Assembly: GCA_900473175.1 (NCBI GenBank)
Contig: UCKM01000025.1
Span: 1-64,000 of the forward strand
Length of the DNA stretch: 64,000 nt
From: Hyphomicrobiales bacterium
Lineage (GTDB): Bacteria > Pseudomonadota > Alphaproteobacteria > Rhizobiales > Rhizobiaceae
Reading direction: 5' to 3'
Shown here one piece after another: positions 1 to 64,000 of the stretch (the stretch's first letter is position 1; the number at the start of each line of letters is the position of its first letter). The translations under genes and the position numbers were made by a program. Under the pieces are notes generated by a model that did not search any database, was not told the origin of the DNA, and saw nothing but the letters and a program-made list of their open reading frames with translations.

Positions 1-21
1 CCCTCCCCACAAGGGGGAGGG
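1..21. repeat. Perfect 8-bp-arm palindrome, repeat or terminator
   Basis: Two perfect 8-base arms (1-8 and 14-21) surround a 5-base loop and would form a GC-rich hairpin. It lies about 70 bases past the stop of the binding-protein gene that reads toward it, so it may end that transcript. There is no clear T-run. C/G-rich palindromes of this form are dispersed in many Rhizobiales genomes, so it may instead be a mobile palindromic repeat. Nothing else is seen in bases 22-91. Confidence 0.5.
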
Positions 22-91
22 TAAGGAAGCGTCGCGCTCGAACTCGCCTGAAATCGCTTCGAGATATGGGCAGATACATGACCGTCTGCAC

Positions 92-1039
92 TCAAAATCC
101 CTCCGGGTGCATCGCCCTGGCGATTTTCGCGATCGCTTCGATATTGGCTGGTCCGGGCGTAATCTCGGCATAGCGTAAGGCGACGAAACGCTCGTTCTTC
201 ACCGCATCGGTCTCCTTCATCGCCGGATGTGACTTGAGGAAATTGAGGAGCTTCTGATACCCCGCATCATCCTGGTAGTCGAGGAGGACGAGAAATTGCG
301 GATTGCGGGCGGCCACGGTCTCCCACGACGTCGTGCCCCAGCTCGTCTCCATATCGGCCATGATGTTCGTGCCGCCTGCCTCGCTGATCAACGCGGTCGG
401 CATGGCGAATTTGCCGGCGGTGAACGGCTTGTCCTCGCCGGAGTCATAGAGGAAGACCCGGGTATCGACCTTGGAACCGACCCGCTTCTTGATATCGGCA
501 AGCTGCGCTTTCCAGTCGGAGACCAGCTTTTCCGCCTCCGCGTCCTTGCCGAAAATCTTGCCGAGCTTGATCACATCGCCATAGAGCAGGTCCATCGACG
601 CGGCGGGACGGTTCTTGTCGAGATGCACGCAGCTCTCGGTCAGTACCAGGGTCTTGATGCCGAAAGGCTTGAGCGTGTCGGGTGTGACCTCGCCGCCCGG
701 TTTCATGCCGTAGTACCAGCCGGCGAAGAAAAAGTCGGGGCTGGCCGCCACGAGATTTTCAATCGTTGGGTATTTGGGTGCAAGCTCGGGGATAGTTCCC
801 TGCTGCTTCTTGAACGCATCGTCGAGCTTGTACCAGCCGGTGATGCCGGTAACGCCAACGATCGATGGCTGCAGACCCAGGGCAAACGCCATCTCGCTCA
901 TATTGATATCCTGGATGACCGCGCGTTTTGGCGCCGCCTCGAAAGTGAGCGGCGTGCCGCAACTATCTACGGTGACGGGAAATGCAAAGGCTGAGGCGGA
1001 CAGGACCGAAAAGGCGAGGGTGAGGAGAGATTTCTTCAT
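92..1039 (-). CDS. ABC transporter periplasmic binding protein, FecB/BtuF class
   Basis: This is a substrate-binding protein of the helical-backbone FecB/BtuF/TroA superfamily, about 315 residues. It has a Sec signal peptide (MKKSLLTLAF... to SAFA) and the usual opening theme of fixing a cognate Gly/Pro-rich strand, then a GITGW loop, ENLVAASPDFFF and a late RNPQFLVLLD strand. The ATG at 1039 was chosen because a GGAG ribosome site lies about 8 bases upstream and because it overlaps the stop of the ATPase gene as ATGA, implying translational coupling. Known family members bind cobalamin, ferric siderophores or metal chelates; the upstream cobalamin riboswitch and Zur-like palindrome make B12 or a metal complex plausible. 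The ligand cannot be decided from the sequence. No permease gene is adjacent on this side within the window. Confidence 0.85.
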   Translation of the reverse strand: MKKSLLTLAFSVLSASAFAFPVTVDSCGTPLTFEAAPKRAVIQDINMSEMAFALGLQPSIVGVTGITGWYKLDDAFKKQQGTIPELAPKYPTIENLVAASPDFFFAGWYYGMKPGGEVTPDTLKPFGIKTLVLTESCVHLDKNRPAASMDLLYGDVIKLGKIFGKDAEAEKLVSDWKAQLADIKKRVGSKVDTRVFLYDSGEDKPFTAGKFAMPTALISEAGGTNIMADMETSWGTTSWETVAARNPQFLVLLDYQDDAGYQKLLNFLKSHPAMKETDAVKNERFVALRYAEITPGPANIEAIAKIARAMHPEGF

Positions 1040-1839
1040 CGGATACTCCGTTGGTGAGAACATGCGGTGCGGCCTGGAGCCTCAAAGACCATCAACTCGC
1101 GGTTCTGTGATGGATGGGCGAGGCGCAGGACGTCTAAATCGAAAACATCATTGACAATTCGCGGCGTCAGGGTCTCGTCAGGTGTGCCTGTCGCCACCAA
1201 TTGCGCGTGGTTCATGACTGCGACATGGGTGGCAAAAGGCGCAACCAGCGGCAAATCGTGCAACACGGCGACCGTCGTTACATCGAGCCCGACCACCAGT
1301 GACAGCAATTCATTGCGCGCCTTCGGGTCGAGGTGATTGGTTGGCTCGTCAAGAAACAGAATGGCGGGCTCTTGAGCCAAGGCGCGGGCCAGCTGCAGGC
1401 GCTGCCTTTCGCCGCCGGAGAGCGACCCGACGCGACGGCGGGCAAACTGGACGATCCCGGTACGATGCAAGGCGTCGTGCACAATCTCGCGGTCGCGGGA
1501 TTTGGAAAAGACACCTCTGTGGGGAATACGGCCAAGCGCAACATAATCCGCGGCCAGAAGCTGTGGGTCCGCCGCGTCGATCTGGCCGACAAAGGCGAAC
1601 TGCCGCGCCCGCTCGATCGGCCTCAAACGGTCAAGATTGCTGCCGTTCAGAAAGACCTCACCGGAGGTAGGCTCGAGAAGTCCGGCCAGCATGCGGAGCA
1701 AGGTCGACTTTCCCGCCCCGTTTGGTCCGATGATAGCAAGGCGCGCGCCGCAACGCACTGTCAGCGTTGCTGTCTCGACGAGGTGCTGACCGGCGATCCG
1801 GTAGCTAACGGCATCGGCGTTAAGGACGATATGGCTCAT
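1036..1839 (-). CDS. ABC transporter ATP-binding protein, FecE/BtuD class
   Basis: This is a 267-residue nucleotide-binding subunit that energises import together with the coupled binding protein. Visible motifs are the Walker A GPNGAGKST, Q-loop FVGQIDAAD, signature LSGGERQRLQLARALAQ, Walker B AILFLDEPTNHLD and the H-loop VAVLHDL, all typical of the FecE/BtuD/HmuV family. The frame stays open far upstream, through the riboswitch, but similarity begins at MSHIVLN, so the ATG at 1839 was chosen; a GGAG lies 11 bases upstream. The stop overlaps the next start (ATGA at 1036-1039). A FecCD/BtuC permease normally sits in the same operon; none fits between this gene and the riboswitch. Confidence 0.88.
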   Translation of the reverse strand: MSHIVLNADAVSYRIAGQHLVETATLTVRCGARLAIIGPNGAGKSTLLRMLAGLLEPTSGEVFLNGSNLDRLRPIERARQFAFVGQIDAADPQLLAADYVALGRIPHRGVFSKSRDREIVHDALHRTGIVQFARRRVGSLSGGERQRLQLARALAQEPAILFLDEPTNHLDPKARNELLSLVVGLDVTTVAVLHDLPLVAPFATHVAVMNHAQLVATGTPDETLTPRIVNDVFDLDVLRLAHPSQNRELMVFEAPGRTACSHQRSIR

Positions 1840-1903
1840 GAGCAGGATATCTCCGGCGTTCTGACGTCGCCAGTTCGGATGAGTACGGCAATGCCATATA
1901 GTA

Positions 1904-1915
1904 ATGTTATAACAT
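1904..1915 (-). promoter_or_regulatory. Zur-like palindrome ATGTTATAACAT upstream of the ABC ATPase
   Basis: This is a perfect 12-base palindrome 65-76 bases ahead of the ATPase start, embedded in a promoter-like stretch (TTTGCA, about 16 bases, TATATG on the minus strand). The core resembles zinc-uptake-regulator (Zur) boxes described for alphaproteobacteria. That match is from memory and should be scored with a position matrix. If correct, the pair has its own zinc-responsive promoter inside the leader downstream of the riboswitch. Confidence 0.45.
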
Positions 1916-2143
1916 TTGCAAACTGATTTTGAATGCCGTCGAACAGAAATCCATCGAACAGTTTTGGCGGGCAGCGGAATTTGATGAAGCGCATGACTGT
2001 CCATGGTTGAGGACAGAATAGGGGAACGCAGGCGGCATCTCACATCGTGCAAGCGCAACGGCGGCGTGTGGCCGTACAGCTTCAACGGGAAACATCGCAT
2101 CGCTCCCGGCACACCCCGTCCGGTTCGAATCTCCAGAATCGAT
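1916..2143 (-). other. Non-coding leader between riboswitch and ATPase gene
   Basis: No convincing gene is seen. On the minus strand there is a GGGAG followed by an ATG about 50 bases after the riboswitch, and the frame runs on into the ATPase, but the translated stretch is Arg/His/Cys-rich and resembles no family I know. It may be a non-coding expression platform or the remnant of a lost B12-controlled gene. Confidence 0.4.
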
Positions 2144-2292
2144 GGCAGGTCTCCTGGCTCGCGGGTCTCGGCTTCGCCTTGCCTTCCCGATCCTCGGATC
2201 AGTGGCATAGTCAGGCGACGCTCACCGCTTACAGTTGCGGGGGCAGCCACGGTTTCGGTCCCTAATGGGTACGCCTCACCGTGTTCCCTTTT
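2144..2292 (-). promoter_or_regulatory. Cobalamin (B12) riboswitch
   Basis: On the minus strand the conserved blocks of the adenosylcobalamin riboswitch occur in the right order. These are an AAAGGGAA block, GAAACCGTGG, then the B12-box-like GCTGCCCCCGCAACTGTAAGCGG (quoted here as GCTGCCCCCGCAACTGT followed by AAGCGG), GCCACTG, GGGAAGGC, GACCCGCGAGCC and the closing AGGAGACCTGCC. Such elements normally switch off B12 uptake or synthesis genes when cobalamin is plentiful. It faces the ABC ATPase gene, whose start lies about 305 bases away, an unusually long gap. The AT-rich stretch at about 2340-2430 probably holds its promoter. Confidence 0.92.
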
Positions 2293-2504
2293 CATCTCCG
2301 GCGTTGTCGTTCCGGAGAAACCATCGGCGCGAATGCTATGTGGCGACTTGTTTGTTTGCAAGCCCGTTTAAACGGCAGGTTTTAGGCATGCTAAAATTAT
2401 TGGCAATGGTCTATTTTAAGACGTGATCAACGCAATAGAGTAGGCTAGGTTTCAAATTCGTTCCTAGAGGGAGCGCCAATTTCAGGAAAGCACTTTGAGG
2501 CGAT

Positions 2505-5500
2505 ATGGCAATTCACGCTGCAGTTTATCATCTGACGCACTATAAGTATGACCGTCCCATCATGCTGGGGCCGCAGATCATCCGCCTCCAGCCTGCGCCG
2601 CATTCGCGCACCAAGGTGCTCAGTCATTCGCTGAAGGTCAGCCCAGCCAATCATTTCGCCAATCTGCAGCAGGACCCTTACGGCAATTTTCTTGCCCGCT
2701 TCGTCTTTCCCGAACCGGTCACGGAACTGAAGATCGAAGTCGATCTCGTCGCCGATATGACTGTCTACAATCCCTTCGATTTCTTTGTGGAACCGATCGC
2801 CGAGACCTGGCCGTTCAACTATCCGGAGGAAATCAGGGACGATCTGTCGATTTACCTCAAGCCAGAGCCAGCCGGCCCGCTTCTTTCTGCGTTTCTGGAT
2901 ACGGTCGATCGCAGTCCCGCCAACACAGTGAATTTCGTCGTCGACCTCAATGCCCGCATCCAGCGCGAGGTGGGCTATGTCATCCGCATGGAGACAGGGG
3001 TACAGGAGCCGGAGATGACCTTGGGTGTGCGCACTGGCTCCTGCCGCGATTCGAGCTGGCTTCTCGTTCAGGCGCTGCGCCATCTCGGCCTCGCAGCGCG
3101 GTTCGTCTCGGGCTATCTCATTCAGCTGAAACCTGACCTCGTTGCGCTCGACGGCCCCGCCGGAACCGACAAGGACTTCACTGATCTCCACGCCTGGTGC
3201 GAAGTCTATCTGCCAGGCGCCGGCTGGATTGGCCTCGATCCGACATCGGGCTTGTTGACTGGGGAAAGCCATGTCCCGCTCGCCGCGACGCCGCATTATC
3301 GCAATGCTGCTCCAATATCGGGCATGGCCGAACCGGCCAATGTCGAATTCGGATTCGATATGCGTGTGAGCCGCGTCTCCGAACATCCGCGCATCACCAA
3401 GCCGTTCTCGGACGAATCCTGGGCGGCGCTCGACGCGCTTGGCAACAAAGTCGACGCGATCCTGAAAGAACGCGATGTGCGTCTGACCATGGGCGGCGAA
3501 CCGACATTCGTCTCCATCGACGATTTCGAATCCGGCGAGTGGAACACCGATGCGGTCGGCCCGACCAAGCGGGAAAAGGCCGACAAACTGATCCGCCGCC
3601 TGCGCGAGCGCTTTGCGCCGGGCGGCTTCCTGCATTACGGCCAGGGCAAGTGGTACCCCGGTGAAAGCCTGCCGCGCTGGACGTTCTCGCTCTATTGGCG
3701 CAAGGACGGAAAGCCGATCTGGGTCGATCCGGACTTGATTGCTCCCGAGGACAGCACGGGGGACGTGAGGCCCGATGACGCCCAGAAACTTCTGACCGGC
3801 ATTGCTGAAATGCTCGGTGTCGAGGACACGATGGTCGCCCCGGCCTACGAGGATCCGGCCGAATGGATCGTCAAGGAAGGCAATCTGCCGGCCAATGTCG
3901 ATCCTTCCAATTCGAAGCTGAAAGATCCGGAAGAACGCAGCCGCATCGCCCGTGTCTTTGAGCGCGGCCTGACCGAGCCGACAGGCTTCGTCCTGCCTGT
4001 ACAACGCTGGAACAGCCAGGCCGCTGCGGGTCCGCGCTGGCGCAGCGAAAAATGGAAGACGCGCCGCGGCAAGCTCTTTCTGGTGCCGGGCGATTCTCCG
4101 GTGGGCTATCGTCTCCCTTTGGGCGCGCTGCCCTATGTCCGCCCGTCCGAATATCCCTATATCGTTCCGGTCGATCCATCGGTCGAGCGCGGAGCCTTGC
4201 CCGACTCCGTCGCACAATCGCCGGTGCCCGGCCGGGATGCGCCGCAGACGGTCGCATCCTTCACCGCTGCCGAAGGTGGCCAGCAGGAGCGCGTGGAGCA
4301 GGAACTTGGCGATATCGGCGGGGCGGTGCGTACCGCCATATCGGTGGAGCCGCGCGACGGCCGGCTCAGTGTCTTCATGCCGCCGGTTGAAGCGCTCGAA
4401 GACTATCTGGAGCTCGTAGGTGCTGCGGAAGCAGCGGCGGCAAGGCTTGGCCTGCCGGTCCACATCGAGGGTTACAGTCCTCCGCAGGATCCCCGCATCA
4501 ATGTCATCCGCGTTGCACCCGATCCGGGCGTCATCGAAGTGAATATCCACCCTGCCGCCAACTGGCGTGAATGTGTTGAAACAACAACGGCGATCTATGA
4601 AGAGGCGCGGCAGACGCGGCTTGGCGCCGACAAGTTCATGATCGACGGCCGCCATACCGGTACTGGTGGCGGCAACCATGTGGTGGTTGGCGGCGAGACG
4701 CCCAACGACAGCCCGTTCCTGCGTCGGCCAGACCTGCTGAAAAGTCTGGTCCTTCATTGGCAGCACCATCCATCTTTGTCCTATCTCTTCTCCGGCATGT
4801 TCATCGGTCCGACAAGTCAGGCGCCGCGTATCGATGAGGCGCGGCACGACAGTCTCTACGAACTCGAAATTGCCATGGCGCAGGTTCCGATGCCGGGCCG
4901 CGGAACACCGCCGCTGCCCTGGCTCGTTGACCGGTTGTTCCGCAATCTGCTGATCGATGTGACCGGCAACACGCACCGTGCGGAAATCTGCATCGACAAG
5001 CTGTTTTCGCCGGATGGTCCGACGGGGCGGCTCGGGCTCGTCGAGTTCCGCGGTTTCGAGATGCCGCCCAATGCGCGCATGAGCCTTGCGCAGCAATTGC
5101 TGGTGCGGGCGCTGATCGCCCGATTCTGGAACAAGCCTATCGAAGGTGGTTTTGTACGCTGGGGCACGTCGCTGCATGACCGCTTCATGCTGCCGGCCTT
5201 CGTCTGGCAGGACTTCCTCGATGTTCTGGCGGATCTGCGGCAGAACGGTTTTGATTTCCGTCCAGAGTGGTTCGAGGCGCAGCTTGAGTTCCGCTTTCCA
5301 TTCTGCGGCGAAATCGAGAATGAGGGAGTGAAGCTTGAACTGCGCCAAGCGCTGGAACCCTGGCATGTCATGGGCGAACAGGGGGCGATCGGCGGGACGG
5401 TGCGTTTTGTCGACAGTTCGGTCGAGCGGCTTCAGGTCAAGGCGGAGAATTTCAACCCGGCGCGTTACAGCGTTGCGTGCAACGGGCGTGAGGTACCGCT

Positions 5501-5843
5501 GCGCATGACCGACACGCGAGGCACGGCTGTTGCTGGCGTGCGCTACAAGGCCTGGCAGCCGCGGTCGGGTCTGCACCCTATGATCCCGGTCAATACGCCT
5601 TTGGTTTTTGATATTTACGATCAATGGTCGGGACGGGCGATTGGCGGCTGTGTCTATCATGTCGCACACCCGGGCGGGCGCAGCTATGATACGTTCCCGG
5701 TCAATTCGAACGAGGCCGAGGCGCGCCGCCTCGCAAGGTTTGAAGCGCGCGGGCATACGGCGGGGGGATATGAATTGAGGCGGGAGCAGCCGTCGGGCGA
5801 GTTCCCGATGACCCTTGATCTCAGACGCCCACGGCCAAGTTGA
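2505..5843 (+). CDS. DUF2126 transglutaminase-like protein
   Basis: This is a cytoplasmic 1112-residue protein with no signal peptide. Residues 1-85 form a bacterial transglutaminase N-terminal domain and about 150-260 a transglutaminase core with a visible catalytic triad: Cys180 (TGSCRD), His229 (LHAWCE) and Asp245 (GLDPTSG). The remaining ~800 residues match the DUF2126 layout, including [22 protein letters not shown] and the late segment [17 protein letters not shown]. The start has a GAGG about 6 bases upstream. It leads an operon with the fused ATP-grasp/alpha-E gene and a second, small transglutaminase. Comparative genomics has proposed that such sets make or cut isopeptide bonds in peptide tagging or peptide synthesis. 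No substrate is established. Confidence 0.9.
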
Positions 5844-5903
5844 TATCTTAAGATTGCGAGGTCGAATGGGCCAGTATTCAACAATTTGCCAGAGCGATGC
5901 TGC

Positions 5904-8306
5904 ATGACGCCATCTCCAGCACGATCCAGCATCGAGCCGGGCCTGCTTGCCAGTTACAGGCCACTGCCGGACGTTGCCGATGAGATGATTGATCCGAGCG
6001 GTGCGGTGCGGCCCGGCTGGGAAAAGTTGCTGAACACACTGGATCAGATCGGCCCGGAGAAACTTGCAACGCGCTTTGCGCGCGCCAGCCAGTATCTGCA
6101 CGACGCCGGCGTCTATTACCGCGTCTATGACGAGAACGGGACGCAGGAACGCGAATGGCCGCTCGCGCATATTCCGCTGCTGATCAACGAGGATGACTGG
6201 CGGTCCATCACTCTTGGCCTGACCGAGCGCGCCGATCTTCTTGAAGCGATTGTTGCCGACATTTATGGCGAAAACAGACTGATAAGCGATGGCCTGCTGC
6301 CGCCAGACCTGATCGCCGCCAATCCGGAGTTCCTGCACCCTGTCGCGGGGGTGAAACCCGCAAGCGGACACTTCCTGCATTTTTGCGCCTTTGAACTCGG
6401 GCGTGGGCCGGATGGGCAATGGTGGGTGCTGGGCGACCGCACGCAAGCACCCTCGGGCGCAGGCTTTGCGCTCGAAAATCGGGTCGCGACAACCCGCGCT
6501 TTGTCCGACATTTCGAGCGAGATGAATGTCCATCGGCTGGCCGGTTTCTTCAAAGATTTCCGCGATTCGCTACAAGGACTGGTGAAGAATCCGCAAGGCC
6601 GGGCGGCCATTCTTACACCTGGTCCGAACAATGAAACCTATTTCGAGCATGCCTATATCGCCCGCTATCTTGGCTTCATGCTGCTGGAAGGCGATGACCT
6701 GACAGTCAGCAAGGGCAAAGTGATGGTCCGCACCGTCTCGGGGCTGAAACCCGTCGATGTTCTGTGGCGGCGCATGGATGCCGCCTACATGGATCCGCTG
6801 GAGCTGAAAACGGATTCTTGGATCGGTACCCCCGGAATGGTGAGCGCGCTGCGCCAACGCTCAGTGTCTCTCGTGAATGCCCTTGGCTCCGGCATTCTCG
6901 AAACGCGTGCCCTGCTGGCATTTCTTCCCGCCATCTCCAGGGCGTTGAACAACCGCGACCTTGCGCTGCCGAGCATCGCCACCTGGTGGTGCGGCCAGGA
7001 AACGGAACGCCGGCATGTGGCCGACCACATCGATCAGATGATGGTCGGTCCGGCAATGTCCACTCGTCTTCCCTTCGAGGATATGAATGCCACCGTGCTG
7101 GGCTCGTCACTCGATGATGAAGCGCGTCAGGCATTGTTGGTGAAATTGCAGAAGGACGGACGCGGACTTGTCGGACAGGAGGCTGTCAAGCTCTCGACTA
7201 CCCCGGTCTACGTCGATGGCAAGCTCGAACCTCGGCCTTTCGTGTTGCGCGTCTTTGCCGCCCGCAATAAAAACGGCTGGAGCTTCATGCCAGGCGGGTT
7301 TGCCCGCGTCGGGCTGACGCTCGATACGGCTGCTATCGCCATGCAGCGAGGCGGACAGGCTGCGGACGTTTGGATTACCAGCAGCGCACCGGTACGCAAA
7401 GATACGCTGCTGCCCCGCGAGGACGACGCATTTCGTCGCAACGTACCGGGAACGCTGCCGAGCCGCGCCGCCGAAAACCTCTTGTGGATGGGACGCTATA
7501 TCGAGCGCGCCGAGGGAACCGCCCGAATATTGCGAGCCTGCCATGCCCGCTACGCCGAAGCCGCAAACACGGAACTGCCGCTTTTGACGGCGATGCGCAA
7601 ATATCTGAAACCGCTCGGGGTCGAGCTGAATTCCGCCATTCCGAAAGGGCTGCTGCGCTCTGTCGATGGCGCGATGTTGAGCGCCGGCCGCATTCGCGAC
7701 CGGTTCTCGCCGGATGGATGGCTCGCGCTCCGCGATCTATCGAAGACGATCCATCGCTTCCAGGATGTAGTTGCTTCCGGTGATGACACGACGCGCGCCA
7801 TGACCATCATCTTGCGCAAGCTTGCCGGGTTCTCCGGCCTCGTCCACGAAAACATGTATCGCTTCACCGGCTGGAGGTTCCTCGAGATCGGCCGGCGGCT
7901 CGAGCGCGGCATCGGCATGGCGCGCATCCTTGCAACGCTCGCGCGGCATGAGGCACCCGAAGGTGCGCTGGAAATGCTCCTTGAGATCGGCGACAGCGTC
8001 ATGACGCACCGGCGGCAATACAGCGTCTATTCCGGCCGTCTCAGTGTCCTTGACCTCTTGGCACTCGATCCCCTCAACCCGCGATCGATCATTTTTCAGC
8101 TCGACGCTCTGAAGTCGGAGTTCAGCTTGCTTCCCGTATCAGGTGAGGCGGGCAGCCACATGCCAGCCTATTCGAAGAACGTCCTGCGCCTTCACACCGA
8201 ACTTGCGATCATGGAAGCCGAGGAGCTGACGGTGGAGAAGCTTCACGAGTTGGCCTATGAAATCGGAGCTCTGTCCGATACCATCGCCGACACATATTTC
8301 GCCTGA
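5904..8306 (+). CDS. Circularly permuted ATP-grasp protein fused to alpha-E (DUF403) domain
   Basis: This is an 800-residue two-part protein. The first ~510 residues match the circularly permuted ATP-grasp family (DUF404/DUF407), a fold that joins a carboxylate to an amine using ATP; the segments VYYRVYDENG, LGDRTQAPSG and TPGPNNETYFEH are characteristic. From about residue 515 the alpha-E (DUF403) domain starts with SRAAENLLWMGRYIERAEGT. These parts are commonly separate genes, so this is a fusion. An in-frame TTG lies 18 bases upstream (5886); the ATG at 5904 was preferred, but neither has a strong ribosome site. Its position between two transglutaminase genes suggests joint action on one peptide or protein substrate, with ligase and amidase/transfer activities in one operon. 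Confidence 0.87.
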   Translation: MTPSPARSSIEPGLLASYRPLPDVADEMIDPSGAVRPGWEKLLNTLDQIGPEKLATRFARASQYLHDAGVYYRVYDENGTQEREWPLAHIPLLINEDDWRSITLGLTERADLLEAIVADIYGENRLISDGLLPPDLIAANPEFLHPVAGVKPASGHFLHFCAFELGRGPDGQWWVLGDRTQAPSGAGFALENRVATTRALSDISSEMNVHRLAGFFKDFRDSLQGLVKNPQGRAAILTPGPNNETYFEHAYIARYLGFMLLEGDDLTVSKGKVMVRTVSGLKPVDVLWRRMDAAYMDPLELKTDSWIGTPGMVSALRQRSVSLVNALGSGILETRALLAFLPAISRALNNRDLALPSIATWWCGQETERRHVADHIDQMMVGPAMSTRLPFEDMNATVLGSSLDDEARQALLVKLQKDGRGLVGQEAVKLSTTPVYVDGKLEPRPFVLRVFAARNKNGWSFMPGGFARVGLTLDTAAIAMQRGGQAADVWITSSAPVRKDTLLPREDDAFRRNVPGTLPSRAAENLLWMGRYIERAEGTARILRACHARYAEAANTELPLLTAMRKYLKPLGVELNSAIPKGLLRSVDGAMLSAGRIRDRFSPDGWLALRDLSKTIHRFQDVVASGDDTTRAMTIILRKLAGFSGLVHENMYRFTGWRFLEIGRRLERGIGMARILATLARHEAPEGALEMLLEIGDSVMTHRRQYSVYSGRLSVLDLLALDPLNPRSIIFQLDALKSEFSLLPVSGEAGSHMPAYSKNVLRLHTELAIMEAEELTVEKLHELAYEIGALSDTIADTYFA

Positions 8307-8320
8307 TCGCCGGCTGCCGC

Positions 8321-9199
8321 ATGCTCTACAACATCCGCCTTCATCTGCATTACGACTACGAACGTTCTGCGGCGGGCGGGCGCCATCATATCCGGGTCAT
8401 GCCGCAGACAATGCCGGGGATCCAGCGCGTTATCGCCTCCAGCCTTTCCTTTGATCCGGTCTCGGCCGAGCGCTCTGAGTTCGTCGATTTCTTTTCCAAT
8501 AACGTTACATCCATCACCTATCGCAATCCGCATGAGACGCTGGACGTGATGATGACGGCCCGTGTCAATGTCACCCGACCACCGACGATGCTGGACGTTT
8601 CACCCAATCTCGCTGCCCTGCAAAAGGAAATTCGCAGCGTGTGGTCGATCACAGCCGATTCGCCGCATCATTTTCTGACCGGCAGTTCCTACGCCGCCAT
8701 CGACCCCGAGATGACTGCCTATGCGCAGCAAAGCCTGGCGGATAGCCGTACGATCATGGAAGCCGTCAACCATCTCAACGGCCGTATCCATGCCGACTTC
8801 CGTTATGATGCCGAGGCGACCGACGTGCGCACATCGGCGCGCCAGGCGTTCGATCTGAAAGCCGGTGTGTGCCAGGACTTCAGCCATATCATGATTGCCG
8901 GCCTGCGCGGGCTCGGAATCCCCGCGGGCTATGTCAGCGGCTTCCTGCGCACCATTCCGCCACCGGGGGAAGTACGCCTGGAAGGCGCCGACGCCATGCA
9001 TGCCTGGGTGCGCGTCTGGTGCGGACGCGAAGCGGGCTGGCAGGAGTTCGACCCGACCAACAACATGGTGGCGGGCAACGATCATATCCTCATTGGCTAT
9101 GGCCGCGACTATGCCGATGTTTCGCCGATCGTCGGCGTTTTGAAAACCAGCGGATCGCAGGAAGGCAAGCAATCGGTCGACGTTATCCCACTTGAGTGA
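8321..9199 (+). CDS. Transglutaminase-like protein (bacterial N-terminal + core)
   Basis: This 292-residue protein has a beta-strand N-terminal transglutaminase domain (about 1-85) and a core with Cys184 (AGVCQDF), His227 (AMHAWV) and Asp244 (EFDPTNN), a complete thiol-protease-like triad. There is no signal peptide, so it should act in the cytoplasm. It starts 15 bases after the ATP-grasp/alpha-E gene and ends the operon. This small paralogue commonly accompanies the ATP-grasp and alpha-E proteins, and in related genomes a proteasome-like peptidase sometimes follows; none does here. The molecular function is inferred from the fold only. Confidence 0.88.
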   Translation: MLYNIRLHLHYDYERSAAGGRHHIRVMPQTMPGIQRVIASSLSFDPVSAERSEFVDFFSNNVTSITYRNPHETLDVMMTARVNVTRPPTMLDVSPNLAALQKEIRSVWSITADSPHHFLTGSSYAAIDPEMTAYAQQSLADSRTIMEAVNHLNGRIHADFRYDAEATDVRTSARQAFDLKAGVCQDFSHIMIAGLRGLGIPAGYVSGFLRTIPPPGEVRLEGADAMHAWVRVWCGREAGWQEFDPTNNMVAGNDHILIGYGRDYADVSPIVGVLKTSGSQEGKQSVDVIPLE

Positions 9200-9308
9200 A
9201 TTGCAGCCGGGTCGAGATCATTGGAATAGTTTTTCTTGGTTTCACGCAGTGCTGAGAATATGGTCTGCGGCAGGGCCAATTCCGACCAAGACGGGATGAC
9301 ATTCCGAA

Positions 9309-10427
9309 GTGCTATCGATACTTCCCATCCCACCGCTGATGCTCACCACCGGCCCCGTTCCCGCCTATCCGGAAGTGCTTGCCGCGCTCGGCAAGCCGGT
9401 GCTCTATGATTATCATCCCGCGTTCCAGAGCTACTACGCCGCCGTCGTAGAGAAACTTCGGCAGGCGCTGCAAATAGATAACGCGCCTGTCATCATGCAA
9501 GGCGAGGCAATCCTTGGTATCGAGGCTGGAGCCGCGGCCCTGATCAACAAGGAGGATGTGGTTCTCAACCTTGTTTCGGGTGTCTACGGCAAGGGATTCG
9601 GCAATTGGGCCGGTCTCTATGGCAAGGAAGTGATCGAACTCGCCGTACCCTATGACGAGATCATTGATCCGCAGGCCGTTCGCGAGGCTCTGCGCAGCCG
9701 CCCCGACATTACCGTCGTATCGCTGTGCCACCATGATACGCCATCTGGCACGCTCAATCCGTTGCATGAAATCGGTGCGGTCGTGGCCGAGCACGGCGCC
9801 TATCTGATTGTCGATGCCGTATCGTCGTTCGCGGGCATGGACGTTCATCCGCTGGACGTACACGCCGACCTTTTCATCACGTCCCCGTCCAAATGCCTTG
9901 GCAGCACGCCGGGCCTCAGTCTCATTGCGGTCACAGAACGGGCCTGGGCGAAGATCGAGGCCAATCCGCAAGCGCCGCGCGGCTCATTCCTGAGCCTTCT
10001 TGCGTGGAAAGACGCATCGGAACCTGGGAGGCCATTTCCCGTAACGCCGTCGATTGCCGAGATCTATGCGCTCGACGCCGCGCTCGATCGCTATGCGCGG
10101 GAGGGTCCGCGAAATGTCTGGACCCGCCATGCACAGACCGCCACCATTGCGCGGGAGGGACTTCTTGGCCTTGGCCTATCGCTTTGGCCGAAGCAGTTGG
10201 CCTGGTGCGCGCCGACGGCGACGGCCCTTATCGTGCCTGAGGGTATCGGCGACGTGGCCCTGCGCGACCGGTTGCTCGATCACGGCATTCTGGTCTCTCT
10301 CGGGCGCGGGGAGACAGCAGGCAAGATCCTGCGCGTCGGCCATATGGGCGCTTCAGCCGAGCCGGCCTTCGCGCGAACACTCATAACCGCCATGCGTGGC
10401 ATATTATCGAACCCCGTTCACCCTTGA
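9309..10427 (+). CDS. Class V aminotransferase resembling pyridoxamine-pyruvate aminotransferase
   Basis: This is a PLP-fold class V enzyme of 372 residues. It follows the Mesorhizobium pyridoxamine-pyruvate aminotransferase closely in several blocks: VLYDYHPAF, SGVYGKGFG, CHHDTPSGT, GAYLIVDAVSSF, SPSKCLG (putative catalytic Lys195) and GRGETAGK...GHMG. The Glu in QGEAILG (Glu66) sits where, as I recall, the pyridoxamine-specific enzyme has its diagnostic Glu68. The predicted reaction converts pyridoxamine plus pyruvate to pyridoxal plus alanine, but an alanine/serine-glyoxylate enzyme acting on another amine remains possible. The start is a GTG at 9309; an ATG at 9339 is an alternative. The stop lies 13 bases before the peptide-ABC binding protein, so it probably heads that operon, and the importer may bring in its substrate. 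Confidence 0.75.
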   Translation: MLSILPIPPLMLTTGPVPAYPEVLAALGKPVLYDYHPAFQSYYAAVVEKLRQALQIDNAPVIMQGEAILGIEAGAAALINKEDVVLNLVSGVYGKGFGNWAGLYGKEVIELAVPYDEIIDPQAVREALRSRPDITVVSLCHHDTPSGTLNPLHEIGAVVAEHGAYLIVDAVSSFAGMDVHPLDVHADLFITSPSKCLGSTPGLSLIAVTERAWAKIEANPQAPRGSFLSLLAWKDASEPGRPFPVTPSIAEIYALDAALDRYAREGPRNVWTRHAQTATIAREGLLGLGLSLWPKQLAWCAPTATALIVPEGIGDVALRDRLLDHGILVSLGRGETAGKILRVGHMGASAEPAFARTLITAMRGILSNPVHP

Positions 10428-10440
10428 GAGGATTGCAAGT

Positions 10441-12057
10441 ATGCCCCGTATCCTGTTGAACCGACGCTCCTTTCTCGCTTCGTCCGCCAGCGTGGGGGCG
10501 GTGACAATCCTGCCCGGGTCCGGCTGGGCGCAGGCGGCAACGCCGGTCAAGGGCGGACGGCTGATCGTCGCCGGGGATAGTGAACCGGCCAACCTCAATC
10601 CTGCCATTGTCGCCTCCAATGGCGTGTTCTTTGTCGCCAGCAAGGTCATCGAGCCGCTCGCCGAACAATCCTACGGTGACAAGGACGGGCTGTCGCCCCG
10701 CCTCGCCACATCCTGGGAGGGCGCGGCCGACGGATTGACCGCGACATTCAAGCTGCGCGAGGGCGTGACCTGGCATGACGGCAAGGCGTTTACCTCGGCC
10801 GATGTGGCATTCTCTGCGCTGGAGGTGTGGAAGAAACTGCAAAACCTCGGCCGCGTAATATTCAAGAATCTCGAAAGTGTCGAAACGCCGGACGATCACA
10901 CCGCCATTCTCAAGTTCTCGCAGCCGACCCCTTTCCAGCTTATTCGCAACGCCTTGCCTGTGGTGACTTCTGTCGTGCCGAAACATATCTACGAGGGCAC
11001 AGATATCGCCAAAAACCCGGCCAACCAGAAATTGATCGGGACCGGACCATTCAAGTTCGGCGAATACAAGCCCGGCGAATATTACCTTCTGAAACGCAAC
11101 GATGCCTATTGGCAAAAGGACGAGCCGCTGCTTGACGAAATCGTCTACCAGTTCCTGCCCGATCGGGCCGCCGCGGGCAATGCGCTGGAGGCAGAGCAGA
11201 TCCAGCTTGCCGCGTTCTCGGCCGTTCCCCTTGCCGATCTCGACCGCATTTCGAAGGTGCCGGGTCTCAAGGTCTATGCCAATGGTTATGAGGGACTGAC
11301 GTATCAGCTGATCGTCGAGATCAATCATCGCCGCAAGGAGCTTTCGGACCTGAAGGTCAGGCAGGCGCTGGCCCATGCGATCGACCATGATTTCGTCGTC
11401 AAGACCATCTTCCTCGGTTATGCCAAGTCGTCCACCGGACCGGTACCTGCCTATGACAAGACATTCTACGAACCGGACGTGACCAAATACGCGTTCGATC
11501 CGGCGAAGGCCGAGGCGCTGCTTGACGAGGCAGGCTACAAGCGCGGCGCTGACGGCAATCGCTTCAATCTGAAATTGCTGCCAGCACCTTTCTTCAATGA
11601 AACCAAGCAATTCGGTGACTATCTTCGTCAGGCGCTTGCCAAGATTGGCATCGATGCGCAGGTGGTCAGCAATGACACGCCTGCGCATTTGAAGGCGGTC
11701 TATACCGATCATGATTTCGATATCACCGTCGCAACCCCGGTCTATCGTTCCGACCCGGCGATCTCCACGACGATCCTGTTTGAAAGCGGACTGCCCGCCG
11801 GGGTCCCGTTTTCCAACCAGTACGGCTACGCCAATGCTGACGTGGACAAACTGATCAAGGAGGCTGCCTCAACGATCGACAATGACAAGCGCGCCCGCCT
11901 CTACAGGCAATTGCAGAAGAAGGTCGCCGACGATCTGCCGCTGATCAATGTCGCCGAGTTCTCGTTCATTACCGTGGCGCGTGACAGCGTGCAGAATATC
12001 TCCGACAATCCGCGCTGGGCCGTGTCGAACTGGTCGAATGTCTGGTTGAAACAGTGA
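10441..12057 (+). CDS. ABC transporter substrate-binding protein, family 5 (peptide/opine type)
   Basis: This is a 538-residue periplasmic binding protein of the DppA/OppA family. The N-terminus carries a twin-arginine motif (NRRSFLAS) and an Ala-X-Ala cleavage region (GWAQA), suggesting Tat export. Family features include AKVIEPL, LREGVTWHDGKAFTSADV, a mid-domain GTGPFKF and an RQALAHAID-type helix. The ATG at 10441 was chosen for its purine-rich GAGAGGA upstream. The frame is open for 15 more codons upstream, overlapping the aminotransferase gene. It delivers substrate to the permeases encoded downstream, with a hairpin repeat in between. Family 5 proteins bind peptides but also opines, amines and sugars, so the ligand is open. 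Confidence 0.9.
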   Translation: MPRILLNRRSFLASSASVGAVTILPGSGWAQAATPVKGGRLIVAGDSEPANLNPAIVASNGVFFVASKVIEPLAEQSYGDKDGLSPRLATSWEGAADGLTATFKLREGVTWHDGKAFTSADVAFSALEVWKKLQNLGRVIFKNLESVETPDDHTAILKFSQPTPFQLIRNALPVVTSVVPKHIYEGTDIAKNPANQKLIGTGPFKFGEYKPGEYYLLKRNDAYWQKDEPLLDEIVYQFLPDRAAAGNALEAEQIQLAAFSAVPLADLDRISKVPGLKVYANGYEGLTYQLIVEINHRRKELSDLKVRQALAHAIDHDFVVKTIFLGYAKSSTGPVPAYDKTFYEPDVTKYAFDPAKAEALLDEAGYKRGADGNRFNLKLLPAPFFNETKQFGDYLRQALAKIGIDAQVVSNDTPAHLKAVYTDHDFDITVATPVYRSDPAISTTILFESGLPAGVPFSNQYGYANADVDKLIKEAASTIDNDKRARLYRQLQKKVADDLPLINVAEFSFITVARDSVQNISDNPRWAVSNWSNVWLKQ

Positions 12058-12136
12058 CATGTTGCATGAGCATTGTGCGTGGTTCGCCAGGCTTCCCCAT
12101 GGGCATGATGGGTTGATTGCGGGAGTGGGGCACCAC

Positions 12137-12240
12137 CGTCATCCTCGGGCTTGACCCGAGGACCCAAGGCTGAGGGGCATTGGTGAAGGGTTAGCGCCAC
12201 TTTTTTGCCATGGGTCCTCGGGTCAAGCCCGAGGATGACG
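12137..12240. repeat. 30-bp perfect inverted repeat, dispersed palindromic element
   Basis: Arms 12137-12166 and 12211-12240 are perfect reverse complements over 30 bases, separated by 44 bases. Each arm is itself partly palindromic around CCTCGGG...CCCGAGG. It occupies the gap between the binding-protein and first permease genes of one transporter. Elements of this type are repeated many times in Rhizobiales chromosomes. In the transcript it would form a very stable hairpin, which could stabilise the upstream message and lower permease expression relative to the binding protein. Confidence 0.8.
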
Positions 12241-12325
12241 GAGAGCGGGAGCGAATCCCGTTTGTTTTCCGCAACCAATCACACTAGACTCCACCACACA
12301 TTCGCATGACCAGCCGGAGCCCTTC

Positions 12326-13306
12326 TTGCCGCCTATCGTTTCCTTCTTTCTGAGACGTCTGCTTGGCGCGCTTCCGGTTCTGGTGGTGGTACTGGTCGGA
12401 AGTTTTCTCCTGCTTGAGGCCGCGTCCGGCGATGCGGTGGATTCCTATGTTGCCAGGTCCGGCGCAATGGACGCCGAACAGATGGCGCAGTTGCGGCAGG
12501 ATTGGGGTCTCGACAAGGGGCCGCTCTACCGCTTCAGGGCCTATGCGACAGCCCTTGCCGAGGGTGATCTCGGCTGGTCGACCTCTTTCGAGCGGCCCGT
12601 GGCGTCGGTCATTTTCGAGCGCTTGCCGATTACGCTGCTGCTGATGGGTGTTGCTACTGCTCTGGCTTTCAGCCTCGGCTCCTTTCTTGGCATTCTGGCG
12701 GGTGCAAGCCCCGGCTCGTTTCGTGATCGCTTTTTGTCGATCGCGTCACTGGCAATTTATGCCGTACCGGGTTTCTGGCTTGGGCTGGTGCTGATCGTCA
12801 TCTTCGCGGTGGATCTGCGCTGGCTGCCCGTTGGCGGCATTGAGACCATAGCTTCCGGCAAGTCGGGCCTGGCGCGTCTTGGTGATATAGCCGCCCACCT
12901 GATCCTGCCGGTCGCATCGCTCGCGATGGTCTATCTCGTACTCTATTTGCGGCTGATGCGCGATCGGATGAGCGAGATCTGGCGTGATCCGTTCGTCAGC
13001 GCGCTCGAGGCGCGCGGCATCAGCCGAAGCCGGATCGTATGGCGTCATGTTGCCCGCAATGCGGTTCTTCCCGTGGTGACAATGCTCGGTCTGCAAGCCG
13101 CAGCCATGCTTGGCGGCAGCGTCGTTGTCGAAAGCGTATTTGCCATCCCCGGCTTTGGCCGTCTTGCAGCTGAAGCCGTGGCGCGCCGCGATACACCGCT
13201 GCTGCTCGGCGTGATCCTGTGCAGCGCGGTTACCGTGATAATCGCCAATCTTCTCGTCGACCTCGCCTACGGCAAGCTTGATCCGCGGGTAAGGGCTGGA
13301 CGATGA
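12326..13306 (+). CDS. Peptide-type ABC transporter permease, DppB class
   Basis: This is a 326-residue inner-membrane permease with about six transmembrane helices. It has the DppB N-terminal pattern (FFLRRLLGALPVL...) and the cytoplasmic EAA loop region EARGISRSRIVWRHVARNAVLPV that contacts the ATPases. The start is a TTG at 12326, giving MPPIVSFF, with GGAG 7 bases upstream; no better ATG precedes the first helix. It overlaps the next permease by ATGA. It forms a heterodimeric pore with the DppC-class partner, fed by the family 5 binding protein upstream. Confidence 0.9.
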   Translation: MPPIVSFFLRRLLGALPVLVVVLVGSFLLLEAASGDAVDSYVARSGAMDAEQMAQLRQDWGLDKGPLYRFRAYATALAEGDLGWSTSFERPVASVIFERLPITLLLMGVATALAFSLGSFLGILAGASPGSFRDRFLSIASLAIYAVPGFWLGLVLIVIFAVDLRWLPVGGIETIASGKSGLARLGDIAAHLILPVASLAMVYLVLYLRLMRDRMSEIWRDPFVSALEARGISRSRIVWRHVARNAVLPVVTMLGLQAAAMLGGSVVVESVFAIPGFGRLAAEAVARRDTPLLLGVILCSAVTVIIANLLVDLAYGKLDPRVRAGR

Positions 13307-14118
13307 ACGTCTGGCGTCGCCTTAACCTCGAAGCCAGGATTGGCGCCGTGATGCTCTCCATCCTCGTGCTGATGGCACTCCTCGCCCCACTGATCGCGCC
13401 AGGTGATCCGCTGGCGATCACCGGCGAGCCAATGGTGCGGCCCTTTGCATCCGAAGCGCACGTACTGGGCACAGACCGGCTTGGCAGGGATGTTCTTGCC
13501 GGATTGCTGCACGGAACCCGCACGACGCTGCTGGTTGCCTTTTTTTCGGCCGCCGCCGCACTGATCGTCGGCAGTATCGTCGGCACGCTGTCGGGATACC
13601 TAGGTGGCTTTGCCGACACGGTGCTGATGCGGATCACTGAGGCTTTTCAAACGGTTCCGGGCTTTCTGCTTGCGCTTGCGGCGATCAGCGTCACCGGTCC
13701 GAGCGTGCCTACACTGATATTTGCCATCAGCCTTGGCAACTGGACCCAGGCTGCACGGGTGACGCGCGCGGAAGTCTTGTCCCTGCGCGAACGCGACTTC
13801 GTCGCTGCTGCCCGCACATTGGGGATGCGACCGCTGGAAATCGCTTTTCGTGAGATATTGCCCAACGCCTTCGGCCCTACAGTCTCGCTCGCCGCGATTT
13901 CCGTCGCAGCCGCCATCCTGATCGAAGCGGCGCTGTCATTCCTCGGCTTTGGCGACCCCAACCGCGTGACGTGGGGCAGCATGATTGCCGAGGGCCGCAC
14001 GGTGCTGCGCGCTGCACCTTATCTCTCGATCGTTCCGGGTATTGCGCTCGTCATTACTGTCCTCAGCGTGCATCTGATCGGGCGTGGCCTTTCGCGCCGG
14101 GAGAGGCTGGTGCCATGA
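13303..14118 (+). CDS. Peptide-type ABC transporter permease, DppC class
   Basis: This is a 271-residue permease with an N-terminal helix followed by the DppC signature HVLGTDRLGRDVLAGLLHGT and five further hydrophobic helices. The EAA loop reads AARTLGMRPLEIAFREILPN. The start overlaps the DppB-class stop (ATGA at 13303-13306), and its own stop overlaps the first ATPase start (ATGA at 14115-14118), so the four transporter genes are translationally coupled. The 271-residue length is at the short end for DppC proteins, mainly because the N-terminal cytoplasmic tail is brief. Confidence 0.9.
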   Translation: MNVWRRLNLEARIGAVMLSILVLMALLAPLIAPGDPLAITGEPMVRPFASEAHVLGTDRLGRDVLAGLLHGTRTTLLVAFFSAAAALIVGSIVGTLSGYLGGFADTVLMRITEAFQTVPGFLLALAAISVTGPSVPTLIFAISLGNWTQAARVTRAEVLSLRERDFVAAARTLGMRPLEIAFREILPNAFGPTVSLAAISVAAAILIEAALSFLGFGDPNRVTWGSMIAEGRTVLRAAPYLSIVPGIALVITVLSVHLIGRGLSRRERLVP

Positions 14119-14912
14119 CGGAGCCCTATCTGCAGGTCAAAAATCTGAACGTAAGCTATGCTGCAATACCAGCCCTGGCGAACGTTTCCATCGACCTTGC
14201 CAAAGGCGAGCGGTTGGCGGTGATTGGCGAAAGTGGCTCCGGCAAATCGACCTTGGCCATGGCCATCGCCGGCCTATTGCCAAAACAGGCGCGGTCCAGC
14301 GGAACGATCGACTTTCCCGGTCTGTCGCATTCACCGAAGCCGGGCAAGGACATCGGCGTTCTCTTCCAGGACCCGAGCGGAAGTCTCGACCCGGTGATGA
14401 AAATCGGCGACCAGATTGCTGAAGTGGCGATGACCCATCAGGGTATCAGCTGGATCGCGGCGCGGGTCCGCGCTGCGCAACTGCTCGACCGGGTGCGAAT
14501 TCCCAAGCCGCTGTCGCGGCTCAACAGCTATCCGCATGAGTTTTCCGGCGGTCAGAAGCAACGCATCGCCATGGCGGCGGCGCTCGCAGGCAACCCGTCG
14601 CTGCTGATCGCGGATGAGCCGACCAGCGCGCTTGATACGGTTGTCCAGCGCCACATTGTCGATCTTCTCGACGAGCTGGTGCGGGAGGCTGGCCTGACAC
14701 TGTTGTTTGTCACGCACGACATCGCTCTCGCGTCGGAGAGGGCTGACACTATCGCAGTGCTCTATCAGGGTAGGCTGGTTGAAACCGGTCCAACTGTACG
14801 TGTGCTTGGCGAACCCGAACACCCTTATACAAGAGCATTGATCAATACGCATATTTCGCTCGATACGCCTCGCGCCAAGCGTCTTGCTGAAATCAACGTG
14901 GCCGACCTGTAA
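14115..14912 (+). CDS. Peptide-type ABC transporter ATPase, DppD class
   Basis: This 265-residue nucleotide-binding subunit has the Walker A GESGSGKST, signature FSGGQKQRIAMAAALAG, Walker B LLIADEPTSALD and H-loop FVTHDIAL. The ATG at 14115 overlaps the permease stop; the open frame begins earlier but that part is antisense-like sequence inside the permease gene. Unlike standalone DppD proteins of about 330 residues, the C-terminal oligopeptide/dipeptide extension with its Cys cluster is very short. It pairs with the next ATPase to power the two-permease importer. Confidence 0.9.
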   Translation: MTEPYLQVKNLNVSYAAIPALANVSIDLAKGERLAVIGESGSGKSTLAMAIAGLLPKQARSSGTIDFPGLSHSPKPGKDIGVLFQDPSGSLDPVMKIGDQIAEVAMTHQGISWIAARVRAAQLLDRVRIPKPLSRLNSYPHEFSGGQKQRIAMAAALAGNPSLLIADEPTSALDTVVQRHIVDLLDELVREAGLTLLFVTHDIALASERADTIAVLYQGRLVETGPTVRVLGEPEHPYTRALINTHISLDTPRAKRLAEINVADL

Positions 14913-15688
14913 TGAACGCACCGCAATCGCCAGTCCTCAAGATCAAAAATCTCACCAAGCGTTTCGGCGACCGAGGCAGTGCCGGACTGAAAGATATCAG
15001 TTTCTCTCTTTTCCGTGGGCAAACCTTGGCCGTCGTCGGTGCATCGGGCTCCGGAAAGACCACGCTGGCGCGGCTCGTCATGCGGCTGTCCGATCCCGGC
15101 GAAGGTTCGATCCATCTGAACGGGCAGGACATCACCGCGCTGCGCGGCGAAGCGCTGCGGCGTATACGGGGGCGGTTCCAGATGGTGTTTCAGGACCCAC
15201 TGGCGGCGTTCAATCCACATGCCAATGTGAGGCGCATTCTGGAGGCCCCTTTGCGGCTGCACGGACTTGCCGGGAGCGCAGCTTATGGTGCTGTAATTGG
15301 CGCAGCACTCGAGCGCGTGGGCCTTAGCGCCGGGCTTGCCGATCGCTTGCCGCTCGAACTTTCCGGTGGGCAGCGCCAGCGCGTGGCAATTGCGCGCGCG
15401 CTGATGACCAAGCCAGACCTCATTGTCCTCGATGAACCGGTTTCGGCGCTGGACGTTTCGGTGCGTGCGCAGATACTCAACCTTCTGCTCGACCTGCAGG
15501 AAGAGGCGGGCAACGCCTATCTGTTCATCTCGCACGATCTTGCCGTGGTACGCGCTTTCGCCGATGAAATGATTGTATTGGAGGATGGGCGCATTGCCGA
15601 AAGCGGATCGACCGATACGGTGCTCGGGGATCCCAAGGCTGAAGCGACGCGCGTCCTGATCGACGCTGTGCCGCGGCTCTTACGCTAG
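14912..15688 (+). CDS. Peptide-type ABC transporter ATPase, DppF class
   Basis: This 258-residue ATPase contains the Walker A GASGSGKTT, signature LSGGQRQRVAIARALM, Walker B LIVLDEPVSALDVSVRAQIL and H-loop FISHDLAVV. The start shares one base with the previous stop (TAATG at 14910-14914). It is the last gene of the aminotransferase/peptide-importer operon. A GC-rich hairpin follows about 50 bases after the stop. As with its partner, the C-terminal extension of typical DppF proteins is reduced. Confidence 0.9.
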   Translation: MNAPQSPVLKIKNLTKRFGDRGSAGLKDISFSLFRGQTLAVVGASGSGKTTLARLVMRLSDPGEGSIHLNGQDITALRGEALRRIRGRFQMVFQDPLAAFNPHANVRRILEAPLRLHGLAGSAAYGAVIGAALERVGLSAGLADRLPLELSGGQRQRVAIARALMTKPDLIVLDEPVSALDVSVRAQILNLLLDLQEEAGNAYLFISHDLAVVRAFADEMIVLEDGRIAESGSTDTVLGDPKAEATRVLIDAVPRLLR

Positions 15689-15737
15689 ACGCGGTCATCA
15701 CAGGCCGTGCCTTGGTCGCCCGCCTGGTCCAAGGTAC

Positions 15738-15762
15738 AGCCCGCCGCTTCCTGCGGCGGGCT
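15738..15762. terminator. Hairpin terminator between converging genes
   Basis: The perfect 9-base arms GCCCGCCGC (15739-15747) and GCGGCGGGC (15753-15761) enclose a 5-base loop. It sits between the end of the importer operon (plus strand) and the end of the SPW gene (minus strand), so it probably serves both. The following T/A-rich stretch on the plus strand is short (TTATAAATA). Confidence 0.75.
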
Positions 15763-15784
15763 TATAAATACATCCAGCCCTCGC

Positions 15785-16144
15785 TCAGGCGTGCGCGTGG
15801 GGGTGATGAACGCCCCAGACAGCCCACGCCGATACGGCGGCGATGAGCACGCCCAAGATAACGCTTGTCCACATCGCGTTCACATTGGCGGCGAATCCGA
15901 GCAGCCAAGGAGACACAACGAGCCAGAGGCCAAGGACGAGGTTTGCCCATTCCTCCCATTCGGCGAATGCGGAGAGCGCTGTGACCGCCAGGGCACCAAG
16001 GGCGATGCCCACGACCCAGGCGTTCCACGTCGGTGTGGTTTCAGCTACGAAGCCGACGACCCAGGGCGAAATGAACAAGCATATTGCCAAGAACAGGTTG
16101 ACCCAATCCTGACTCTTCTTTCCTTCCATAAAAATGTTTGCCAT
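15785..16144 (-). CDS. SPW-repeat integral membrane protein
   Basis: This 119-residue protein has about four transmembrane helices. Two copies of the SPW motif are visible, each with a preceding amphipathic start: WVNLFLAICLFISPWVVGF and WANLVLGLWLVVSPWLLGF. The family (PF03779) is found in bacterial inner membranes and its role is not established. The C-terminus ends in a His-rich tail (HHPHAHA). A GGAGG lies 6 bases before the ATG. The 5' leader has two hairpins, so translation may be controlled. Confidence 0.88.
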   Translation of the reverse strand: MANIFMEGKKSQDWVNLFLAICLFISPWVVGFVAETTPTWNAWVVGIALGALAVTALSAFAEWEEWANLVLGLWLVVSPWLLGFAANVNAMWTSVILGVLIAAVSAWAVWGVHHPHAHA

Positions 16145-16157
16145 GACATCCTCCAGA

Positions 16158-16200
16158 GATGAAGCTTTCGGAAAGCATCATCCTCGCGTGCACAGCACGC
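16158..16200 (-). other. Paired hairpins in SPW gene leader
   Basis: Just upstream of the SPW ribosome site are an 11-of-12 inverted repeat (16158-16169 with 16171-16182) and a second with 6-base arms GCGTGC/GCACGC (16186-16200). Such tandem stems could regulate translation or stability. No known RNA family is recognised. Confidence 0.35.
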
Positions 16201-16588
16201 TAAAGAAAAAATAATTTCTGCTAACAGCCCATTCAAGAGGTGGTTACAACAATATTACTGCATTTGCAGTACTTGATGGTGCCTAGACTTGAGGAGAGCT
16301 AGAGGATTCCAAAGTGACGCGGGTCGGAATGCGATTGAGCCTGCGCGTGCACGAGATCTCTACGCTGTTCGCGAACGAACGGCCGCTGGACAGCTGCGAT
16401 CTATAGCGGAATGTCGTAGAGTGGCCCGTTTCGTCGCGTAACGGTGCTTCAAGAACGACGAGACGGTTCACCAACACGCCGGCTTGGACGCGCCGATGGC
16501 ATGAAATTCACCAATGATTTTCAAGGGAACTTGGGGCGAGACCGAGCGACTAGCCGGGAAAGAGCTAGCCGTACCGATTTGTTTCAAC
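16201..16588. other. Intergenic stretch without a supported gene
   Basis: The first ~80 bases are AT-rich and probably contain the SPW promoter on the minus strand. A minus-strand open frame of 64 codons (16283-16477) is present, but it lacks a ribosome site and recognisable similarity. I see no other feature before the tRNA. Confidence 0.4.
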
Positions 16589-16665
16589 TGGTCGGAGTGA
16601 GAGGATTCGAACCTCCGACCCCCTGCTCCCGAAGCAGGTGCGCTACCAGGCTGCGCTACACTCCG
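16589..16665 (-). tRNA. tRNA-Pro (anticodon CGG)
   Basis: This is a 77-nucleotide cloverleaf including the encoded CCA. The acceptor stem CGGAGTG pairs with CACTCCG. The D arm is GCGCAGCCTGGTAGCGC, the anticodon stem-loop CCTGC-TTCGGGA-GCAGG places CGG at positions 34-36, and the T-loop is TTCGAAT. It reads Pro CCG codons, which are common in this GC-rich genome. No integrase gene or attachment-site duplication is seen next to it. Confidence 0.97.
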
Positions 16666-16856
16666 TAACCAGTGACGCGCGTATATACCGTCCGGCTTGT
16701 GCACCTGCAAGTCGTTTTCTATGCACTTTTTGATTATGCGCAGGAAACGCCTTTTGCACCTTCTTACGCCTTATTTCCCCCTGTGATCGCCTCCCAAACT
16801 CCTGTATCGATTAGCAACAGAGTTTAGAGTGCGTCGGAAGGGTGGGGCTGCGGTCA

Positions 16857-19118
16857 ATGACGGCGGAAAAGCAGAAGATCATCAGCTTTGTCATGAGCGG
16901 CGGCGTTGGATCGCGGCTCTGGCCCTTGTCGCGCGAGGACTTTCCCAAGCAATTCCACAATCTTTCCGGCCAGGGTTCGATGCTGCTGCGCACGGTCAAG
17001 CGCATGGCTGCACGGGATGGAGATGCGGTTCCAGTCTATCTGCTCGCCTCCGAACGCCATGCCGGCCGCATCAGTCATGATCTTGCCGGTATCGACCTTG
17101 CCGGTGGCAGGCCGGTTCTTGAGCCGATGGGCCGCAACACGGCGTCTGCCGTGGTGTTGGCAACCGAAGTCACTTTGCGCGAGCATGGCGACGAGTTGGT
17201 GCTCGTCGTCCCATCCGACCACGAGATCACTACCGATCGTGATTTCTGGAATACAGTCGAGGCCGGCGTCGAGGCAGCGCGGGGAGGGCGCATCGTGGTT
17301 TTCGGCATCAAGCCTGATCGGCCGGAGACGGGCTTCGGCTATATCGAAGTGGGACCACAGGCCAAAAATACGCGCGATGTAGTGCGCTTCGTCGAAAAGC
17401 CCGATGAGGCAACGGCAAAGCAATATCTCGAATCCGGCAACTTCCTCTGGAACGCCGGAATTTTCCTTTTCCGCGCCAGCGTCATGCGCGACGCCTTCAG
17501 TGCTTATGCGCCGGAGATCTGGGTTAAGGCCGTGGCTGCCCTCGATGCTGCCGACACAAATATCTCCGGGACCTATCTCCCGCATGAACTTTATGCCGCC
17601 GTGCCGTCGATTTCGGTGGACTATGCCATCATGGAACGCGCAACAGACATCGCCCTCGTTCCGGCGACCTTTCGCTGGAACGACCTCGGCTCCTGGCAGT
17701 CTCTGCTTGACGTCGGTTCGGTGGATGCCAACGGCAACGTCATCGTCGGCGATGTTGTTGCCATCGATTGCGAGCACAGCTATCTGCGCAGTGAGGGCGG
17801 CCTGCTTTCAGTCGTGGGGCTGCGCGATACCGCCGTCGTCGCAACTGCGGATGCAACCTTCGTCGCACCGGTCAGCGAGAGCCAGAATGTGCGCAAGATT
17901 GTCGAGCAGCTGGAAAAGTCCGGCCGGCTCGAAACCAAGTTCACGCCATCGCAGGATCGGCTGCCGCAAGTAGGCGCCTATGCCAATCGCGTCAGGCATT
18001 GGCTGTTCAACGAGACGCTGCCCCTATGGTCGACGATAGGCGTAGATGAGCGTTACGGCGGCTTCCATGAAGCGCTGTCGTTCGAAAGCACACCTGTTGC
18101 CAAGCCCAAGCGCATGCGCACGATCGGGCGCCAGATCTATGCCTTTGCCGTCGCGCATGAAATGGGCTGGGACGGACCGGCCCACGCCCTGATCGATCAT
18201 GGCATTGACTTCATCACCAGGAACGGCCGAACGGACCGCGGCGGCTGGGTCAAGACTTTCAATCCGGATGGCAGTGTGCTTGATGCGTCCGAGGACGCCT
18301 ATGACCAGTCGTTCATCCTGCTTGCCCTTGCCCACGCCCACAAGGCTGGCCACAAAAGGGCGCTGGCGCTTGGTACGGAAACCTTCGCTTTCATCGATGA
18401 GTATCTCGCCGACGCCCGTCTGACCGGCTTTCTCGAGACTCCCGATGACAAAGGCCTGCGCCGTTCCAATCCCCATATGCATCTGCTGGAGGCCTTCCTT
18501 GCCTGGTATGGGGCAACCGGAAACCGCGATTACCTGCAGCGCGCGGCGCGCATCGTCGACCTCTTCCGGCACCACATGTTCGATGCGGAGACCTGGACGC
18601 TCGGCGAATATTTCAGCCATGACTGGGAACGGGCGCCGGGTGAGAAGGGTGAGTGGACGGAACCCGGACACCATTTCGAATGGGCGTCGCTGCTGGTTAA
18701 TTTTGCCGCAGCCTCCGGGCAGCGGGACATCATTCGTTTCGGCAGGAAACTCTACTCTTCAGCGATCGCCAATGGTTTGAACCGCGCCACGGGCCTTGCC
18801 TATGGTGCGGTATCCAGGCATGGGTTGCCGCTCGATACCAACTCGCGCAGCTGGCCGCAGACGGAAGCCGTCAAGGCGGCGATCGCGCTTGATGGCAATG
18901 GTGGGCCGGATCTGAAGCCCGAGATCGAGGCGCGCGTCGGCCGGCTTTTCCGCTGGCACATCGAACCTGCACCAAAAGGCTTGTGGATTGATCTCATCGA
19001 CGAGACGGGGCGTGCCAAGGCCGAAGATGTTCCGGCCTCGATCTTCTATCATCTCGTCTGCGCGCTTACGCAGTATGTGGACTACGTCGGCAAGAAGACT
19101 GAGACTGCCCACTCATAA
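16857..19118 (+). CDS. GDP-mannose pyrophosphorylase fused to AGE-family isomerase
   Basis: This is a 753-residue bifunctional protein. Residues about 1-350 form a mannose-1-phosphate guanylyltransferase: nucleotide loop GGVGSRLWPLSREDFPKQF, VVPSDHEI, RFVEKP, and FLWNAGIFLF with the FRWNDLGSW motif. The second half, from about 360 (YANRVRHWLFNETLPLW), is an N-acylglucosamine 2-epimerase/mannose isomerase barrel (DERYGGFHE, GRQIYAFAVAHEMGW, HLLEAFLAWY). In classic ManC enzymes the second half is a cupin-type phosphomannose isomerase, so here a different fold appears to fill that role. The product would supply GDP-mannose for surface polysaccharide. The ATG at 16857 was preferred to the GTG at 16842 for spacing to the G-rich ribosome site. 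The gene is monocistronic. Confidence 0.87.
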   Translation: MTAEKQKIISFVMSGGVGSRLWPLSREDFPKQFHNLSGQGSMLLRTVKRMAARDGDAVPVYLLASERHAGRISHDLAGIDLAGGRPVLEPMGRNTASAVVLATEVTLREHGDELVLVVPSDHEITTDRDFWNTVEAGVEAARGGRIVVFGIKPDRPETGFGYIEVGPQAKNTRDVVRFVEKPDEATAKQYLESGNFLWNAGIFLFRASVMRDAFSAYAPEIWVKAVAALDAADTNISGTYLPHELYAAVPSISVDYAIMERATDIALVPATFRWNDLGSWQSLLDVGSVDANGNVIVGDVVAIDCEHSYLRSEGGLLSVVGLRDTAVVATADATFVAPVSESQNVRKIVEQLEKSGRLETKFTPSQDRLPQVGAYANRVRHWLFNETLPLWSTIGVDERYGGFHEALSFESTPVAKPKRMRTIGRQIYAFAVAHEMGWDGPAHALIDHGIDFITRNGRTDRGGWVKTFNPDGSVLDASEDAYDQSFILLALAHAHKAGHKRALALGTETFAFIDEYLADARLTGFLETPDDKGLRRSNPHMHLLEAFLAWYGATGNRDYLQRAARIVDLFRHHMFDAETWTLGEYFSHDWERAPGEKGEWTEPGHHFEWASLLVNFAAASGQRDIIRFGRKLYSSAIANGLNRATGLAYGAVSRHGLPLDTNSRSWPQTEAVKAAIALDGNGGPDLKPEIEARVGRLFRWHIEPAPKGLWIDLIDETGRAKAEDVPASIFYHLVCALTQYVDYVGKKTETAHS

Positions 19119-19130
19119 ATGGCCGCCAGC

Positions 19131-19574
19131 CTACTTTGCGGCTTGGGTCTCGGCGCCAAGTAGGTAGCCTCCGTCCCAGTGCCAGATCTGCTTGTCGTCA
19201 ACGGTGACCTTGACGATCGCCTGGAATCCGGCAAGCGTCCCGCTGCCGGCATGGAAGGCACAGGTCCCGAGCGGCGGGCTGGCCGTATCGTAGACGACGC
19301 AGTATCCGACCGCCGAGTCTCCGTTTCCAACGGCAATGACTGCGGCGCTGCTGCTGAAAAGCGGACTGCCGGTTACCGGCCCATAGTATAAGATCTTGGT
19401 GCCCACCGGGATCGCCGCGAGATTCGACTCCGTAATGGTGCAGAAGCTCGGGGTCTCGCCGGAGTATTGGCTACATTCCTTAGAGATCTTAAGCGGTTGC
19501 ATTTGCGGCGCAGCGAACGCCACGGACGCCAGTGCCACAATGGTGCCAGCCGACAGGATCAACAGTCTGCTCAT
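19131..19574 (-). CDS. Small secreted protein of unknown function
   Basis: This 147-residue protein has a Sec signal peptide (MSRLLILSAGTIVALASVAFA). The mature part has four Cys (ECSQY, SFCTI, GYCVV, GTCAF), consistent with two disulfides in the periplasm, and is beta-rich with short Gly/Ser turns. The start at 19574 has a strong GGGAGGGG ribosome site; an earlier ATG would add seven residues without one. I do not recognise the family. It lies tail-to-tail with the GDP-mannose gene and ahead of betB on the same strand, 134 bases away. Confidence 0.75.
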   Translation of the reverse strand: MSRLLILSAGTIVALASVAFAAPQMQPLKISKECSQYSGETPSFCTITESNLAAIPVGTKILYYGPVTGSPLFSSSAAVIAVGNGDSAVGYCVVYDTASPPLGTCAFHAGSGTLAGFQAIVKVTVDDKQIWHWDGGYLLGAETQAAK

Positions 19575-19708
19575 TGCCCCCTCCCTATGGTCCAAATGAC
19601 TGTTGAAATTTTACTCCTTATCTGCGCTCCTAGCAATTCGCTGTGAGTATCTTCCGGGCCAGGGGTTCCCGTCTGCCTCGCCGCCGTCGGCTTGCAATGA
19701 AACCAGAC

Positions 19709-21172
19709 CTAGTAGGGACTGTCGACCTTACCTGTTTCCACATAGACCGATTTGATCTGGGTGTAGTGGTAGAGTGCCGCCATGCCGTTCTCGCGGCCGA
19801 CACCCGATTGTTTGAAGCCGCCGAACGGCATTTCGACCGGCGCGAGATTATAGGTGTTGATCCAGCACGTGCCGGCCTTGAGCTGGCCGATGACACGATG
19901 GGCACGTGACAGATCCCTGGTGAAGACGCCTGCCGACAACCCGAATTCGGTGTCATTGGCGCGAGCGATCACTTCGTCCTCGTCCTTGAAATCAAGCACG
20001 GCCATGACCGGCCCGAAGATTTCTTCGCGGGCGATGACCATGTCGTCGGTGACATTGGTGAAAATCGTTGGCTCGACGAAGCAGCCGCCTTCAAAGCCCT
20101 GCATCTGCGGCACGCCGCCGCCGAAATGCAATGTCGCCCCTTCAGCCTTGCCCTTTTCGATATAGGAAACAACCTTGTCGCGCTGGGATGCGTTGACCAG
20201 CGGGCCGAGATGTATTTCCGGATCGAGCGGATCGCCGAGGCGGATCGCTTTGGTGCGCGTCGTCAGCCGATCCAGGAACTGGTCCTTGATCCCGCTCTGC
20301 ACGAAGACGCGCGTACCATTGGAGCAGACCTGACCGGTGGAATAGAAATTGCCGAGCAGCGCACCGCCAACCGCGTTTTCCACGTCGGCATCATCGAAAA
20401 TGATGAGCGGCGACTTGCCGCCAAGCTCCATGGTCGCGTGCTTCATGTGCGAGCCTGCCTGGGCCAGAACGCGCTTGCCGGTCGGGACCGAGCCAGTGAG
20501 TGAAACCTTGGCGACGAGCGGGTGGTCGACAAGCTGCGAGCCGACATCGCCAAAACCCTGGAGCACATTGAACAACCCATCCGGAAGCCCTGCCTCCTTG
20601 TAGACCTCGGCAAGCGCGAGGGCCGAGAGCGGCGTGTTCTCGGAAGGTTTGAAGATCATGGCATTGCCGGCTGCAAGCGCCGGTGCGGATTTCCAGCCGG
20701 CGCCCTGGATCGGGTAGTTCCATGCGCCGATTCCCACGCAGACGCCCAGGGCTTCGCGCCGCGTATAGGCGTAGGAGCCGCCAAGCTCGATCATCTCGCC
20801 GTTGAACCCGGCGATGATGCCCCCGTAGAATTCCAGCGCATCAGCTGCCGAAGCAGGGTCGGCCACCAAGGTTTCCTGGATGGCTTTGCCGGTGTCCAGC
20901 GTCTCGAGCTCAGCGATCTCCGCGTTGCGCGCACGCAGGATGTCGGCGGCACGGCGCAGGATGCGGCCGCGCTCAACCGGCTTCAATGCCGCCCAGGCCG
21001 GCTGCGCCGCTGCTGCCGCCTGGATCGCCTGCTCAATAAGATCTGGGGTCGCACCAAAAAGCCTGGCGATCGTCTCGCCAGTCGCCGGATAGATCACATC
21101 GAGCGGCTTACCCGCCTTGTCTTCGACAAAACGGCCATTGATGAAATGCGATGCCTTGGGTTGCGCGCGCAT
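19709..21172 (-). CDS. betB: Betaine aldehyde dehydrogenase
   Basis: This NAD(P)-dependent aldehyde dehydrogenase of 487 residues oxidises betaine aldehyde to glycine betaine, the last step of the choline pathway. Family hallmarks are [23 protein letters not shown], the catalytic Glu region [13 protein letters not shown] and the catalytic Cys in [13 protein letters not shown]. The C-terminal SGVGRENG is typical of BetB. GGAG lies upstream of the ATG. It is the last gene of the bet cluster here and is separated from betA by 197 bases containing an inverted repeat; in Sinorhizobium the order is betICBA, so betA and betB are swapped. Confidence 0.95.
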
Positions 21173-21211
21173 GGTGGTCTCCTTGGTGTCATAACTATCA
21201 GCATAAGCTCT

Positions 21212-21337
21212 GTGTGTGGTTCGACAAGCTCACCATGAGGGAGCTGGCTGGATTGCAATGATAATCGTCGACGCTCTCAGTCGTCAGATCCTGCAAAGCA
21301 CAAGCTTCCTTCATGGTGAGCTTGTCGAACCACGCAC
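21212..21337. repeat. ~29-bp inverted repeat inside the bet operon
   Basis: The arms at 21212-21240 and 21308-21337 are reverse complements over about 29 bases with one substitution and one extra base, separated by 67 bases. The arm core GGTTCGACAAGCTCACCATG is a sequence I recall as widely dispersed in alphaproteobacterial genomes. It sits between betA and betB, where the RNA hairpin could attenuate transcription or protect the betA message. Confidence 0.75.
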
Positions 21338-21369
21338 AACCGGAAAGCTGCGAAAAGAACAATCGCACC

Positions 21370-23019
21370 TCATCGATCGCTTATTTGCCAACGGGGATTG
21401 CTCCACGGTTCCTGGTTGGAACGCGGCAAGGGATCGCGGCCCAAAATATGATCGGAGGCTTTTTCGCCCGTCATGATCGAAGGTCCGTTCAGATTGCCGT
21501 TGGTGACGCGCGGGAAGATGGAGGAATCGGCAACCCGAAGCCCCTCGACGCCGATAACGCGGCACTGCGGATCGACCACCGCCATAGGATCGCTTGCGGC
21601 GCCTATCTTGCAGGTGCCGCATGGATGAAAGGCACTTTCTGCATGTTCGCGCAGGAAGTCGTCGATCTCATCGTCCGATTGAACATGCGGCCCCGGTGAA
21701 ATCTCCCGGCCGCGATAGGGATCGAGCGCTGCCTGGCCGAAGATTTCGCGCGTCAGGCGCACCGCGTGGCGGAAATCGGCCCAGTCCTCGGGGTGCGACA
21801 TATAGTTGAAAACGATCTTGGGCTTTTCGAAAGGGTCGGAGGAGCGCAGGGTGACGCTGCCACGCGACTTCGAGCGCATGGGACCGACATGGGCCTGGAA
21901 CCCATGTCCCTTGACCGCCGCCTTGCCGTCGTAGCGAATGGCGGCGGGCAGGAAATGATACTGGATATCCGGGTAATCCACGCCCGCCTTCGACCGCACG
22001 AAAGCAGCGGATTCGAAGTGATTGGTTGCGCCATCACCGCTCTTGAAGAACAGCCATTCCGCGCCGATCACCGCCTTGGAAAACAACCCGAGCTTGGAGT
22101 TCAACGTGATCGGCTGCAGGCTCTCCTGCTGGATATATACCTCCAGATGGTCCTGCAGGTTCTGCCCGACCCCCGGCCGGTTGGCTATGACCTCGATACC
22201 ATTTTCCTTTAGATGCCCTGCAGGACCAATGCCGGACAGCATCAACAGCTTGGGGGAGTTGATGGACGAAGCAGCGATGATCACCTCGCGGCGGGCGCGA
22301 ACGGTCTCGGTCTTACCGCGCCTTTCGATCTCAACGCTGGTGGCGCGCCCATTCTCGATCACAATCTTGCGCGCAAAGCCATTGACGAGATTGACATTCT
22401 TGCGCTTCAGCGCCGGGCGCAGATAGGCATTCGCTGTTGACCAGCGGCGGCCTTTATAGATTGTCTGTTCCATGGCGCCAAAGCCTTCCTGCTTGGAGCC
22501 ATTATAGTCGTCGGTGACCTCGAAACCGGCCTCGCGCCCCGCATCGACGAAGGCGTGGAACAGTGGATTGTCGCGGCGCCCGCGCTGGACACGCAAGGGA
22601 CCATCCGTTCCTCGCCAACCGGGTTCGCCGCCCTGCGAATGTTCCATTCGCTTGAAATAAGGTAGCACGTCCGCATAGGACCATCCGGTTGCGCCGCTCT
22701 CCGCCCAATGATCGTAATCGCGCGCGTGGCCGCGCACATAGACCATGCCGTTGATTGAGGATGATCCGCCGAGGACCTTGCCGCGCGGCGTGACCAGCGT
22801 GCGCCCGCCCAGATGCGGCTCGGGCTCCGAACGGAAACCCCAGTCATAGGTGCTCATGTTCATCGGGAACGACAGCGCCGCCGGCATCTGAATGAACGGC
22901 CCCATATCGGTGCCGCCGTACTCGACAACGATCACCGAATACCGGCCATCTTCAGACAGGCGGTAAGCCATGGCGGAGCCTGCCGAACCCGAACCAATAA
23001 TGACAAAATCTGCTTCCAT
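21370..23019 (-). CDS. betA: Choline dehydrogenase, GMC oxidoreductase
   Basis: This 549-residue flavoprotein of the GMC family oxidises choline to betaine aldehyde, usually passing electrons to the membrane quinone pool. The FAD-binding [15 protein letters not shown], the GMC signatures [19 protein letters not shown] and [16 protein letters not shown], and the C-terminal active-site region [10 protein letters not shown]...[10 protein letters not shown] are present. The ATG at 23019 was chosen because similarity starts there; the frame is open 68 codons further into betC. It starts 8 bases after the betC stop. Confidence 0.94.
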
Positions 23020-23027
23020 TGCCGGTC

Positions 23028-24551
23028 TCACTCGCCGCGCGGATAGCGGGCGTTCTCTTCCAATACGTTCAAATCCATATGATTGCGCATGTAGCGCTCG
23101 GATGCCTTCTGCAGGGGCTGGTAGTCCCAGGGGTAGTAGGCACCGTTGCGCAGTGCCTCGTACACAACCCAACGGCGGGCCTGACTTTCGCGGACTGCCG
23201 CATCGAAGGCTGCCATGTTCCATCGCGCTTGGGCTTTTGCGGTGAAATCAGCAAGAAGCTTTGCGTGGCCGGCATCGCCGGCAAGATTTTCCAGCTCGTG
23301 CGGATCCGATTCAAGATCAAAGAGTTGCGCCGGATCGATCTCGCAATGGACGAACTTGTATTTGCCTTCGCGGATGCAGACGAGCGGCGCATTGGAGCCT
23401 TCTGCCGCATATTCCATGAAGACCGGGTTCTGGCGGGTTGCGCCCTGCATGAGCGGGGTGAGATCCTCGCCGTCCGTCCAGGGCAGGACTTCGGCGATGT
23501 CGATGCCGCCGAGTGACGCCAGCGTCGGTGTGACGTCGAGCGTCGATACCGGCTCCTCGACCAGTCGCGGCACAATGCCCTTGCCCGCGATCATCAGGGG
23601 TACGCGCGCCGAGCCTTCGAAAAAGTTCATCTTGAACCACAAGCCGCGCTCACCCAGCATGTCGCCATGGTCCGAGGTGAACACGATGATCGTGTCGTCC
23701 AGCATGCGTGTTGCGCGAAGGACATCAAGGATCTCTCCGACCTTGTCGTCGATATAGGAAATATTGGCGAGATAGCCCTGGCGGGCACGTCGCACCTGGT
23801 CCGGTGTTATCTCGAAAGCTTTGTGGTCGCAGGCCCTTAGCAGGCGCTGCGAATGGGGGTCATGGTCGTCGAAGGCGATTTCGCCAACGGCTGGTTCAAG
23901 CGCTTCCGAGCCCTCGTAGAGGTCCCAATATTTACGGCGCGCCACATAGGGATCGTGCGGATGGGTAAACGAGACGGTCAGGCACCAAGGGCGCCGCGAC
24001 TGTTCATCCTGCTCGCGCGAAAGCTGATAGAGCTTTTGGCGGGCATGGAAGGCCACCTCATCGTCATATTCCATCTGGTTGGTGATCTCGGCGACACCCG
24101 CGCCGGTAACGGAACCAAGCGTGTGATACCACCAGTCGATGCGCTCGTCCGGCTTGCGATAGTCGGGGGTCCAGCCGAAATCGGCCGGATAGATATCGGT
24201 CGTCAAGCGCTCCTCGAACCCATGCATCTGGTCAGGTCCGACAAAATGCATCTTGCCGGAAAGACCCGTGTAATAGCCCGCACGGCGCAGGTGATGCGCG
24301 TAGGTGGGGATGTCGGAGACGAATTCCGCAGCATTGTCATAGACGCGGGTGCGTGAAGGCAGCTGCCCCGACATGAGCGACGCGCGGGCGGGAGCGCAGA
24401 GCGGGGATGCGGTATAAGTCTTGGCGAAACGAACCGAACGCTTGGCTAGTCCCTTCAAATGCGGCGCATGAATGAACTCCGCCGGTCCGTCGGGAAACAG
24501 CGTGCCGTTCAACTGGTCGACCACTATTATGAGGATATTCGGCCTTGTCAT
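23028..24551 (-). CDS. betC: Choline sulfatase
   Basis: This 507-residue type I sulfatase hydrolyses choline-O-sulfate to choline and sulfate. The formylglycine motif is CAPAR (Cys52, inside [14 protein letters not shown]), and the metal-binding VVDQLNG near the N-terminus and [12 protein letters not shown] are clear. There is no signal peptide, so the enzyme is cytoplasmic and needs choline sulfate uptake; no betaine/choline transporter gene lies in the window. The start overlaps the betI stop (ATGA at 24548-24551). Confidence 0.95.
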
Positions 24552-25141
24552 TGCGTTGCTCCGGCGGCAGCGAGTTTCGTTGTTACGTAATCTTCCACGA
24601 GCGCGATTGCGGACGATGCCTCAGGCGCGCCATTGCGCAGCGCATGGCGAATATAGAGCCCGTCGATCATCGCTCCGGCACCCTCGGCGATCTGTATCGC
24701 AGTCGCGCGATCGGTCAGTTGACCAAGGCCAAAGGCGAGGTTGGAATGGGTGCGTCGGGCATAGATGCGCAGGAGACGGCGCGTTTCTTCCGATTTCTGC
24801 GCATGGACATAAAAGGCCAGCCAGGCAGCCACGGTTTCCGGTGCAAATTGCGATGCTGAGAAGTTGACGGCAATGACGGCAGCAACGCGGGCTGCCGGTG
24901 TCGTTGCACTTTGCAAGGCGGAACGAAGGTCGTTGCCGAGTTCTTTGAGCAGGTGCTGCATCGTCGCGAGGATTAACTGTTCCTTGCCGCCGAAATAATG
25001 GTGGGCGAGCGCGGCGGAAACGCCTGCTTCATGGGCGATCTCGGCAACCGTAACATCCAGCGATCCCCGCTGTCCGATGGTGCGGATAGCAGCATCGATC
25101 AACTCCCGCTTGCGCAGTGGCTCCATTCCGACTTTGGGCAT
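24548..25141 (-). CDS. betI: TetR-family repressor of the betaine genes
   Basis: This is a 197-residue regulator with an N-terminal TetR helix-turn-helix ([26 protein letters not shown]) and a C-terminal ligand domain. The whole protein fits BetI, the choline-sensing repressor. It is the first gene of the cluster and is coupled to betC by ATGA. A perfect 18-base palindrome 36-54 bases upstream is the probable operator, implying autoregulation and induction by choline. Confidence 0.94.
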
Positions 25142-25177
25142 GATGAGGGACCTCGTTCGGACAGGATATTAATCTTG

Positions 25178-25195
25178 ATTGATTGATCAATCAAT
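25178..25195 (-). promoter_or_regulatory. BetI operator, 18-bp palindrome
   Basis: The sequence ATTGATTGATCAATCAAT is perfectly palindromic and resembles the ATTGA-containing BetI operators known in enterobacteria and rhizobia. It precedes betI by 36 bases. In the remaining ~150 bases up to the thiolase gene no further element is evident. Confidence 0.75.
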
Positions 25196-25342
25196 AAAAA
25201 TTTCAGCGTGATTGTCGCGAAAGGAGTAGGCTGCAGGAGCGCCTTGCATGGATCGATCGAGCAATGCGATCCGTAAACCGCACCTTGAACAAAAGTCAGT
25301 TCATGGTTAGGTCAGTAGGTATGACATTTGTGGAGGAATGAA

Positions 25343-26509
25343 ATGACAGCCTGTATCGTTGGATGGTCGCATTTGCCGTTCGGAAAACTCGAAGGCGAGA
25401 CGGTCGAAAGCCTGATCGTCAAGGCGGCACTCGGCGCGCTCGATCATGCCGGCATCGGCCCGGAAGACGTGGACGAGATTGTACTTGGTCATTTCAATGC
25501 CGGGTTCTCACCCCAGGATTTTACCGCCAGCCTTGTCTTGCAGGCGAGTGACGCGTTCCGGTTCAAGCCAGCCACACGGGTTGAAAACGCTTGCGCAACC
25601 GGCTCGGCGGCGGTGCATCAGGGTATCAAGACAATTCGTGCCGGCGCAGCAAAGGTTGTCCTCGTGGTCGGGGTCGAAAAGATGACCTCGACGCCCGGGC
25701 CGGAGATTGGCAAGAACCTTTTGAAGGCATCGTACCTGGCAGAGGAAGGCGATATTCCTGCCGGTTTCGCCGGTGTCTTCGGTCAGATTGCGGCTGCCTA
25801 CTTCCAGAAATATGGCGACCAATCCGACGCGCTCGCAATGATAGCCGCGAAGAACCACAAGAATGGCGTCGGCAATCCCTATGCGCAAATGCGTAAGGAT
25901 CTGGGCTACGAGTTCTGCCGCCAGGAAAGTGAAAGGAACCCCTTCGTTGCGGGTCCGCTCAAGCGGACGGATTGCTCGCTGGTTTCCGATGGTGCCGCCG
26001 CGCTGGTGCTGACAGATACGCAGACCGCGTTGAAGATGAAGCGCGCCGTCGCATTCCGCGCCGCACAGCATGTCCAGGATTTCCTGCCGATTTCCAGGCG
26101 CGACATATTGCAGTTCGAGGGCTGCGCTGAAGGCTGGAAGCGTGCGTTGAACCAGGCAGGCGTCACCATCGACGATTTGTCATTTGTCGAAACCCACGAC
26201 TGCTTCACCATCGCCGAATTGATCGAATACGAAGCTATGGGACTGGCGAAGCCGGGCGAAGGCGCCAAGGTGGCGCTTGAAGGTCAAACGGCGATGGGTG
26301 GCCGCCTGCCGGTCAATCCGTCGGGCGGGCTCAAAGCCAAGGGCCATCCGATCGGCGCGAGCGGCGTGTCGATGCATGTGCTCTCGTCAATGCAATTGAC
26401 GGGGGAAGCGGGCGGCATACAGGTGCCTGATGCCAAGCTCGCCGGTATCTTCAATATGGGTGGAGCCGCTGTGGCCAATTATGTGTCGGTGCTTGAGCGG
26501 ATCAAGTAA
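25343..26509 (+). CDS. Thiolase, SCP-x / acetyl-CoA acetyltransferase family
   Basis: This is a 388-residue thiolase-fold enzyme of the lipid-transfer-protein (SCP-x-like) subgroup. The nucleophilic Cys lies in VENACATGSAAV, a His occurs in VETHDCFT, and the closing GHPIGASG loop carries the second His. The predicted reaction is thiolytic cleavage or condensation of acyl-CoA, but many members of this subgroup have no known substrate. The ATG at 25343 follows a GGAGG. It stands alone: betI diverges upstream, and a weak hairpin (26516-26532) follows. Nearby propionyl-CoA genes hint at fatty or branched acyl-CoA catabolism, without proof. Confidence 0.82.
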   Translation: MTACIVGWSHLPFGKLEGETVESLIVKAALGALDHAGIGPEDVDEIVLGHFNAGFSPQDFTASLVLQASDAFRFKPATRVENACATGSAAVHQGIKTIRAGAAKVVLVVGVEKMTSTPGPEIGKNLLKASYLAEEGDIPAGFAGVFGQIAAAYFQKYGDQSDALAMIAAKNHKNGVGNPYAQMRKDLGYEFCRQESERNPFVAGPLKRTDCSLVSDGAAALVLTDTQTALKMKRAVAFRAAQHVQDFLPISRRDILQFEGCAEGWKRALNQAGVTIDDLSFVETHDCFTIAELIEYEAMGLAKPGEGAKVALEGQTAMGGRLPVNPSGGLKAKGHPIGASGVSMHVLSSMQLTGEAGGIQVPDAKLAGIFNMGGAAVANYVSVLERIK

Positions 26510-26715
26510 GCGCGCACCGGCTAAATGCCGGTCCTGCCGAATCGGGCACTTTAAGTCCCGGATTCATATTCTCGGTGCCGGCCTGCAAGCCCATGAAATG
26601 ACTCCGGCTTTGGTTGTCGGGCGTGAATTCTACCGGCTTGGTTCGGGGCATGAGACGGCCTATAAAGCCATCCAGCCGGGGTGAATCCGGCCAATGCGTG
26701 AAAGATGTTAATCTC

Positions 26716-27735
26716 ATGAGCAATCCGGTTCTGGTTGAGGTATTTCGAGGTGAAACGGTCGAAAGCCGCCATCGTGGCTCGGTGGTCGTGACCGACGGCG
26801 ATGGAAAGATCGTCTTCGAGCTTGGCGATATCGAGCGTCCGACTTTCCCACGTTCCGCCATCAAGGCGATCCAGGCTCTGCCGCTGGTCGAGAGCGGCGC
26901 AGCGGATGCCTATGGGTTCGGCAATGACGAACTAGCCATGGCCTGCGCTTCCCACTCGGGCGAGCCACAACATGTGAAGAAGGCCGCCGAAATGCTTGGC
27001 CGTGCCGGGCTCGACGTTTCAGCGCTGGAATGCGGATCGCACTGGCCATCGCAGCAACCGGTGCTCATTGCTCTTGCAAAGAGCGGCGAAGAACCGACGC
27101 CGCTTCACAACAATTGTTCTGGCAAACATGCAGGATTCCTGTGCACATGCCGACATCTCGGCATTGAAACACGCGGCTATTCTGCTCTGGGCTCGCCTGA
27201 ACAGAACTTGGTGCGCGATGCGATGGAGGGCGTGACCGGTGCGGCTCATACACTTGATCATTGCGGCACCGATGGCTGCTCCATCCCGACCTACGCAATT
27301 CCGTTGAAGAGCCTGGCGCATGGCTTTGCCCGCATGGCAACCGGCGTCGGATTTGAACCGGTGCGCGCCAAGGCCGCGCGCCGCCTGGTCGATGCGGCGA
27401 TGGCGGCACCGTTCTACGTGGCCGGCACCCACCGCGCCTGCACGGAACTGATGGAAATGGCGCCAGGCCGTATCTTCGTGAAAACCGGGGCGGAAGGTGT
27501 CTATGTCGGTGCGTTGCCGGAATTTGGGCTGGGGATTGCCGTCAAATGTGATGACGGGACGACGCGTGCCTCAGAGGCGATCATTGCCACTGTCCTGGCG
27601 CGGATCTTCCGCAACGAGGCAGAGCTCGAATCCAGGCTTGACCGCTTTGCTGATCGTGAAATGCGCAACTGGAACGGAATTACCTACGGCGTCATCAGCC
27701 CGACGGAAGCGCTGACCGACGCGGATATCAACTGA
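26716..27735 (+). CDS. L-asparaginase, rhizobial (asparaginase II) family
   Basis: This 339-residue protein belongs to the Rhizobium etli-type asparaginases (PF06089), unrelated to E. coli AnsB. The Ser-X-X-Lys pair in PRSAIKAIQ, and the metal/active-site Cys and Lys in HNNCSGKHAG and DHCGTDGCSIP, match the published layout as I recall it. It hydrolyses asparagine to aspartate and ammonia in the cytoplasm. The ATG at 26716 begins the conserved region; no strong ribosome site is seen, and a GTG at 26698 is an alternative. Its end overlaps the opposing beta-helix gene by 8 bases. Confidence 0.85.
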   Translation: MSNPVLVEVFRGETVESRHRGSVVVTDGDGKIVFELGDIERPTFPRSAIKAIQALPLVESGAADAYGFGNDELAMACASHSGEPQHVKKAAEMLGRAGLDVSALECGSHWPSQQPVLIALAKSGEEPTPLHNNCSGKHAGFLCTCRHLGIETRGYSALGSPEQNLVRDAMEGVTGAAHTLDHCGTDGCSIPTYAIPLKSLAHGFARMATGVGFEPVRAKAARRLVDAAMAAPFYVAGTHRACTELMEMAPGRIFVKTGAEGVYVGALPEFGLGIAVKCDDGTTRASEAIIATVLARIFRNEAELESRLDRFADREMRNWNGITYGVISPTEALTDADIN

Positions 27736-29059
27736 CGATGTTTCGCTCCACGACCAGGTCCGAATAGGCCGAGCCTTTCAGCGTAAGGTCCTTCACGGCA
27801 ACGTCGGCCCATTTGTGGCCGACGATCCCGCCATTCTTGGCGCCTTGAATCAAATTGCCGCTGATGATGGCTGGGCCGACCCCATCGACAATACTGACGT
27901 AGATGCCTTCGCCGGACGTTCGTATGACGTTTCCGCTGGCCGTGAGGTTACGCATATAGGGACCCCAACCAAGCTGGATGCCATAAGTCGGGGCTTTTTC
28001 CACAACGTTACTGGTGATCGCCGTATCGGCTTCCGCCGCGATCCCGATACCGAACGTGCCCTCATAGGGACCTCTGGCGGACAGATTACGTACGATATTG
28101 CCGCTGCATGTGGCCAAGCGTCCGCCGCTGTCGAAATTCACGATCGATATGCCGTTGGCTGCGCCATCGATGATGTTGTTGGCGATGACCGCACCCTCGA
28201 ATGCAAACTCCGAATAGATCGCGGTTTCACCGCTTGCCGTGCAATTGTTGGCGATGATCTGGATATTGTTGGCGCTGTTGGCGCGGATCGCAGTGAAAGC
28301 GCAGCCGTTGACTACATTGTCGGCGACAACGACATTATTGGCTTGAAAGACATTGATGCCGTTGCCGTTTTCGCCGGTGCCGCCAAGATCAGCCCGGATT
28401 TTATCGACCCTGTTGCCGGTTATCACCGTGCCATCGCGCCCTTTGTCGTAGCGGTGAACGATAATACCGCCATTGCCGCAATCGCTGATCTCATTGCCGG
28501 TGATTTTCAGTGCAGTCGAATTCGCGGTGAAGATTGCCATGTCCTGGACCGTTGCGATGCGCGTATTCTCAATTCGTCCGCCACATTGGTACAGGTCAAT
28601 CGCATTCTTGCGTGCATTGACAATCTGGCAGTCGTCGATCACGAAGCGGCCAACATTGGTGGCCTCAATGAGCCCCCTTGCGCTGTCCGTTAGCGACTTG
28701 CTGTTGCCATCGATTGTGAGTCCGGAGAGTTGGACATGCTTGGCGTCATTCGCTGTAAAGAAACTGTCTTTACCGCCATAAAGGATGCGGCTTTGACCCG
28801 AAACGCCAAGGATATTCACATAGGCAGGAAGTTGGATGCCTGAGACTATATAGGTTCCTGCCGGTAGGAATATCTGGGCTCCCGCCGTGCTGGCACTCGT
28901 CAGCAGGGCCTTGAATTTTACTGTTTGATCACTTGTAGAATTAGGCAGAAGTCCGGAGTCGACGGCGTTGACCACGCCGGCTGCGGCCTGAGACTGTGAG
29001 ACTCGCAAGAATGCGCTGCTAACTGCCAGACCGGCAAGGACAAGGCGTCTGCTGACCAT
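27728..29059 (-). CDS. Tat-exported right-handed beta-helix repeat protein
   Basis: This 443-residue protein starts with a twin-arginine signal (SRRLVLAGLA) and continues as a right-handed parallel beta-helix, with many coils of the form NxIxxxxxxGI, for example ITGNEISDCGNGGIIV and VVADNVVNGCAFTAIRANS. It matches my memory of the TIGR03808 family (Tat-translocated uncharacterised repeat protein) found in Rhizobiales. Pectate-lyase-like folds often bind or cut polysaccharides, but I see no catalytic signature. It diverges from the Gre-like gene. Confidence 0.82.
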   Translation of the reverse strand: MVSRRLVLAGLAVSSAFLRVSQSQAAAGVVNAVDSGLLPNSTSDQTVKFKALLTSASTAGAQIFLPAGTYIVSGIQLPAYVNILGVSGQSRILYGGKDSFFTANDAKHVQLSGLTIDGNSKSLTDSARGLIEATNVGRFVIDDCQIVNARKNAIDLYQCGGRIENTRIATVQDMAIFTANSTALKITGNEISDCGNGGIIVHRYDKGRDGTVITGNRVDKIRADLGGTGENGNGINVFQANNVVVADNVVNGCAFTAIRANSANNIQIIANNCTASGETAIYSEFAFEGAVIANNIIDGAANGISIVNFDSGGRLATCSGNIVRNLSARGPYEGTFGIGIAAEADTAITSNVVEKAPTYGIQLGWGPYMRNLTASGNVIRTSGEGIYVSIVDGVGPAIISGNLIQGAKNGGIVGHKWADVAVKDLTLKGSAYSDLVVERNIVS

Positions 29060-29163
29060 GTTTTTTACCCGAAGGGAAGGATTAGATCGAACGCAACTGG
29101 AGGTAATGAATAGATCGAACGATTACACTTGCCGTTGAGGCTGGCAATCCCTACTTTGGATTC

Positions 29164-29637
29164 ATGAGCGGTGCATTTACGAAACAGGATGAGAGCAATT
29201 CCTCGATTGATCTGGGCGAACGCCCAGTCAGTCCACATCGCAATCTTGTGACCGAAAAAGGTCTTGCAATGATCGATGCGGAGATAGCCGCATTGCACGA
29301 GGAATTGGCCAAGGGCAATGCCGACGCGGACCGCGAGTTGATAGCCCGTGCTTCGCGCGATTTGCGCTATTGGACAGCGCGGCGCGAGACAGCAGAGGTC
29401 TCGCACCCCGATCCCCAAAGCGAGGTGGTGCGCTTTGGCATGAGTGTTACGATTGAGGACGACCAGGGCAAGAGACAAACTTGGCAGATTGTCGGCGAGG
29501 ACGAAGTTGATGCAAGTCATGGTATGATTTCTCATGTCGCGCCGATGGCGAAGTTGATGTTCGGCAAATCAGTCGGCGATACGTTCGAGTTGAACGATCA
29601 CGAGTGGGAAATCACAGCGATTGGTGTTGCACCGTGA
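29164..29637 (+). CDS. GreA/GreB-family transcription factor
   Basis: This 157-residue protein combines an N-terminal helical coiled coil (about residues 24-75) and a C-terminal FKBP-like domain with VRFGMSVTIED, a diagnostic IVGEDEVDAS strand and the closing VGDTFEL...EWEITAI. GreA and GreB bind the RNA polymerase secondary channel and stimulate cleavage of backtracked RNA. The coiled-coil tip here is short (GNADADRE), so activity may differ from canonical GreA. Two direct copies of TAGATCGAACG (29083 and 29111) lie upstream in the divergent promoter region. Confidence 0.82.
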   Translation: MSGAFTKQDESNSSIDLGERPVSPHRNLVTEKGLAMIDAEIAALHEELAKGNADADRELIARASRDLRYWTARRETAEVSHPDPQSEVVRFGMSVTIEDDQGKRQTWQIVGEDEVDASHGMISHVAPMAKLMFGKSVGDTFELNDHEWEITAIGVAP

Positions 29638-29691
29638 AGTTGAATCTTGGTGTGAGCGCCTGAAGGCAAATGATTCAGATTGAAGCGGTTT

Positions 29692-30072
29692 TCAGATCGG
29701 TTCGATAAAGTCCCGGAAAAATGCCGCCGCACCTGTTTCGTCGATTTCGCCTGACGCTACCATCAAAACCAATTGTATGACTTCTTCCGATGTAACTTCG
29801 AGACTGAAGCCGTTGAAATAGAGAAAAAGGTCGGCCGCCGCAAATCCCGTCAGCTTATTGCCATCGATGAATGGATGGTTCTTTACGATGCCGTAGAGAT
29901 AAGCGGCAGCGAGTTCGCAAAGATCCGGATCGCCATAGGCTTCCTTTTGCAACGGCCTATTGAGAGCGGATTCGAGCATGCCAAAATCACGTACGCCAGG
30001 AGCGCCGCCATGGAGACGCAACTGTTCCGCGTGAAGCGACTCGACAAATTCCTGCGAATGGAATTCTGTCAT
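29692..30072 (-). CDS. Doc-family toxin with altered Fic motif
   Basis: This 126-residue Fic/Doc fold protein is the toxin of a type II pair. Doc enzymes phosphorylate EF-Tu using the motif HxFx(D/N)(A/G)NKR. Here it reads HPFIDGNKL (His66 to Leu74), so the expected Arg is Leu, which may weaken or change activity. The start overlaps the antitoxin stop by ATGA (30069-30072). The rest of the fold, including the GMLESALNRP helix and AAAYLYGIVKNHPF, is typical. Confidence 0.88.
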   Translation of the reverse strand: MTEFHSQEFVESLHAEQLRLHGGAPGVRDFGMLESALNRPLQKEAYGDPDLCELAAAYLYGIVKNHPFIDGNKLTGFAAADLFLYFNGFSLEVTSEEVIQLVLMVASGEIDETGAAAFFRDFIEPI

Positions 30073-30299
30073 TTGGCGAGAACGCGATAAGCGGTCTCGT
30101 ACTTTTTCATCCGTTCGCGAGCAATTTTCATCTTCTTTTCGAATGATTCCGGGTCATCCTGTAAAGGGCGGAGTTTCAAGCCATCGCTGTCCTCAATAAG
30201 AACAAGTTGATCCCCGGCCTTCAAGTGGTTCCTCTCGAGCACTTCTTTAGGCAAAATGACACCTTCCGAATTTCCGATTTTGCGGACCGTTACGTTCAT
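30069..30299 (-). CDS. AbrB/MazE-fold antitoxin
   Basis: This 76-residue antitoxin has an N-terminal swapped-hairpin DNA-binding domain (VRKIGNSEGVILPKEVLE) and a charged C-terminal helix that should fill the toxin groove. It is paired with the Doc-type toxin immediately downstream; Doc partners are more often Phd-fold, though AbrB-fold partners also occur. A GGAG lies upstream of the ATG, and an inverted repeat at 30312-30335 is the likely autoregulatory operator. Confidence 0.88.
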   Translation of the reverse strand: MNVTVRKIGNSEGVILPKEVLERNHLKAGDQLVLIEDSDGLKLRPLQDDPESFEKKMKIARERMKKYETAYRVLAK

Positions 30300-30311
30300 G
30301 GCTTAACTCCA

Positions 30312-30335
30312 ATGTTATAACAAGAAGTATAACAT
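30312..30335 (-). promoter_or_regulatory. Toxin-antitoxin operator inverted repeat
   Basis: The perfect 8-base arms ATGTTATA (30312-30319) and TATAACAT (30328-30335) are separated by 8 bases and lie 13 bases before the antitoxin start, overlapping the expected promoter. This spacing suits an AbrB-fold autorepressor. Confidence 0.6.
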
Positions 30336-30370
30336 GAGCCTGGCGAGATTCAAGGGTCCATATAGACCAA

Positions 30371-31363
30371 TTACAGCCAGCCCTTCTTTCGAAAGATCAG
30401 GAGCGGGATGACTGCGGAGGCTATCATCAGCCCGATCGCCATCGGATAGCCCCAGGTCTCGTTCAGCTCGGGCATGAACCGGAAGTTCATGCCATAGATC
30501 GAGGCAACGAGCGTCGGCGGCATGAAGGCTACGGCCGCCACCGAGAAAATCTTGATGATGGCGTTCTGTTCGATTGAAATCAGCCCAACGACGGTATCCA
30601 AAAGGAATGTTACCTTGTTGGAGAGAAAATCCACATAGGTGCTCAGCGACTGGGTATCGCGCTCCAGCGACTTGATCCAGCCACGTGTGTCCTTCTTGTA
30701 GGGCTCCTGAGCGGTGAAAGCGGTCATATAGACGAGCAGGCGACTTACACCCGCAATACTTTCACGAACTTTCGAGAGAAACGCGCCCTGAATGCCGATC
30801 TGGTTCAGGCTGTCGCGGAAATTCTTGGTGGTCATCGGCTTGTCATTCTCAGACCGCCGAAAAATCGCGTGCGAATTCACGTCGATCTGCCCTGCGACGT
30901 CTTCGAGGATGTCGGCGAGGCGATCCGTGACGGCTTCGATGATACCGAGCATGATGCTCACGCCGCTGCATTTGCTTGTGATGAGGCCATTGCCCGGCTT
31001 CGTGGCGCGCGCGATATAGAGACTGAACGATTTCGGCTCGGTATATCGCACTGTGACGAGTCGTTGCCCCGTCAATATGAACGAGATCGGCGCAATGCCG
31101 TGGTTCTTCTCCCCTGTGGAATGCAATATCGGAGCCGTCAGATATTGCGCACCATTTTCGGCGTAGAACCGGCTGGATTCTTCGATCTCATGCATGTCGT
31201 CGCGGGTCGGGATCGAAGCCTTCATCCAGCTTTCGACGTGAAGATCTTCTTCATGTGTCGGATTGAGAAGATCGATCCAGAGAGCATTTGGCGGCATTTC
31301 GGCGCCGGGAAGGGCGGCGCTGGCCATGAGGTAATCGTCTTCCAGCGTATAGACAAAAATCAT
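30371..31363 (-). CDS. corA: CorA-family divalent cation channel
   Basis: This 330-residue CorA family protein has a large soluble N-terminal domain, a long stalk helix and two C-terminal transmembrane helices. The selectivity motif is YGMNF, followed by the loop MPELNETW. It ends in a basic tail (FRKKGWL). It conducts Mg2+ or, in some members, Co2+ or Zn2+. The start lies one base after the mutB stop (TGACATG), so it is translated with the mutase genes. That coupling is unusual; Co2+ for cobalamin is a speculative link. Confidence 0.9.
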   Translation of the reverse strand: MIFVYTLEDDYLMASAALPGAEMPPNALWIDLLNPTHEEDLHVESWMKASIPTRDDMHEIEESSRFYAENGAQYLTAPILHSTGEKNHGIAPISFILTGQRLVTVRYTEPKSFSLYIARATKPGNGLITSKCSGVSIMLGIIEAVTDRLADILEDVAGQIDVNSHAIFRRSENDKPMTTKNFRDSLNQIGIQGAFLSKVRESIAGVSRLLVYMTAFTAQEPYKKDTRGWIKSLERDTQSLSTYVDFLSNKVTFLLDTVVGLISIEQNAIIKIFSVAAVAFMPPTLVASIYGMNFRFMPELNETWGYPMAIGLMIASAVIPLLIFRKKGWL

Positions 31364-31364
31364 G

Positions 31365-33497
31365 TCACAATGAATCCAATAAAGTATCGATCAATTTTTC
31401 GGCTGCCTCGCCAATCACAGTACCGGGCGGGAAAATGGCTGTCGCCCCGGCGTTGAGAACCGCATCGAAATCCTGCGGTGGTATCACGCCGCCGACGATA
31501 ATCAGAATATCGTCACGCTCACGGCGTTTCAGCGCTGCCTTCAATTCCGGTACAAGCGTGAGATGCCCGGCCGCAAGCGACGAAACGCCGACGATGCGGG
31601 CATTGCTCTCGGCGGCCAGTTCGGCAACCTCTTCGGGCGTCTGGAACATTGCGCCGACGATCACCTCAAAACCGAGATCGCCGAAAGCCGTCGCTATGAC
31701 CTTTTGTCCCCGATCGTGGCCATCCTGGCCCATTTTCGCAACGAGAATGCGCGGCTTGTCGCCTGTGCGTTTTTCAAAGGCAGCTGCCTTGGCCTGGACC
31801 CGGTCGATGAGCTCGCTCTTGCCGACCTCTTTGCGATAGACGCCCGAAATCGTATGGATTTCGGCCACATGCCGGCCGTAGGCCTTTTCCAGAGCCAGCG
31901 ATATCTCGCCGACAGTGGCGCGGGCACGGGCTGCCTTGATGGCGAAGTCAAGGAGGTTGCCTGTTCCGGTCTTGGCCGCGCTCGTCAGCGCGGACAGCGC
32001 CGCATCAACAGCCGAGACCTCACGCGTACCCTTCAATTGCTGCAGCTTGGACAGCTGGCGCGCACGGACCTCCGCATTGGCAACCTGCCGCACGTCGATT
32101 TCCATATCCTCGGAAGCACGATAGGAATTGACCCCGATGACCGGCTGGAGACCGCTGTCGATACGCGCTTGCGTGCGGGCCGCTGCCGCCTCGATGCGCA
32201 TTTTCGGGATGCCCTGTTCGATAGCCTTGGCCATACCGCCCAGCGTTTCGATCTCTTCGATATGCGTGAGCGCGCGTGCCGCAAGGTCGTGGGTCAACCG
32301 CTCGACATAGGCCGAGCCGCCCCATGGATCGATGATGCGCGTCGTTCCCGACTCTTTTTGCAGGATCAGCTGCGTGCTGCGCGCGATATGGGCCGAGTGG
32401 TCCGTGGGCAGGGCTAACGCCTCGTCGAAGGAGTTGGTATGCAGCGACTGGGTATGGCCCTGGGTCGACGCCATCGCCTCGATCATGGTGCGCATGATGT
32501 TGTTGTAAGGATCCTGCGCAGTGAGTGACCAGCCGGACGTCTGCGAATGGGTGCGCAACGACAAGGAGCGCTCATCCTTCGGGTTGAAATTCTTCTTCAT
32601 CAAAGCGGCCCAGAGCAGGCGCGCCGCGCGCAGCTTGGCGACCTCCATGAAGAAATTCATACCGATCGCCCAGAAGAAGGAGAGCCGCGGCGCAAAACTG
32701 TCAATGTCCTGTCCGGCAGCCACACCAGCGCGCGCATATTCGATGCCATCGGCGATCGTATAGGCAAGCTCAAGGTCAGCCGTCGCCCCCGCTTCCTGCA
32801 TGTGATAGCCGGAGATCGAGATCGAATTGAACTTCGGCATGTTCTCGGACGTGTAGGCGAAGATGTCCGAAACGATGCGCATCGACGGTTGGGGCGGATA
32901 GATATAGGTGTTGCGGACCATGAACTCTTTCAGAATGTCATTCTGAATGGTTCCGGCGAGCTGTTTTTGGGAAACGCCCTGTTCTTCCGCCGCGACAATA
33001 TAGAGTGCGAGGATCGGCAGGACAGCGCCGTTCATCGTCATCGACACGGTCATCTCGTCAAGCGGGATGCCGTCGAAAAGCTGCTGCATGTCGAGAATGG
33101 AATCGATGGCGACACCGGCCATGCCGACATCGCCGGCAACGCGCGGATGGTCGCTGTCATAGCCACGATGGGTTGCAAGATCGAATGCGACCGACAGGCC
33201 CTTCTGTCCTGCCGCGAGGTTGCGGCGATAGAAGGTGTTGGATTCCTCTGCCGTTGAAAAACCGGCATATTGGCGGATTGTCCATGGCTGCTGGACATAC
33301 ATCGTCGGGTAGGGGCCGCGAATGAAGGGCGCAGCGCCAGGAAAGCTGTTGAGGTGCGGCAGGTTCTTGAGCGCAGCATCGCCGTAGGCGCGTTTCACCC
33401 TTATCCCTTCGGGCGTCTTCCAGGCCGCGGCCTCCGGCTTCGGCGGCAGGGATTTCGGCTCTTGCCAATCGATGGTGGTGAAATCCGGAATTCTCAT
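31365..33497 (-). CDS. mutB: Methylmalonyl-CoA mutase, large catalytic subunit
   Basis: This 710-residue protein interconverts succinyl-CoA and (R)-methylmalonyl-CoA, the last step of propionyl-CoA breakdown. The barrel contains the substrate-binding stretch [19 protein letters not shown] and an [12 protein letters not shown] region. The C-terminal cobalamin domain has the DxHxxG motif ([12 protein letters not shown]) and the later GGVIPPQDF. It follows mutA with TAAAATG spacing. It is B12-dependent, which gives a metabolic reason for cobalamin regulation elsewhere in the window. No propionyl-CoA carboxylase genes are seen here. Confidence 0.96.
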
Positions 33498-33498
33498 T

Positions 33499-34941
33499 TT
33501 ATTCAGCGGCCTGCAAGGTTTGGTCGATGCGCGGGAAAGTCAGCGGTTCGCAGTGAACCACACCGTCGGTCGGCAGCGGCATGTGGGGGGCTTCGAGCAC
33601 CGTGACCGGACGTTCCTGGCCGGCGGGAAACAGCGTGGTGCCGACGATAGCACGTTGGCCGGATTTGAGTTCGTTGGCACGGGCAGTGCGCGCGTTAACG
33701 ATCCGTGCCTGGAATTTTCCATCGACAAGACTTTGCAGGATACCGCCGTCGCGCTCAAGCGCCTGAAATTCCTTCCAGGCCGAGGCGCATAGTGCCTCGG
33801 TGAGGCTCTCGATTGCACCGGAGCCACAGCCGGGGTCGGCGACGAAAGCCAGATTGCTTTCCTCGGCAAGAATAAGCTGCGTGTTGCGGGCGAGGCGGCG
33901 CGCAAAGGGGTCTGGCAAGCCATGCGCGATCGTGTGGGGCAAGACGGCGATTGAATCCGCACCGCCGACCGCCGCGGCGAATGCGGCGATGGTCGTGCGC
34001 AGGATGTTGGTCTCGGGGTCCTTCGTCGTCATCATCCGCATTGAGGTTTCCGCATGGATGGTGGCGGGCGCCGGGCGAACGCTGCCGCACACTTCCTGCA
34101 GCCTTGCCCAAAGACGCCGCAGCGCTCTGACCTTGGCGATGGAAACGAACTGATCCTGATCGACGGAAACGGCAAAGCCCATGTGCGGGGCGGCATAAAC
34201 GATCGGTTGCCGTGCTTCCTCGAACAGGCGGAAATGACCGGCAGCGATCGACAGCATCGCGCCGAGCTCCTGCGCTTCCGTAGCGCCGGCATTGTGATAG
34301 GGGCGGCCGTCCGCCTCAAGCACGATGCCGGGCAAATCCGGTGAGAAAAAGCCGGAGAGGGATTGCGGCAGTGAGGCCTTCAGCGCCGCAAGGCTCATGC
34401 GCAGGCGGCCCGTTCCCGCCAATGTGGCCGCCGGGTCGATGCCAAGCGAAAAGCTTAGCGTCTGCGAATTGACGTCGCGCGGGCGCATGTAGTCAACGAA
34501 CCAGTCGGCGCAGGCGCGGCTGCGCGGATGCACGTCCATGCGCAGGTGGATCATGTCGAGATGCACGCCATAGAGCACTTTGTCGACAGCTTCGCGCGTC
34601 GAGGGCAGGCCATAGCCGAAAGCATTCGGCGCGCCTTCAAAGACGAGCGCGATGCCAGTGGCTCCATTCTCAAGGTCTTCCAGAAGCTGCCGATTGGCAC
34701 GAACCGGATCGGGATCGTCGATTCGCTGGACGATCTGCCATGGTTGCGAGGGGTTCTTGCGGGGCGTCAGCCGTGCTTTGCGGCGGCGCTCATGGAGCGG
34801 TTCGATGGCGATATTGTCATCAGTCCTTGAGATCAGCGTTTCGTCGAAATCCGCGCCTTTAAGGGCCTTTTGCGCGAGTTTGACCCAGTGATCCCGGTCA
34901 ATCGCCGCAAATTCAGTTTCCTTGAGCAGTGACGCGTCCAT
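33499..34941 (-). CDS. mutA: Methylmalonyl-CoA mutase, small subunit
   Basis: This 480-residue subunit is homologous to MutB but shorter and catalytically degenerate. Recognisable features are the N-terminal [18 protein letters not shown], a barrel with [22 protein letters not shown] (shown here only as the segments [10 protein letters not shown] and ETNILRT), and a vestigial C-terminal domain lacking the DxHxxG cobalamin motif. It forms a heterodimer with MutB. A GGGAG ribosome site precedes the ATG. It is the first gene of the mutA-mutB-corA operon and diverges from the SDR gene. Confidence 0.93.
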
Positions 34942-35151
34942 GCTTTCTCCCGGTCGCCCGTATTTTTGTCGGCGACTTTAGGAGGAACGATGCTGCTTCG
35001 CAACAAAGCAAAGTGCCGCTGACGCAACATATTGAAAGCGTGAGATTTTTGGCGACCTTCCGCGAGCGATCGAGGAGCAGGTTTCGGGTGGCTGCGGCTG
35101 GTCGGATGTGAACATGCTCGGCTTTGAATAGAAACGTGAAAGGCTCGAAAA

Positions 35152-35916
35152 ATGGACGTTCTCAAGGGAAAGACAGCAATCGTTACCGGTGCAAGCTCCG
35201 GCATTGGCTATGAAACGGCGAGGCTGTTCGCCAGCGAAGGCGCAAACGTCGTCGTCGCGGCCCGCCGTCAAAGCGAACTGGACAAGCTGGTGGCCGCTAT
35301 CGAGCGGGGCGGCGGCAAAGCAGTGGCGCTCGCCGGCAACGTCAGGGACGAAGCATACGCCAAGGCATTGGTCGAATTGGCAGAAGGGCGTTATGGCGGT
35401 CTCGATATCGCATTCAACAATGCCGGTACCAATGGCGAAATGGGACCAAGCTCCGGGATATCCCTGGACGGCTGGCGCGAGGCGATGGACGTTAACCTGA
35501 CCGGTGCCTTCCTTGGTGCGAAATACCAGATACCCGCCCTGCAAAGGCGAGGCGGTGGTTCGCTGATCTTTACCTCGACATTCGTCGGCTACACGGTTGG
35601 GATGCCGGGCACGGCTGCCTATGCCGCCAGCAAGGCTGGGGTGATTGGCCTGATGATGACGCTGGCGGCGGAACTCGGGCCGCAAGGCATCAGGGTCAAT
35701 GCCATTCTGCCGGGTGGTACTGCCACGACCATGGCTGAGGCATGGGTTGACACGCCTGAAAAACTTGCTGTTGTCGAGGGGTTACACGCACTTAAGCGCC
35801 GTGCCATGCCGGACGAAATTGCACGTTCCGTCCTCTATCTCGCATCGGACGCTTCAAGCTTTACGACGGGGTCGGCAATGCTGGTCGACGGCGGTGTGTC
35901 GATAAACCGGACCTGA
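35152..35916 (+). CDS. Short-chain dehydrogenase/reductase
   Basis: This 254-residue classical SDR has the nucleotide motif TGASSGIG, the NNAG strand, a catalytic Ser in FTSTFVGY and the Tyr-X-X-X-Lys in YAASKAG. The Arg pair after the first strand (AARRQ) suggests NADP preference. The C-terminal TGSAMLVDGGVS is standard. The substrate cannot be told. An AAAGG lies upstream of the ATG, and a strong hairpin follows 10 bases after the stop, so it is a single-gene unit. Confidence 0.88.
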   Translation: MDVLKGKTAIVTGASSGIGYETARLFASEGANVVVAARRQSELDKLVAAIERGGGKAVALAGNVRDEAYAKALVELAEGRYGGLDIAFNNAGTNGEMGPSSGISLDGWREAMDVNLTGAFLGAKYQIPALQRRGGGSLIFTSTFVGYTVGMPGTAAYAASKAGVIGLMMTLAAELGPQGIRVNAILPGGTATTMAEAWVDTPEKLAVVEGLHALKRRAMPDEIARSVLYLASDASSFTTGSAMLVDGGVSINRT

Positions 35917-35925
35917 CAAAGCAAA

Positions 35926-35947
35926 ACGCGCGCCGTCGGGCGCGCGT
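35926..35947. terminator. Hairpin terminator between SDR and DUF2267-like genes
   Basis: The 9-base arms ACGCGCGCC (35926-35934) and GGCGCGCGT (35939-35947) enclose a 4-base loop. It separates two converging genes and probably works in both directions. Confidence 0.75.
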
Positions 35948-35965
35948 CAACGCAATGTCGTTCGC

Positions 35966-36331
35966 TCAAACGAACTGGCTCAAGCCCGGAATCGAATTCA
36001 CCACCTCGTCAACCGGACCGGTGCCTGCCTTTTCACGAGCAAAAGCAATGGTTTCCTTGGAAATTCCGGTGATTTCGCCCATTCCAAGACCAAGGCCCAT
36101 GAGCTTGGAGCCGAGGCCCATGACGCCGGGCATCAGACCGGAAAGAAACCCGCCGCTCGACTGGGCTTCGGCAATTGCGGCCTCGGCGCCTGGAAAGCCC
36201 GCGATGAGCTGACCCACCTTGTCGGCGGGGCCTTCCTTCTGCAGAAAAGCGAGAATCAAGCCAACAGCCTTGGTAGCCGTTGCCGGATCAGTGCCGACAT
36301 TGGCGGAAATGCGCGCGATAAGTTCTTCCAT
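35966..36331 (-). CDS. Small helical protein, DUF2267-like
   Basis: This 121-residue soluble protein starts with helices typical of DUF2267-type proteins (MEELIARISANVGTDPATA, then AFLQKEGPADKVGQLIAGFPG), followed by a Gly/Met/Leu-rich stretch (about residues 62-88) and a short amphipathic C-terminus. The function is unknown. The ATG at 36331 was chosen at the beginning of the conserved region; the frame is open upstream, but that part includes a palindromic, probably regulatory, sequence. Confidence 0.7.
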   Translation of the reverse strand: MEELIARISANVGTDPATATKAVGLILAFLQKEGPADKVGQLIAGFPGAEAAIAEAQSSGGFLSGLMPGVMGLGSKLMGLGLGMGEITGISKETIAFAREKAGTGPVDEVVNSIPGLSQFV

Positions 36332-36356
36332 GAGGCTAATCTCCCGTCTGCCATGA

Positions 36357-36372
36357 ATTACGTTTACGTAAT
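36357..36372 (-). promoter_or_regulatory. Palindrome ATTACGTTTACGTAAT upstream of the DUF2267-like gene
   Basis: Two perfect 7-base arms with a 2-base centre lie 26 bases before the start codon, a position expected for an operator. I cannot assign a regulator. The rest of the 317-base gap up to the DUF853 gene (36332-36648) shows no gene; a small GC hairpin lies at 36374-36391. Confidence 0.4.
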
Positions 36373-36648
36373 ATGCGGGAATACAGGCCCGCACAAGCAT
36401 AAAAAGTCGCGCCAACGCGATCGCTCAACCGGGCGCACTCAGGATACAATCGGGCGACGAAATTCGCCTGCGAAATCCGCGCCTTCCTGCGCGAAAACGC
36501 GCAATTCTCCGTGAGAACAGGGGATTTCCATTGCACCTTCTTCAGGAAGCACAGTGTCGTTCGTAATATTCCGGCGCAGCCATTGTCGCATGCGGATTGG
36601 CTGTTTATACCGTGGATAGAGTGATCTTCGGGACGAGGACAAGACGAC

Positions 36649-38175
36649 ATGGCCGCTGACAGTATTTTCCTTGGTGCAAGCCGCAAACCCGACGACACCT
36701 ACCAGCAGGCCGAATCGCTCCTGCTCAAGTTCGGCAACCGGCATGGCCTGATCACGGGCGCAACCGGCACGGGCAAGACCGTCACATTGCAAGTCCTGGC
36801 CGAAGGCTTCTCGCAGGCCGGCGTTCCGGTGTTCTGCGCCGATATCAAGGGCGACCTTTCCGGCATCGGCATGAAGGGCGAAGAAAAGGATTTTCTCGTC
36901 AAGCGGGCCGCCGATGTCAGGCTTGATCCGTATACGCTCAGTGCGTCGCCGGTGATCTTCTGGGACATTTTCGGCGAGCAGGGACACCCTATCCGCGCGA
37001 CGATCTCCGAGATGGGGCCGCTGCTGCTCGCCCGGCTAATGAATCTCACTGAAGCCCAGGAAGGCGTTCTCAACATCGCCTTCAAGCTTGCCGACGAGGA
37101 GGGGCTGCTGCTCCTTGACATGAAGGATCTCCAGTCGCTCCTCGTGAACATTGCCGAGCGGGCCGAGGAACTCTCCGCGCGTTACGGCAATGTCACCAAG
37201 CCCTCGGTCGGCGCGATCCAGCGGTCGCTCCTCGTGCTCGAACAGCAGGGCGGAACCAAGTTCTTCGGCGAGCCGGCACTGAAGATCGCTGACATCATGC
37301 GCACCAGCACAGACGGCCGCGGTCTGGTCAATGTGCTTGCCGCCGACAAGCTGATGACCAATCCCCGGCTTTATTCGACGTTCCTGCTGTGGCTTTTGTC
37401 GGAACTGTTCGAAGAACTGCCGGAGATTGGCGATCCCGAAAAGCCGCGCCTGGTTTTCTTCTTCGATGAAGCGCACCTTCTGTTCAACGAAGCGCCGAAA
37501 GCGCTGCTGACCCGGGTCGAGCAGGTGGTCCGCCTGATCCGCTCCAAGGGCGTCGGCGTCTATTTCATTTCGCAAAACCCGCTCGACGTGCCGGAGACCG
37601 TGCTGGCGCAGCTCGGCAACCGCCTGCAGCACGCACTGCGCGCCTATACCCCGCGCGAGCAGAACGCGGTGAAGACAGCTGCGGACACATTCCGCCCCAA
37701 TCCGGCCTTCAACACGTTCGAAGCGATCACCAATCTTGCCACCGGCGAAGCGCTGGTTTCGACGCTCGCCGACAAGGGCGTGCCATCCATGGTGCAACGG
37801 ACGCTGATCCGCCCGCCAGCGGGCCGCATCGGTCCGCTAACCAGCGACGAGCGCCAGAGGCTGATCAATGCAAGCCCGGTGGCCGGTCAATATGACGAGA
37901 TGGTCGACCGCGAATCCGCCTATGAGCTTTTGCAGAAGAAGGCGGCGCAAGCCAAGGCCGAGACCGTAGCTCAACAGGCCGATGACGATGACAGCACCAG
38001 CGGCTGGACACTCCCGGATATTCTCGGGGGCGGCAAACCGGGCCCGCGCGGCGGCCAACCGAGAGGACGGCAGACTGTGGCGGAAGCGGCGATGAAATCG
38101 GTCGTGCGTTCCGTCGGCAGTTCGCTCGGACGGGCACTGGTGCGCGGCATCCTCGGTAGCCTCAGCCGCCGCTAA
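36649..38175 (+). CDS. HerA-like ATPase, DUF853 family
   Basis: This 508-residue RecA/FtsK-fold ATPase has the Walker A GATGTGKT (about residues 37-44), Walker B LVFFFDEAHLLF and a sensor region YFISQNPLDVPE. The C-terminal ~80 residues are low complexity and basic (GGGKPGPRGGQPRGR), possibly contacting nucleic acid. The family resembles archaeal HerA helicases/translocases, but its role in bacteria is not established. No nuclease partner (NurA or SIR2-like) is adjacent, so there is no direct sign of a defence system. It is probably monocistronic. Confidence 0.88.
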   Translation: MAADSIFLGASRKPDDTYQQAESLLLKFGNRHGLITGATGTGKTVTLQVLAEGFSQAGVPVFCADIKGDLSGIGMKGEEKDFLVKRAADVRLDPYTLSASPVIFWDIFGEQGHPIRATISEMGPLLLARLMNLTEAQEGVLNIAFKLADEEGLLLLDMKDLQSLLVNIAERAEELSARYGNVTKPSVGAIQRSLLVLEQQGGTKFFGEPALKIADIMRTSTDGRGLVNVLAADKLMTNPRLYSTFLLWLLSELFEELPEIGDPEKPRLVFFFDEAHLLFNEAPKALLTRVEQVVRLIRSKGVGVYFISQNPLDVPETVLAQLGNRLQHALRAYTPREQNAVKTAADTFRPNPAFNTFEAITNLATGEALVSTLADKGVPSMVQRTLIRPPAGRIGPLTSDERQRLINASPVAGQYDEMVDRESAYELLQKKAAQAKAETVAQQADDDDSTSGWTLPDILGGGKPGPRGGQPRGRQTVAEAAMKSVVRSVGSSLGRALVRGILGSLSRR

Positions 38176-38249
38176 GGCGCTCATATTCACATTGGGGCTC
38201 TTCAACGCACTCGTCCCGCATGCATTTTTAATAAACTCTCATCGGTGAG

Positions 38250-38389
38250 TTGGTATTAAATCTCTACGAATTGGTCTTAAATCCTGAGTTGCCGAACGAT
38301 CTTTTCAATGCAAAATAGTGGATTTTGTTTAGATCTTGCGACTTTCGTTGAATTGATTTCCTCATAGTTTTAGCGCCAATTTAATACCA
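38250..38389. promoter_or_regulatory. Three related TTGGTATTAAAT boxes upstream of GH20 gene
   Basis: Direct copies TTGGTATTAAATC (38250-38262) and TTGGTCTTAAATC (38271-38283) are spaced exactly 21 bases, two helical turns. A third, inverted copy (ATTTAATACCAGT) lies at about 38378-38390. They fill the 326-base AT-rich gap before the hexosaminidase gene, which holds no other gene. The arrangement suggests cooperative binding by a regulator I cannot name. Confidence 0.45.
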
Positions 38390-38501
38390 GTCTTGGTGTG
38401 GCGGAGATTGCCATGGCTGGGATTTAACCGAGGCTTTCGACGACGAGAGAGGTGGAACAAACCTCCAGTGAGCAAAGCCTCCCTTCAGAGGCGATATTTC
38501 C

Positions 38502-40541
38502 ATGAACACATTCATATTGAGAGCAATAAGCTTGGCGCTCCTGTCGTCCGTTATGGCGAGTTGCGATAATTCCAACGACATGAACACGCCCTCGCAGGCG
38601 ACATTTAACGAACTGGATGCGCATGTCTCGCAACTCGACGCGCAGCACAAACAGGATCAGGACACCATCAAGAGCCAAGGCGAGACGCTTGCCACGAAGG
38701 CGCAGCAGATCGCGGATAATGCGGAAGTGCTTCGTCAAATGGGAATGACCATCAGCGAATTGAAAGATTTGGCCACCCAGCCCACAGTATCGGGAATCGA
38801 TCTGAAGACACTGCGCCCGACATTCCAGATCTTCAGCCCGGCGAAGGGTTACTTCAGATTGAACCCAGCCAGTCGTATTGTCGTCGATTCAACCAACGAT
38901 GCCTTTATCACTACACTCAGTGCGCCAATGGGATGGGTACAGAAGCTGCGATATGCGACGGGTCTCAAATTGGAAGTTGTCAAAAAGGCTTCGCCTGCAC
39001 CGGGGGACATCATCCTCAGCGCCACGCCGGACGCGAGCCTTCTCAGCACTGCGGAAACGGCGCAGTTTAGGTGGAACGGCGAGTCTAAGCCGATCAAGGA
39101 TACGGTTCTCAAGGAAGGCTACACCTATGAGGCAAATGACAGGAACCTCACCTTGACATACAACAACCCGCTTGGAGCGATCCACGCCCTCCAAACGGTC
39201 TATCAACTTTTGGGCAGCGATCAACTGAAGCCAGGAGAACATCACTGGCTTCCGGCCGGCAGGGGCATCGACTATCCTCTCAATGGCTATCGTGGGTTGA
39301 TGATCGATGTGGGGCGTCAGTTTGTTTCAGTGCCCGATCTTATCGGAATCATGGACAAGATGAGCTACTACAAGCTCAATACGCTTCATCTCCATCTCAG
39401 CGACAACGTCGGCGATGGGACGGCCCCGCAAGGTGGGCCGAACGGGTATCTACGGCTTTACGACGACACGATGCCCGAAGACATGAAGGCGCTGAAACCC
39501 AAGGATAGCCCTTCCGATGGTGCGGATCGCACCTATTACACCAAGGCCGATATCAAGCTGCTTGAGGCCGCGGGCGCGCGCTACGGGATCGAAATTTTGC
39601 CGGAGATCGACACGCCCGGCCATTCTTATGCGTTCACCAACGCTTTTCCACAATTCGCGACGGCTGGAGATCACAGCGTAGTGGATACAAGCAAGCCGGA
39701 AGCGGTTGCCTTCCTCACGAAGGCGATGATCGAATTTGGCGGCTGGTTTGCGTCGAAGAAATTTCATGTCGGCGGCGATGAGGCCTATGGACTAAGTACA
39801 TCACAGCTTCATGCATTCCTGGAAAAGTTGAAGGACGATCTCATTGCTGCTGGAATAGGTACTGAAATGACCGGCGCCTGGAATGATTGGGGCTCCAATG
39901 GAGGCCCTGACGACAATTTTACAATTTTCAACTGGACCAAAGCTTACGAATACAATCTAGACGGCAAATCGTGGATCGACGTGAATGTCGACCGGTATTT
40001 CGTGCCCTTCAAGGAAAATGGCGGCTACAACTCACTCGGTATAACGCCTCAGAAAATTTTCGATACGGTCGAAGGTTCATTGGATAATTCGGGCATTCCG
40101 TTGGGCAGTGAGACGGCTGTCTGGAATGATTTTGGCGAGAAGTACAATTACGGCTTTGAAACGATCAATGCAGGCATCGAACGGAGTTTTCCAGCTTCTG
40201 CCGTCGCGCTCTGGAACGGGCTCAACGGGTATGGGAGCCGTTACGACAGCCTCGCTCCAGAAAATGTCGCCATCGCCCAAGAATATACGTCGTCCTGGCT
40301 TCGTGACAGGTCGCCAAAGCTGACCGGTGAACAAGCGCTGGACATATTGCTGGGAACCGCGAGCCATCGGACGTTCAAGCTCGACGATGGAAACGAGGTG
40401 CCGAAGCTCATTGCGGCTCCCGGAGACATCAATGATCCTATGGGCTGGGACCCGATTGATATGGCCGCAGCGTTTCAAAGGGCCGATGAGCTATCAAAGC
40501 AACAGCTATTTGCCGACAAGGGCGTCATGCACTTGCAGTAG
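38502..40541 (+). CDS. Beta-N-acetylhexosaminidase, GH20 lipoprotein
   Basis: This 679-residue enzyme removes terminal GlcNAc/GalNAc residues from glycans. The signal ends in a lipobox-like VMASC, so it is probably lipid-anchored. Residues about 35-90 are predicted coiled coil rich in Gln/Asp, followed by a GH20b-type domain. The catalytic barrel starts at NGYRGLMIDVGRQFV, with NTLHLHLSDN, PEIDTPGHS and the Asp426-Glu427 pair in HVGGDEAYG, where Glu is the acid/base of this substrate-assisted mechanism. The N-terminal coiled coil is not a usual GH20 element. A strong terminator follows. Confidence 0.9.
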   Translation: MNTFILRAISLALLSSVMASCDNSNDMNTPSQATFNELDAHVSQLDAQHKQDQDTIKSQGETLATKAQQIADNAEVLRQMGMTISELKDLATQPTVSGIDLKTLRPTFQIFSPAKGYFRLNPASRIVVDSTNDAFITTLSAPMGWVQKLRYATGLKLEVVKKASPAPGDIILSATPDASLLSTAETAQFRWNGESKPIKDTVLKEGYTYEANDRNLTLTYNNPLGAIHALQTVYQLLGSDQLKPGEHHWLPAGRGIDYPLNGYRGLMIDVGRQFVSVPDLIGIMDKMSYYKLNTLHLHLSDNVGDGTAPQGGPNGYLRLYDDTMPEDMKALKPKDSPSDGADRTYYTKADIKLLEAAGARYGIEILPEIDTPGHSYAFTNAFPQFATAGDHSVVDTSKPEAVAFLTKAMIEFGGWFASKKFHVGGDEAYGLSTSQLHAFLEKLKDDLIAAGIGTEMTGAWNDWGSNGGPDDNFTIFNWTKAYEYNLDGKSWIDVNVDRYFVPFKENGGYNSLGITPQKIFDTVEGSLDNSGIPLGSETAVWNDFGEKYNYGFETINAGIERSFPASAVALWNGLNGYGSRYDSLAPENVAIAQEYTSSWLRDRSPKLTGEQALDILLGTASHRTFKLDDGNEVPKLIAAPGDINDPMGWDPIDMAAAFQRADELSKQQLFADKGVMHLQ

Positions 40542-40565
40542 GGGTGAGCACTCCCAACGACAAAG

Positions 40566-40594
40566 GCCGGCGGAGCAATCCGCCGGCTTTTTTT
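40566..40594 (+). terminator. Rho-independent terminator after GH20 gene
   Basis: The 9-base arms (GCCGGCGGA / TCCGCCGGC) enclose a GCAA loop and are followed by seven T. It lies 24 bases after the hexosaminidase stop and could also end the opposing L,D-transpeptidase transcript. Confidence 0.92.
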
Positions 40595-40617
40595 CATGGA
40601 ACTCGTTCAGGGTTGGT

Positions 40618-41334
40618 TTAGATCACCAGCACCGGTGTCTTGTTGGGAACGCGGTCATAGAGGTCGATCACGTCCTGGTTGATCAGGCGCACGCAGCCGG
40701 ACGAGACCGCCTTGCCGATCGACCACCATTCCGGCGATCCATGCAGGCGGTAGAGCGTGTCCACACCGTCCTGGAACAGATAAAGCGCACGCGCGCCAAG
40801 CGGGTTCTTCAGACCGGGCTCCATGCCGCCGTTCCTGGCACTGTATTTTGCCAGTTCCGGCTGGCGCGCAATCATGTCATCCGGCGGGGTCCAGGTCGGC
40901 CAATGGCGCTTCCACTGAACGACCGCGCGGCCCGACCAGGCAAAGCCCTGCTTGCCGATGCCGACACCATAGCGAACGGCCTGGCCGCCCTCGCGCACCA
41001 GATAAAGGAACTTGTCATTGGTATCGACCACAATCGTGCCGGGCCGTTCGCCCGTCGGGTCGGCAACGATCTGGCGCAGATAGCGCTTGTCCATCTTCTC
41101 TATCGGAATGGCGGGCAGCACGTGGCCGTCATCCTCGCGCGCCGAATACATGTCGGCGAAGGACGCGAAGGCGGGGTCGACATCCATCTGCGGCTGCATG
41201 AGCGGGTTGCCATCGTCGTCGACCTGTATGACCGGCAGATCGTTAGGGATTTGTGCGCAGCCGGCAAGCCCGGCCGCTGCCGTCGCTGTCACAGCGGCCA
41301 GGAAGCCGCGGCGGGAAATCATGTTTTGCATCAT
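40618..41334 (-). CDS. L,D-transpeptidase (YkuD fold)
   Basis: This 238-residue envelope protein cross-links peptidoglycan or anchors proteins to it. The N-terminus has a twin-arginine-like SRRGFLAAVTAT and a lipobox AGLAGC, so it is an exported lipoprotein. The catalytic YkuD region shows LHGSPEWWSIG and SSGCVRL, with the Cys nucleophile. The N-terminal segment between lipobox and catalytic domain (PMDVDPAFASFADMYSA-like) is common in rhizobial paralogues. Three closely spaced ATG codons occur at 41334, 41331 and 41322; the first is listed, and the start is uncertain by a few residues. Confidence 0.88.
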   Translation of the reverse strand: MMQNMISRRGFLAAVTATAAAGLAGCAQIPNDLPVIQVDDDGNPLMQPQMDVDPAFASFADMYSAREDDGHVLPAIPIEKMDKRYLRQIVADPTGERPGTIVVDTNDKFLYLVREGGQAVRYGVGIGKQGFAWSGRAVVQWKRHWPTWTPPDDMIARQPELAKYSARNGGMEPGLKNPLGARALYLFQDGVDTLYRLHGSPEWWSIGKAVSSGCVRLINQDVIDLYDRVPNKTPVLVI

Positions 41335-41685
41335 TGAACCAAATTCGTGGAGGGAGGACGAGAACAACACCGGTGTGATGTCCTAAAACGCACAAAGAAT
41401 ATGGCGGCGAACCGTTTGCAATGGGGCGCAAACAAGGCCGCCGGATAACTGTTGCCGCGCAGCAACAAAAAACCCTTGTGCAAGCCCATGGTTCGTTCAA
41501 CCGGCGATAAACACTTCGTGAGGTTGCACTTTTTGAGTGGGGGTGAGTTGGAAGAGTCGAAAGGCTGCGGGGTGCGCCGGTCCCGACAGCGAGCGATTTT
41601 CGTCCTCCAGCAAACGCAGCCCATTGACCGGGCCGCCGAAGTGCATTTCGATAGAAAGCGCACCTCAAGGAACGGAATCAAGATC
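41335..41685. other. Divergent promoter region without a gene
   Basis: This is 351 bases between the divergent L,D-transpeptidase and aminotransferase genes. The frame of the latter is open upstream for 78 codons, but those residues are Arg/Ser/Lys-rich and unlike the family, so they are not counted. A 6-base inverted pair GTTTGC/GCAAAC is at about 41413-41433. I see no RNA gene. Confidence 0.4.
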
Positions 41686-42564
41686 ATGGCGGTCAATACT
41701 CAAGCTCAATCAGCGACGTGGACATATGTCGAGGGTGACTGGTACGAGGGAAATGTTCCGCTCGTCGGTCCGCGCAGCCACGTTATGTGGCTCGGTTCCT
41801 CAGTTTTCGACGGCGCACGCTGGTTCGAAGGCGTCGCGCCCGATCTCGACCGTCACGCGGCGCGCGTCAATGCTTCGGCAGTGGCGCTTGGCCTCAATCC
41901 AACGATGAGCGTCGATGAGATTGTCGGACTGACCCATGATGGCCTGAAGAAGTTCGACGGCAACACGGCCGTCTATATAAGGCCAATGTACTGGGCCGAG
42001 CATGGCGGCTATATGGGCGTACCGGCCGATCCGGAATCGACCCGCTTCTGCCTGTGCCTCTATGAGGCGCCGATGATTGCACCGAGCGGCTTTTCCGTCA
42101 CGGTTTCGCCGTTCCGCCGACCAACGTTCGAGACAATGCCGACCAATGCCAAGGCCGGATGCCTCTATCCGAACAATGCCCGGGCGATCACGGAGGCGAA
42201 GTCGCGCGGTTTCGACAATGCGCTGGTGCTGGACATGCTGGGCAATGTCGCCGAAACCGGAACATCCAATATTTTCCTGGTCAAGGACGGGCACATCTTT
42301 ACGCCTGCCCCCAACGGCACGTTCCTCTCCGGTATAACGCGGGCCCGCACGATCGACGTGCTCGCCGACTACGGTTTCCGCACCACGCAGACGACCTTGA
42401 GCGTCCAGGATTTTCTCGGTGCCGACGAGATCTTTTCGACCGGGAACCATTCAAAGGTCGTTCCCGTTACCCGTATTGAAGATCGCGATCTTCAACCTGG
42501 TCCGATCGCGAAAAAGGCACGGGAGCTTTATTGGGAGTTTGCGCACTCGACTCCGAAAATTTAA
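41686..42564 (+). CDS. ilvE: Branched-chain amino acid aminotransferase, class IV
   Basis: This 292-residue PLP fold-type IV transaminase begins at MAVNTQAQSATW. Features are the GARWFEGV region, the probable PLP lysine in TNAKAGCLYPNNARA, the class IV signature VAETGTSNIFLVKDG...TPAPNGTFLSGITR and the phosphate-binding STGNHSKV. It catalyses the last step of Val, Leu and Ile synthesis, or the first of their breakdown. The ATG at 41686 has an AAGGAA upstream. D-amino-acid or aminodeoxychorismate enzymes share the fold, but the length and motifs favour IlvE. Confidence 0.88.
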   Translation: MAVNTQAQSATWTYVEGDWYEGNVPLVGPRSHVMWLGSSVFDGARWFEGVAPDLDRHAARVNASAVALGLNPTMSVDEIVGLTHDGLKKFDGNTAVYIRPMYWAEHGGYMGVPADPESTRFCLCLYEAPMIAPSGFSVTVSPFRRPTFETMPTNAKAGCLYPNNARAITEAKSRGFDNALVLDMLGNVAETGTSNIFLVKDGHIFTPAPNGTFLSGITRARTIDVLADYGFRTTQTTLSVQDFLGADEIFSTGNHSKVVPVTRIEDRDLQPGPIAKKARELYWEFAHSTPKI

Positions 42565-42729
42565 CCTGCAAAACGGAGATGGCGGAAATATTGATCCGTT
42601 TCGCATTGCTCCTGAAGAAATACGGACCTATGTAACGAGCGCAGGTTTTGTCAGGATTGGCGACCAGCGATACCGGTGCCCGACCGGGCTGCCAATCCGG
42701 TAACAGATTGAATCGAAGAGGAGACTTCC

Positions 42730-43329
42730 ATGGCTTTCGAATTGCCCGCACTGCCGTATGATTACGATGCGCTTGCGCCTTATATGTCGCGCGAAACGCT
42801 CGAATATCATCACGACAAGCACCACAAGGCTTACGTTGACAACGGCAACAAACTGGCCGCCGAAGCTGGTCTCGAGAATCTTTCGCTCGAAGAGATCGTC
42901 AAGCAGTCCTACGGCAAGAATGCTGGCCTCTTCAACAATGCCGGCCAGCATTACAACCATCTGCATTTCTGGCATTGGCTGAAGAAAGGCGGCGGCGGCA
43001 AGAAGCTGCCGGGCGCGCTCGAAAAGGCCGTTGAATCCGATCTCGGCGGCTACGACAAGTTCCGCACCGATTTCATCGCTGCCGGCACGACGCAATTCGG
43101 CTCCGGCTGGGCCTGGCTCTCGGTGAAGAACGGCAAGCTCGAAATCTCCAAGACGCCGAACGGCGAAAACCCGCTGGTCCATGGCGCAACGCCGATCCTT
43201 GGCGTGGATGTCTGGGAGCACTCCTATTACATCGACTATCGCAACGCCCGTCCGAAATATCTGGAAGCGTTCGTCGATAATCTGATCAACTGGGATTACG
43301 TCCTCGAACTCTATGAAAAAGCCAAGTAA
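42730..43329 (+). CDS. sodB: Superoxide dismutase, Fe/Mn type
   Basis: This 199-residue cytoplasmic dismutase has metal ligands in LEYHHDKHHKAYVDN (His), GQHYNHLHFWHW (His), and the C-terminal DVWEHSYYIDY (Asp and His). The residues GAGLFNNAGQHYNHLHF-like around the second ligand and the length suit the iron-preferring or cambialistic group. It converts superoxide to peroxide and oxygen. A GAGGAG site precedes the start, and a strong terminator follows, so the gene is a single unit. Confidence 0.95.
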   Translation: MAFELPALPYDYDALAPYMSRETLEYHHDKHHKAYVDNGNKLAAEAGLENLSLEEIVKQSYGKNAGLFNNAGQHYNHLHFWHWLKKGGGGKKLPGALEKAVESDLGGYDKFRTDFIAAGTTQFGSGWAWLSVKNGKLEISKTPNGENPLVHGATPILGVDVWEHSYYIDYRNARPKYLEAFVDNLINWDYVLELYEKAK

Positions 43330-43344
43330 GCGGCTTTGAAACAG

Positions 43345-43382
43345 GCAAACGGCCCCGTTCTCGGCGGGGCCGTTTGCTTTTC
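43345..43382. terminator. Terminator between sodB and the histidine kinase
   Basis: The 13-base perfect arms (43345-43357 and 43365-43377) with a 7-base loop are followed by TTTTC. It lies 15 bases past the sodB stop and could also stop the converging kinase transcript. Confidence 0.93.
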
Positions 43383-43420
43383 GGCCTGCTCCCTGAGACT
43401 GCGCGCGACAGCAACGGCCG

Positions 43421-44662
43421 TCAGAGCGGGTAGGCGATGTGGACGGTGGTGCCGATGTGCGGGAACGAACTCATATCGAGTTTGCCTCCCATCGACTTGA
43501 TCAGCTCAACTGAGTTGGTCAGGCCGAGTCCGACATGGACCCCGGCCTTGGTCGAGAAAAACGGTTCGCGCGCCCTGGCCAGCAAATGGGGAGTCATGCC
43601 TGTGCCATTGTCCTCAACGCTCAGGACCAACCGCTCTCCGAGCACAAACCTTCGTTGCAGGCGCCCCCTGATAGTGATTTGCGGGTTTGGGCGCATGGAA
43701 ACGGCATTGATGGCATTGCGGACGAGTTCGTCGATCAGCATGTGAAACTGCGCGGAGGGTACTGGAATCGCCAGGGCGTCGTCATTGGCCTCCACTCTCA
43801 GTTCCTGTTTTGCGGCGCTGACAATACCTGCGATGATCTGACCAAGGGGCAGTTTCCGGGCGTCCGTGCGGGCATGCCCGATGCGCATCAGGCCTTCATT
43901 GATCGAATCGAGCTCCAGGACGGTGCTGAGCGCGGCATGCGCCATTTCCGTGGAGGGCGGGGCATTCCCGTCCACATAGGTCAGGAAAAGCCGCAACGCA
44001 GCGATGCGTGTTCGGGTCATGTGGGCGAACAGGAGGGAGAATGATTTTATATGCTGGTCTTTTCGGCTTTTGTTCCTGGCATGCTGATAGATCGCGATAG
44101 CGCTGAGGATGAGGACTGAAAGCGCTGCGAAAAATATCAGCCGGTTGCGCGCCGCTTCCGTAGCAATCCGGGTTGTGGCACTTATTGCCTGGCTGTGGTC
44201 GACAGTGGCGCCGATCAACCCCCCAAGGTAATAGTCGATAAGCGAGACCGACTTGAGCAATTCGTCGTAACGGCCTCCTTCGAGGGTCAAGGGCAAGATG
44301 ACCTTGTCAATCAATTCAATCGATCGCTCCAGGCCATGTGTGTCTTCGGGAGGCACATACTCTTTGGCATAGTCCAATTGTGACAAGGCTTTGAGATTAA
44401 ACCGCAGCATGCGGAAGTCCTGCAGCAATCGCGGATTGATTTCGCCGGTCCTGGCTGCAAGAGTGAGGTAACCGAGAATGCGGGCAACCTTGTCCCGCGA
44501 CTGCGAAGCGCGCCATTGAACTTCCGAACACTGGCTGAAGATGGTTTCGGTTTGCTGTCGGTAGGATTCGGTGCGCAACAGGGCCCAGACAGTAAAACAT
44601 ATGGACACAATCAAACCGGCATAGAGCATCACCGGAATGAGACGTCGGATGGTGGTCTTCAT
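43421..44662 (-). CDS. Membrane sensor histidine kinase
   Basis: This 413-residue kinase has a transmembrane helix at about residues 8-28, a ~145-residue helical periplasmic domain, a second helix at about 175-195, then a dimerisation/phosphoacceptor helix pair with the probable His in LLFAHMTRTRIAAL. The ATPase domain has N-box DELVRNAINAV, G1 DNGTGM, F-box PFFSTK and G2 GLGLT. There is no HAMP or PAS domain. The ATG at 44662 overlaps the molybdopterin-fold gene stop as ATGA, suggesting the two products act together. The response regulator at the top of the cluster is the obvious partner. Confidence 0.9.
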   Translation of the reverse strand: MKTTIRRLIPVMLYAGLIVSICFTVWALLRTESYRQQTETIFSQCSEVQWRASQSRDKVARILGYLTLAARTGEINPRLLQDFRMLRFNLKALSQLDYAKEYVPPEDTHGLERSIELIDKVILPLTLEGGRYDELLKSVSLIDYYLGGLIGATVDHSQAISATTRIATEAARNRLIFFAALSVLILSAIAIYQHARNKSRKDQHIKSFSLLFAHMTRTRIAALRLFLTYVDGNAPPSTEMAHAALSTVLELDSINEGLMRIGHARTDARKLPLGQIIAGIVSAAKQELRVEANDDALAIPVPSAQFHMLIDELVRNAINAVSMRPNPQITIRGRLQRRFVLGERLVLSVEDNGTGMTPHLLARAREPFFSTKAGVHVGLGLTNSVELIKSMGGKLDMSSFPHIGTTVHIAYPL

Positions 44663-45213
44663 GGGACAGGACATATCGCGACGACAAACCAGACCCAGAT
44701 GGCGTTACGACCGGGTACATAGGACTGCGGCAGTTCGTTTAACGGCCAAATGAGGTAAAATGGGCCGCCGTCTTCCAACGACAGGGGGCGGTATGTTTGG
44801 TCAGGCATACAAAGCCCGCTCGCCCTGTCATCGTCATTGCATTGCTTTTCCAAAGCTAGAATGGGTGCGAAACGATCAATCTCGTCGGTGCTGATCTTGC
44901 TGACGAAGTCATTTGAGGCCCTAACCTCAATTCCGTTTGGAGTGGTTAGGGCGTTCCTGGCAAGGATGTCCTTGAGAAGCGGGCCGCGAAAGGTCATGGC
45001 CGTGCCGGCGCTCCAAGGCGTCGCCGTCGTTCGCTCCCGTAGCTGAAACTCCTTGCGAAGGCGTTCGGCTGTGTACCTATTCACGGTCGCGCGTGCCGCG
45101 TGGGCAACGCTCAGCACGTTCTCGCCCGGAGACTGGGCGCCAGCGATGCGCAAGCCTGCCAACAGAAATACCAGGAGAATGGTGGCCGATTTGGTCAGTC
45201 TAGGCAAAAGCAC
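44659..45213 (-). CDS. Periplasmic molybdopterin-oxidoreductase-fold protein, likely sensor partner
   Basis: This ~184-residue exported protein has a signal peptide ending in RIAGAQS and a sulfite-oxidase/YedY-like molybdopterin-binding fold. Visible landmarks are TPWSAGTAMTFRGPLLKDIL, GIEVRASNDFVSKIS, APILALE and DGGPFYLIWPLNEL. The active-site Cys expected in true oxidoreductases of the fold is not evident, although two Cys occur in an insert (QCNDDDRASGLC). The GTG at 45213 has GAGGAG 7 bases upstream and was chosen over the ATG at 45231. It overlaps both neighbours (14 bases with fkbM, ATGA with the kinase). I infer a ligand-sensing subunit of the kinase rather than an enzyme. Confidence 0.78.
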   Translation of the reverse strand: MLLPRLTKSATILLVFLLAGLRIAGAQSPGENVLSVAHAARATVNRYTAERLRKEFQLRERTTATPWSAGTAMTFRGPLLKDILARNALTTPNGIEVRASNDFVSKISTDEIDRFAPILALEKQCNDDDRASGLCMPDQTYRPLSLEDGGPFYLIWPLNELPQSYVPGRNAIWVWFVVAICPVP

Positions 45214-45919
45214 GCGTGGTCTCCTCGACATATTCGCGCAAGGCCAAGTCACGGGTAAACAACACACAGGCACCGCACGATCCACGGGGATCATAGGCAA
45301 AACCGTTTGCGGCCATGGCGGACATGATCTGTTTGACACCGGCAAGGCCGTAGAGATGGTCGTGCAACTCCAGAAAAACGCGCTCCACACCAGGCAATCT
45401 GGCATTGCACAACAGTTCGTTCTCGCCGCCTTCGATATCCATCACAAGCAGGGTGATGCCTCCAGCCGCAATGATTTCATCGACATCGATTGATTGAAGG
45501 CTGATGGCCTCCTCATAGGGGCCTTGATCTTCGAAGGTTGAAGACATCCAGAAATCTCTGCGCTTGAAGAACTGAAAGCTCCTCGGTACGCCGGCGGTCA
45601 GGAGGCCGTGACTGATCGTCACGTTCGTCCTGCCATTCGCATTTACCACAGCCTGTGCCAGCCGCACGATTTCCGGATTGGCATCGAAGGCCAGGACGCG
45701 CACATCGTCCGTCGCCGCCAAGACCGACGCTATGATTCCGATGCCCGTTCCAAGCTCGAGAATGCGATCGCCAGAGCGGACGGCTTTCCCTACCCAATAG
45801 GCTTCCTTGGCCTCGTAGGTTCCGTTGCAAAGCGCGGACCAGATTTTTTCGGATACCTGGTTCTGGAGGATGGGTACTAATATCTCATTGGAATCAAATG
45901 TAATTTTCATAATATCCAT
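45200..45919 (-). CDS. FkbM-family methyltransferase
   Basis: This 239-residue SAM-dependent methyltransferase has the Rossmann motif ILELGTGIGIIASVLA, the second acidic strand LAFDANPEIV and the FkbM signature VMDIEGGENELL followed by LELHDHLYG. FkbM proteins O-methylate polyketides or sugars, and their targets in signalling clusters are unknown. The protein ends with a Cys pair (GSCGACVLF). The start lacks a ribosome site and lies 4 bases after the stop of a possible 14-codon upstream frame. It sits between the response regulator and the molybdopterin-fold gene, all on one strand. Confidence 0.85.
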   Translation of the reverse strand: MDIMKITFDSNEILVPILQNQVSEKIWSALCNGTYEAKEAYWVGKAVRSGDRILELGTGIGIIASVLAATDDVRVLAFDANPEIVRLAQAVVNANGRTNVTISHGLLTAGVPRSFQFFKRRDFWMSSTFEDQGPYEEAISLQSIDVDEIIAAGGITLLVMDIEGGENELLCNARLPGVERVFLELHDHLYGLAGVKQIMSAMAANGFAYDPRGSCGACVLFTRDLALREYVEETTRAFA

Positions 45920-46028
45920 GCATCAAAAAATGTTCGCACGGTTGGCCATGGCCTTGAGTTTGGTCATGCCGACACGGAAAAATGTCTATCTAAAAATTCA
46001 AACTATTACGGTAGATCAGTAAGCCATA

Positions 46029-46673
46029 TCACAATGGGTTCGACAACTGGCCAATTTTGAGAAGTTTTGCTTTGGCACGTTTGTAGTAGCGCTCGGCCGA
46101 CGCGGCATCGATATTCAGGTGTTCACCGAGTTGGTCGTAGATTTCCTTTCGGCTCACCCCGTCTGGCCTCTGCCGCATCCAGGCAAGGACCTCCTGCTCG
46201 CGCGGCGAGAGGGCGGAGTGGTACACTTCCGGTTTTGCACTGGCATCATGTTCGAGGCCGACGCTGTGTCCTTCCTCGGCAATTTCCTGAAGAATATTGG
46301 TCATGGCCCCCGGCTTCAAATTGTTCTTGGCGACATAACCCGCGACACCGAGGGCGCGGCAAGCATTCCACTCATTCTCGCTATCGGAGCCCGTCACAAC
46401 GATGTGGATCGCTTCGGGGGTCCGCTCCACGATCGATTTCACGACGGCCAACCTGTCGTCCTCTGCCCTTGGGTCGTAGCCTGGAAGTCCGGGATCGATG
46501 AGTACAAGGGCAAATGTGATCGATTCGGCAAGGTCGAGCGCTGTTGTCATCGTTGCCGCAGCGTGGACGATCGACGCGGGCAGGGCTGTCTGCACTTCAT
46601 GCACCAGCGCAAGCCGCATAAGGTGCTGATCCTCAACGACCAATATGTCAGACCCGGAATTGGATCGCGCCAT
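46029..46673 (-). CDS. Response regulator, REC + LuxR-type HTH
   Basis: This 214-residue protein has a receiver domain with the acidic pair in ILVVEDQH, the phosphorylatable Asp in LVLIDPGLPG, the conserved Thr in VVTGSDSE and Lys in GYVAKNN. A C-terminal helix-turn-helix begins with the LuxR hallmark LSPREQEVLAWM, though the later part (AASAERYYKRAKAKL) is divergent. It is presumably phosphorylated by the kinase at the end of the same cluster. The ATG at 46673 overlaps the stop of a six-codon upstream frame. A palindrome at 46745 lies in its promoter region. Confidence 0.87.
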   Translation of the reverse strand: MARSNSGSDILVVEDQHLMRLALVHEVQTALPASIVHAAATMTTALDLAESITFALVLIDPGLPGYDPRAEDDRLAVVKSIVERTPEAIHIVVTGSDSENEWNACRALGVAGYVAKNNLKPGAMTNILQEIAEEGHSVGLEHDASAKPEVYHSALSPREQEVLAWMRQRPDGVSRKEIYDQLGEHLNIDAASAERYYKRAKAKLLKIGQLSNPL

Positions 46674-46744
46674 CAAAAAATGCTTTCAAACATACAGATA
46701 TGCCAATGACTTGTTCATAGATGATTGCTGAATTTACAAATAGG

Positions 46745-46756
46745 GACAACGTTGTC
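46745..46756. promoter_or_regulatory. Palindrome GACAACGTTGTC in divergent promoter region
   Basis: This perfect 12-base palindrome lies 72 bases before the response-regulator gene and 91 bases before the divergent small gene. It is a candidate operator for the response regulator or another factor. Confidence 0.4.
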
Positions 46757-46847
46757 ACTTTCCAGCAATTTCATGGCCCGCTACATGAGGGTTATTACTG
46801 ACGAGCACTTTTGAATTTAGACCAGCATTGAGACCAAATCCGTTATT

Positions 46848-47129
46848 ATGAATGATAATCACCCAGCCACCGATCCAGATACCATCCTGACCATGTTGGC
46901 CATCAAAGCGCACAGCCAGGTCCTGCATGAGATCGCGCGCCTTACCGGCGAACGGACCGCGTATGAGGCCGCTGGTATCGAATGTCGTCTTATCGACAGA
47001 CGTTTACGGGAGTCGAAAGAAATTGAACGGTGTTCGCGCATCGAACTGATCCGTTGCCCTGCAAGATCCATCCAAGAAGTTGCCGCCAAGGCTGTGCATC
47101 TGCGCCGTGCCTTATCCCTGACCAACTGA
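46848..47129 (+). CDS. Small hypothetical protein
   Basis: This 93-residue protein has predicted alpha-helical content and an acidic N-terminus (MNDNHPATDPDT), followed by basic, Arg/Glu-rich helices. It has no signal peptide or membrane segment. There is no clear ribosome site, which lowers confidence, but codon choice looks ordinary and the antisense frame is less protein-like. It diverges from the response-regulator gene and may share its palindrome. I do not recognise a family. Confidence 0.45.
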   Translation: MNDNHPATDPDTILTMLAIKAHSQVLHEIARLTGERTAYEAAGIECRLIDRRLRESKEIERCSRIELIRCPARSIQEVAAKAVHLRRALSLTN

Positions 47130-47244
47130 CTAGCGAAGCGAGTGAGCGCTCTTCTGTTATAGTCATTCGTAGCCTATCAATGACAATAACATCCCCTCAC
47201 AACTATCCAGGCGGCACGATCGCTAGTCTTCATATGCGGCCCCG

Positions 47245-47676
47245 TCATCGACGGGGCCGCTCTGGTTTCATCGCCGATTCGATCATTTCGAAATCGCTGG
47301 CGCTGACCTTGAACAAGCCGAAGCGCAACTGGTAGCCCCAGTTTGCCCTACCGGCGGAAAAACCAAGCCGGTCGAGCAGGGGGCGAATAGGGGCATCCTG
47401 CGCCTCATCCCATTCGACGTCGCGGCGGCAAGGGACGAACCCGTCCCCCATGTCAAAACTGTAGGGCTCGCCGTAGCGGATCGTGCCGATCGCCGTAAAG
47501 GCCTGCAGTTGATCCTTCATTCCATGGATTTCCGTTGGAGAATAATAAGCAACGCGATCGCCCGGCTTGATCTTTTTGAGGGGCGCCAGTTTGCCGTGGC
47601 TGACTTGCATGAAGCCGCCAGCGCGGCCACGGCGGACATGATCCGCCGACGCAACCGCTATCCAATGCTGCGTCAT
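47245..47676 (-). CDS. EVE domain protein
   Basis: This 143-residue single-domain protein has the EVE/PUA-like fold: [41 protein letters not shown] and [11 protein letters not shown] domains bind modified bases in DNA or RNA, and some act in modification-dependent restriction. Here no nuclease or McrB is adjacent, so a housekeeping role is likelier. It overlaps the VOC gene by ATGA. A GC hairpin (about 47235-47258) overlaps its stop codon and may serve as terminator. Confidence 0.88.
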
Positions 47677-48053
47677 TGTCCCGGCTCCTCGGACGGCGCG
47701 AATACCCGCAGACGATGACCGTCTGGATCAAGGGCTACAAACGTATAGCCGAAATCCATCTGGGTCGGCTCCTGGACAATGGGTAGTTTGCGGGCGGTCC
47801 AGTCGCGGTGCATTGCCTGAACTGATTCGGCGTCAGTAACGGTGAACAGCAGTTCGCTACCGCCTGCCGGAGCGGTGACGGCGGGCTCGACCTTGTCGCG
47901 CGCCCACATGCCGAACTTGAGGCCGGATGTCAGGACGAACAGAGCAAAGGTTGGCGATTCTTCGACCGGCTCGCATCCGAACAATGCAGCATAGAATACG
48001 CGGCTTTGCTGGGGATCGGTGACATAAATAAGCACGAAATCGGGATTGAGCAT
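47673..48053 (-). CDS. VOC-family (glyoxalase-like) protein
   Basis: This 126-residue protein has a vicinal-oxygen-chelate fold with two beta-alpha-beta-beta-beta units: [19 protein letters not shown] and the second ending [17 protein letters not shown]. Such proteins include glyoxalases, dioxygenases and resistance proteins; the metal ligands here are incomplete, so a binding role is possible. The start at 48053 has AGGAGG 7 bases upstream. It lies directly downstream of a YafY regulator gene on the same strand, a common pairing, and a likely operator lies in the gap. Confidence 0.88.
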
Positions 48054-48097
48054 GTCGGCCTCCTGTTGTTTGCTGGAAACACAATAGTGCGGCATAC

Positions 48098-48112
48098 TGT
48101 CAGTTTCTGGCA
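48098..48112 (-). promoter_or_regulatory. Candidate YafY operator before the VOC gene
   Basis: TGTCA-5-TGGCA (plus strand) is an inverted repeat with one mismatch, 45 bases before the VOC start. It matches the perfect copy at 48842-48856 in front of the regulator gene. Confidence 0.6.
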
Positions 48113-48120
48113 GTAGCGAT

Positions 48121-48813
48121 TCAATCGGCAGGCTTGATGCCCTCGCGTTCGCGCCACTGCTTGAGCAGAACCTGGCGCCGATGCGGATAGCGGATCTCAG
48201 TGGCATGGAGTGCGGTTATCCGATCGGCGCGAAAGTGGCGATTGTCCTGGCGCAACTCGCACCAGGCAACGATGACCCGCACCCGATCGAAATATCCGAG
48301 GGCAAAAGGCCAGATCAACCGGCGTGATTCGGATCCATTGGCGTCGCGGTAGACAATGTCTAGCTTGCGCTCTGACCGGATTGCTTTGCGCACAGTCCCA
48401 AGGTCGATCGTATCAGGTGAGGGCGGCGCATGGGGCCCGACCAGCAAGGCGGACGCGTCGACGTCGTCGCGCGAATCCGCCGGAAGAACGGCAATAATCT
48501 TGGCCAGCGCATCACGCGCAGCAATGGCAAGGCGGCTGTCGGGCTGTTTTGCCACCCAGCGCGAGCCAAGGACAAGGGCTTCGATCTCGTCCTCCGAGAA
48601 CATCAAGGGTGGCAGCATGAAGCCGGGGCGGAGCATGTAGCCAAGACCGGGCTCGCCTTCGATATGCGCGCCTTGCGCCTGCAACGTCGCGATGTCGCGA
48701 TAAAGTGTACGGATACTGACACCTGTTTCGTCCGCCAAAACTTTGCCGCTCACCGGGCGACGATAGCGGCGCATGGTCTGGATAAGGTCGAGCAAGCGTT
48801 CGGCGCGTGACAT
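48121..48813 (-). CDS. YafY-family WYL-domain transcriptional regulator
   Basis: This 230-residue protein has an N-terminal winged helix (RRYRRPVSGKVLADETGVSIRTLYRDIATL, shown here as RRPVSGKVLADETGVS and TLYRDIATL) and a WYL-type ligand/effector domain (SRRLIWPFALGYFDRVRVIVAWCELR). In this member the family triplet W-Y-L is degenerate (WPF...GYF). It probably controls itself and the VOC gene through two similar 15-base inverted repeats. WYL domains sense small ligands or nucleic acids; the effector here is unknown. Confidence 0.9.
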   Translation of the reverse strand: MSRAERLLDLIQTMRRYRRPVSGKVLADETGVSIRTLYRDIATLQAQGAHIEGEPGLGYMLRPGFMLPPLMFSEDEIEALVLGSRWVAKQPDSRLAIAARDALAKIIAVLPADSRDDVDASALLVGPHAPPSPDTIDLGTVRKAIRSERKLDIVYRDANGSESRRLIWPFALGYFDRVRVIVAWCELRQDNRHFRADRITALHATEIRYPHRRQVLLKQWREREGIKPAD

Positions 48814-48841
48814 GGTAAGGCTCCCTGACGAAGTCCAATGG

Positions 48842-48856
48842 TGCCATATTTTGGCA
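48842..48856 (-). promoter_or_regulatory. Candidate YafY operator before its own gene
   Basis: TGCCA-TATTT-TGGCA is a perfect inverted repeat, 29 bases before the regulator start codon. It is shared with the site at 48098-48112. Confidence 0.65.
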
Positions 48857-49130
48857 GTAGCAGCAAAGAAGTCATGGATTGCGCTTGGTCGAGCGAATGG
48901 CGCTACGCCAATCCGCGCACAGCACGTCTATTGAAGGAGATTATTATAGTTGATATCTTTTGAATTAAAAAGAAGTATAAGTAATGGAAATATAAGAAGA
49001 ATTTATTTATATACTTTAGATATATCAATTAAACGATAGAGGAGGCTAGAAATTAGTTGGGAAGGTAAACGCTATCAAGTTATGGTTTACAGAGATCCTG
49101 CCGATAAATGTGGGGTATCGGGGGGGCATC
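48857..49130. other. AT-rich intergenic stretch
   Basis: This region contains no gene. From about 48940 to 49060 it is strikingly AT-rich compared with the rest of the window, with runs such as TTTATTTATATACTTTAG. It contains GGAAATATAAGAAGA (48986-49000), found again at 56049-56063. It may be the promoter of the small secreted protein, a target of a nucleoid-type regulator such as MucR, or acquired DNA. Confidence 0.5.
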
Positions 49131-49391
49131 ATGATAAGATTGGCTTCTAGTCTGTGCATTGTCTTAATATCGGTCTTTCCACTTGGCTCGGTTGCTAGTA
49201 CGGCAAAACTTTCGGTCTCGCTAAGGATTGTGAAACAGACCGCCGGGGTCGGTAATGCCTCAAGGGGCGCGCAAAAAATCGTCGAATATTACTCTCCGAA
49301 CTGGAAGCGTGATACCGGCAAGATTAATCTGAGGTCTTCCACTCTCAATGGCGAAGGTAGCCGGGCGTACCAGTCCCTTAAAGACAGATGA
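49131..49391 (+). CDS. Small secreted hypothetical protein
   Basis: This 86-residue protein has a clear signal peptide (MIRLASSLCIVLISVFPLGSVAS) and a short basic mature region of about 63 residues (RGAQKIVEYYSPNWKRDTG). The ATG at 49131 was preferred over an upstream GTG at 49110. No family is recognised. It follows the AT-rich stretch, and a small hairpin (49393-49406) follows its stop. It could be a periplasmic or secreted peptide. Confidence 0.55.
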   Translation: MIRLASSLCIVLISVFPLGSVASTAKLSVSLRIVKQTAGVGNASRGAQKIVEYYSPNWKRDTGKINLRSSTLNGEGSRAYQSLKDR

Positions 49392-49579
49392 TCCTGCCAA
49401 GGCAGGCCTGCTTTTCACGTAATCGCGCGGACTGATTCGATAAGTGATCGCGTTGCAGTGATCCTTTGCTGCGCTATATTCGTTATTCATCCACGGTTCA
49501 TGGCATTAGACTTATGTCTAATGCTTAGACACGCAACCGCGTTGAAAGCCTTCAAATACGGTCTTTCACTGGAGGAATG

Positions 49580-50041
49580 ATGCGAAAATTGATTGCAGCC
49601 CTATGTGCCGCCATGATGTCAGTCGGAGCGGCCGGTTCGCTGGGAATGGCAAGCGCCGCCCCAATTACCATCGAGAGGCCGGTCGACATTGCGCGGGCCG
49701 CCGTTCCCAATACGGATGTGCAAACCGTGCATGACCGATGGGACCGTCGGGATCGCTGGGACCGAAGATGGGACCGTCGCGATTACCGTTGGGAACGCCG
49801 CCACCATCGCTGGGATCGCCGTTGGGATCGCCGTTGGGACCGCGGATGGCACCGCGGCTGGGATCGCCCATACTACCGCCGGTGGGATCGCCCCTATTAT
49901 CGCAGCTGGGATCGCCCCTATTATCGCAGCTGGGATCGGCCTTACTATCGCAGCTGGGATCGGCCTTACTATCGCGGCTGGGATCGCCCCTATTATCAGC
50001 GCCGGCATTACTACCGCACCGGCATCTATTTGTCGCTTTAG
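49580..50041 (+). CDS. Secreted Trp/Asp/Arg/Tyr repeat protein
   Basis: This 153-residue protein starts with a signal peptide (MRKLIAALCAAMMSVGAAGSL...ASAA) and continues, from about residue 53, as a low-complexity region of W-D-R units. The last part is six consecutive 8-residue units of the type SWDRPYYR, encoded by 24-base tandem repeats. The composition is extremely Arg- and Trp-rich and would be strongly basic. Such tails could bind polyanions such as LPS, nucleic acid or acidic polysaccharide. The ATG at 49580 has GGAGG 4 bases upstream; one more ATG precedes it. A terminator follows. Confidence 0.8.
   Translation: MRKLIAALCAAMMSVGAAGSLGMASAAPITIERPVDIARAAVPNTDVQTVHDRWDRRDRWDRRWDRRDYRWERRHHRWDRRWDRRWDRGWHRGWDRPYYRRWDRPYYRSWDRPYYRSWDRPYYRSWDRPYYRGWDRPYYQRRHYYRTGIYLSL
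49856..49999 (+). repeat. Six 24-bp tandem repeats within coding sequence
   Basis: These are six consecutive 24-base units encoding [GRS]WDRPYY[RQ]. The units differ mostly by synonymous changes or by the first codon (GGC, CGG, AGC), indicating recent in-frame duplication. Copy number may vary between strains. Confidence 0.9.
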
Positions 50042-50048
50042 AAACACG

Positions 50049-50077
50049 AGCCCTGGCCGAAATGCCGGGGCTTTTTC
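50049..50077 (+). terminator. Terminator after the repeat-protein gene
   Basis: The 9-base arms AGCCCTGGC / GCCGGGGCT (one wobble) with a CGAAAT loop are followed by four T and a C. It starts 8 bases after the stop. Confidence 0.85.
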
Positions 50078-50211
50078 TTAAAATATCGCGCCGCCAACAA
50101 ACGAAAATGTGATCGGGAACTGCGGGTGCTTTTCGAGAACGATCATCTACAGTGCCAGCCGAACTCCTTGAAGCCAAACTATCTTTAGCCACAAGAGTCG
50201 GGAGACACTCG

Positions 50212-50664
50212 ATGAACAGACTGTTTTCTTTAGCCGCGGCGCCGCTGTTCGCCGCTGCGGTCTTTGCATCATCGGCAAATGCCGATCCGATCAAGGACCG
50301 GCAAGCGCTCATGAAGGATCAGGGCAAGACGCTGGGCAGCATCACTCCAATCATCAAGGACGAAAAACCGTTCGACGCCGAGTTGGTGATGGCGGCGCTG
50401 AAGCATCTCAACGAAGATGCGCAAAAGATCGACATAGCAACACTTTTCCCGGACGGATCCGACAAGGGTGGCGAAACCACGGCTGCTCCGAAGATCTGGG
50501 AAGACAAGGCCGGCTTCGAAGCGGCTTTGACCAAATACAAAGCCGATGCTACAGCGGCTGCTGCCGCCAATCCGAAGGATCTTGAGAGCTTCAAGGTCGT
50601 CTTCAACCAGGTGACGGAGAATTGCGGCGCCTGCCACAAGTCGTTCCGAATCAAGAAAGACTAG
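50212..50664 (+). CDS. Cytochrome c, c'/c556 class
   Basis: This 150-residue periplasmic protein has a signal peptide (to ANA) and a four-helix-bundle cytochrome of class II, with the haem motif CGACH near the C-terminus, followed by KSFRIKKD. Such cytochromes carry electrons or bind NO. The ATG at 50212 has a GGGAG site. It ends 9 bases before a di-haem cytochrome c gene, and the two are surely co-transcribed. No dehydrogenase partner is adjacent. Confidence 0.92.
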   Translation: MNRLFSLAAAPLFAAAVFASSANADPIKDRQALMKDQGKTLGSITPIIKDEKPFDAELVMAALKHLNEDAQKIDIATLFPDGSDKGGETTAAPKIWEDKAGFEAALTKYKADATAAAAANPKDLESFKVVFNQVTENCGACHKSFRIKKD

Positions 50665-50673
50665 TCCGTTTCC

Positions 50674-51600
50674 ATGCGCACGGCCGCATCGCTCGTTCTC
50701 CCGTTGATTCTGGTGGGTGGAGGCGCGTTCTGGTTTCTATCGGCGCCGTCATATGTCGATGCGGCGAAGCTAGCCGCCGTCGGGCCAGGTGACGCGCAGC
50801 GGGGCATGAGCGTCTTCGGGCAGGGCGGCTGTGCTTCTTGCCATGCGGCGCCTGGCGCCAAGGGCGATGCGCGTCTCGTGCTGGCGGGGGGCGTCAATCT
50901 TGTCACGCCGTTCGGTACATTCGTAACACCGAATATTTCTCCGTCCAAGCAGGGTATCGGCGGCTGGTCGTTTGAAGATCTTGCCAATGCGATGCTGAAG
51001 GGTACCTCGCCAGACGGGCAGAACCTTTATCCAGCCTTCCCCTATACATCCTATGCGCGCATGCAGTTGCAGGATATCGCCGATCTTTACGCCTATCTGA
51101 AAACACTTCCGCCGACGGACAATGTCGCCGGACCCCACAAACTGGGTTTCCCCTTCAACATCCGGCGGGGCCTCGGCCTGTGGAAGCGGCTTTATCTGTC
51201 GCCCGAGCCGGTTTTGACGATTGCGGACGCCTCGGATGCGATCAAACGCGGCCAATATCTGGTGGAGGGTCCCGGCCATTGCGGCGAGTGCCATACGCCG
51301 CGCAATCCCATAGGCGGGCTGGATAATAGCCAGTGGCTGGCCGGCGCCAAGGCCCCGGAAGGAAAGGGCGTCATTCCCAATATTACGGGCGGCGACGGCG
51401 GCATCGATTCGTGGTCCGAGAAGGACATCGCCTATGCACTGGAAAGCGGCTTCACACCGGATTTCGACTCGCTCGGCGGTTCCATGGCCGATGTCGTTCT
51501 CAACATGGCGCATGTCGAGCCCGCCGATCGCGAGGCCATCGCAGCTTACCTCAAGGCCATCCCCGCCCATCCGAACGGGTATCCGGCGGCAACGAAATAA
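50674..51600 (+). CDS. Di-haem cytochrome c
   Basis: This 308-residue protein has an N-terminal anchor/signal helix and two class I cytochrome domains with CASCH and CGECH. Distal Met ligands are likely in the loops FEDLANAMLKGTSPDG and GGSMADVVLNMAH. It resembles the cytochrome subunits of membrane alcohol/aldehyde dehydrogenases (mono- and dihaem variants). Together with the upstream c556-like gene it forms a two-gene electron-transfer unit, presumably feeding a terminal oxidase; the donor is not encoded nearby. Confidence 0.9.
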   Translation: MRTAASLVLPLILVGGGAFWFLSAPSYVDAAKLAAVGPGDAQRGMSVFGQGGCASCHAAPGAKGDARLVLAGGVNLVTPFGTFVTPNISPSKQGIGGWSFEDLANAMLKGTSPDGQNLYPAFPYTSYARMQLQDIADLYAYLKTLPPTDNVAGPHKLGFPFNIRRGLGLWKRLYLSPEPVLTIADASDAIKRGQYLVEGPGHCGECHTPRNPIGGLDNSQWLAGAKAPEGKGVIPNITGGDGGIDSWSEKDIAYALESGFTPDFDSLGGSMADVVLNMAHVEPADREAIAAYLKAIPAHPNGYPAATK

Positions 51601-51609
51601 CCAAGACGA

Positions 51610-51948
51610 TCAGCGGCGTTGGCAGTTGATGAGCACCGAGTTTCCATCGAGGTATTTGCTGCGCATCGTATAGAGCCAGCCTTGGCATTCCTGCATCGAT
51701 GTGAAACAGCGCACGGCGAAAACCGGGACATTATCCCCACCGAAAGAGATGATCGGATTATCTGTTGTTCCCGAATAGCGGCCAACGACAATTCCCGACC
51801 CGCGCGGCGGCGTGTTGCAGCGCTGGCCTGCATACTCGCTGACATTCTTGCGAACTGCCGCTTGCACTTCGGACGTGCCGGTCAATCCGAGCACCGGCTG
51901 GACCAGGAAACCGAGACCCAGAATCAGGACAAATGTGCTTCGTTTCAT
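51610..51948 (-). CDS. Small secreted protein of unknown function
   Basis: This 112-residue protein has a signal peptide (MKRSTFVLILGLGFLVQPVLG, cleavage near EVQA). The mature region contains four Cys (QRCNTP, VRCFTS, QECQGW, INCQRR) and a repeated small-residue pattern, consistent with two disulfides. The start has a GGAGG 12 bases upstream. It converges with the cytochrome genes, and about 125 bases separate it from the peptidase gene, which reads in the same direction. No family is recognised. Confidence 0.68.
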   Translation of the reverse strand: MKRSTFVLILGLGFLVQPVLGLTGTSEVQAAVRKNVSEYAGQRCNTPPRGSGIVVGRYSGTTDNPIISFGGDNVPVFAVRCFTSMQECQGWLYTMRSKYLDGNSVLINCQRR

Positions 51949-52072
51949 TTCGAGGAACCTCCGCTGCCCACTCCAGCAATTATACCGAATTTGGCACTGC
52001 GATGCGCAGTTTGGTTTTCGGCTATGCGGCCAAGCAACGACGAAACAAGCGGTTGAGTTTCGGCGAAGCCAA

Positions 52073-54178
52073 TCACGTTTGCGTTTTTCCAACCAGCTTC
52101 AGTGCATAGGCATAGACATAGGCGACCTCCTCCAACCGGGAGAAACGACCTGATGCGCCGGCATGACCCGCATCCATATTGATGCGGAAAAGAACCGGAT
52201 TGTCGTCCGTCTTGATCTCACGCAGCTTTGCGACCCACTTAGCCGGCTCCCAATAGGTGACGCGCGGATCGGTGAGGCCGGCAACAGCAAGAATCGGCGG
52301 ATAGGCCTGCGCCGCCACATTGTCGTAGGGCGAATAGGAGGCCATGTAGCTGTAATCCGTCGCCGAAGTGATGGGGTTGCCCCATTCGGTCCATTCCGGC
52401 GGGGTCAACGGCAGGGTATCGTCCAGCATCGTGTTGATGACGTCGACAAACGGCACTTCGGCGATAATGCCGCCAAAATTCTGCGGCGCCATGTTGGCGA
52501 TCGCGCCCATGAGCATGCCACCGGCTGAACCGCCCTGGGCGACGATGCGATCGTGATTGGTGAAGCTTGATGCCACGAGGTGCTGTGAGGCCGCGATGAA
52601 ATCCGTGAAGGTGTTCATCTTGTTGAGACGCTTGCCGTTCTCGTACCAATCATAGCCTTTGTCCTTGCCGCCGCGAATGTGAGCGATGGCGTAGATGAAG
52701 CCGCGATCGGCCAGTGACAGGCAATTGGTGTTGAAACTCGCCGGAATGGTGATGCCATAGGAACCATAGCCGTAGAGCAGGCAGGGCGCGGATCCGTCAA
52801 TCTTCGTATCGCGGTGATAGACGATGGAAATCGGCACGATCTCGCCGTCAGCGGCGGGGGCAAGAAGGCGCCGGGTGATATAATCGTCGGGATTGTGGCC
52901 GGAGGGTACTTCCTGCGTCTTGAGCAGCGTGCGTTCGCGCGTGCGCATGTTGTAGTCGTAAAGCTGCGTCGGCGTGGTCATCGAGGAATAGGAGAAACGA
53001 ATGACCTCCGTGTCATATTCCGCACTGCCTTGGAGACCGAGGGCGTAGGCTTCTTCATCGAAGGCGATGGAGTGCTGCTCGCCGGAATGACGGTCACGAA
53101 TGATGATGCGCGGCAGGCCATTGTCGCGCTCGAGCCAGACGAGATGGTTCGTATAGGAAGAATGACCGAGGAGCAGGCGACCGGGCTTGTGGGCAACGAC
53201 TTCGGTCCAGTTGGCCTTCCCGGGCGCGCTCACCGGCGCGCTCATGATCTTGAAGTCCTTGGCGCCGTCCGCATTGGTCAGGATAAAGAAGACGTCGCCG
53301 CCTTCGGTCAAGCTGTACTCGATGCCCGTTTGGCGCTCGGCAACCAGCTTCGGTTCAGCCGACGCGTCATTGGCGGGAACAAGCCAGACTTCCGAGGTCT
53401 CGTGGTCGTGGATGTCGATGAAGATGAAGTCGTTGAGCGAGCTGCCGCCAACGCCGAGGAAGAAGCCCGGATCCTTTTCCTCGTGAATGAGACGGTCCTC
53501 GCTCTCCGGCTGGCCGAGCTCATGATAGAACAGGCGCGAGGGCCGATGGTTGGCATCGACGCGGGTATAATAAAAGCCGTTCGACTGGGCATTCCACACG
53601 CCACCGCCAGTCGTGTCGCTCACGGTTTCCGCCTTGTCCTGCAGCTGTTCGAGATCGCGAACTTTCAGCGTAAAAAATTCTGAGCCCTTGTCGTCAAAGC
53701 CCCAGATCATCTTGTTGTGATCAGGGGAATGGTCAGCCGACGCGAGACGAAAATAAGCTCTGCCCTCGCCTTCGAGATCGCCATCAAGGAGCATTGTCTC
53801 CGGTCCGCCGTCGCGCGGCGTGCGGAAATAGCGGGGTTGCTGCCCGCCGATCTTGAAGGATGTGCCATAGGCATAGGGACCATCCTTGGAAGGTACAGAC
53901 GAGTCGTCTTCCTTTATGCGGCCCTTCATCTCATCGAAGAGCACCATCTGCAAGGACTTGGTATCCTCCATCAATGTCGTTTGATAGGCGTTTTCTGCTT
54001 CCAGGTGCTCGCGAATGGCCGGATCGAGCGTTGATGGATCGCGGAAAACGTCCTGCCAGTTTTCCGCGCGCATCCATCCGTAATTGTCGACGCGGGTTAC
54101 CCCGTGGCGGGTATCGGTTACGGGCCGCTTTTCGGATTGCGGAGCAGGAAGGGCGGGAAAACGCGGCGAGCTAGTCAT
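52073..54178 (-). CDS. ptrB: Oligopeptidase B-like S9 serine peptidase
   Basis: This 701-residue prolyl-oligopeptidase-family enzyme has an N-terminal beta-propeller (with YFRTPRDGG, MIWGFDDKGSEFF) and a C-terminal alpha/beta hydrolase with the nucleophile Ser in GGSAGGML and the later His in DAGHAGASGR; the Asp is in the AGLTDPRV region. Oligopeptidase B cuts short peptides after basic residues. The conserved DTRHGVTRVDNYGWMR near the N-terminus is typical. There is no signal peptide, so it is cytoplasmic. The ribosome site is weak; the ATG at 54178 is the natural start. Confidence 0.92.
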   Translation of the reverse strand: MTSSPRFPALPAPQSEKRPVTDTRHGVTRVDNYGWMRAENWQDVFRDPSTLDPAIREHLEAENAYQTTLMEDTKSLQMVLFDEMKGRIKEDDSSVPSKDGPYAYGTSFKIGGQQPRYFRTPRDGGPETMLLDGDLEGEGRAYFRLASADHSPDHNKMIWGFDDKGSEFFTLKVRDLEQLQDKAETVSDTTGGGVWNAQSNGFYYTRVDANHRPSRLFYHELGQPESEDRLIHEEKDPGFFLGVGGSSLNDFIFIDIHDHETSEVWLVPANDASAEPKLVAERQTGIEYSLTEGGDVFFILTNADGAKDFKIMSAPVSAPGKANWTEVVAHKPGRLLLGHSSYTNHLVWLERDNGLPRIIIRDRHSGEQHSIAFDEEAYALGLQGSAEYDTEVIRFSYSSMTTPTQLYDYNMRTRERTLLKTQEVPSGHNPDDYITRRLLAPAADGEIVPISIVYHRDTKIDGSAPCLLYGYGSYGITIPASFNTNCLSLADRGFIYAIAHIRGGKDKGYDWYENGKRLNKMNTFTDFIAASQHLVASSFTNHDRIVAQGGSAGGMLMGAIANMAPQNFGGIIAEVPFVDVINTMLDDTLPLTPPEWTEWGNPITSATDYSYMASYSPYDNVAAQAYPPILAVAGLTDPRVTYWEPAKWVAKLREIKTDDNPVLFRINMDAGHAGASGRFSRLEEVAYVYAYALKLVGKTQT

Positions 54179-54263
54179 GAGCGGACTTTCAGTGGTTACA
54201 GGTGGGCATCACATACCCACCCGGAGAACATGGAAAAGACGTGTAGGGAAAGATGGCGCCGCG

Positions 54264-54668
54264 TCAATCCTGATCAAAGACCAATGCATTGCCGTTCATG
54301 CAATACCGCAGTCCGGTCGGGGGAGGGCCGTCGGGAAAAACATGGCCGAGATGCGCGTCGCAATCGGCACACTTGATTTCCGTACGCAGCATGCCATAGG
54401 AGCGGTCTTCGACGGCATTGACGGCATCGGGCTCGATCGGCGAATAGAAGCTTGGCCAGCCTGTGCCGGATTCATATTTGGTCTCGGAACGATAAAGCGG
54501 GCGGTCACAACAGACGCATTTATAAAGGCCCTTGAGCTTGCTGTCGAAGTTGGGACTTGAAAAAGCCCGCTCTGTGCCGTGGTGTCGTGTTATCTGATAT
54601 TGCTCGGGCGTGAGCTGTTCACGCCACTCGGCATCGGTTTTCACAACCTTGAATGTTTTTGTGTTCAT
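54264..54668 (-). CDS. msrB: Peptide-methionine (R)-S-oxide reductase
   Basis: This 134-residue MsrB repairs methionine-R-sulfoxide in proteins. It has the zinc Cys pairs CVCCD and CADCD, the substrate region SGTGWPSFY and the catalytic Cys in [11 protein letters not shown]. It is cytoplasmic, with no export signal. An AAGGA site precedes the ATG. It lies 86 bases upstream of the oligopeptidase B-like gene on the same strand, so both may be transcribed from its promoter, linking protein repair to turnover. Confidence 0.95.
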
Positions 54669-54892
54669 CAGCGGTTCCTTTTTACCCAGATGTAGGCGCG
54701 AACACTAGGATCGGCAATATCTGTTATTATAGAATGCTTACACGCTCGGGCGTTGTTCCTCATTTTCGCCATTTTTTGTCTTAGTGGTATGGCGCAAATT
54801 GCGGTCGACCCATTTTTATGTTGTTGCATGCGCAGTCAGGCTCCGGCTTCCTTGCGTCGTTCTTCTGTGGTTCCCTGTTAATCTCTGCTTGT
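54669..54892. other. Upstream part of the mucR promoter gap
   Basis: This is the first part of the 396-base gap between msrB and mucR. It is AT-rich, has no gene, and holds only diffuse T/A runs and the divergent msrB promoter. Confidence 0.4.
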
Positions 54893-54962
54893 GGAAATAT
54901 TTGAAATATTTCTTTCCTGAATGAAGTATTGATTTGACAAGTTCAATGGACTCCGGAATAGA
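54893..54962 (+). promoter_or_regulatory. mucR promoter with palindrome
   Basis: A 19-base palindrome (GAAATATT-TGA-AATATTTC, 54894-54912) sits just before a -35-like TTGACA (54934-54939), with AATAGA near 54957 as a possible -10. MucR proteins bind AT-rich upstream sites and repress their own gene, so this is the expected autoregulatory region. GGAAATAT recurs at 48986 and 56049. Confidence 0.45.
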
Positions 54963-55064
54963 GTGTCGCCAAAGGCGTCGGATACCGCGCGCGTTTTCGG
55001 CTTTATATTGGTGATTTTCATCTACCTACCGAGATTACAAATTAGACGAAGGAATTGGACTTAG

Positions 55065-55502
55065 ATGACCACGTTCGACAATTCAAACACAACTGCCAGT
55101 GACGTTCTGCTGGAACTTACGGCCGAATTGGTTGCTGCTTATGTGAGCAACAATTCCGTGCCGTCCGGTGATCTGCCGGGACTCATTGCCGATGTTCACG
55201 CTGCGCTTGGCCGCGTTGGCGGCGGCGTAGAGACAGTGGTTGCAGTTCAGGAAAAGCCCAAGCCGGCGATCAATCCGAAGAAGTCCGTTGCCGACGACTA
55301 TATTGTCTGCCTTGAAGACGGCAAAAAGTTCAAGTCGCTGAAGCGTCATCTGATGACACACTACAGTCTGACCCCGGAACAGTATCGTGAGAAGTGGGAC
55401 CTTGATCCTTCCTATCCGATGGTAGCACCGAACTACGCAGCCGCCCGTTCACGCCTGGCGAAGAACATGGGCCTTGGCCGCAAGCGCAAAAAGGCCGCCT
55501 GA
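55065..55502 (+). CDS. mucR: MucR/Ros-family zinc-finger regulator
   Basis: This 145-residue DNA-binding protein belongs to the prokaryotic zinc-finger family that controls exopolysaccharide, motility and virulence genes in rhizobia and Brucella. The finger region reads [20 protein letters not shown], with Asp replacing the second Cys of the Ros C-x-x-C pair, as in other MucR proteins, and the following [10 protein letters not shown] and [21 protein letters not shown] are family-typical. The N-terminal half mediates oligomerisation. It is preceded by a long AT-rich promoter and followed by a strong terminator. Confidence 0.95.
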
Positions 55503-55553
55503 GGCTTTCGCGCGGGGAACCCACCTTGGGGTTCGTGTTTTCAATCGACACTG

Positions 55554-55575
55554 CGGCGCCGAAAGGCGCCGTTTT
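55554..55575. terminator. Terminator after mucR
   Basis: The 7-base arms CGGCGCC / GGCGCCG with a GAAA tetraloop are followed by TTTT. It lies between the converging mucR and 103-residue hypothetical genes. A weaker hairpin GAACCC/GGGTTC is at 55517-55534. Confidence 0.9.
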
Positions 55576-55580
55576 GTCAT

Positions 55581-55892
55581 TCAGGCGCCGGCCGATGTTA
55601 TGGCTTTCCCGCCAAGTGAGTTTTTGAGGCTCACGAGCGCCTGTTTCAATCCGATGTGCCGGTTGAGATCGTAGCTCCAATGGCCGGCGGCGCCTTTAAG
55701 CCTTTCACGCTCGATCAGACGCTTGAGGCGCTTGCACGTCTGCGCTTTCGTCGCGTCGTCCTGCGCCATGACAACATCAAGGTCCTCGCCGCAAAGCACC
55801 TGTAGTGCGATCCGCTGCCGTGCCTGGCTTCGCGCTTCTTTCCTGGCGGCGAGAAACGCATCTGTTTGAATTTTCCATTGTTTCGCTGACAT
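55581..55892 (-). CDS. Hypothetical cytoplasmic protein
   Basis: This 103-residue, strongly basic, helical protein (KQWKIQTDAFLAARKEARSQ, LKRLIERERLKGAAG) has no signal or membrane segment. The ATG at 55892 has a GGGATGG ribosome-like site; the frame continues 26 codons upstream without better support. The function is unknown. It diverges from the DnaA-domain-IV gene and shares its 197-base promoter gap containing a DnaA-like box. Confidence 0.65.
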   Translation of the reverse strand: MSAKQWKIQTDAFLAARKEARSQARQRIALQVLCGEDLDVVMAQDDATKAQTCKRLKRLIERERLKGAAGHWSYDLNRHIGLKQALVSLKNSLGGKAITSAGA

Positions 55893-56028
55893 AGTTCCAT
55901 CCCTTGGTCGTGGATGGATGGAGTATGCGGGGTCGGCTGGGCTAGTAGGATATAATTCCTTCCAACCCATGCTTTAACCAAAAAAAGCCACGTAAATAAA
56001 AAGACTTAACTCTTATGTCGGTGAAAAC

Positions 56029-56063
56029 TTATCCACGGGCTTGTTGAAGGAAATATAAGAAGA
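56029..56063 (+). promoter_or_regulatory. Near-consensus DnaA box and AT-rich motif upstream of DnaA-domain gene
   Basis: TTATCCACG (56029-56037) differs in one base from the DnaA box TTATCCACA. Directly after it, GGAAATATAAGAAGA (56049-56063) repeats a 15-mer seen at 48986-49000. Both lie within 61 bases of the start of a gene coding for a DnaA domain IV-like protein, suggesting autoregulation or control by DnaA. Confidence 0.5.
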
Positions 56064-56089
56064 TATTCCTATATCGAAGTGGAGTAAGC

Positions 56090-56545
56090 ATGTCTTCGAA
56101 TTTTCCCCTTCTGATCCGCTCCGCTGAAGAAGCGCAAGCGATGATCCAAACGCTCCGGCCAAGACGGGGCAAGCGGACCTATCCGGTATCAATCGCTCTC
56201 GTTGAAGATGCGCCGATTGATGAGCGCCTCTTCCAGGTATGCGACGGGCTCGTCGATATTCTCTCTACCTTTTTTAATGTAAGCGGGCGCGAACTGCGCT
56301 CCAATTCTCGCTGTGAACGTCCGGTGGCGCGGGTGCGGCAGATCGGAATGTATGTGGCTCATGTGGCTCTCGCCTTGACCATGAGCGAGGTAGGGCGCGC
56401 ATTTGGCCGTGACCGGAGCACTGTCAACCATGCCTGCCACCTGATTGAGGACATGCGGGAGGAACCGGAATTCGACCGCATCATTCAGACAATCGAGAAT
56501 ATCGTCCGCGTCGCCTTCATGCGCGACGGTTCGGTGTGCCGATGA
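56090..56545 (+). CDS. DnaA domain IV-only (Bac_DnaA_C-like) protein
   Basis: This 151-residue protein has an N-terminal tail (LIRSAEEAQAMIQTLRPRRGK) and a C-terminal ~95-residue DnaA domain IV: VDILSTFFNVSGRELRS, then VARVRQIGMYVAHVAL, SEVGRAFGRDRSTVNHACHLIED. The last segment matches the DnaA-box recognition helix signature (GRDHSTVxHA). The AAA+ domain is absent, so it can bind DnaA boxes but not initiate replication. It is coupled to the next gene by ATGA overlap. Such proteins are widespread in Rhizobiales; their role is unproven, and a competitor or transcription factor is plausible. Confidence 0.88.
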   Translation: MSSNFPLLIRSAEEAQAMIQTLRPRRGKRTYPVSIALVEDAPIDERLFQVCDGLVDILSTFFNVSGRELRSNSRCERPVARVRQIGMYVAHVALALTMSEVGRAFGRDRSTVNHACHLIEDMREEPEFDRIIQTIENIVRVAFMRDGSVCR

Positions 56546-57345
56546 GCGCCGCCGGTCATAAGCTCGCGGGCAAGGCGGCCATTTCGCGGCTGTTGCGTTT
56601 TCTCGCCAAAGGCACCGCAGAAATCGTGCAACAAGCCAGTGCGGGAAAGCTTACGTTGGAAAGTAAGAGTCACGGCGCCATTTCCATTGATCGCAAGGCG
56701 ATGAAATCGGTTCTGGGCGATGGTTTAGCGTTAATGAGCGAGGGCACGCTTTCGATCAGCGATGCTGGCCGGGCAAATTTGCGCCGCCTTGCATGTGCCG
56801 ACGACCCCTATGCCGGGCAGCACCGCCAGGAAGCAGTGATCGTCGTCGCCGATCAGCATGGGCCAATGCGGGTGCGGAGCAATGACGCGGAGTCGCCATT
56901 GGCGACGCTGCGCAAACGCAAGGATGCCTCGGGCAAGCCATTGATCAGCGACGAGGCCTTCAAGGCGGGCGAGCGGTTGCGGGCGGACTTCACCATTGGC
57001 AATCTGATGCCGTCGATCGGGGTCAACTGGGATGTTTCGGGGTCGGGCTCGCGCGTCAATGGCGTGCTGGAGATCACCAACGCGGCGCTGGCCGCCAGGC
57101 AACGGGTCGAGCGGGCTCTGGGGGCTGTCGGACCGGAGCTTTCAGGCGTGCTCATCGACGTCTGTTGCTTCCTGAAAGGATTGGAGGCCGTCGAACGCGA
57201 ACGGCAATGGCCAGTCCGATCCGCCAAGCTCATCCTGAAAACGGCGCTGGCCGTGCTTGACCGGCATTATCACCCGGCGCCGCCGTCGCGCGCCAAGCTT
57301 GGCATCATCCACTGGGGAACCGACGATTACCGGCCGGTGCTCTGA
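56542..57345 (+). CDS. DUF6456 domain protein
   Basis: This 267-residue cytoplasmic protein starts with a helical segment (GKAAISRLLRFLAKGTAEIVQQ) resembling a winged-helix region (about residues 1-80). A conserved C-terminal domain of ~150 residues follows, with SPLATLRKRKDASGKPLIS, AGERLRADFTIGNLMPSIGVNWD and SAKLILKTALAVLDRHY. This matches the DUF6456 layout as I know it. Its overlapping start with the DnaA-domain-IV gene argues that the two function together, perhaps in replication or cell-cycle control. No enzymatic signature is visible. Confidence 0.8.
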   Translation: MSAAGHKLAGKAAISRLLRFLAKGTAEIVQQASAGKLTLESKSHGAISIDRKAMKSVLGDGLALMSEGTLSISDAGRANLRRLACADDPYAGQHRQEAVIVVADQHGPMRVRSNDAESPLATLRKRKDASGKPLISDEAFKAGERLRADFTIGNLMPSIGVNWDVSGSGSRVNGVLEITNAALAARQRVERALGAVGPELSGVLIDVCCFLKGLEAVERERQWPVRSAKLILKTALAVLDRHYHPAPPSRAKLGIIHWGTDDYRPVL

Positions 57346-57370
57346 AGCGCGATCAAAGAAATCGTAGGAG

Positions 57371-57398
57371 GGAATATCCATCTGTGATAAAGGAATAT
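57371..57398 (+). promoter_or_regulatory. Candidate VapB operator: GGAATAT direct repeats
   Basis: Two copies of GGAATAT (57371-57377 and 57392-57398), each in a partial palindrome, are spaced 21 bases, i.e. two helical turns, directly before the vapB ribosome site. Confidence 0.45.
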
Positions 57399-57416
57399 TC
57401 AAAGGAGATAATCGCT

Positions 57417-57659
57417 ATGCCGCTTTATGTGAGAGATGATGACGTGGACGCCCTGGCCAACGAACTGCAAAAGCTGACCAGGGCGAGAACCAAGACGGAG
57501 GTCGTGCGCATGGCGCTCCAGCATGAACTTGCCCGCGCGCGCAAGTCGCTGCCCGCGGGCGGTCGATTTGCCGAGATTCACGCCCTGGCTGATGCAGTCG
57601 GTGAGGACGATCCGCATTTCGACATGAAAATCTTTACCGACGAAATGTGGGAGAATTGA
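57417..57659 (+). CDS. vapB: VapB-type antitoxin (Rv0623/PSK family)
   Basis: This 80-residue antitoxin has an N-terminal ribbon-helix-helix-like DNA-binding part (PLYVRDDDVDALANELQKLTRAR, quoted as VRDDDVDALANEL and RTKTEVVRMALQHELAR) and an acidic C-terminus (DPHFDMKIFTDEMWEN) that should wrap the toxin. The ATG at 57417 has AAAGGAG upstream. It overlaps vapC by TGATG. Confidence 0.9.
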   Translation: MPLYVRDDDVDALANELQKLTRARTKTEVVRMALQHELARARKSLPAGGRFAEIHALADAVGEDDPHFDMKIFTDEMWEN

Positions 57660-58078
57660 TGTTTGTCGACGCGTCTGTGATTGTCGCTATCCTGCGTCGC
57701 GAACCTGGATATGATGAGTTGGAACAACGGCTTGTCGCGTCGGATGGCCCGTTTTTCGTCTCACCTTTGGTGAGGTTCGAGGCCGCTGTCTCCTTTGCCC
57801 GTGCCAGATCCGGGGCAACCAGAAAACCATCGGCCGATCTGCTGCGTGAGAGCAAAGACGTTGTCGATCGCCTTATCGCCGTGCTCGGGGCGGAGGAAAT
57901 TGCAATTACAGCTGAAATTGGCGACAGCGCATTGGAAGCCAGTATCCGGTATGGAAAGGCAGTAGGTCATCCCGCTGCCCTGAATTTTGGCGACTGCTTT
58001 GCCTATGCTTGTGCAAAATCGCTAAAGGTCGAACTTCTATATAAAGGCAATGATTTCGCGGCTACGGATGTTGGCTAA
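57659..58078 (+). CDS. vapC: VapC-type PIN-domain toxin
   Basis: This 139-residue PIN ribonuclease has the four acidic metal ligands in place: Asp4 (FVDAS), Glu41 (RFEAAVSF), Asp112 (GDCFAYA) and Asp132 (GNDF). Typical VapC toxins cleave tRNA or rRNA. The start shares one base with the vapB stop and has a GGGAG site. The end overlaps the converging sufE gene by four bases. All key residues are intact, so the toxin should be active. Confidence 0.93.
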   Translation: MFVDASVIVAILRREPGYDELEQRLVASDGPFFVSPLVRFEAAVSFARARSGATRKPSADLLRESKDVVDRLIAVLGAEEIAITAEIGDSALEASIRYGKAVGHPAALNFGDCFAYACAKSLKVELLYKGNDFAATDVG

Positions 58079-58515
58079 TGCTGCGTCGCGTCCGCTGTCG
58101 CGAGCACGGCCTGCGCCTCGTTGCGGATCCGGCCGATCATTGCGCGCAGTCCGTTCGACCGTTGCGGGGTGAGATTTTCGTCCAGCCCCAGCTTCTTCAG
58201 GATCGCTTCCGGATTGATCGCCAGGATATCGGACGCCCTCTTGCCGGAATAGAGCACCATCATGATCGCGACGAGGCCACGCACAATATGCGCGTCTGAA
58301 TCGCCGACATATTCTATAACAGGATCGGCATCGCCGTTGAGTGTGCTCTTCAGCCAGACCTGGCTGACGCATCCCTTGACCTTGTGCACGGCATCGCGGG
58401 CCGACTCCGGATAGGGCTTCAGATCGCGGCCAAGATCGATGACATAGCGATAGCGATCTTCCCAATCGTCGAGATAGTCGAAATCAGCGATAATGTCGTC
58501 AATTGTCTGTGCCAT
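58075..58515 (-). CDS. sufE: SufE-family cysteine-desulfurase activator
   Basis: This 146-residue protein accepts persulfide from SufS for Fe-S cluster assembly. It has DDIIADFDYLDDWEDRYRYVIDLGRDL at the N-terminus (quoted as IADFDYLDDWEDRYRYVIDL) and the acceptor Cys in KVKGCVSQVWL, and it continues SDAHIVRGLVAIM. It is a standalone copy; the suf operon is not in the window. Confidence 0.93.
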   Translation of the reverse strand: MAQTIDDIIADFDYLDDWEDRYRYVIDLGRDLKPYPESARDAVHKVKGCVSQVWLKSTLNGDADPVIEYVGDSDAHIVRGLVAIMMVLYSGKRASDILAINPEAILKKLGLDENLTPQRSNGLRAMIGRIRNEAQAVLATADATQH

Positions 58516-58590
58516 GCATCACATCCCTTCCATAGGACATATAGTGATGCGCAAGGCAAACGTCACTCTGTTATTCGCAAAAACGCCGCG

Positions 58591-59070
58591 TTACTTCCGC
58601 GCGACCGTGGCGGTTCGGGTTTTTTCATCGACAGTATTTGTCTCTGCGCTCTGGCGTGTTGCAGCTTCGATGATCTCGCGCAGCGCCATTTCGCGCAGCT
58701 TGGCCTTGATCGCGTCAACCTGATTGGTTTGGGTGGCCGGCACGCCGCCGTGCGCAGCGGCGACCGTCGCGTCGGGATTTGCCCTCGTCTTACCGTTTTG
58801 TGAGTCAAGATATTCATAACTTGCCTTCGCAACTTCCCCTGCACGCTCGGTGGCGGTTGCTAGCGCTGCCTTACCGGTTTCGCAGGCTTGCGGTTTGCGG
58901 GAACAGAAATCGCCAAGGTCGCTGATTGTCTCGCGCGCCGCGACGAACGCTTCGAGCGGACCGGGCTGATTGCTCCCCTGCGGATGATCCTTGGAGCTTC
59001 CTGGAATAAACAAGGAGATCAGCATCATCCAGAAGCAGAATTTGATCGCAAACCTGATCAGAAAGCCCAT
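58591..59070 (-). CDS. DUF5330 protein, membrane-anchored
   Basis: This 159-residue protein has an N-terminal signal-anchor (MGFLIRFAIKFCFWMMLISLF) and a periplasmic helical region with two Cys (DFCSRKPQACETG), then a Lys/Ala-rich C-terminal stretch. It fits DUF5330, a Rhizobiales family of unknown role. The ATG at 59070 has GAGGAATGGG upstream. The gene diverges from a PleC/DivJ-like kinase. Confidence 0.78.
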   Translation of the reverse strand: MGFLIRFAIKFCFWMMLISLFIPGSSKDHPQGSNQPGPLEAFVAARETISDLGDFCSRKPQACETGKAALATATERAGEVAKASYEYLDSQNGKTRANPDATVAAAHGGVPATQTNQVDAIKAKLREMALREIIEAATRQSAETNTVDEKTRTATVARK

Positions 59071-59419
59071 TACCCATTCCTCTGTCCGAACGAATGCCGT
59101 GCAACGACGACATTTCTTCAGGCGAGATTGACACATATCCGGCAAAAAGCCGTTGAAACGCCTTTCAGCATTTGAGCAATCATAGAAACGAAGGATTAAG
59201 ATTTTTCGAGGGGAAAACACGATCCGGACGATTCGAATGGCCTGGCGCCGCGTACGGGAAACCCTTCGTTTACCATGCCTGTCACAATCGCTTGAAACGG
59301 CGCCCGGCGGCCCTCGATGGCCCGGGTTTTATCCTTTCCTTAAAGCCTCGTCTGCAAAAGTTAACGGCGACAAGAGTGTTGCAAACAACATTCGGAAATG
59401 ACTGCAAACCGTCGGGCTA
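59071..59419. other. Divergent promoter region without a gene
   Basis: This is 349 bases between the DUF5330 gene and the kinase. It contains promoter-like AT-rich runs around 59180-59225 and 59335-59400. No RNA gene, repeat or classic CtrA site (TTAA-N7-TTAA) is visible. Confidence 0.4.
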
Positions 59420-61264
59420 ATGCCGGAGTTTGCGGAAAGCAGGAAAAAACTGGTGCCGATTCATTCCGTCACAAAGTTCAGCCTTGCCGATGCCTACAGG
59501 CGTCTGTGCAAACGCTGGGTCAGTACGTCCGTCGCAAGCTCCGAGGCGCGCGACCGCGATGCACGTATGGCCGGCAGCATTTTCGCCATGCCGGTGATGC
59601 TCGGCATTGCCATGATCACCAGCCAAACCTTGATGCAAGAAGTTGCAGGTGTCGTCAGCCTTGTCGTCGGTTTCCTTGCCCTGCCGATGATTTTGTGCGG
59701 GGCGCTCTCGCTTTCGAGAGACAGCAAAGTGGTTGGTGCAACTGCGCTTGCCGTCTACGGCCTCGCCATCGCAAGTATCAGCGCGGCTGAGTCTTCGGCC
59801 AACCTTTTGCTCTGGATAATGGCTGCTGCGATGCCGCTAGAGGCTTGGCTTGTCCATCGGTCCAGAAAGGCGCTGCGGGTTTCAGCCTGTGGGGCGGGCC
59901 TCGTCATTGCCGCGCTTTTGATCGTCTCTGCGCGCAACGGAATCGCCGTGCCGCTTTCGCCTTTGACGCTGCTGGCTTGCCTCGGCTATGCCGCAGCGCT
60001 TGTTGCTAGAACAGCAGAGGCATTTGCCGGCATCGCCAGGGCGGCTCGCCGCGACGATCGCCTCGCCGATCTTGAGCGCGCCATCGAGGGTGTTGTGATC
60101 GGACTGACAATAGACGGCCAAATTGCGTCGCTGTCGCCAAAGGCGCAGGATCAGTTCGGCATGGCCCGCAGTCTTCTCATCGGCACCCCTTTGCTGGAGC
60201 GCGTGCACGTGTCGGACCGCGTACAATTTCTCGGCTTCCTCGCCGATTTGAAGGGCGGGGCCTCTGGGGTCAGCGTGGATGCGAAGTTGCGTTGCGTGGC
60301 CCCGGGCGAGTCGCCGAAACATCCACACGGTGTGCGCTTTGCCACGTACAGGCTGCGCGCGGCACCGCACAGTCAGGGCGAAGGCTTTGTCATTGTCGCG
60401 ACAGACATCTCACAGGCTGTCGCCGACCGCAACGCCTTGACCGTCGCGCGCCGCGAAGTCGAAACCGCCGAAATTGCCAAGAGCCGGTTCCTCGCTTCCG
60501 TCAGTCATGAATTGCGCACGCCGCTCAATTCGATCATCGGTTTTTCCGATGTGCTGCTGCAGGAAATCTGCGGCAAGCTGCCCGACGGGCGCCAGCGTGA
60601 ATATGTCGAACTGGTGCATCGATCAGGCACGCATCTCTTGTCCGTGGTCAATGCCATTCTCGATGTGTCGAAGATCGAAGCGGGGACCTATCCGATCTTC
60701 ACCGAGAGCTTCGCCTTCAAGGAAGCGGTGACCATGGTGCATGACATGATGGCGCATCAGGCATCGCAAAAGGGCGTTACGCTGTGCGATCGGGTCAGCC
60801 CGCGCATTGGCAATGTGGTTGCCGACAGCCGTGCGATCCATCAGGTCTTGATCAATCTCGTCTCCAACGCGATCAAGTTCACCGAAGCTGGCGGTGTGGT
60901 CACCATCGACGCGTTGATCGAAGATGACATGCTCGCCTTTTCCGTCAGCGATACCGGCATCGGCATCGCCGAAGCTGATCTAAAGACGCTGGGCCAGCCA
61001 TTTCGCCAGGTGCAGAACGACTATACGCGCAAGCACGAGGGTACCGGCCTTGGCCTTGCCACGGTCAAGGGCCTCGTCGGGCTGCATGGCGGCGACCTGC
61101 GGATAAAGAGTACGCTCGGCCAGGGTACTATCGTGGATGTGCGCATTCCGCTCAGCGGCCCCGTCATGGAACATGATCCTGAAGAGCCAGCGAACATTGT
61201 CGAATTCAGAGCTGAAAGCGGTATAAGGGGAGGTTCCTATGCGGAAGCCCGTAAATCGGCCTAG
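59420..61264 (+). CDS. Membrane PAS sensor histidine kinase, PleC/DivJ/CbrA-like
   Basis: This 614-residue kinase has about five to six transmembrane helices (residues ~50-200), a PAS-like domain (about 215-335: ERAIEGVVIGLTIDGQIASLSP), a phosphoacceptor His in RFLASVSHELRTPLNSIIGFSDVL, and an ATPase domain with LINLVSNAIKFT, DTGIGI and GTGLGLATVKGLV. The His region is that of the PleC/DivJ/PdhS group which signals to DivK in alphaproteobacteria; this assignment is by resemblance only. It overlaps the next gene by 26 bases. The start has no strong ribosome site. Confidence 0.87.
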   Translation: MPEFAESRKKLVPIHSVTKFSLADAYRRLCKRWVSTSVASSEARDRDARMAGSIFAMPVMLGIAMITSQTLMQEVAGVVSLVVGFLALPMILCGALSLSRDSKVVGATALAVYGLAIASISAAESSANLLLWIMAAAMPLEAWLVHRSRKALRVSACGAGLVIAALLIVSARNGIAVPLSPLTLLACLGYAAALVARTAEAFAGIARAARRDDRLADLERAIEGVVIGLTIDGQIASLSPKAQDQFGMARSLLIGTPLLERVHVSDRVQFLGFLADLKGGASGVSVDAKLRCVAPGESPKHPHGVRFATYRLRAAPHSQGEGFVIVATDISQAVADRNALTVARREVETAEIAKSRFLASVSHELRTPLNSIIGFSDVLLQEICGKLPDGRQREYVELVHRSGTHLLSVVNAILDVSKIEAGTYPIFTESFAFKEAVTMVHDMMAHQASQKGVTLCDRVSPRIGNVVADSRAIHQVLINLVSNAIKFTEAGGVVTIDALIEDDMLAFSVSDTGIGIAEADLKTLGQPFRQVQNDYTRKHEGTGLGLATVKGLVGLHGGDLRIKSTLGQGTIVDVRIPLSGPVMEHDPEEPANIVEFRAESGIRGGSYAEARKSA

Positions 61265-62114
61265 CAGGCGCCGTGCTCCCAAGCGGGGACGGGTCGCGGT
61301 CGTTGTCATGGCGGCGGGCACCTTGATCGCTAGCAACCCGGCGATCGCCGGTGGTACGACCGCCTTCCTCGTGACGCTTGGTTTCATCTCGGCCAACGCG
61401 CTCTGGTACCAGCCGCACGTGCATGAAGGCGTATTCTTCCGCACCCGGCCCGAGCTGGTATTCAAGCCGATCAAGCGCGAGGCGGGGCTGCTTGGGAAAG
61501 TATCGGATACACCACAGCAGGCAGACGCACCCATCCGCAAGGTTACCTCTGTTCCTGTTCCGCAAAGTCCTGATCCCATCGCTGCCGCAATCAATGGCGA
61601 TCCGGTTCTGGCGCCAGGTGGCGACCCGGAAATTGCGAAGCTGCAACAGCAACTATTGGCGCTCGGTTTCTACAGCGGGACGGTAGATGGCATCTCGGGC
61701 AAGGGCACCCGCGCCGCCATTGACGCCTATCGCAAGGCTACGGCCGATATCAACATCGAGGCCGAGCCCGCTGTGGACAAGCCAAGCGAAACCACCGCCA
61801 GCATTGCGGTACCGGCAAAGAAACCGGCACCGGCAGAGGAAAAGGCAACCGTCCAGAAGATATCGACCAATCCGGCGCAGGATAATGCTGCTGCCAACAC
61901 AACGGCGAGCAGCAGCCTGTCGCCTGCCGAGATCGTCCGCGTTCAGGCAGGCCTGCGCGCATTCGGCAATGATATGGTGGAGATCGATGGCAAGGTCGGC
62001 ACGTCGACGAAGAATGCGGTAAGCGAATTCCAGAAGCTGTTCCGCCTGCCGATCACCGGCGAACCCGATGCGAAACTCCTGGCCAAAATGCAGGAAATCG
62101 GCCTGATCAATTGA
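61239..62114 (+). CDS. Peptidoglycan-binding membrane protein
   Basis: This 291-residue protein has a basic N-terminus (RKPVNRPSRRRAPKRGR), one or two membrane helices (about 19-60), a Pro/Ala linker and two PG_binding_1 repeats. The first reads LQQQLLALGFYSGTVDGISGKGTRAAIDAYR; only its core GFYSGTVDGISGKGTRAAI is quoted here. The second is VQAGLRAFGNDMVEIDGKVG. It may anchor to the cell wall. A GGGGAGG site inside the kinase gene drives translation, so the two products are stoichiometrically linked. Confidence 0.87.
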   Translation: MRKPVNRPSRRRAPKRGRVAVVVMAAGTLIASNPAIAGGTTAFLVTLGFISANALWYQPHVHEGVFFRTRPELVFKPIKREAGLLGKVSDTPQQADAPIRKVTSVPVPQSPDPIAAAINGDPVLAPGGDPEIAKLQQQLLALGFYSGTVDGISGKGTRAAIDAYRKATADINIEAEPAVDKPSETTASIAVPAKKPAPAEEKATVQKISTNPAQDNAAANTTASSSLSPAEIVRVQAGLRAFGNDMVEIDGKVGTSTKNAVSEFQKLFRLPITGEPDAKLLAKMQEIGLIN

Positions 62115-62127
62115 TTGGAGCCAGTAC

Positions 62128-62472
62128 ATGCGCCTGACGTCGGAATTCTGGGTATCGGCGCTGGTGCGCCGCATCAACAATAGCGGCGCTTTCGCGGCGC
62201 TCAGCCACAAGGGCGCTGCCGAGGCCGGCGCCATCTTCATCAAGTTTCGCAATGCGGACGGCACCTATGATCTTTTCGGTCCCGCACCCCAGATGGTCTA
62301 TGACGAAACCAAGCCGAACGAGCGCCTGTTCACGCCGTTGAAGGCGGCATCGTCCGAAGGCGAGATCGACGCCGATCTAGACAAGCAGAAGCGCTGGGAT
62401 CGCGATTTGTGGATCGTCGAAATCGAGGACTATCGCGGCGACCGCTCGGAACTGTTCCCGACCAGCGACTAG
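62128..62472 (+). CDS. DUF1491 protein
   Basis: This 114-residue cytoplasmic protein matches DUF1491: RLTSEFWVSALVRRINNSG, AGAIFIKFRNADGTYDLFGPAPQ and RWDRDLWIVEIED. Its role is unknown. It follows the peptidoglycan-binding gene after 13 bases, probably in one operon with the kinase. Its stop overlaps the converging brnA gene by four bases. Confidence 0.88.
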   Translation: MRLTSEFWVSALVRRINNSGAFAALSHKGAAEAGAIFIKFRNADGTYDLFGPAPQMVYDETKPNERLFTPLKAASSEGEIDADLDKQKRWDRDLWIVEIEDYRGDRSELFPTSD

Positions 62473-62783
62473 ATTTTGGCCTTTTCGAGAGCTTCACTCA
62501 TCTTGGCGCGCCAATCCTTGCCGCTTGCCTTGAAGCGAGCGACGAGCGCGGGACTGAGGCGCAACGTCACCGCCTCTTTTGGGGCATCTACTTTCGGCCT
62601 ACCACGAGATCGCCTGGTGTCCTCTACGGCCTTGAAGAATTCGGCAGGCAAGACCTCCGTGGCCGGCTTCATGTTTGCCAGCTCTTCATCCGTGAGTTCC
62701 GGACTATCGACGGCGTTCCAATCGCCTTTGGCATAGCCACGCCCTTCGACAAATCCCTTCTGTTTTTGATGTTTGTTTTTCAT
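62469..62783 (-). CDS. brnA: BrnA-type antitoxin
   Basis: This 104-residue antitoxin has a ribbon-helix-helix near the C-terminus (VTLRLSPALVARFKASGKDW) preceded by RRSRGRPK and an acidic segment (DSPELTDEELANM) that contacts the toxin. It is encoded second, after the toxin, as is normal for BrnTA, and its start overlaps brnT by ATGA. Confidence 0.92.
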   Translation of the reverse strand: MKNKHQKQKGFVEGRGYAKGDWNAVDSPELTDEELANMKPATEVLPAEFFKAVEDTRRSRGRPKVDAPKEAVTLRLSPALVARFKASGKDWRAKMSEALEKAKI

Positions 62784-63028
62784 CGGAGGCTTCTCCCTTC
62801 TTTCGCACTGGCGGGCCGGAAGCTGACGATCGAAATCGCCTCGGCGCCACGCATCGCGTAGATCACGACTGCCGTGCCGTCTTCGAAATAGCCAATTGCC
62901 TTTACGCGATTCGAATGTGTGGCATCGACGAGGGCCGTGGACCAGTCGAAATATACAACATCCGCAAAGTCGAAGCCGTGCTTGTCAAGATTTGCCAGCC
63001 GCTTCGGTTCGTCCCAGATGATCTTCAC
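62780..63028 (-). CDS. brnT: BrnT-type toxin
   Basis: This 82-residue BrnT RelE-like ribonuclease has the family opening IIWDEPKRLANLDKHGFDFADV and the strands KAIGYFEDGTAVVIYAMRG and ISIVSFRPASAKEGR. The invariant Lys/His/Arg-Glu residues of the active site are present. It is the first gene of the pair; the promoter lies in 63029-63110, where no gene is seen. Confidence 0.92.
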   Translation of the reverse strand: MKIIWDEPKRLANLDKHGFDFADVVYFDWSTALVDATHSNRVKAIGYFEDGTAVVIYAMRGAEAISIVSFRPASAKEGRSLR

Positions 63029-63116
63029 TGATTATTCGTACACGTAAAATGGTTGAATTACAATATGACGCATGAAGCGTGGGGAATGGTATTGGTTCGC
63101 CGTGCTCTAAAGATGT

Positions 63117-64000
63117 CTAGGAAACCCGGCGGGCATTATTTTCATAATCCTGCGCCATCTCGCGCAGCTTCTGCCGCAGCTTTTGCGAGTTCTCTTCAGT
63201 CTTCCAGCGTTCCACGGACATCTGCGCCTTGTCCTGGTCGATCTGGCGATAGGATTGCACGAACAGGCGCAGCGAATGCAGGTCCTTGTGCACGAGGCCA
63301 AAGAGCCCCGTAAGGATCAGGTGGGCAGCCTCTGCGGACAGGCCGAGGGAGGCAAGGGCGATTGTCAATTCGGCATTGAGGCCGTGACCTACGATCCGCT
63401 TGACGTTGTCGACGTCGAGGCCCAATGCCGCGCTGAATGCCTGTTCGAACGCGGTCGTCTTCTCCAGCAGCGCGGCGTCGATCAGACGGTCGGCGAGAGC
63501 CTGATCGCTGGAGTGTCCCGCATCGCCGCTGCGCATCAGGGCTTTCAGCGCCTCGCGCGTTTCACGCAGGCGGGGTGATTCCGGTGCTGCGGGCGGCTGG
63601 GACATGCTGTCATCGCTCCCCGTGTCGAAGTGCGAGCGTATTGCGAGGGCGTTTTCGATCGCCCTGTCGTCGAAACCGTGCAATATGCGCAAAAGTTCGG
63701 GATCGGCGAGCCGCCGGCGGGCGATAACGCGCGCGTGGCCGACGCCCTTGCGGGCAATGATGTCGATAAGATCGGTGGCCTGCAGTAGCGGCGAGCGCAG
63801 CAAAAGCGATGCAGATATATCGATCTCGTCCTCGGCAAGCGCAAGGATCAAACGTTTCGGCGCATGGGGAAGTTCAGAGAGGGCCGCTGCCGCATGTCGG
63901 CGCACGCGCGGCGATGCCAGAGCCAGAAGCGGAACCGCGAGATCCTCGAGCTGCTGCGCATCGCTTCTGGCCGGCCTTGCGACGCAGCAGAATGCGGTTA
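63117..64000 (-). CDS. DUF2336 protein, 5' end beyond the window
   Basis: This is the C-terminal ~294 residues of a helical repeat-like protein. The frame has no stop up to base 64000, and the segment near the window edge (LEDLAVPLLALASPRVRRHA) is typical of DUF2336, whose members are about 370 residues. The start therefore lies outside. The protein is acidic/Ala/Leu-rich with a coiled-coil C-terminus (KLRQKLREMAQDYENNARR). The role is unknown; family members occur next to two-component genes in Rhizobiales. Confidence 0.8.
   Translation of the reverse strand, partial: TAFCCVARPARSDAQQLEDLAVPLLALASPRVRRHAAAALSELPHAPKRLILALAEDEIDISASLLLRSPLLQATDLIDIIARKGVGHARVIARRRLADPELLRILHGFDDRAIENALAIRSHFDTGSDDSMSQPPAAPESPRLRETREALKALMRSGDAGHSSDQALADRLIDAALLEKTTAFEQAFSAALGLDVDNVKRIVGHGLNAELTIALASLGLSAEAAHLILTGLFGLVHKDLHSLRLFVQSYRQIDQDKAQMSVERWKTEENSQKLRQKLREMAQDYENNARRVS

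Follow-up and report, generated by a model that had tools for sequence, protein, structure and literature searches.

Why should a gene for a FkbM-family methyltransferase lie between a response regulator gene and the genes of its presumed sensor? This question is raised by four neighbouring genes on the minus strand of a 64,000-nucleotide stretch (hereafter, the window) of contig UCKM01000025.1 from a Hyphomicrobiales bacterium. An earlier note, made from the sequence alone, described a two-component system in which a small exported protein of the sulfite oxidase fold is co-translated with a membrane histidine kinase, and the genes and both gene overlaps proved to be as described (Table 1). 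The arrangement is not a chance one, since the same gene order recurs in several genera. The interpretation offered in the note, by contrast, was only partly supported by our data, as detailed below.

Table 1. Features of the four-gene locus, with coordinates in the window
Coordinates	Strand	Feature	Observations
46029..46673	-	Response regulator: receiver domain plus weakly GerE-like C-terminal domain	In-frame alternative TTG start one codon upstream, at 46676; GerE only at E 0.033, below cut-off; phospho-acceptor Asp61 in 32 of 33 and Lys117 in 33 of 33 aligned regulators (numbered from the TTG); 109-base gap to the methyltransferase gene
45200..45919	-	FkbM-family SAM methyltransferase of the PruR-linked clade; proposed pterin side-chain O-methyltransferase	PF05050, 28.7 bits (cut-off 22.7); TIGR01444, 37.7 bits (exactly its cut-off)
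45743..45757	-	SAM-binding motif ELGTG of the methyltransferase (E55-G59)	E55, L56, G57 and G59 invariant in two alignments (25 and 33 rows)
45200..45213	-	14-base overlap fkbM/pruR	pruR starts 13-34 bases before the end of fkbM in 30 of 32 kinase-type loci (approximate starts)
44659..45213	-	PruR-like periplasmic protein, proposed pterin-binding sensor subunit	184 aa; GTG start; N-terminal hydrophobic segment
44809..44841	-	Insert with two cysteines (Cys125, Cys135), typical of the kinase-linked PruR subtype	Both Cys in 34 of 34 kinase-linked PruRs (window included); columns are gaps in 46 of 46 DcpA-linked ones
44659..44662	-	ATGA overlap pruR/kinase	Same 4-base overlap in 23 of 32 kinase-type loci (approximate starts)
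43421..44662	-	Membrane histidine kinase with a periplasmic domain (helical by eye) and HATPase_c domain	HATPase_c, 61.7 bits; no HisKA Pfam hit
44021..44023	-	Codon of the proposed phospho-acceptor His214 of the kinase	His214 invariant in a 33-row kinase alignment; role inferred from its place before HATPase_c

The fold protein gave no Pfam or NCBIfam hit up to E 1, Oxidored_molyb included, but a phmmer search retrieved PruR-type pterin-binding proteins (7kom, E 1.2e-9; also 7kp2), known from Agrobacterium. Its AlphaFold model (pLDDT 86) matched PruR structures in all of the top seven PDB hits, with TM scores by target length of 0.75-0.87, while sulfite oxidases appeared only from rank 8 onward, with TM scores by target length of 0.30 or less. 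Although the SUOX fold is shared with sulfite-oxidase-type Moco enzymes, the window protein is about half their size or less and is best read as a divergent PruR, i.e., as a sensory subunit rather than an enzyme. Its 184 aa and N-terminal hydrophobic segment fit PruR proteins, which have about 170 aa and an N-terminal secretion signal. At the pterin-pocket positions (A. tumefaciens numbering) it has Asn102, Phe104 and Trp160; Asp102 and Phe104 are listed as natural variants within PruR, and Trp160 as mostly conserved, in a 2026 review (PMC13259868). In the kinase-linked subtype as a whole, position 102 is mostly Asp, position 104 is Phe instead of Tyr, and position 160 is Trp in 22 and Phe in 12 of 34 sequences. 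The earlier note had found no evident catalytic cysteine; the protein has three cysteines, Cys181 and the two located in the conserved insert. The note had also suggested molybdopterin or another ligand. A small reduced pterin (pterins being small vitamin-like molecules) seems more likely, since PruR structures rank first and the PruR pocket likely cannot hold Moco (PMC13259868, section 7).

The note stated that no system with this composition had been described. However, PruR coupled to a sensor kinase is already known as PruR-DTB, i.e., PruR plus a kinase of the DcpA-TorS-BaeS type (PMC13259868, section 8), and this half of the locus is thus not new. As in those systems, pruR lies directly upstream of the kinase gene and is coupled to it. 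Unlike in them, the kinase lacks the exact WX7E motif and has a shorter periplasmic domain (about 145 aa by eye, compared with about 190 aa), a separate response regulator gene is located upstream, PruR carries the two-cysteine insert, and a methyltransferase is built in; section 8 of the review describes two-gene operons and mentions no methyltransferase. In the kinase, W50 and Q54 are conserved, but the acidic residue is at W+7 (D57; E in 94% of the alignment), with Lys at W+8, and a profile-profile comparison (hhalign) gave only weak support for homology with the DcpA periplasmic domain (probability 35%, P 4e-4 over 65 columns). The best NCBIfam kinase models were VirA-like, AtoS and PrsK, with TorS models weaker and all far below their cut-offs, as judged from the best 25 of 51 hits. 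The receiver domain of the regulator was recognised by Response_reg (34.2 bits), and the phospho-acceptor Asp of the regulator and the proposed phospho-acceptor His of the kinase are conserved.

What, then, is the methyltransferase doing here? The note considered it unexpected, and proposed that it could modify the ligand or a surface glycan. We found it to be a recurrent partner of PruR, accompanied by either a kinase or the c-di-GMP enzyme DcpA, rather than an oddity of this locus. In a search at the level of the window's genus, 16 of 17 methyltransferase genes lay beside pruR. In an evenly drawn family sample, this was true for 30 of 30 full-length clade genes (24 newly fetched, 6 seen before), against 0 of 15 more distant FkbM genes of 24-33% identity (11 from the family and 4 from a class sample). 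In a scan of named genomes, in which the best 80 of 254 relatives were kept, 79 of 80 genes were beside pruR, 46 of them with DcpA and 33 with a kinase, and the one exception has pruR elsewhere in its genome. These sets overlap: 16 of the 24 newly fetched loci have an identical enzyme among the 80. A locus cut at a contig end (L116) was counted as kinase-type on the basis of tblastn and its residues. Overall, three clade genes are not beside pruR, namely those of loci L110, L093 (a broken gene) and L208 (a fragment). All 28 genomes of the family sample that have the full-length gene are among the 125 of 297 with PruR (Fisher p 4e-12, ignoring relatedness, which inflates the significance). Of 20 plasmid records, 13 were opened: 12 of 17 clade records, all with pruR (aligning in two pieces in one of them, L094), and one of three from Shinella; a 13th clade record equals in length that of L093, which has no pruR.

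The clade is narrow and is delimited by a sharp identity gap (51-100% against 33% or less, one fragment apart). The window's enzyme matches the family profiles and has the ELGTG motif, which serves in SAM binding in class I methyltransferases, and the class I fold, but the clade has motifs of its own. In the 24 family loci, which were found by a protein search, WMSS is present in 24 and HDHLYGL in 22, against 0 of 15 controls. The corresponding counts over all 104 clade loci (WMSS 104, HDHLYGL 101) are partly circular, as the named-genome scan relied on the peptide patterns DR[VI]LELG[TSA]G and HDHLYGLxG, and the words were sought anywhere in the six frames of each locus; the 24 family loci are thus the fair set. 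One locus (L139) was left out of the 33-row methyltransferase alignment because of a stop codon in its coordinates, and the spacing of another (L146), on the other strand, is not valid in the overlap counts. Across the 46 DcpA-type loci, the enzyme is 52-62% identical to that of the window (median 57), while PruR is 22-30% identical where it aligns at all (26 of 46). A methyltransferase tree, with identical sequences counted once, needs three changes between kinase and DcpA partners; however, the AU test, on a tree without 5 long or odd rows and the 6 outgroup rows, does not reject a single kinase clade (p 0.286), and we therefore do not claim partner switching. The structure of the methyltransferase was uninformative as to its substrate.

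The gene is not required for the core circuit. In the family sample, 97 of the 125 PruR-bearing genomes lack the full-length clade gene. Of 24 kinase-type PruR loci in the sample of the window's genus, 16 lack the gene next to them, and 7 of those 16 are in genomes with no clade gene at all. The synteny check by which the note's reading could have failed showed that the methyltransferase and the fold protein do recur next to the kinase, though not in every relative. Twenty loci were chosen from the pruR loci of the family sample because their genomes lack the gene, so its absence there is by construction. An evenly drawn sample of 385 genomes of the class (E 1e-20) contained the clade only in the window's genome, plus the four weaker FkbM genes used as controls; this sample missed the Rhodobacterales and Inquilinus members found in the named-genome scan.

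Genes of pterin metabolism join the cluster in some organisms. FolE2, the first step of pterin synthesis, was found in 5 of 9 Rhodobacterales clusters and a pteridine-reductase-like SDR in 4 of 9, although both were seen beside the cluster only in Rhodobacterales, and the SDR scores 174 bits with the pteridine reductase model, below the cut-off of 288. One relative with the full cassette has no clear PruA-like reductase (best 33%). In a genome that appears to be A. fabrum C58, with a PruR identical to 7kos over residues 22-168, a gene of the same clade lies 161 bases behind dcpA. The PruR-DcpA system of Agrobacterium (Atu3496; PDB 7KOS/7KOU) has the same sensor fold, but its output is a GGDEF-EAL protein instead of a kinase and regulator, and the gene order is pruR-dcpA-fkbM instead of RR-fkbM-pruR-HK. 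The methyltransferase gene is present at 75% identity or more in 33 of 39 genomes of that genus, with its place beside pruR inspected in only some of these, and the clade is likewise found directly downstream of such a system in the window's own genome. In A. tumefaciens, 2'-O-methylmonapterin has been proposed and is absent without PruA, while the in vivo ligand of PruR is called unclear (PMC13259868, sections 5 and 11); in the sections consulted no enzyme is named for this methylation, and the word "methyltransferase" does not occur in that text.

Such evidence leads us to propose, with moderate confidence, that the locus is a pterin-responsive two-component system with a built-in ligand-tailoring enzyme. 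In this view, the cytoplasmic FkbM enzyme, for which we suggest the name PruM, would O-methylate the side chain of a monapterin/neopterin-type pterin, most likely giving 2'-O-methylmonapterin; O-methylation of hydroxyl groups is the usual chemistry of the FkbM family. The pterin would reach the periplasm and bind the PruR-like protein, and the complex would change the activity of the kinase through its periplasmic domain, with the kinase then (de)phosphorylating the regulator. In sister loci, the same enzyme would serve PruR-DcpA, where the output is c-di-GMP. The gene content, the couplings, the relationship to PruR, the intact kinase, regulator and SAM-binding residues, the near-exclusive linkage of this methyltransferase clade to pruR and the presence of pterin genes in some clusters rest directly on our analysis, whereas it is by inference that we ascribe pterin methylation to the enzyme, the 2' position to the methyl group, pterin binding to this PruR subtype and signalling to this kinase to PruR.

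Other explanations are possible, although we consider each of them unlikely. The enzyme might act at the output, O-methylating an exopolysaccharide or another surface glycan controlled by the pterin system, and be in the operon because it is co-regulated. Indeed, PruR-DcpA controls adhesive polysaccharides in A. tumefaciens (PMC13259868), a FkbM relative outside the clade lies in a capsule-type locus (Shinella, at 34%, one of three records opened), and two of nine annotated clusters carry a gene named succinoglycan biosynthesis protein ExoI a few genes away, where others carry a thermonuclease family gene. However, no glycosyltransferase is annotated in these nine clusters, the enzyme is better conserved than the sensor across two outputs, and pterin genes join it in Rhodobacterales.

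It is also conceivable that methylation switches the signal off or masks it, the methylated pterin being a non-ligand or antagonist. This would explain why PruR circuits occur without the gene in many genomes, and PruR is reported to bind unmethylated tetrahydromonapterin in vitro (PMC13259868, section 7). On the other hand, the methylated pterin is absent from the A. tumefaciens pruA mutant, whose phenotype is loss of signalling (section 5), although this is only a correlation, and the sections consulted contained no binding data on the methylated form. Finally, the kinase-linked PruR subtype might have drifted to another ligand, such as molybdopterin or a non-pterin, as its low identity to canonical PruR, two-cysteine insert, pocket substitutions and lack of a Pfam hit could suggest. 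Yet some of these substitutions are natural variants within PruR, the window protein itself retains Asn102 and Trp160, its best structural matches are PruR, and the subtype shares the methyltransferase clade with canonical PruR-DcpA.

Pterins are a recently recognised class of bacterial signal. Our results point to a candidate gene for the methylation proposed in A. tumefaciens and predict that it serves both the kinase and the c-di-GMP branches of PruR signalling; if this is right, methylation rather than redox state alone could set the identity of a pterin signal. It is tempting to go further and suppose, although we regard this as rather doubtful, that RR-FkbM-PruR-HK is a self-contained pair of signal maker and receptor, in which the methyltransferase converts a common pterin into a private O-methylated signal that only cells with the matching PruR read, much as LuxI/LuxR do with acyl-homoserine lactones. 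The same enzyme would then be the 2'-O-methylmonapterin synthase of Agrobacterium, and in other genera the circuit would time conjugation or plasmid maintenance. In those genera, 22 of 33 kinase-type cassettes lie near virB-type secretion genes or their usual neighbours (19 with VirB3 or VirB4 matches) and 10 of 33 near repA, against 1 and 0 of 46, respectively, for DcpA-type loci.

The four genes and both overlaps were found to be as the earlier note had described them, so that its observation is confirmed, while the sensor encoded here turned out to be of a known type. The response regulator, the histidine kinase and the methyltransferase all gave family hits. The small exported protein gave none, although a phmmer search matched it to solved pterin-binding proteins (7kom, E 1.2e-9). 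An AlphaFold model built from 30 sequences (pLDDT 86) had PruR proteins of Vibrio, Klebsiella and Agrobacterium as its first seven PDB matches, ahead of sulfite oxidases.

PruR is a periplasmic pterin-binding protein that controls the c-di-GMP enzyme DcpA in A. tumefaciens, and a second configuration with a sensor kinase, PruR-DTB, has already been described (PMC13259868). The window protein carries Asn, Phe and Trp at the positions of Asn102, Tyr104 and Trp160. It differs from canonical PruR by an insert with two cysteines, which was present in 34 of 34 kinase-linked and in 0 of 46 DcpA-linked PruRs. The kinase lacks the exact WX7E motif and is only weakly similar to the periplasmic domain of DcpA; hence, we do not assign it to the DTB members, although it is built like one.

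What is new is the link between a clade of methyltransferases and pterin signalling, which is directly testable. A search of 59 genomes (that of the window and its relatives) with the window FkbM gave 17 genes at E 1e-30; 16 of these lie beside pruR, and the 17th lies beside pieces of dcpA. In the window's own genome there are four PF05050 genes, of which two belong to this clade, each sitting at one of the two pruR loci; at the second of these loci the order is pruR, a GGDEF-EAL protein, fkbM. An evenly drawn sample of 297 family genomes gave 30 full-length genes of 51-100% identity and, after a wide gap, 11 genes of 33% or less, plus one fragment of 64%. All 30 full-length genes have pruR within about 5 kb (24 fetched from this sample and 6 already seen), although in one of the 24 loci, L185, pruR aligns only in part. 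The fragment, at locus L208, lies beside a DcpA-like match without pruR. None of the 11 distant genes, nor the 4 from a class-wide sample, has pruR nearby. Together with L208, the locus L093, likewise with a broken or fragmentary methyltransferase gene beside DcpA-like matches and no pruR left, suggests that the module may decay as a unit. At loci L042 and L060, the kinase of the PruR-kinase pair is split into two frames, as in a decaying gene.

A scan of named genomes, from which the best 80 of 254 relatives were kept, showed pruR within 3.4 kb of the methyltransferase gene in 79 cases, 76 of them on the same strand, 46 with DcpA and 33 with a kinase. The exception, locus L110, has a pruR on another contig of its genome. 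It should be kept in mind that the two sets overlap, since 16 of the 24 have an identical enzyme among the 80. By record titles, the 80 come mostly from Rhizobiaceae, Phyllobacteriaceae, Brucellaceae and Rhodobacterales, plus Inquilinus. Two records, titled Mycobacterium sp. KBS0706 and Bacillus subtilis SK6B4 (loci L112 and L126), carry alphaproteobacterial-looking pruR loci; the names look wrong or the assemblies look contaminated. In kinase-type loci, pruR starts 13-34 bases before the end of fkbM in 30 of 32, and the 4-base overlap of pruR and the kinase gene was found in 23 of 32, the starts being approximate. In 44 DcpA-type loci, fkbM follows dcpA by roughly -1 to 191 bases.

Pterin genes join the cluster in Rhodobacterales. 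FolE2 (GTP cyclohydrolase, the first step of pterin synthesis) lies in 5 of the 9 Rhodobacterales clusters (L097, L147, L166, L182 and L183), upstream of pruR in four of them and downstream of fkbM in L147. An SDR lies in 4 of 9 (L147, L153, L166 and L183); it scores 377 bits to an SDR family without a named substrate and 174 bits to the pteridine reductase model, below the cut-off of 288 of that model. FolE2 was not seen in the other loci fetched up to that point, including 20 methyltransferase-free pruR loci, which, however, come from the window's family and so are not a matched control. The best relative of this SDR in the C58-like genome lies at 1.12 Mb of contig 1, which fits PruA (Atu1130). 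In L166, from Falsirhodobacter deserti, pruR aligns only to residue 121, and what by eye is a transposase-like open frame stands between it and dcpA.

In Agrobacterium (the genus being inferred), 33 of 39 genomes carry the methyltransferase gene at 75% or more. In the C58-like genome G725, whose PruR is identical over residues 22-168 to 7kos (a structure titled Atu3496, A. fabrum), the order is pruR, dcpA, 161 bases, fkbM. A 2'-O-methylmonapterin has been proposed in A. tumefaciens and is reported to be absent without PruA, while the word methyltransferase does not occur in the text of the review reporting it (PMC13259868). Within an open-licence library, we found no paper bringing together pterin, methyltransferase and FkbM, none naming Atu3494 (although three papers name Atu3495), no other paper with 2'-O-methylmonapterin and no pterin methyltransferase of this kind, the one hit being on methanogens.

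Several lines of evidence induce us to propose a pterin ligand as the substrate of the enzyme, which remains an inference from gene neighbourhood and sequence. Across 46 DcpA-type loci, the enzyme is 52-62% identical to that of the window, while PruR is 22-30% identical and aligns in only 26. What the two circuits share is the proposed pterin input, not the output. FkbM enzymes usually methylate hydroxyl groups, and the monapterin side chain offers them; the SAM motif of the enzyme is intact. On the other hand, the predicted fold of the enzyme does not tell its substrate, and 97 of the 125 PruR genomes in the family sample have no full-length gene of the clade. In the sample of the window's genus (Phyllobacterium by inference), 16 of 24 kinase-type PruR loci lack an adjacent methyltransferase: 8 in genomes with the gene at another pruR locus, 1 with a broken copy and 7 with none. 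Thus, the inferred methylation is at most a refinement of the signal. In three of these loci (L035-L037), a PF19798 sulfotransferase gene stands in place of the methyltransferase, between the response regulator and pruR, and it could be another tailoring enzyme. Solitary kinase-type pruR-like genes exist too (L054, L055, L057, which is the same as L067, and L058), without kinase, DcpA or methyltransferase matches in the fetched stretch; one of them, L067, lies next to a peptide ABC transporter operon. Finally, the relative G034 has the cassette but no close PruA relative.

Coordinates of additional features observed at related loci and in the window
Locus	Coordinates	Strand	Feature
L035	5918-6646	opposite to the cassette	PF19798 sulfotransferase gene
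L036	6219-6920	opposite to the cassette	PF19798 sulfotransferase gene
L037	4283-5035	opposite to the cassette	PF19798 sulfotransferase gene
L166	2011-3763		partly aligning pruR and transposase-like open frame before dcpA
window	49577-50041	+	open frame of 154 aa
window	46848-47129	+	small open frame of 93 aa

The genomic surroundings of the kinase-type cassette are also worth a comment. At loci L066, L068, L069, L099 and L100, and in 22 of 33 kinase-type loci of the series L104-L183, the cassette of response regulator, FkbM, PruR and histidine kinase lies within the fetched flank of virB-type secretion genes or their usual neighbours (19 of the 33 with VirB3 or VirB4 matches), and 10 of 33 lie near repA; for DcpA-type loci, the corresponding counts were 1 and 0 of 46 (Fisher p about 2e-10, without correction for relatedness). 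Five annotated examples on Mesorhizobium, Aquibium and Chelativorans plasmids have virB-type genes on one side, and repABC was seen on the other side in two of them, Aquibium and Chelativorans. It is tempting to see here a hint at control of conjugation or replication, although a role in conjugation is a guess from position. The window has no match to these virB or repA queries, so this reasoning does not bear on the present copy.

Within the window, the small open frame is divergent from the response regulator, and a similar-looking open frame lies near the degraded locus L043; it is a possible target of the regulator or a chance occurrence. The longer open frame listed in the table is rich in repeated RWDRR / RSWDRPYY units, which follow a signal-like start.
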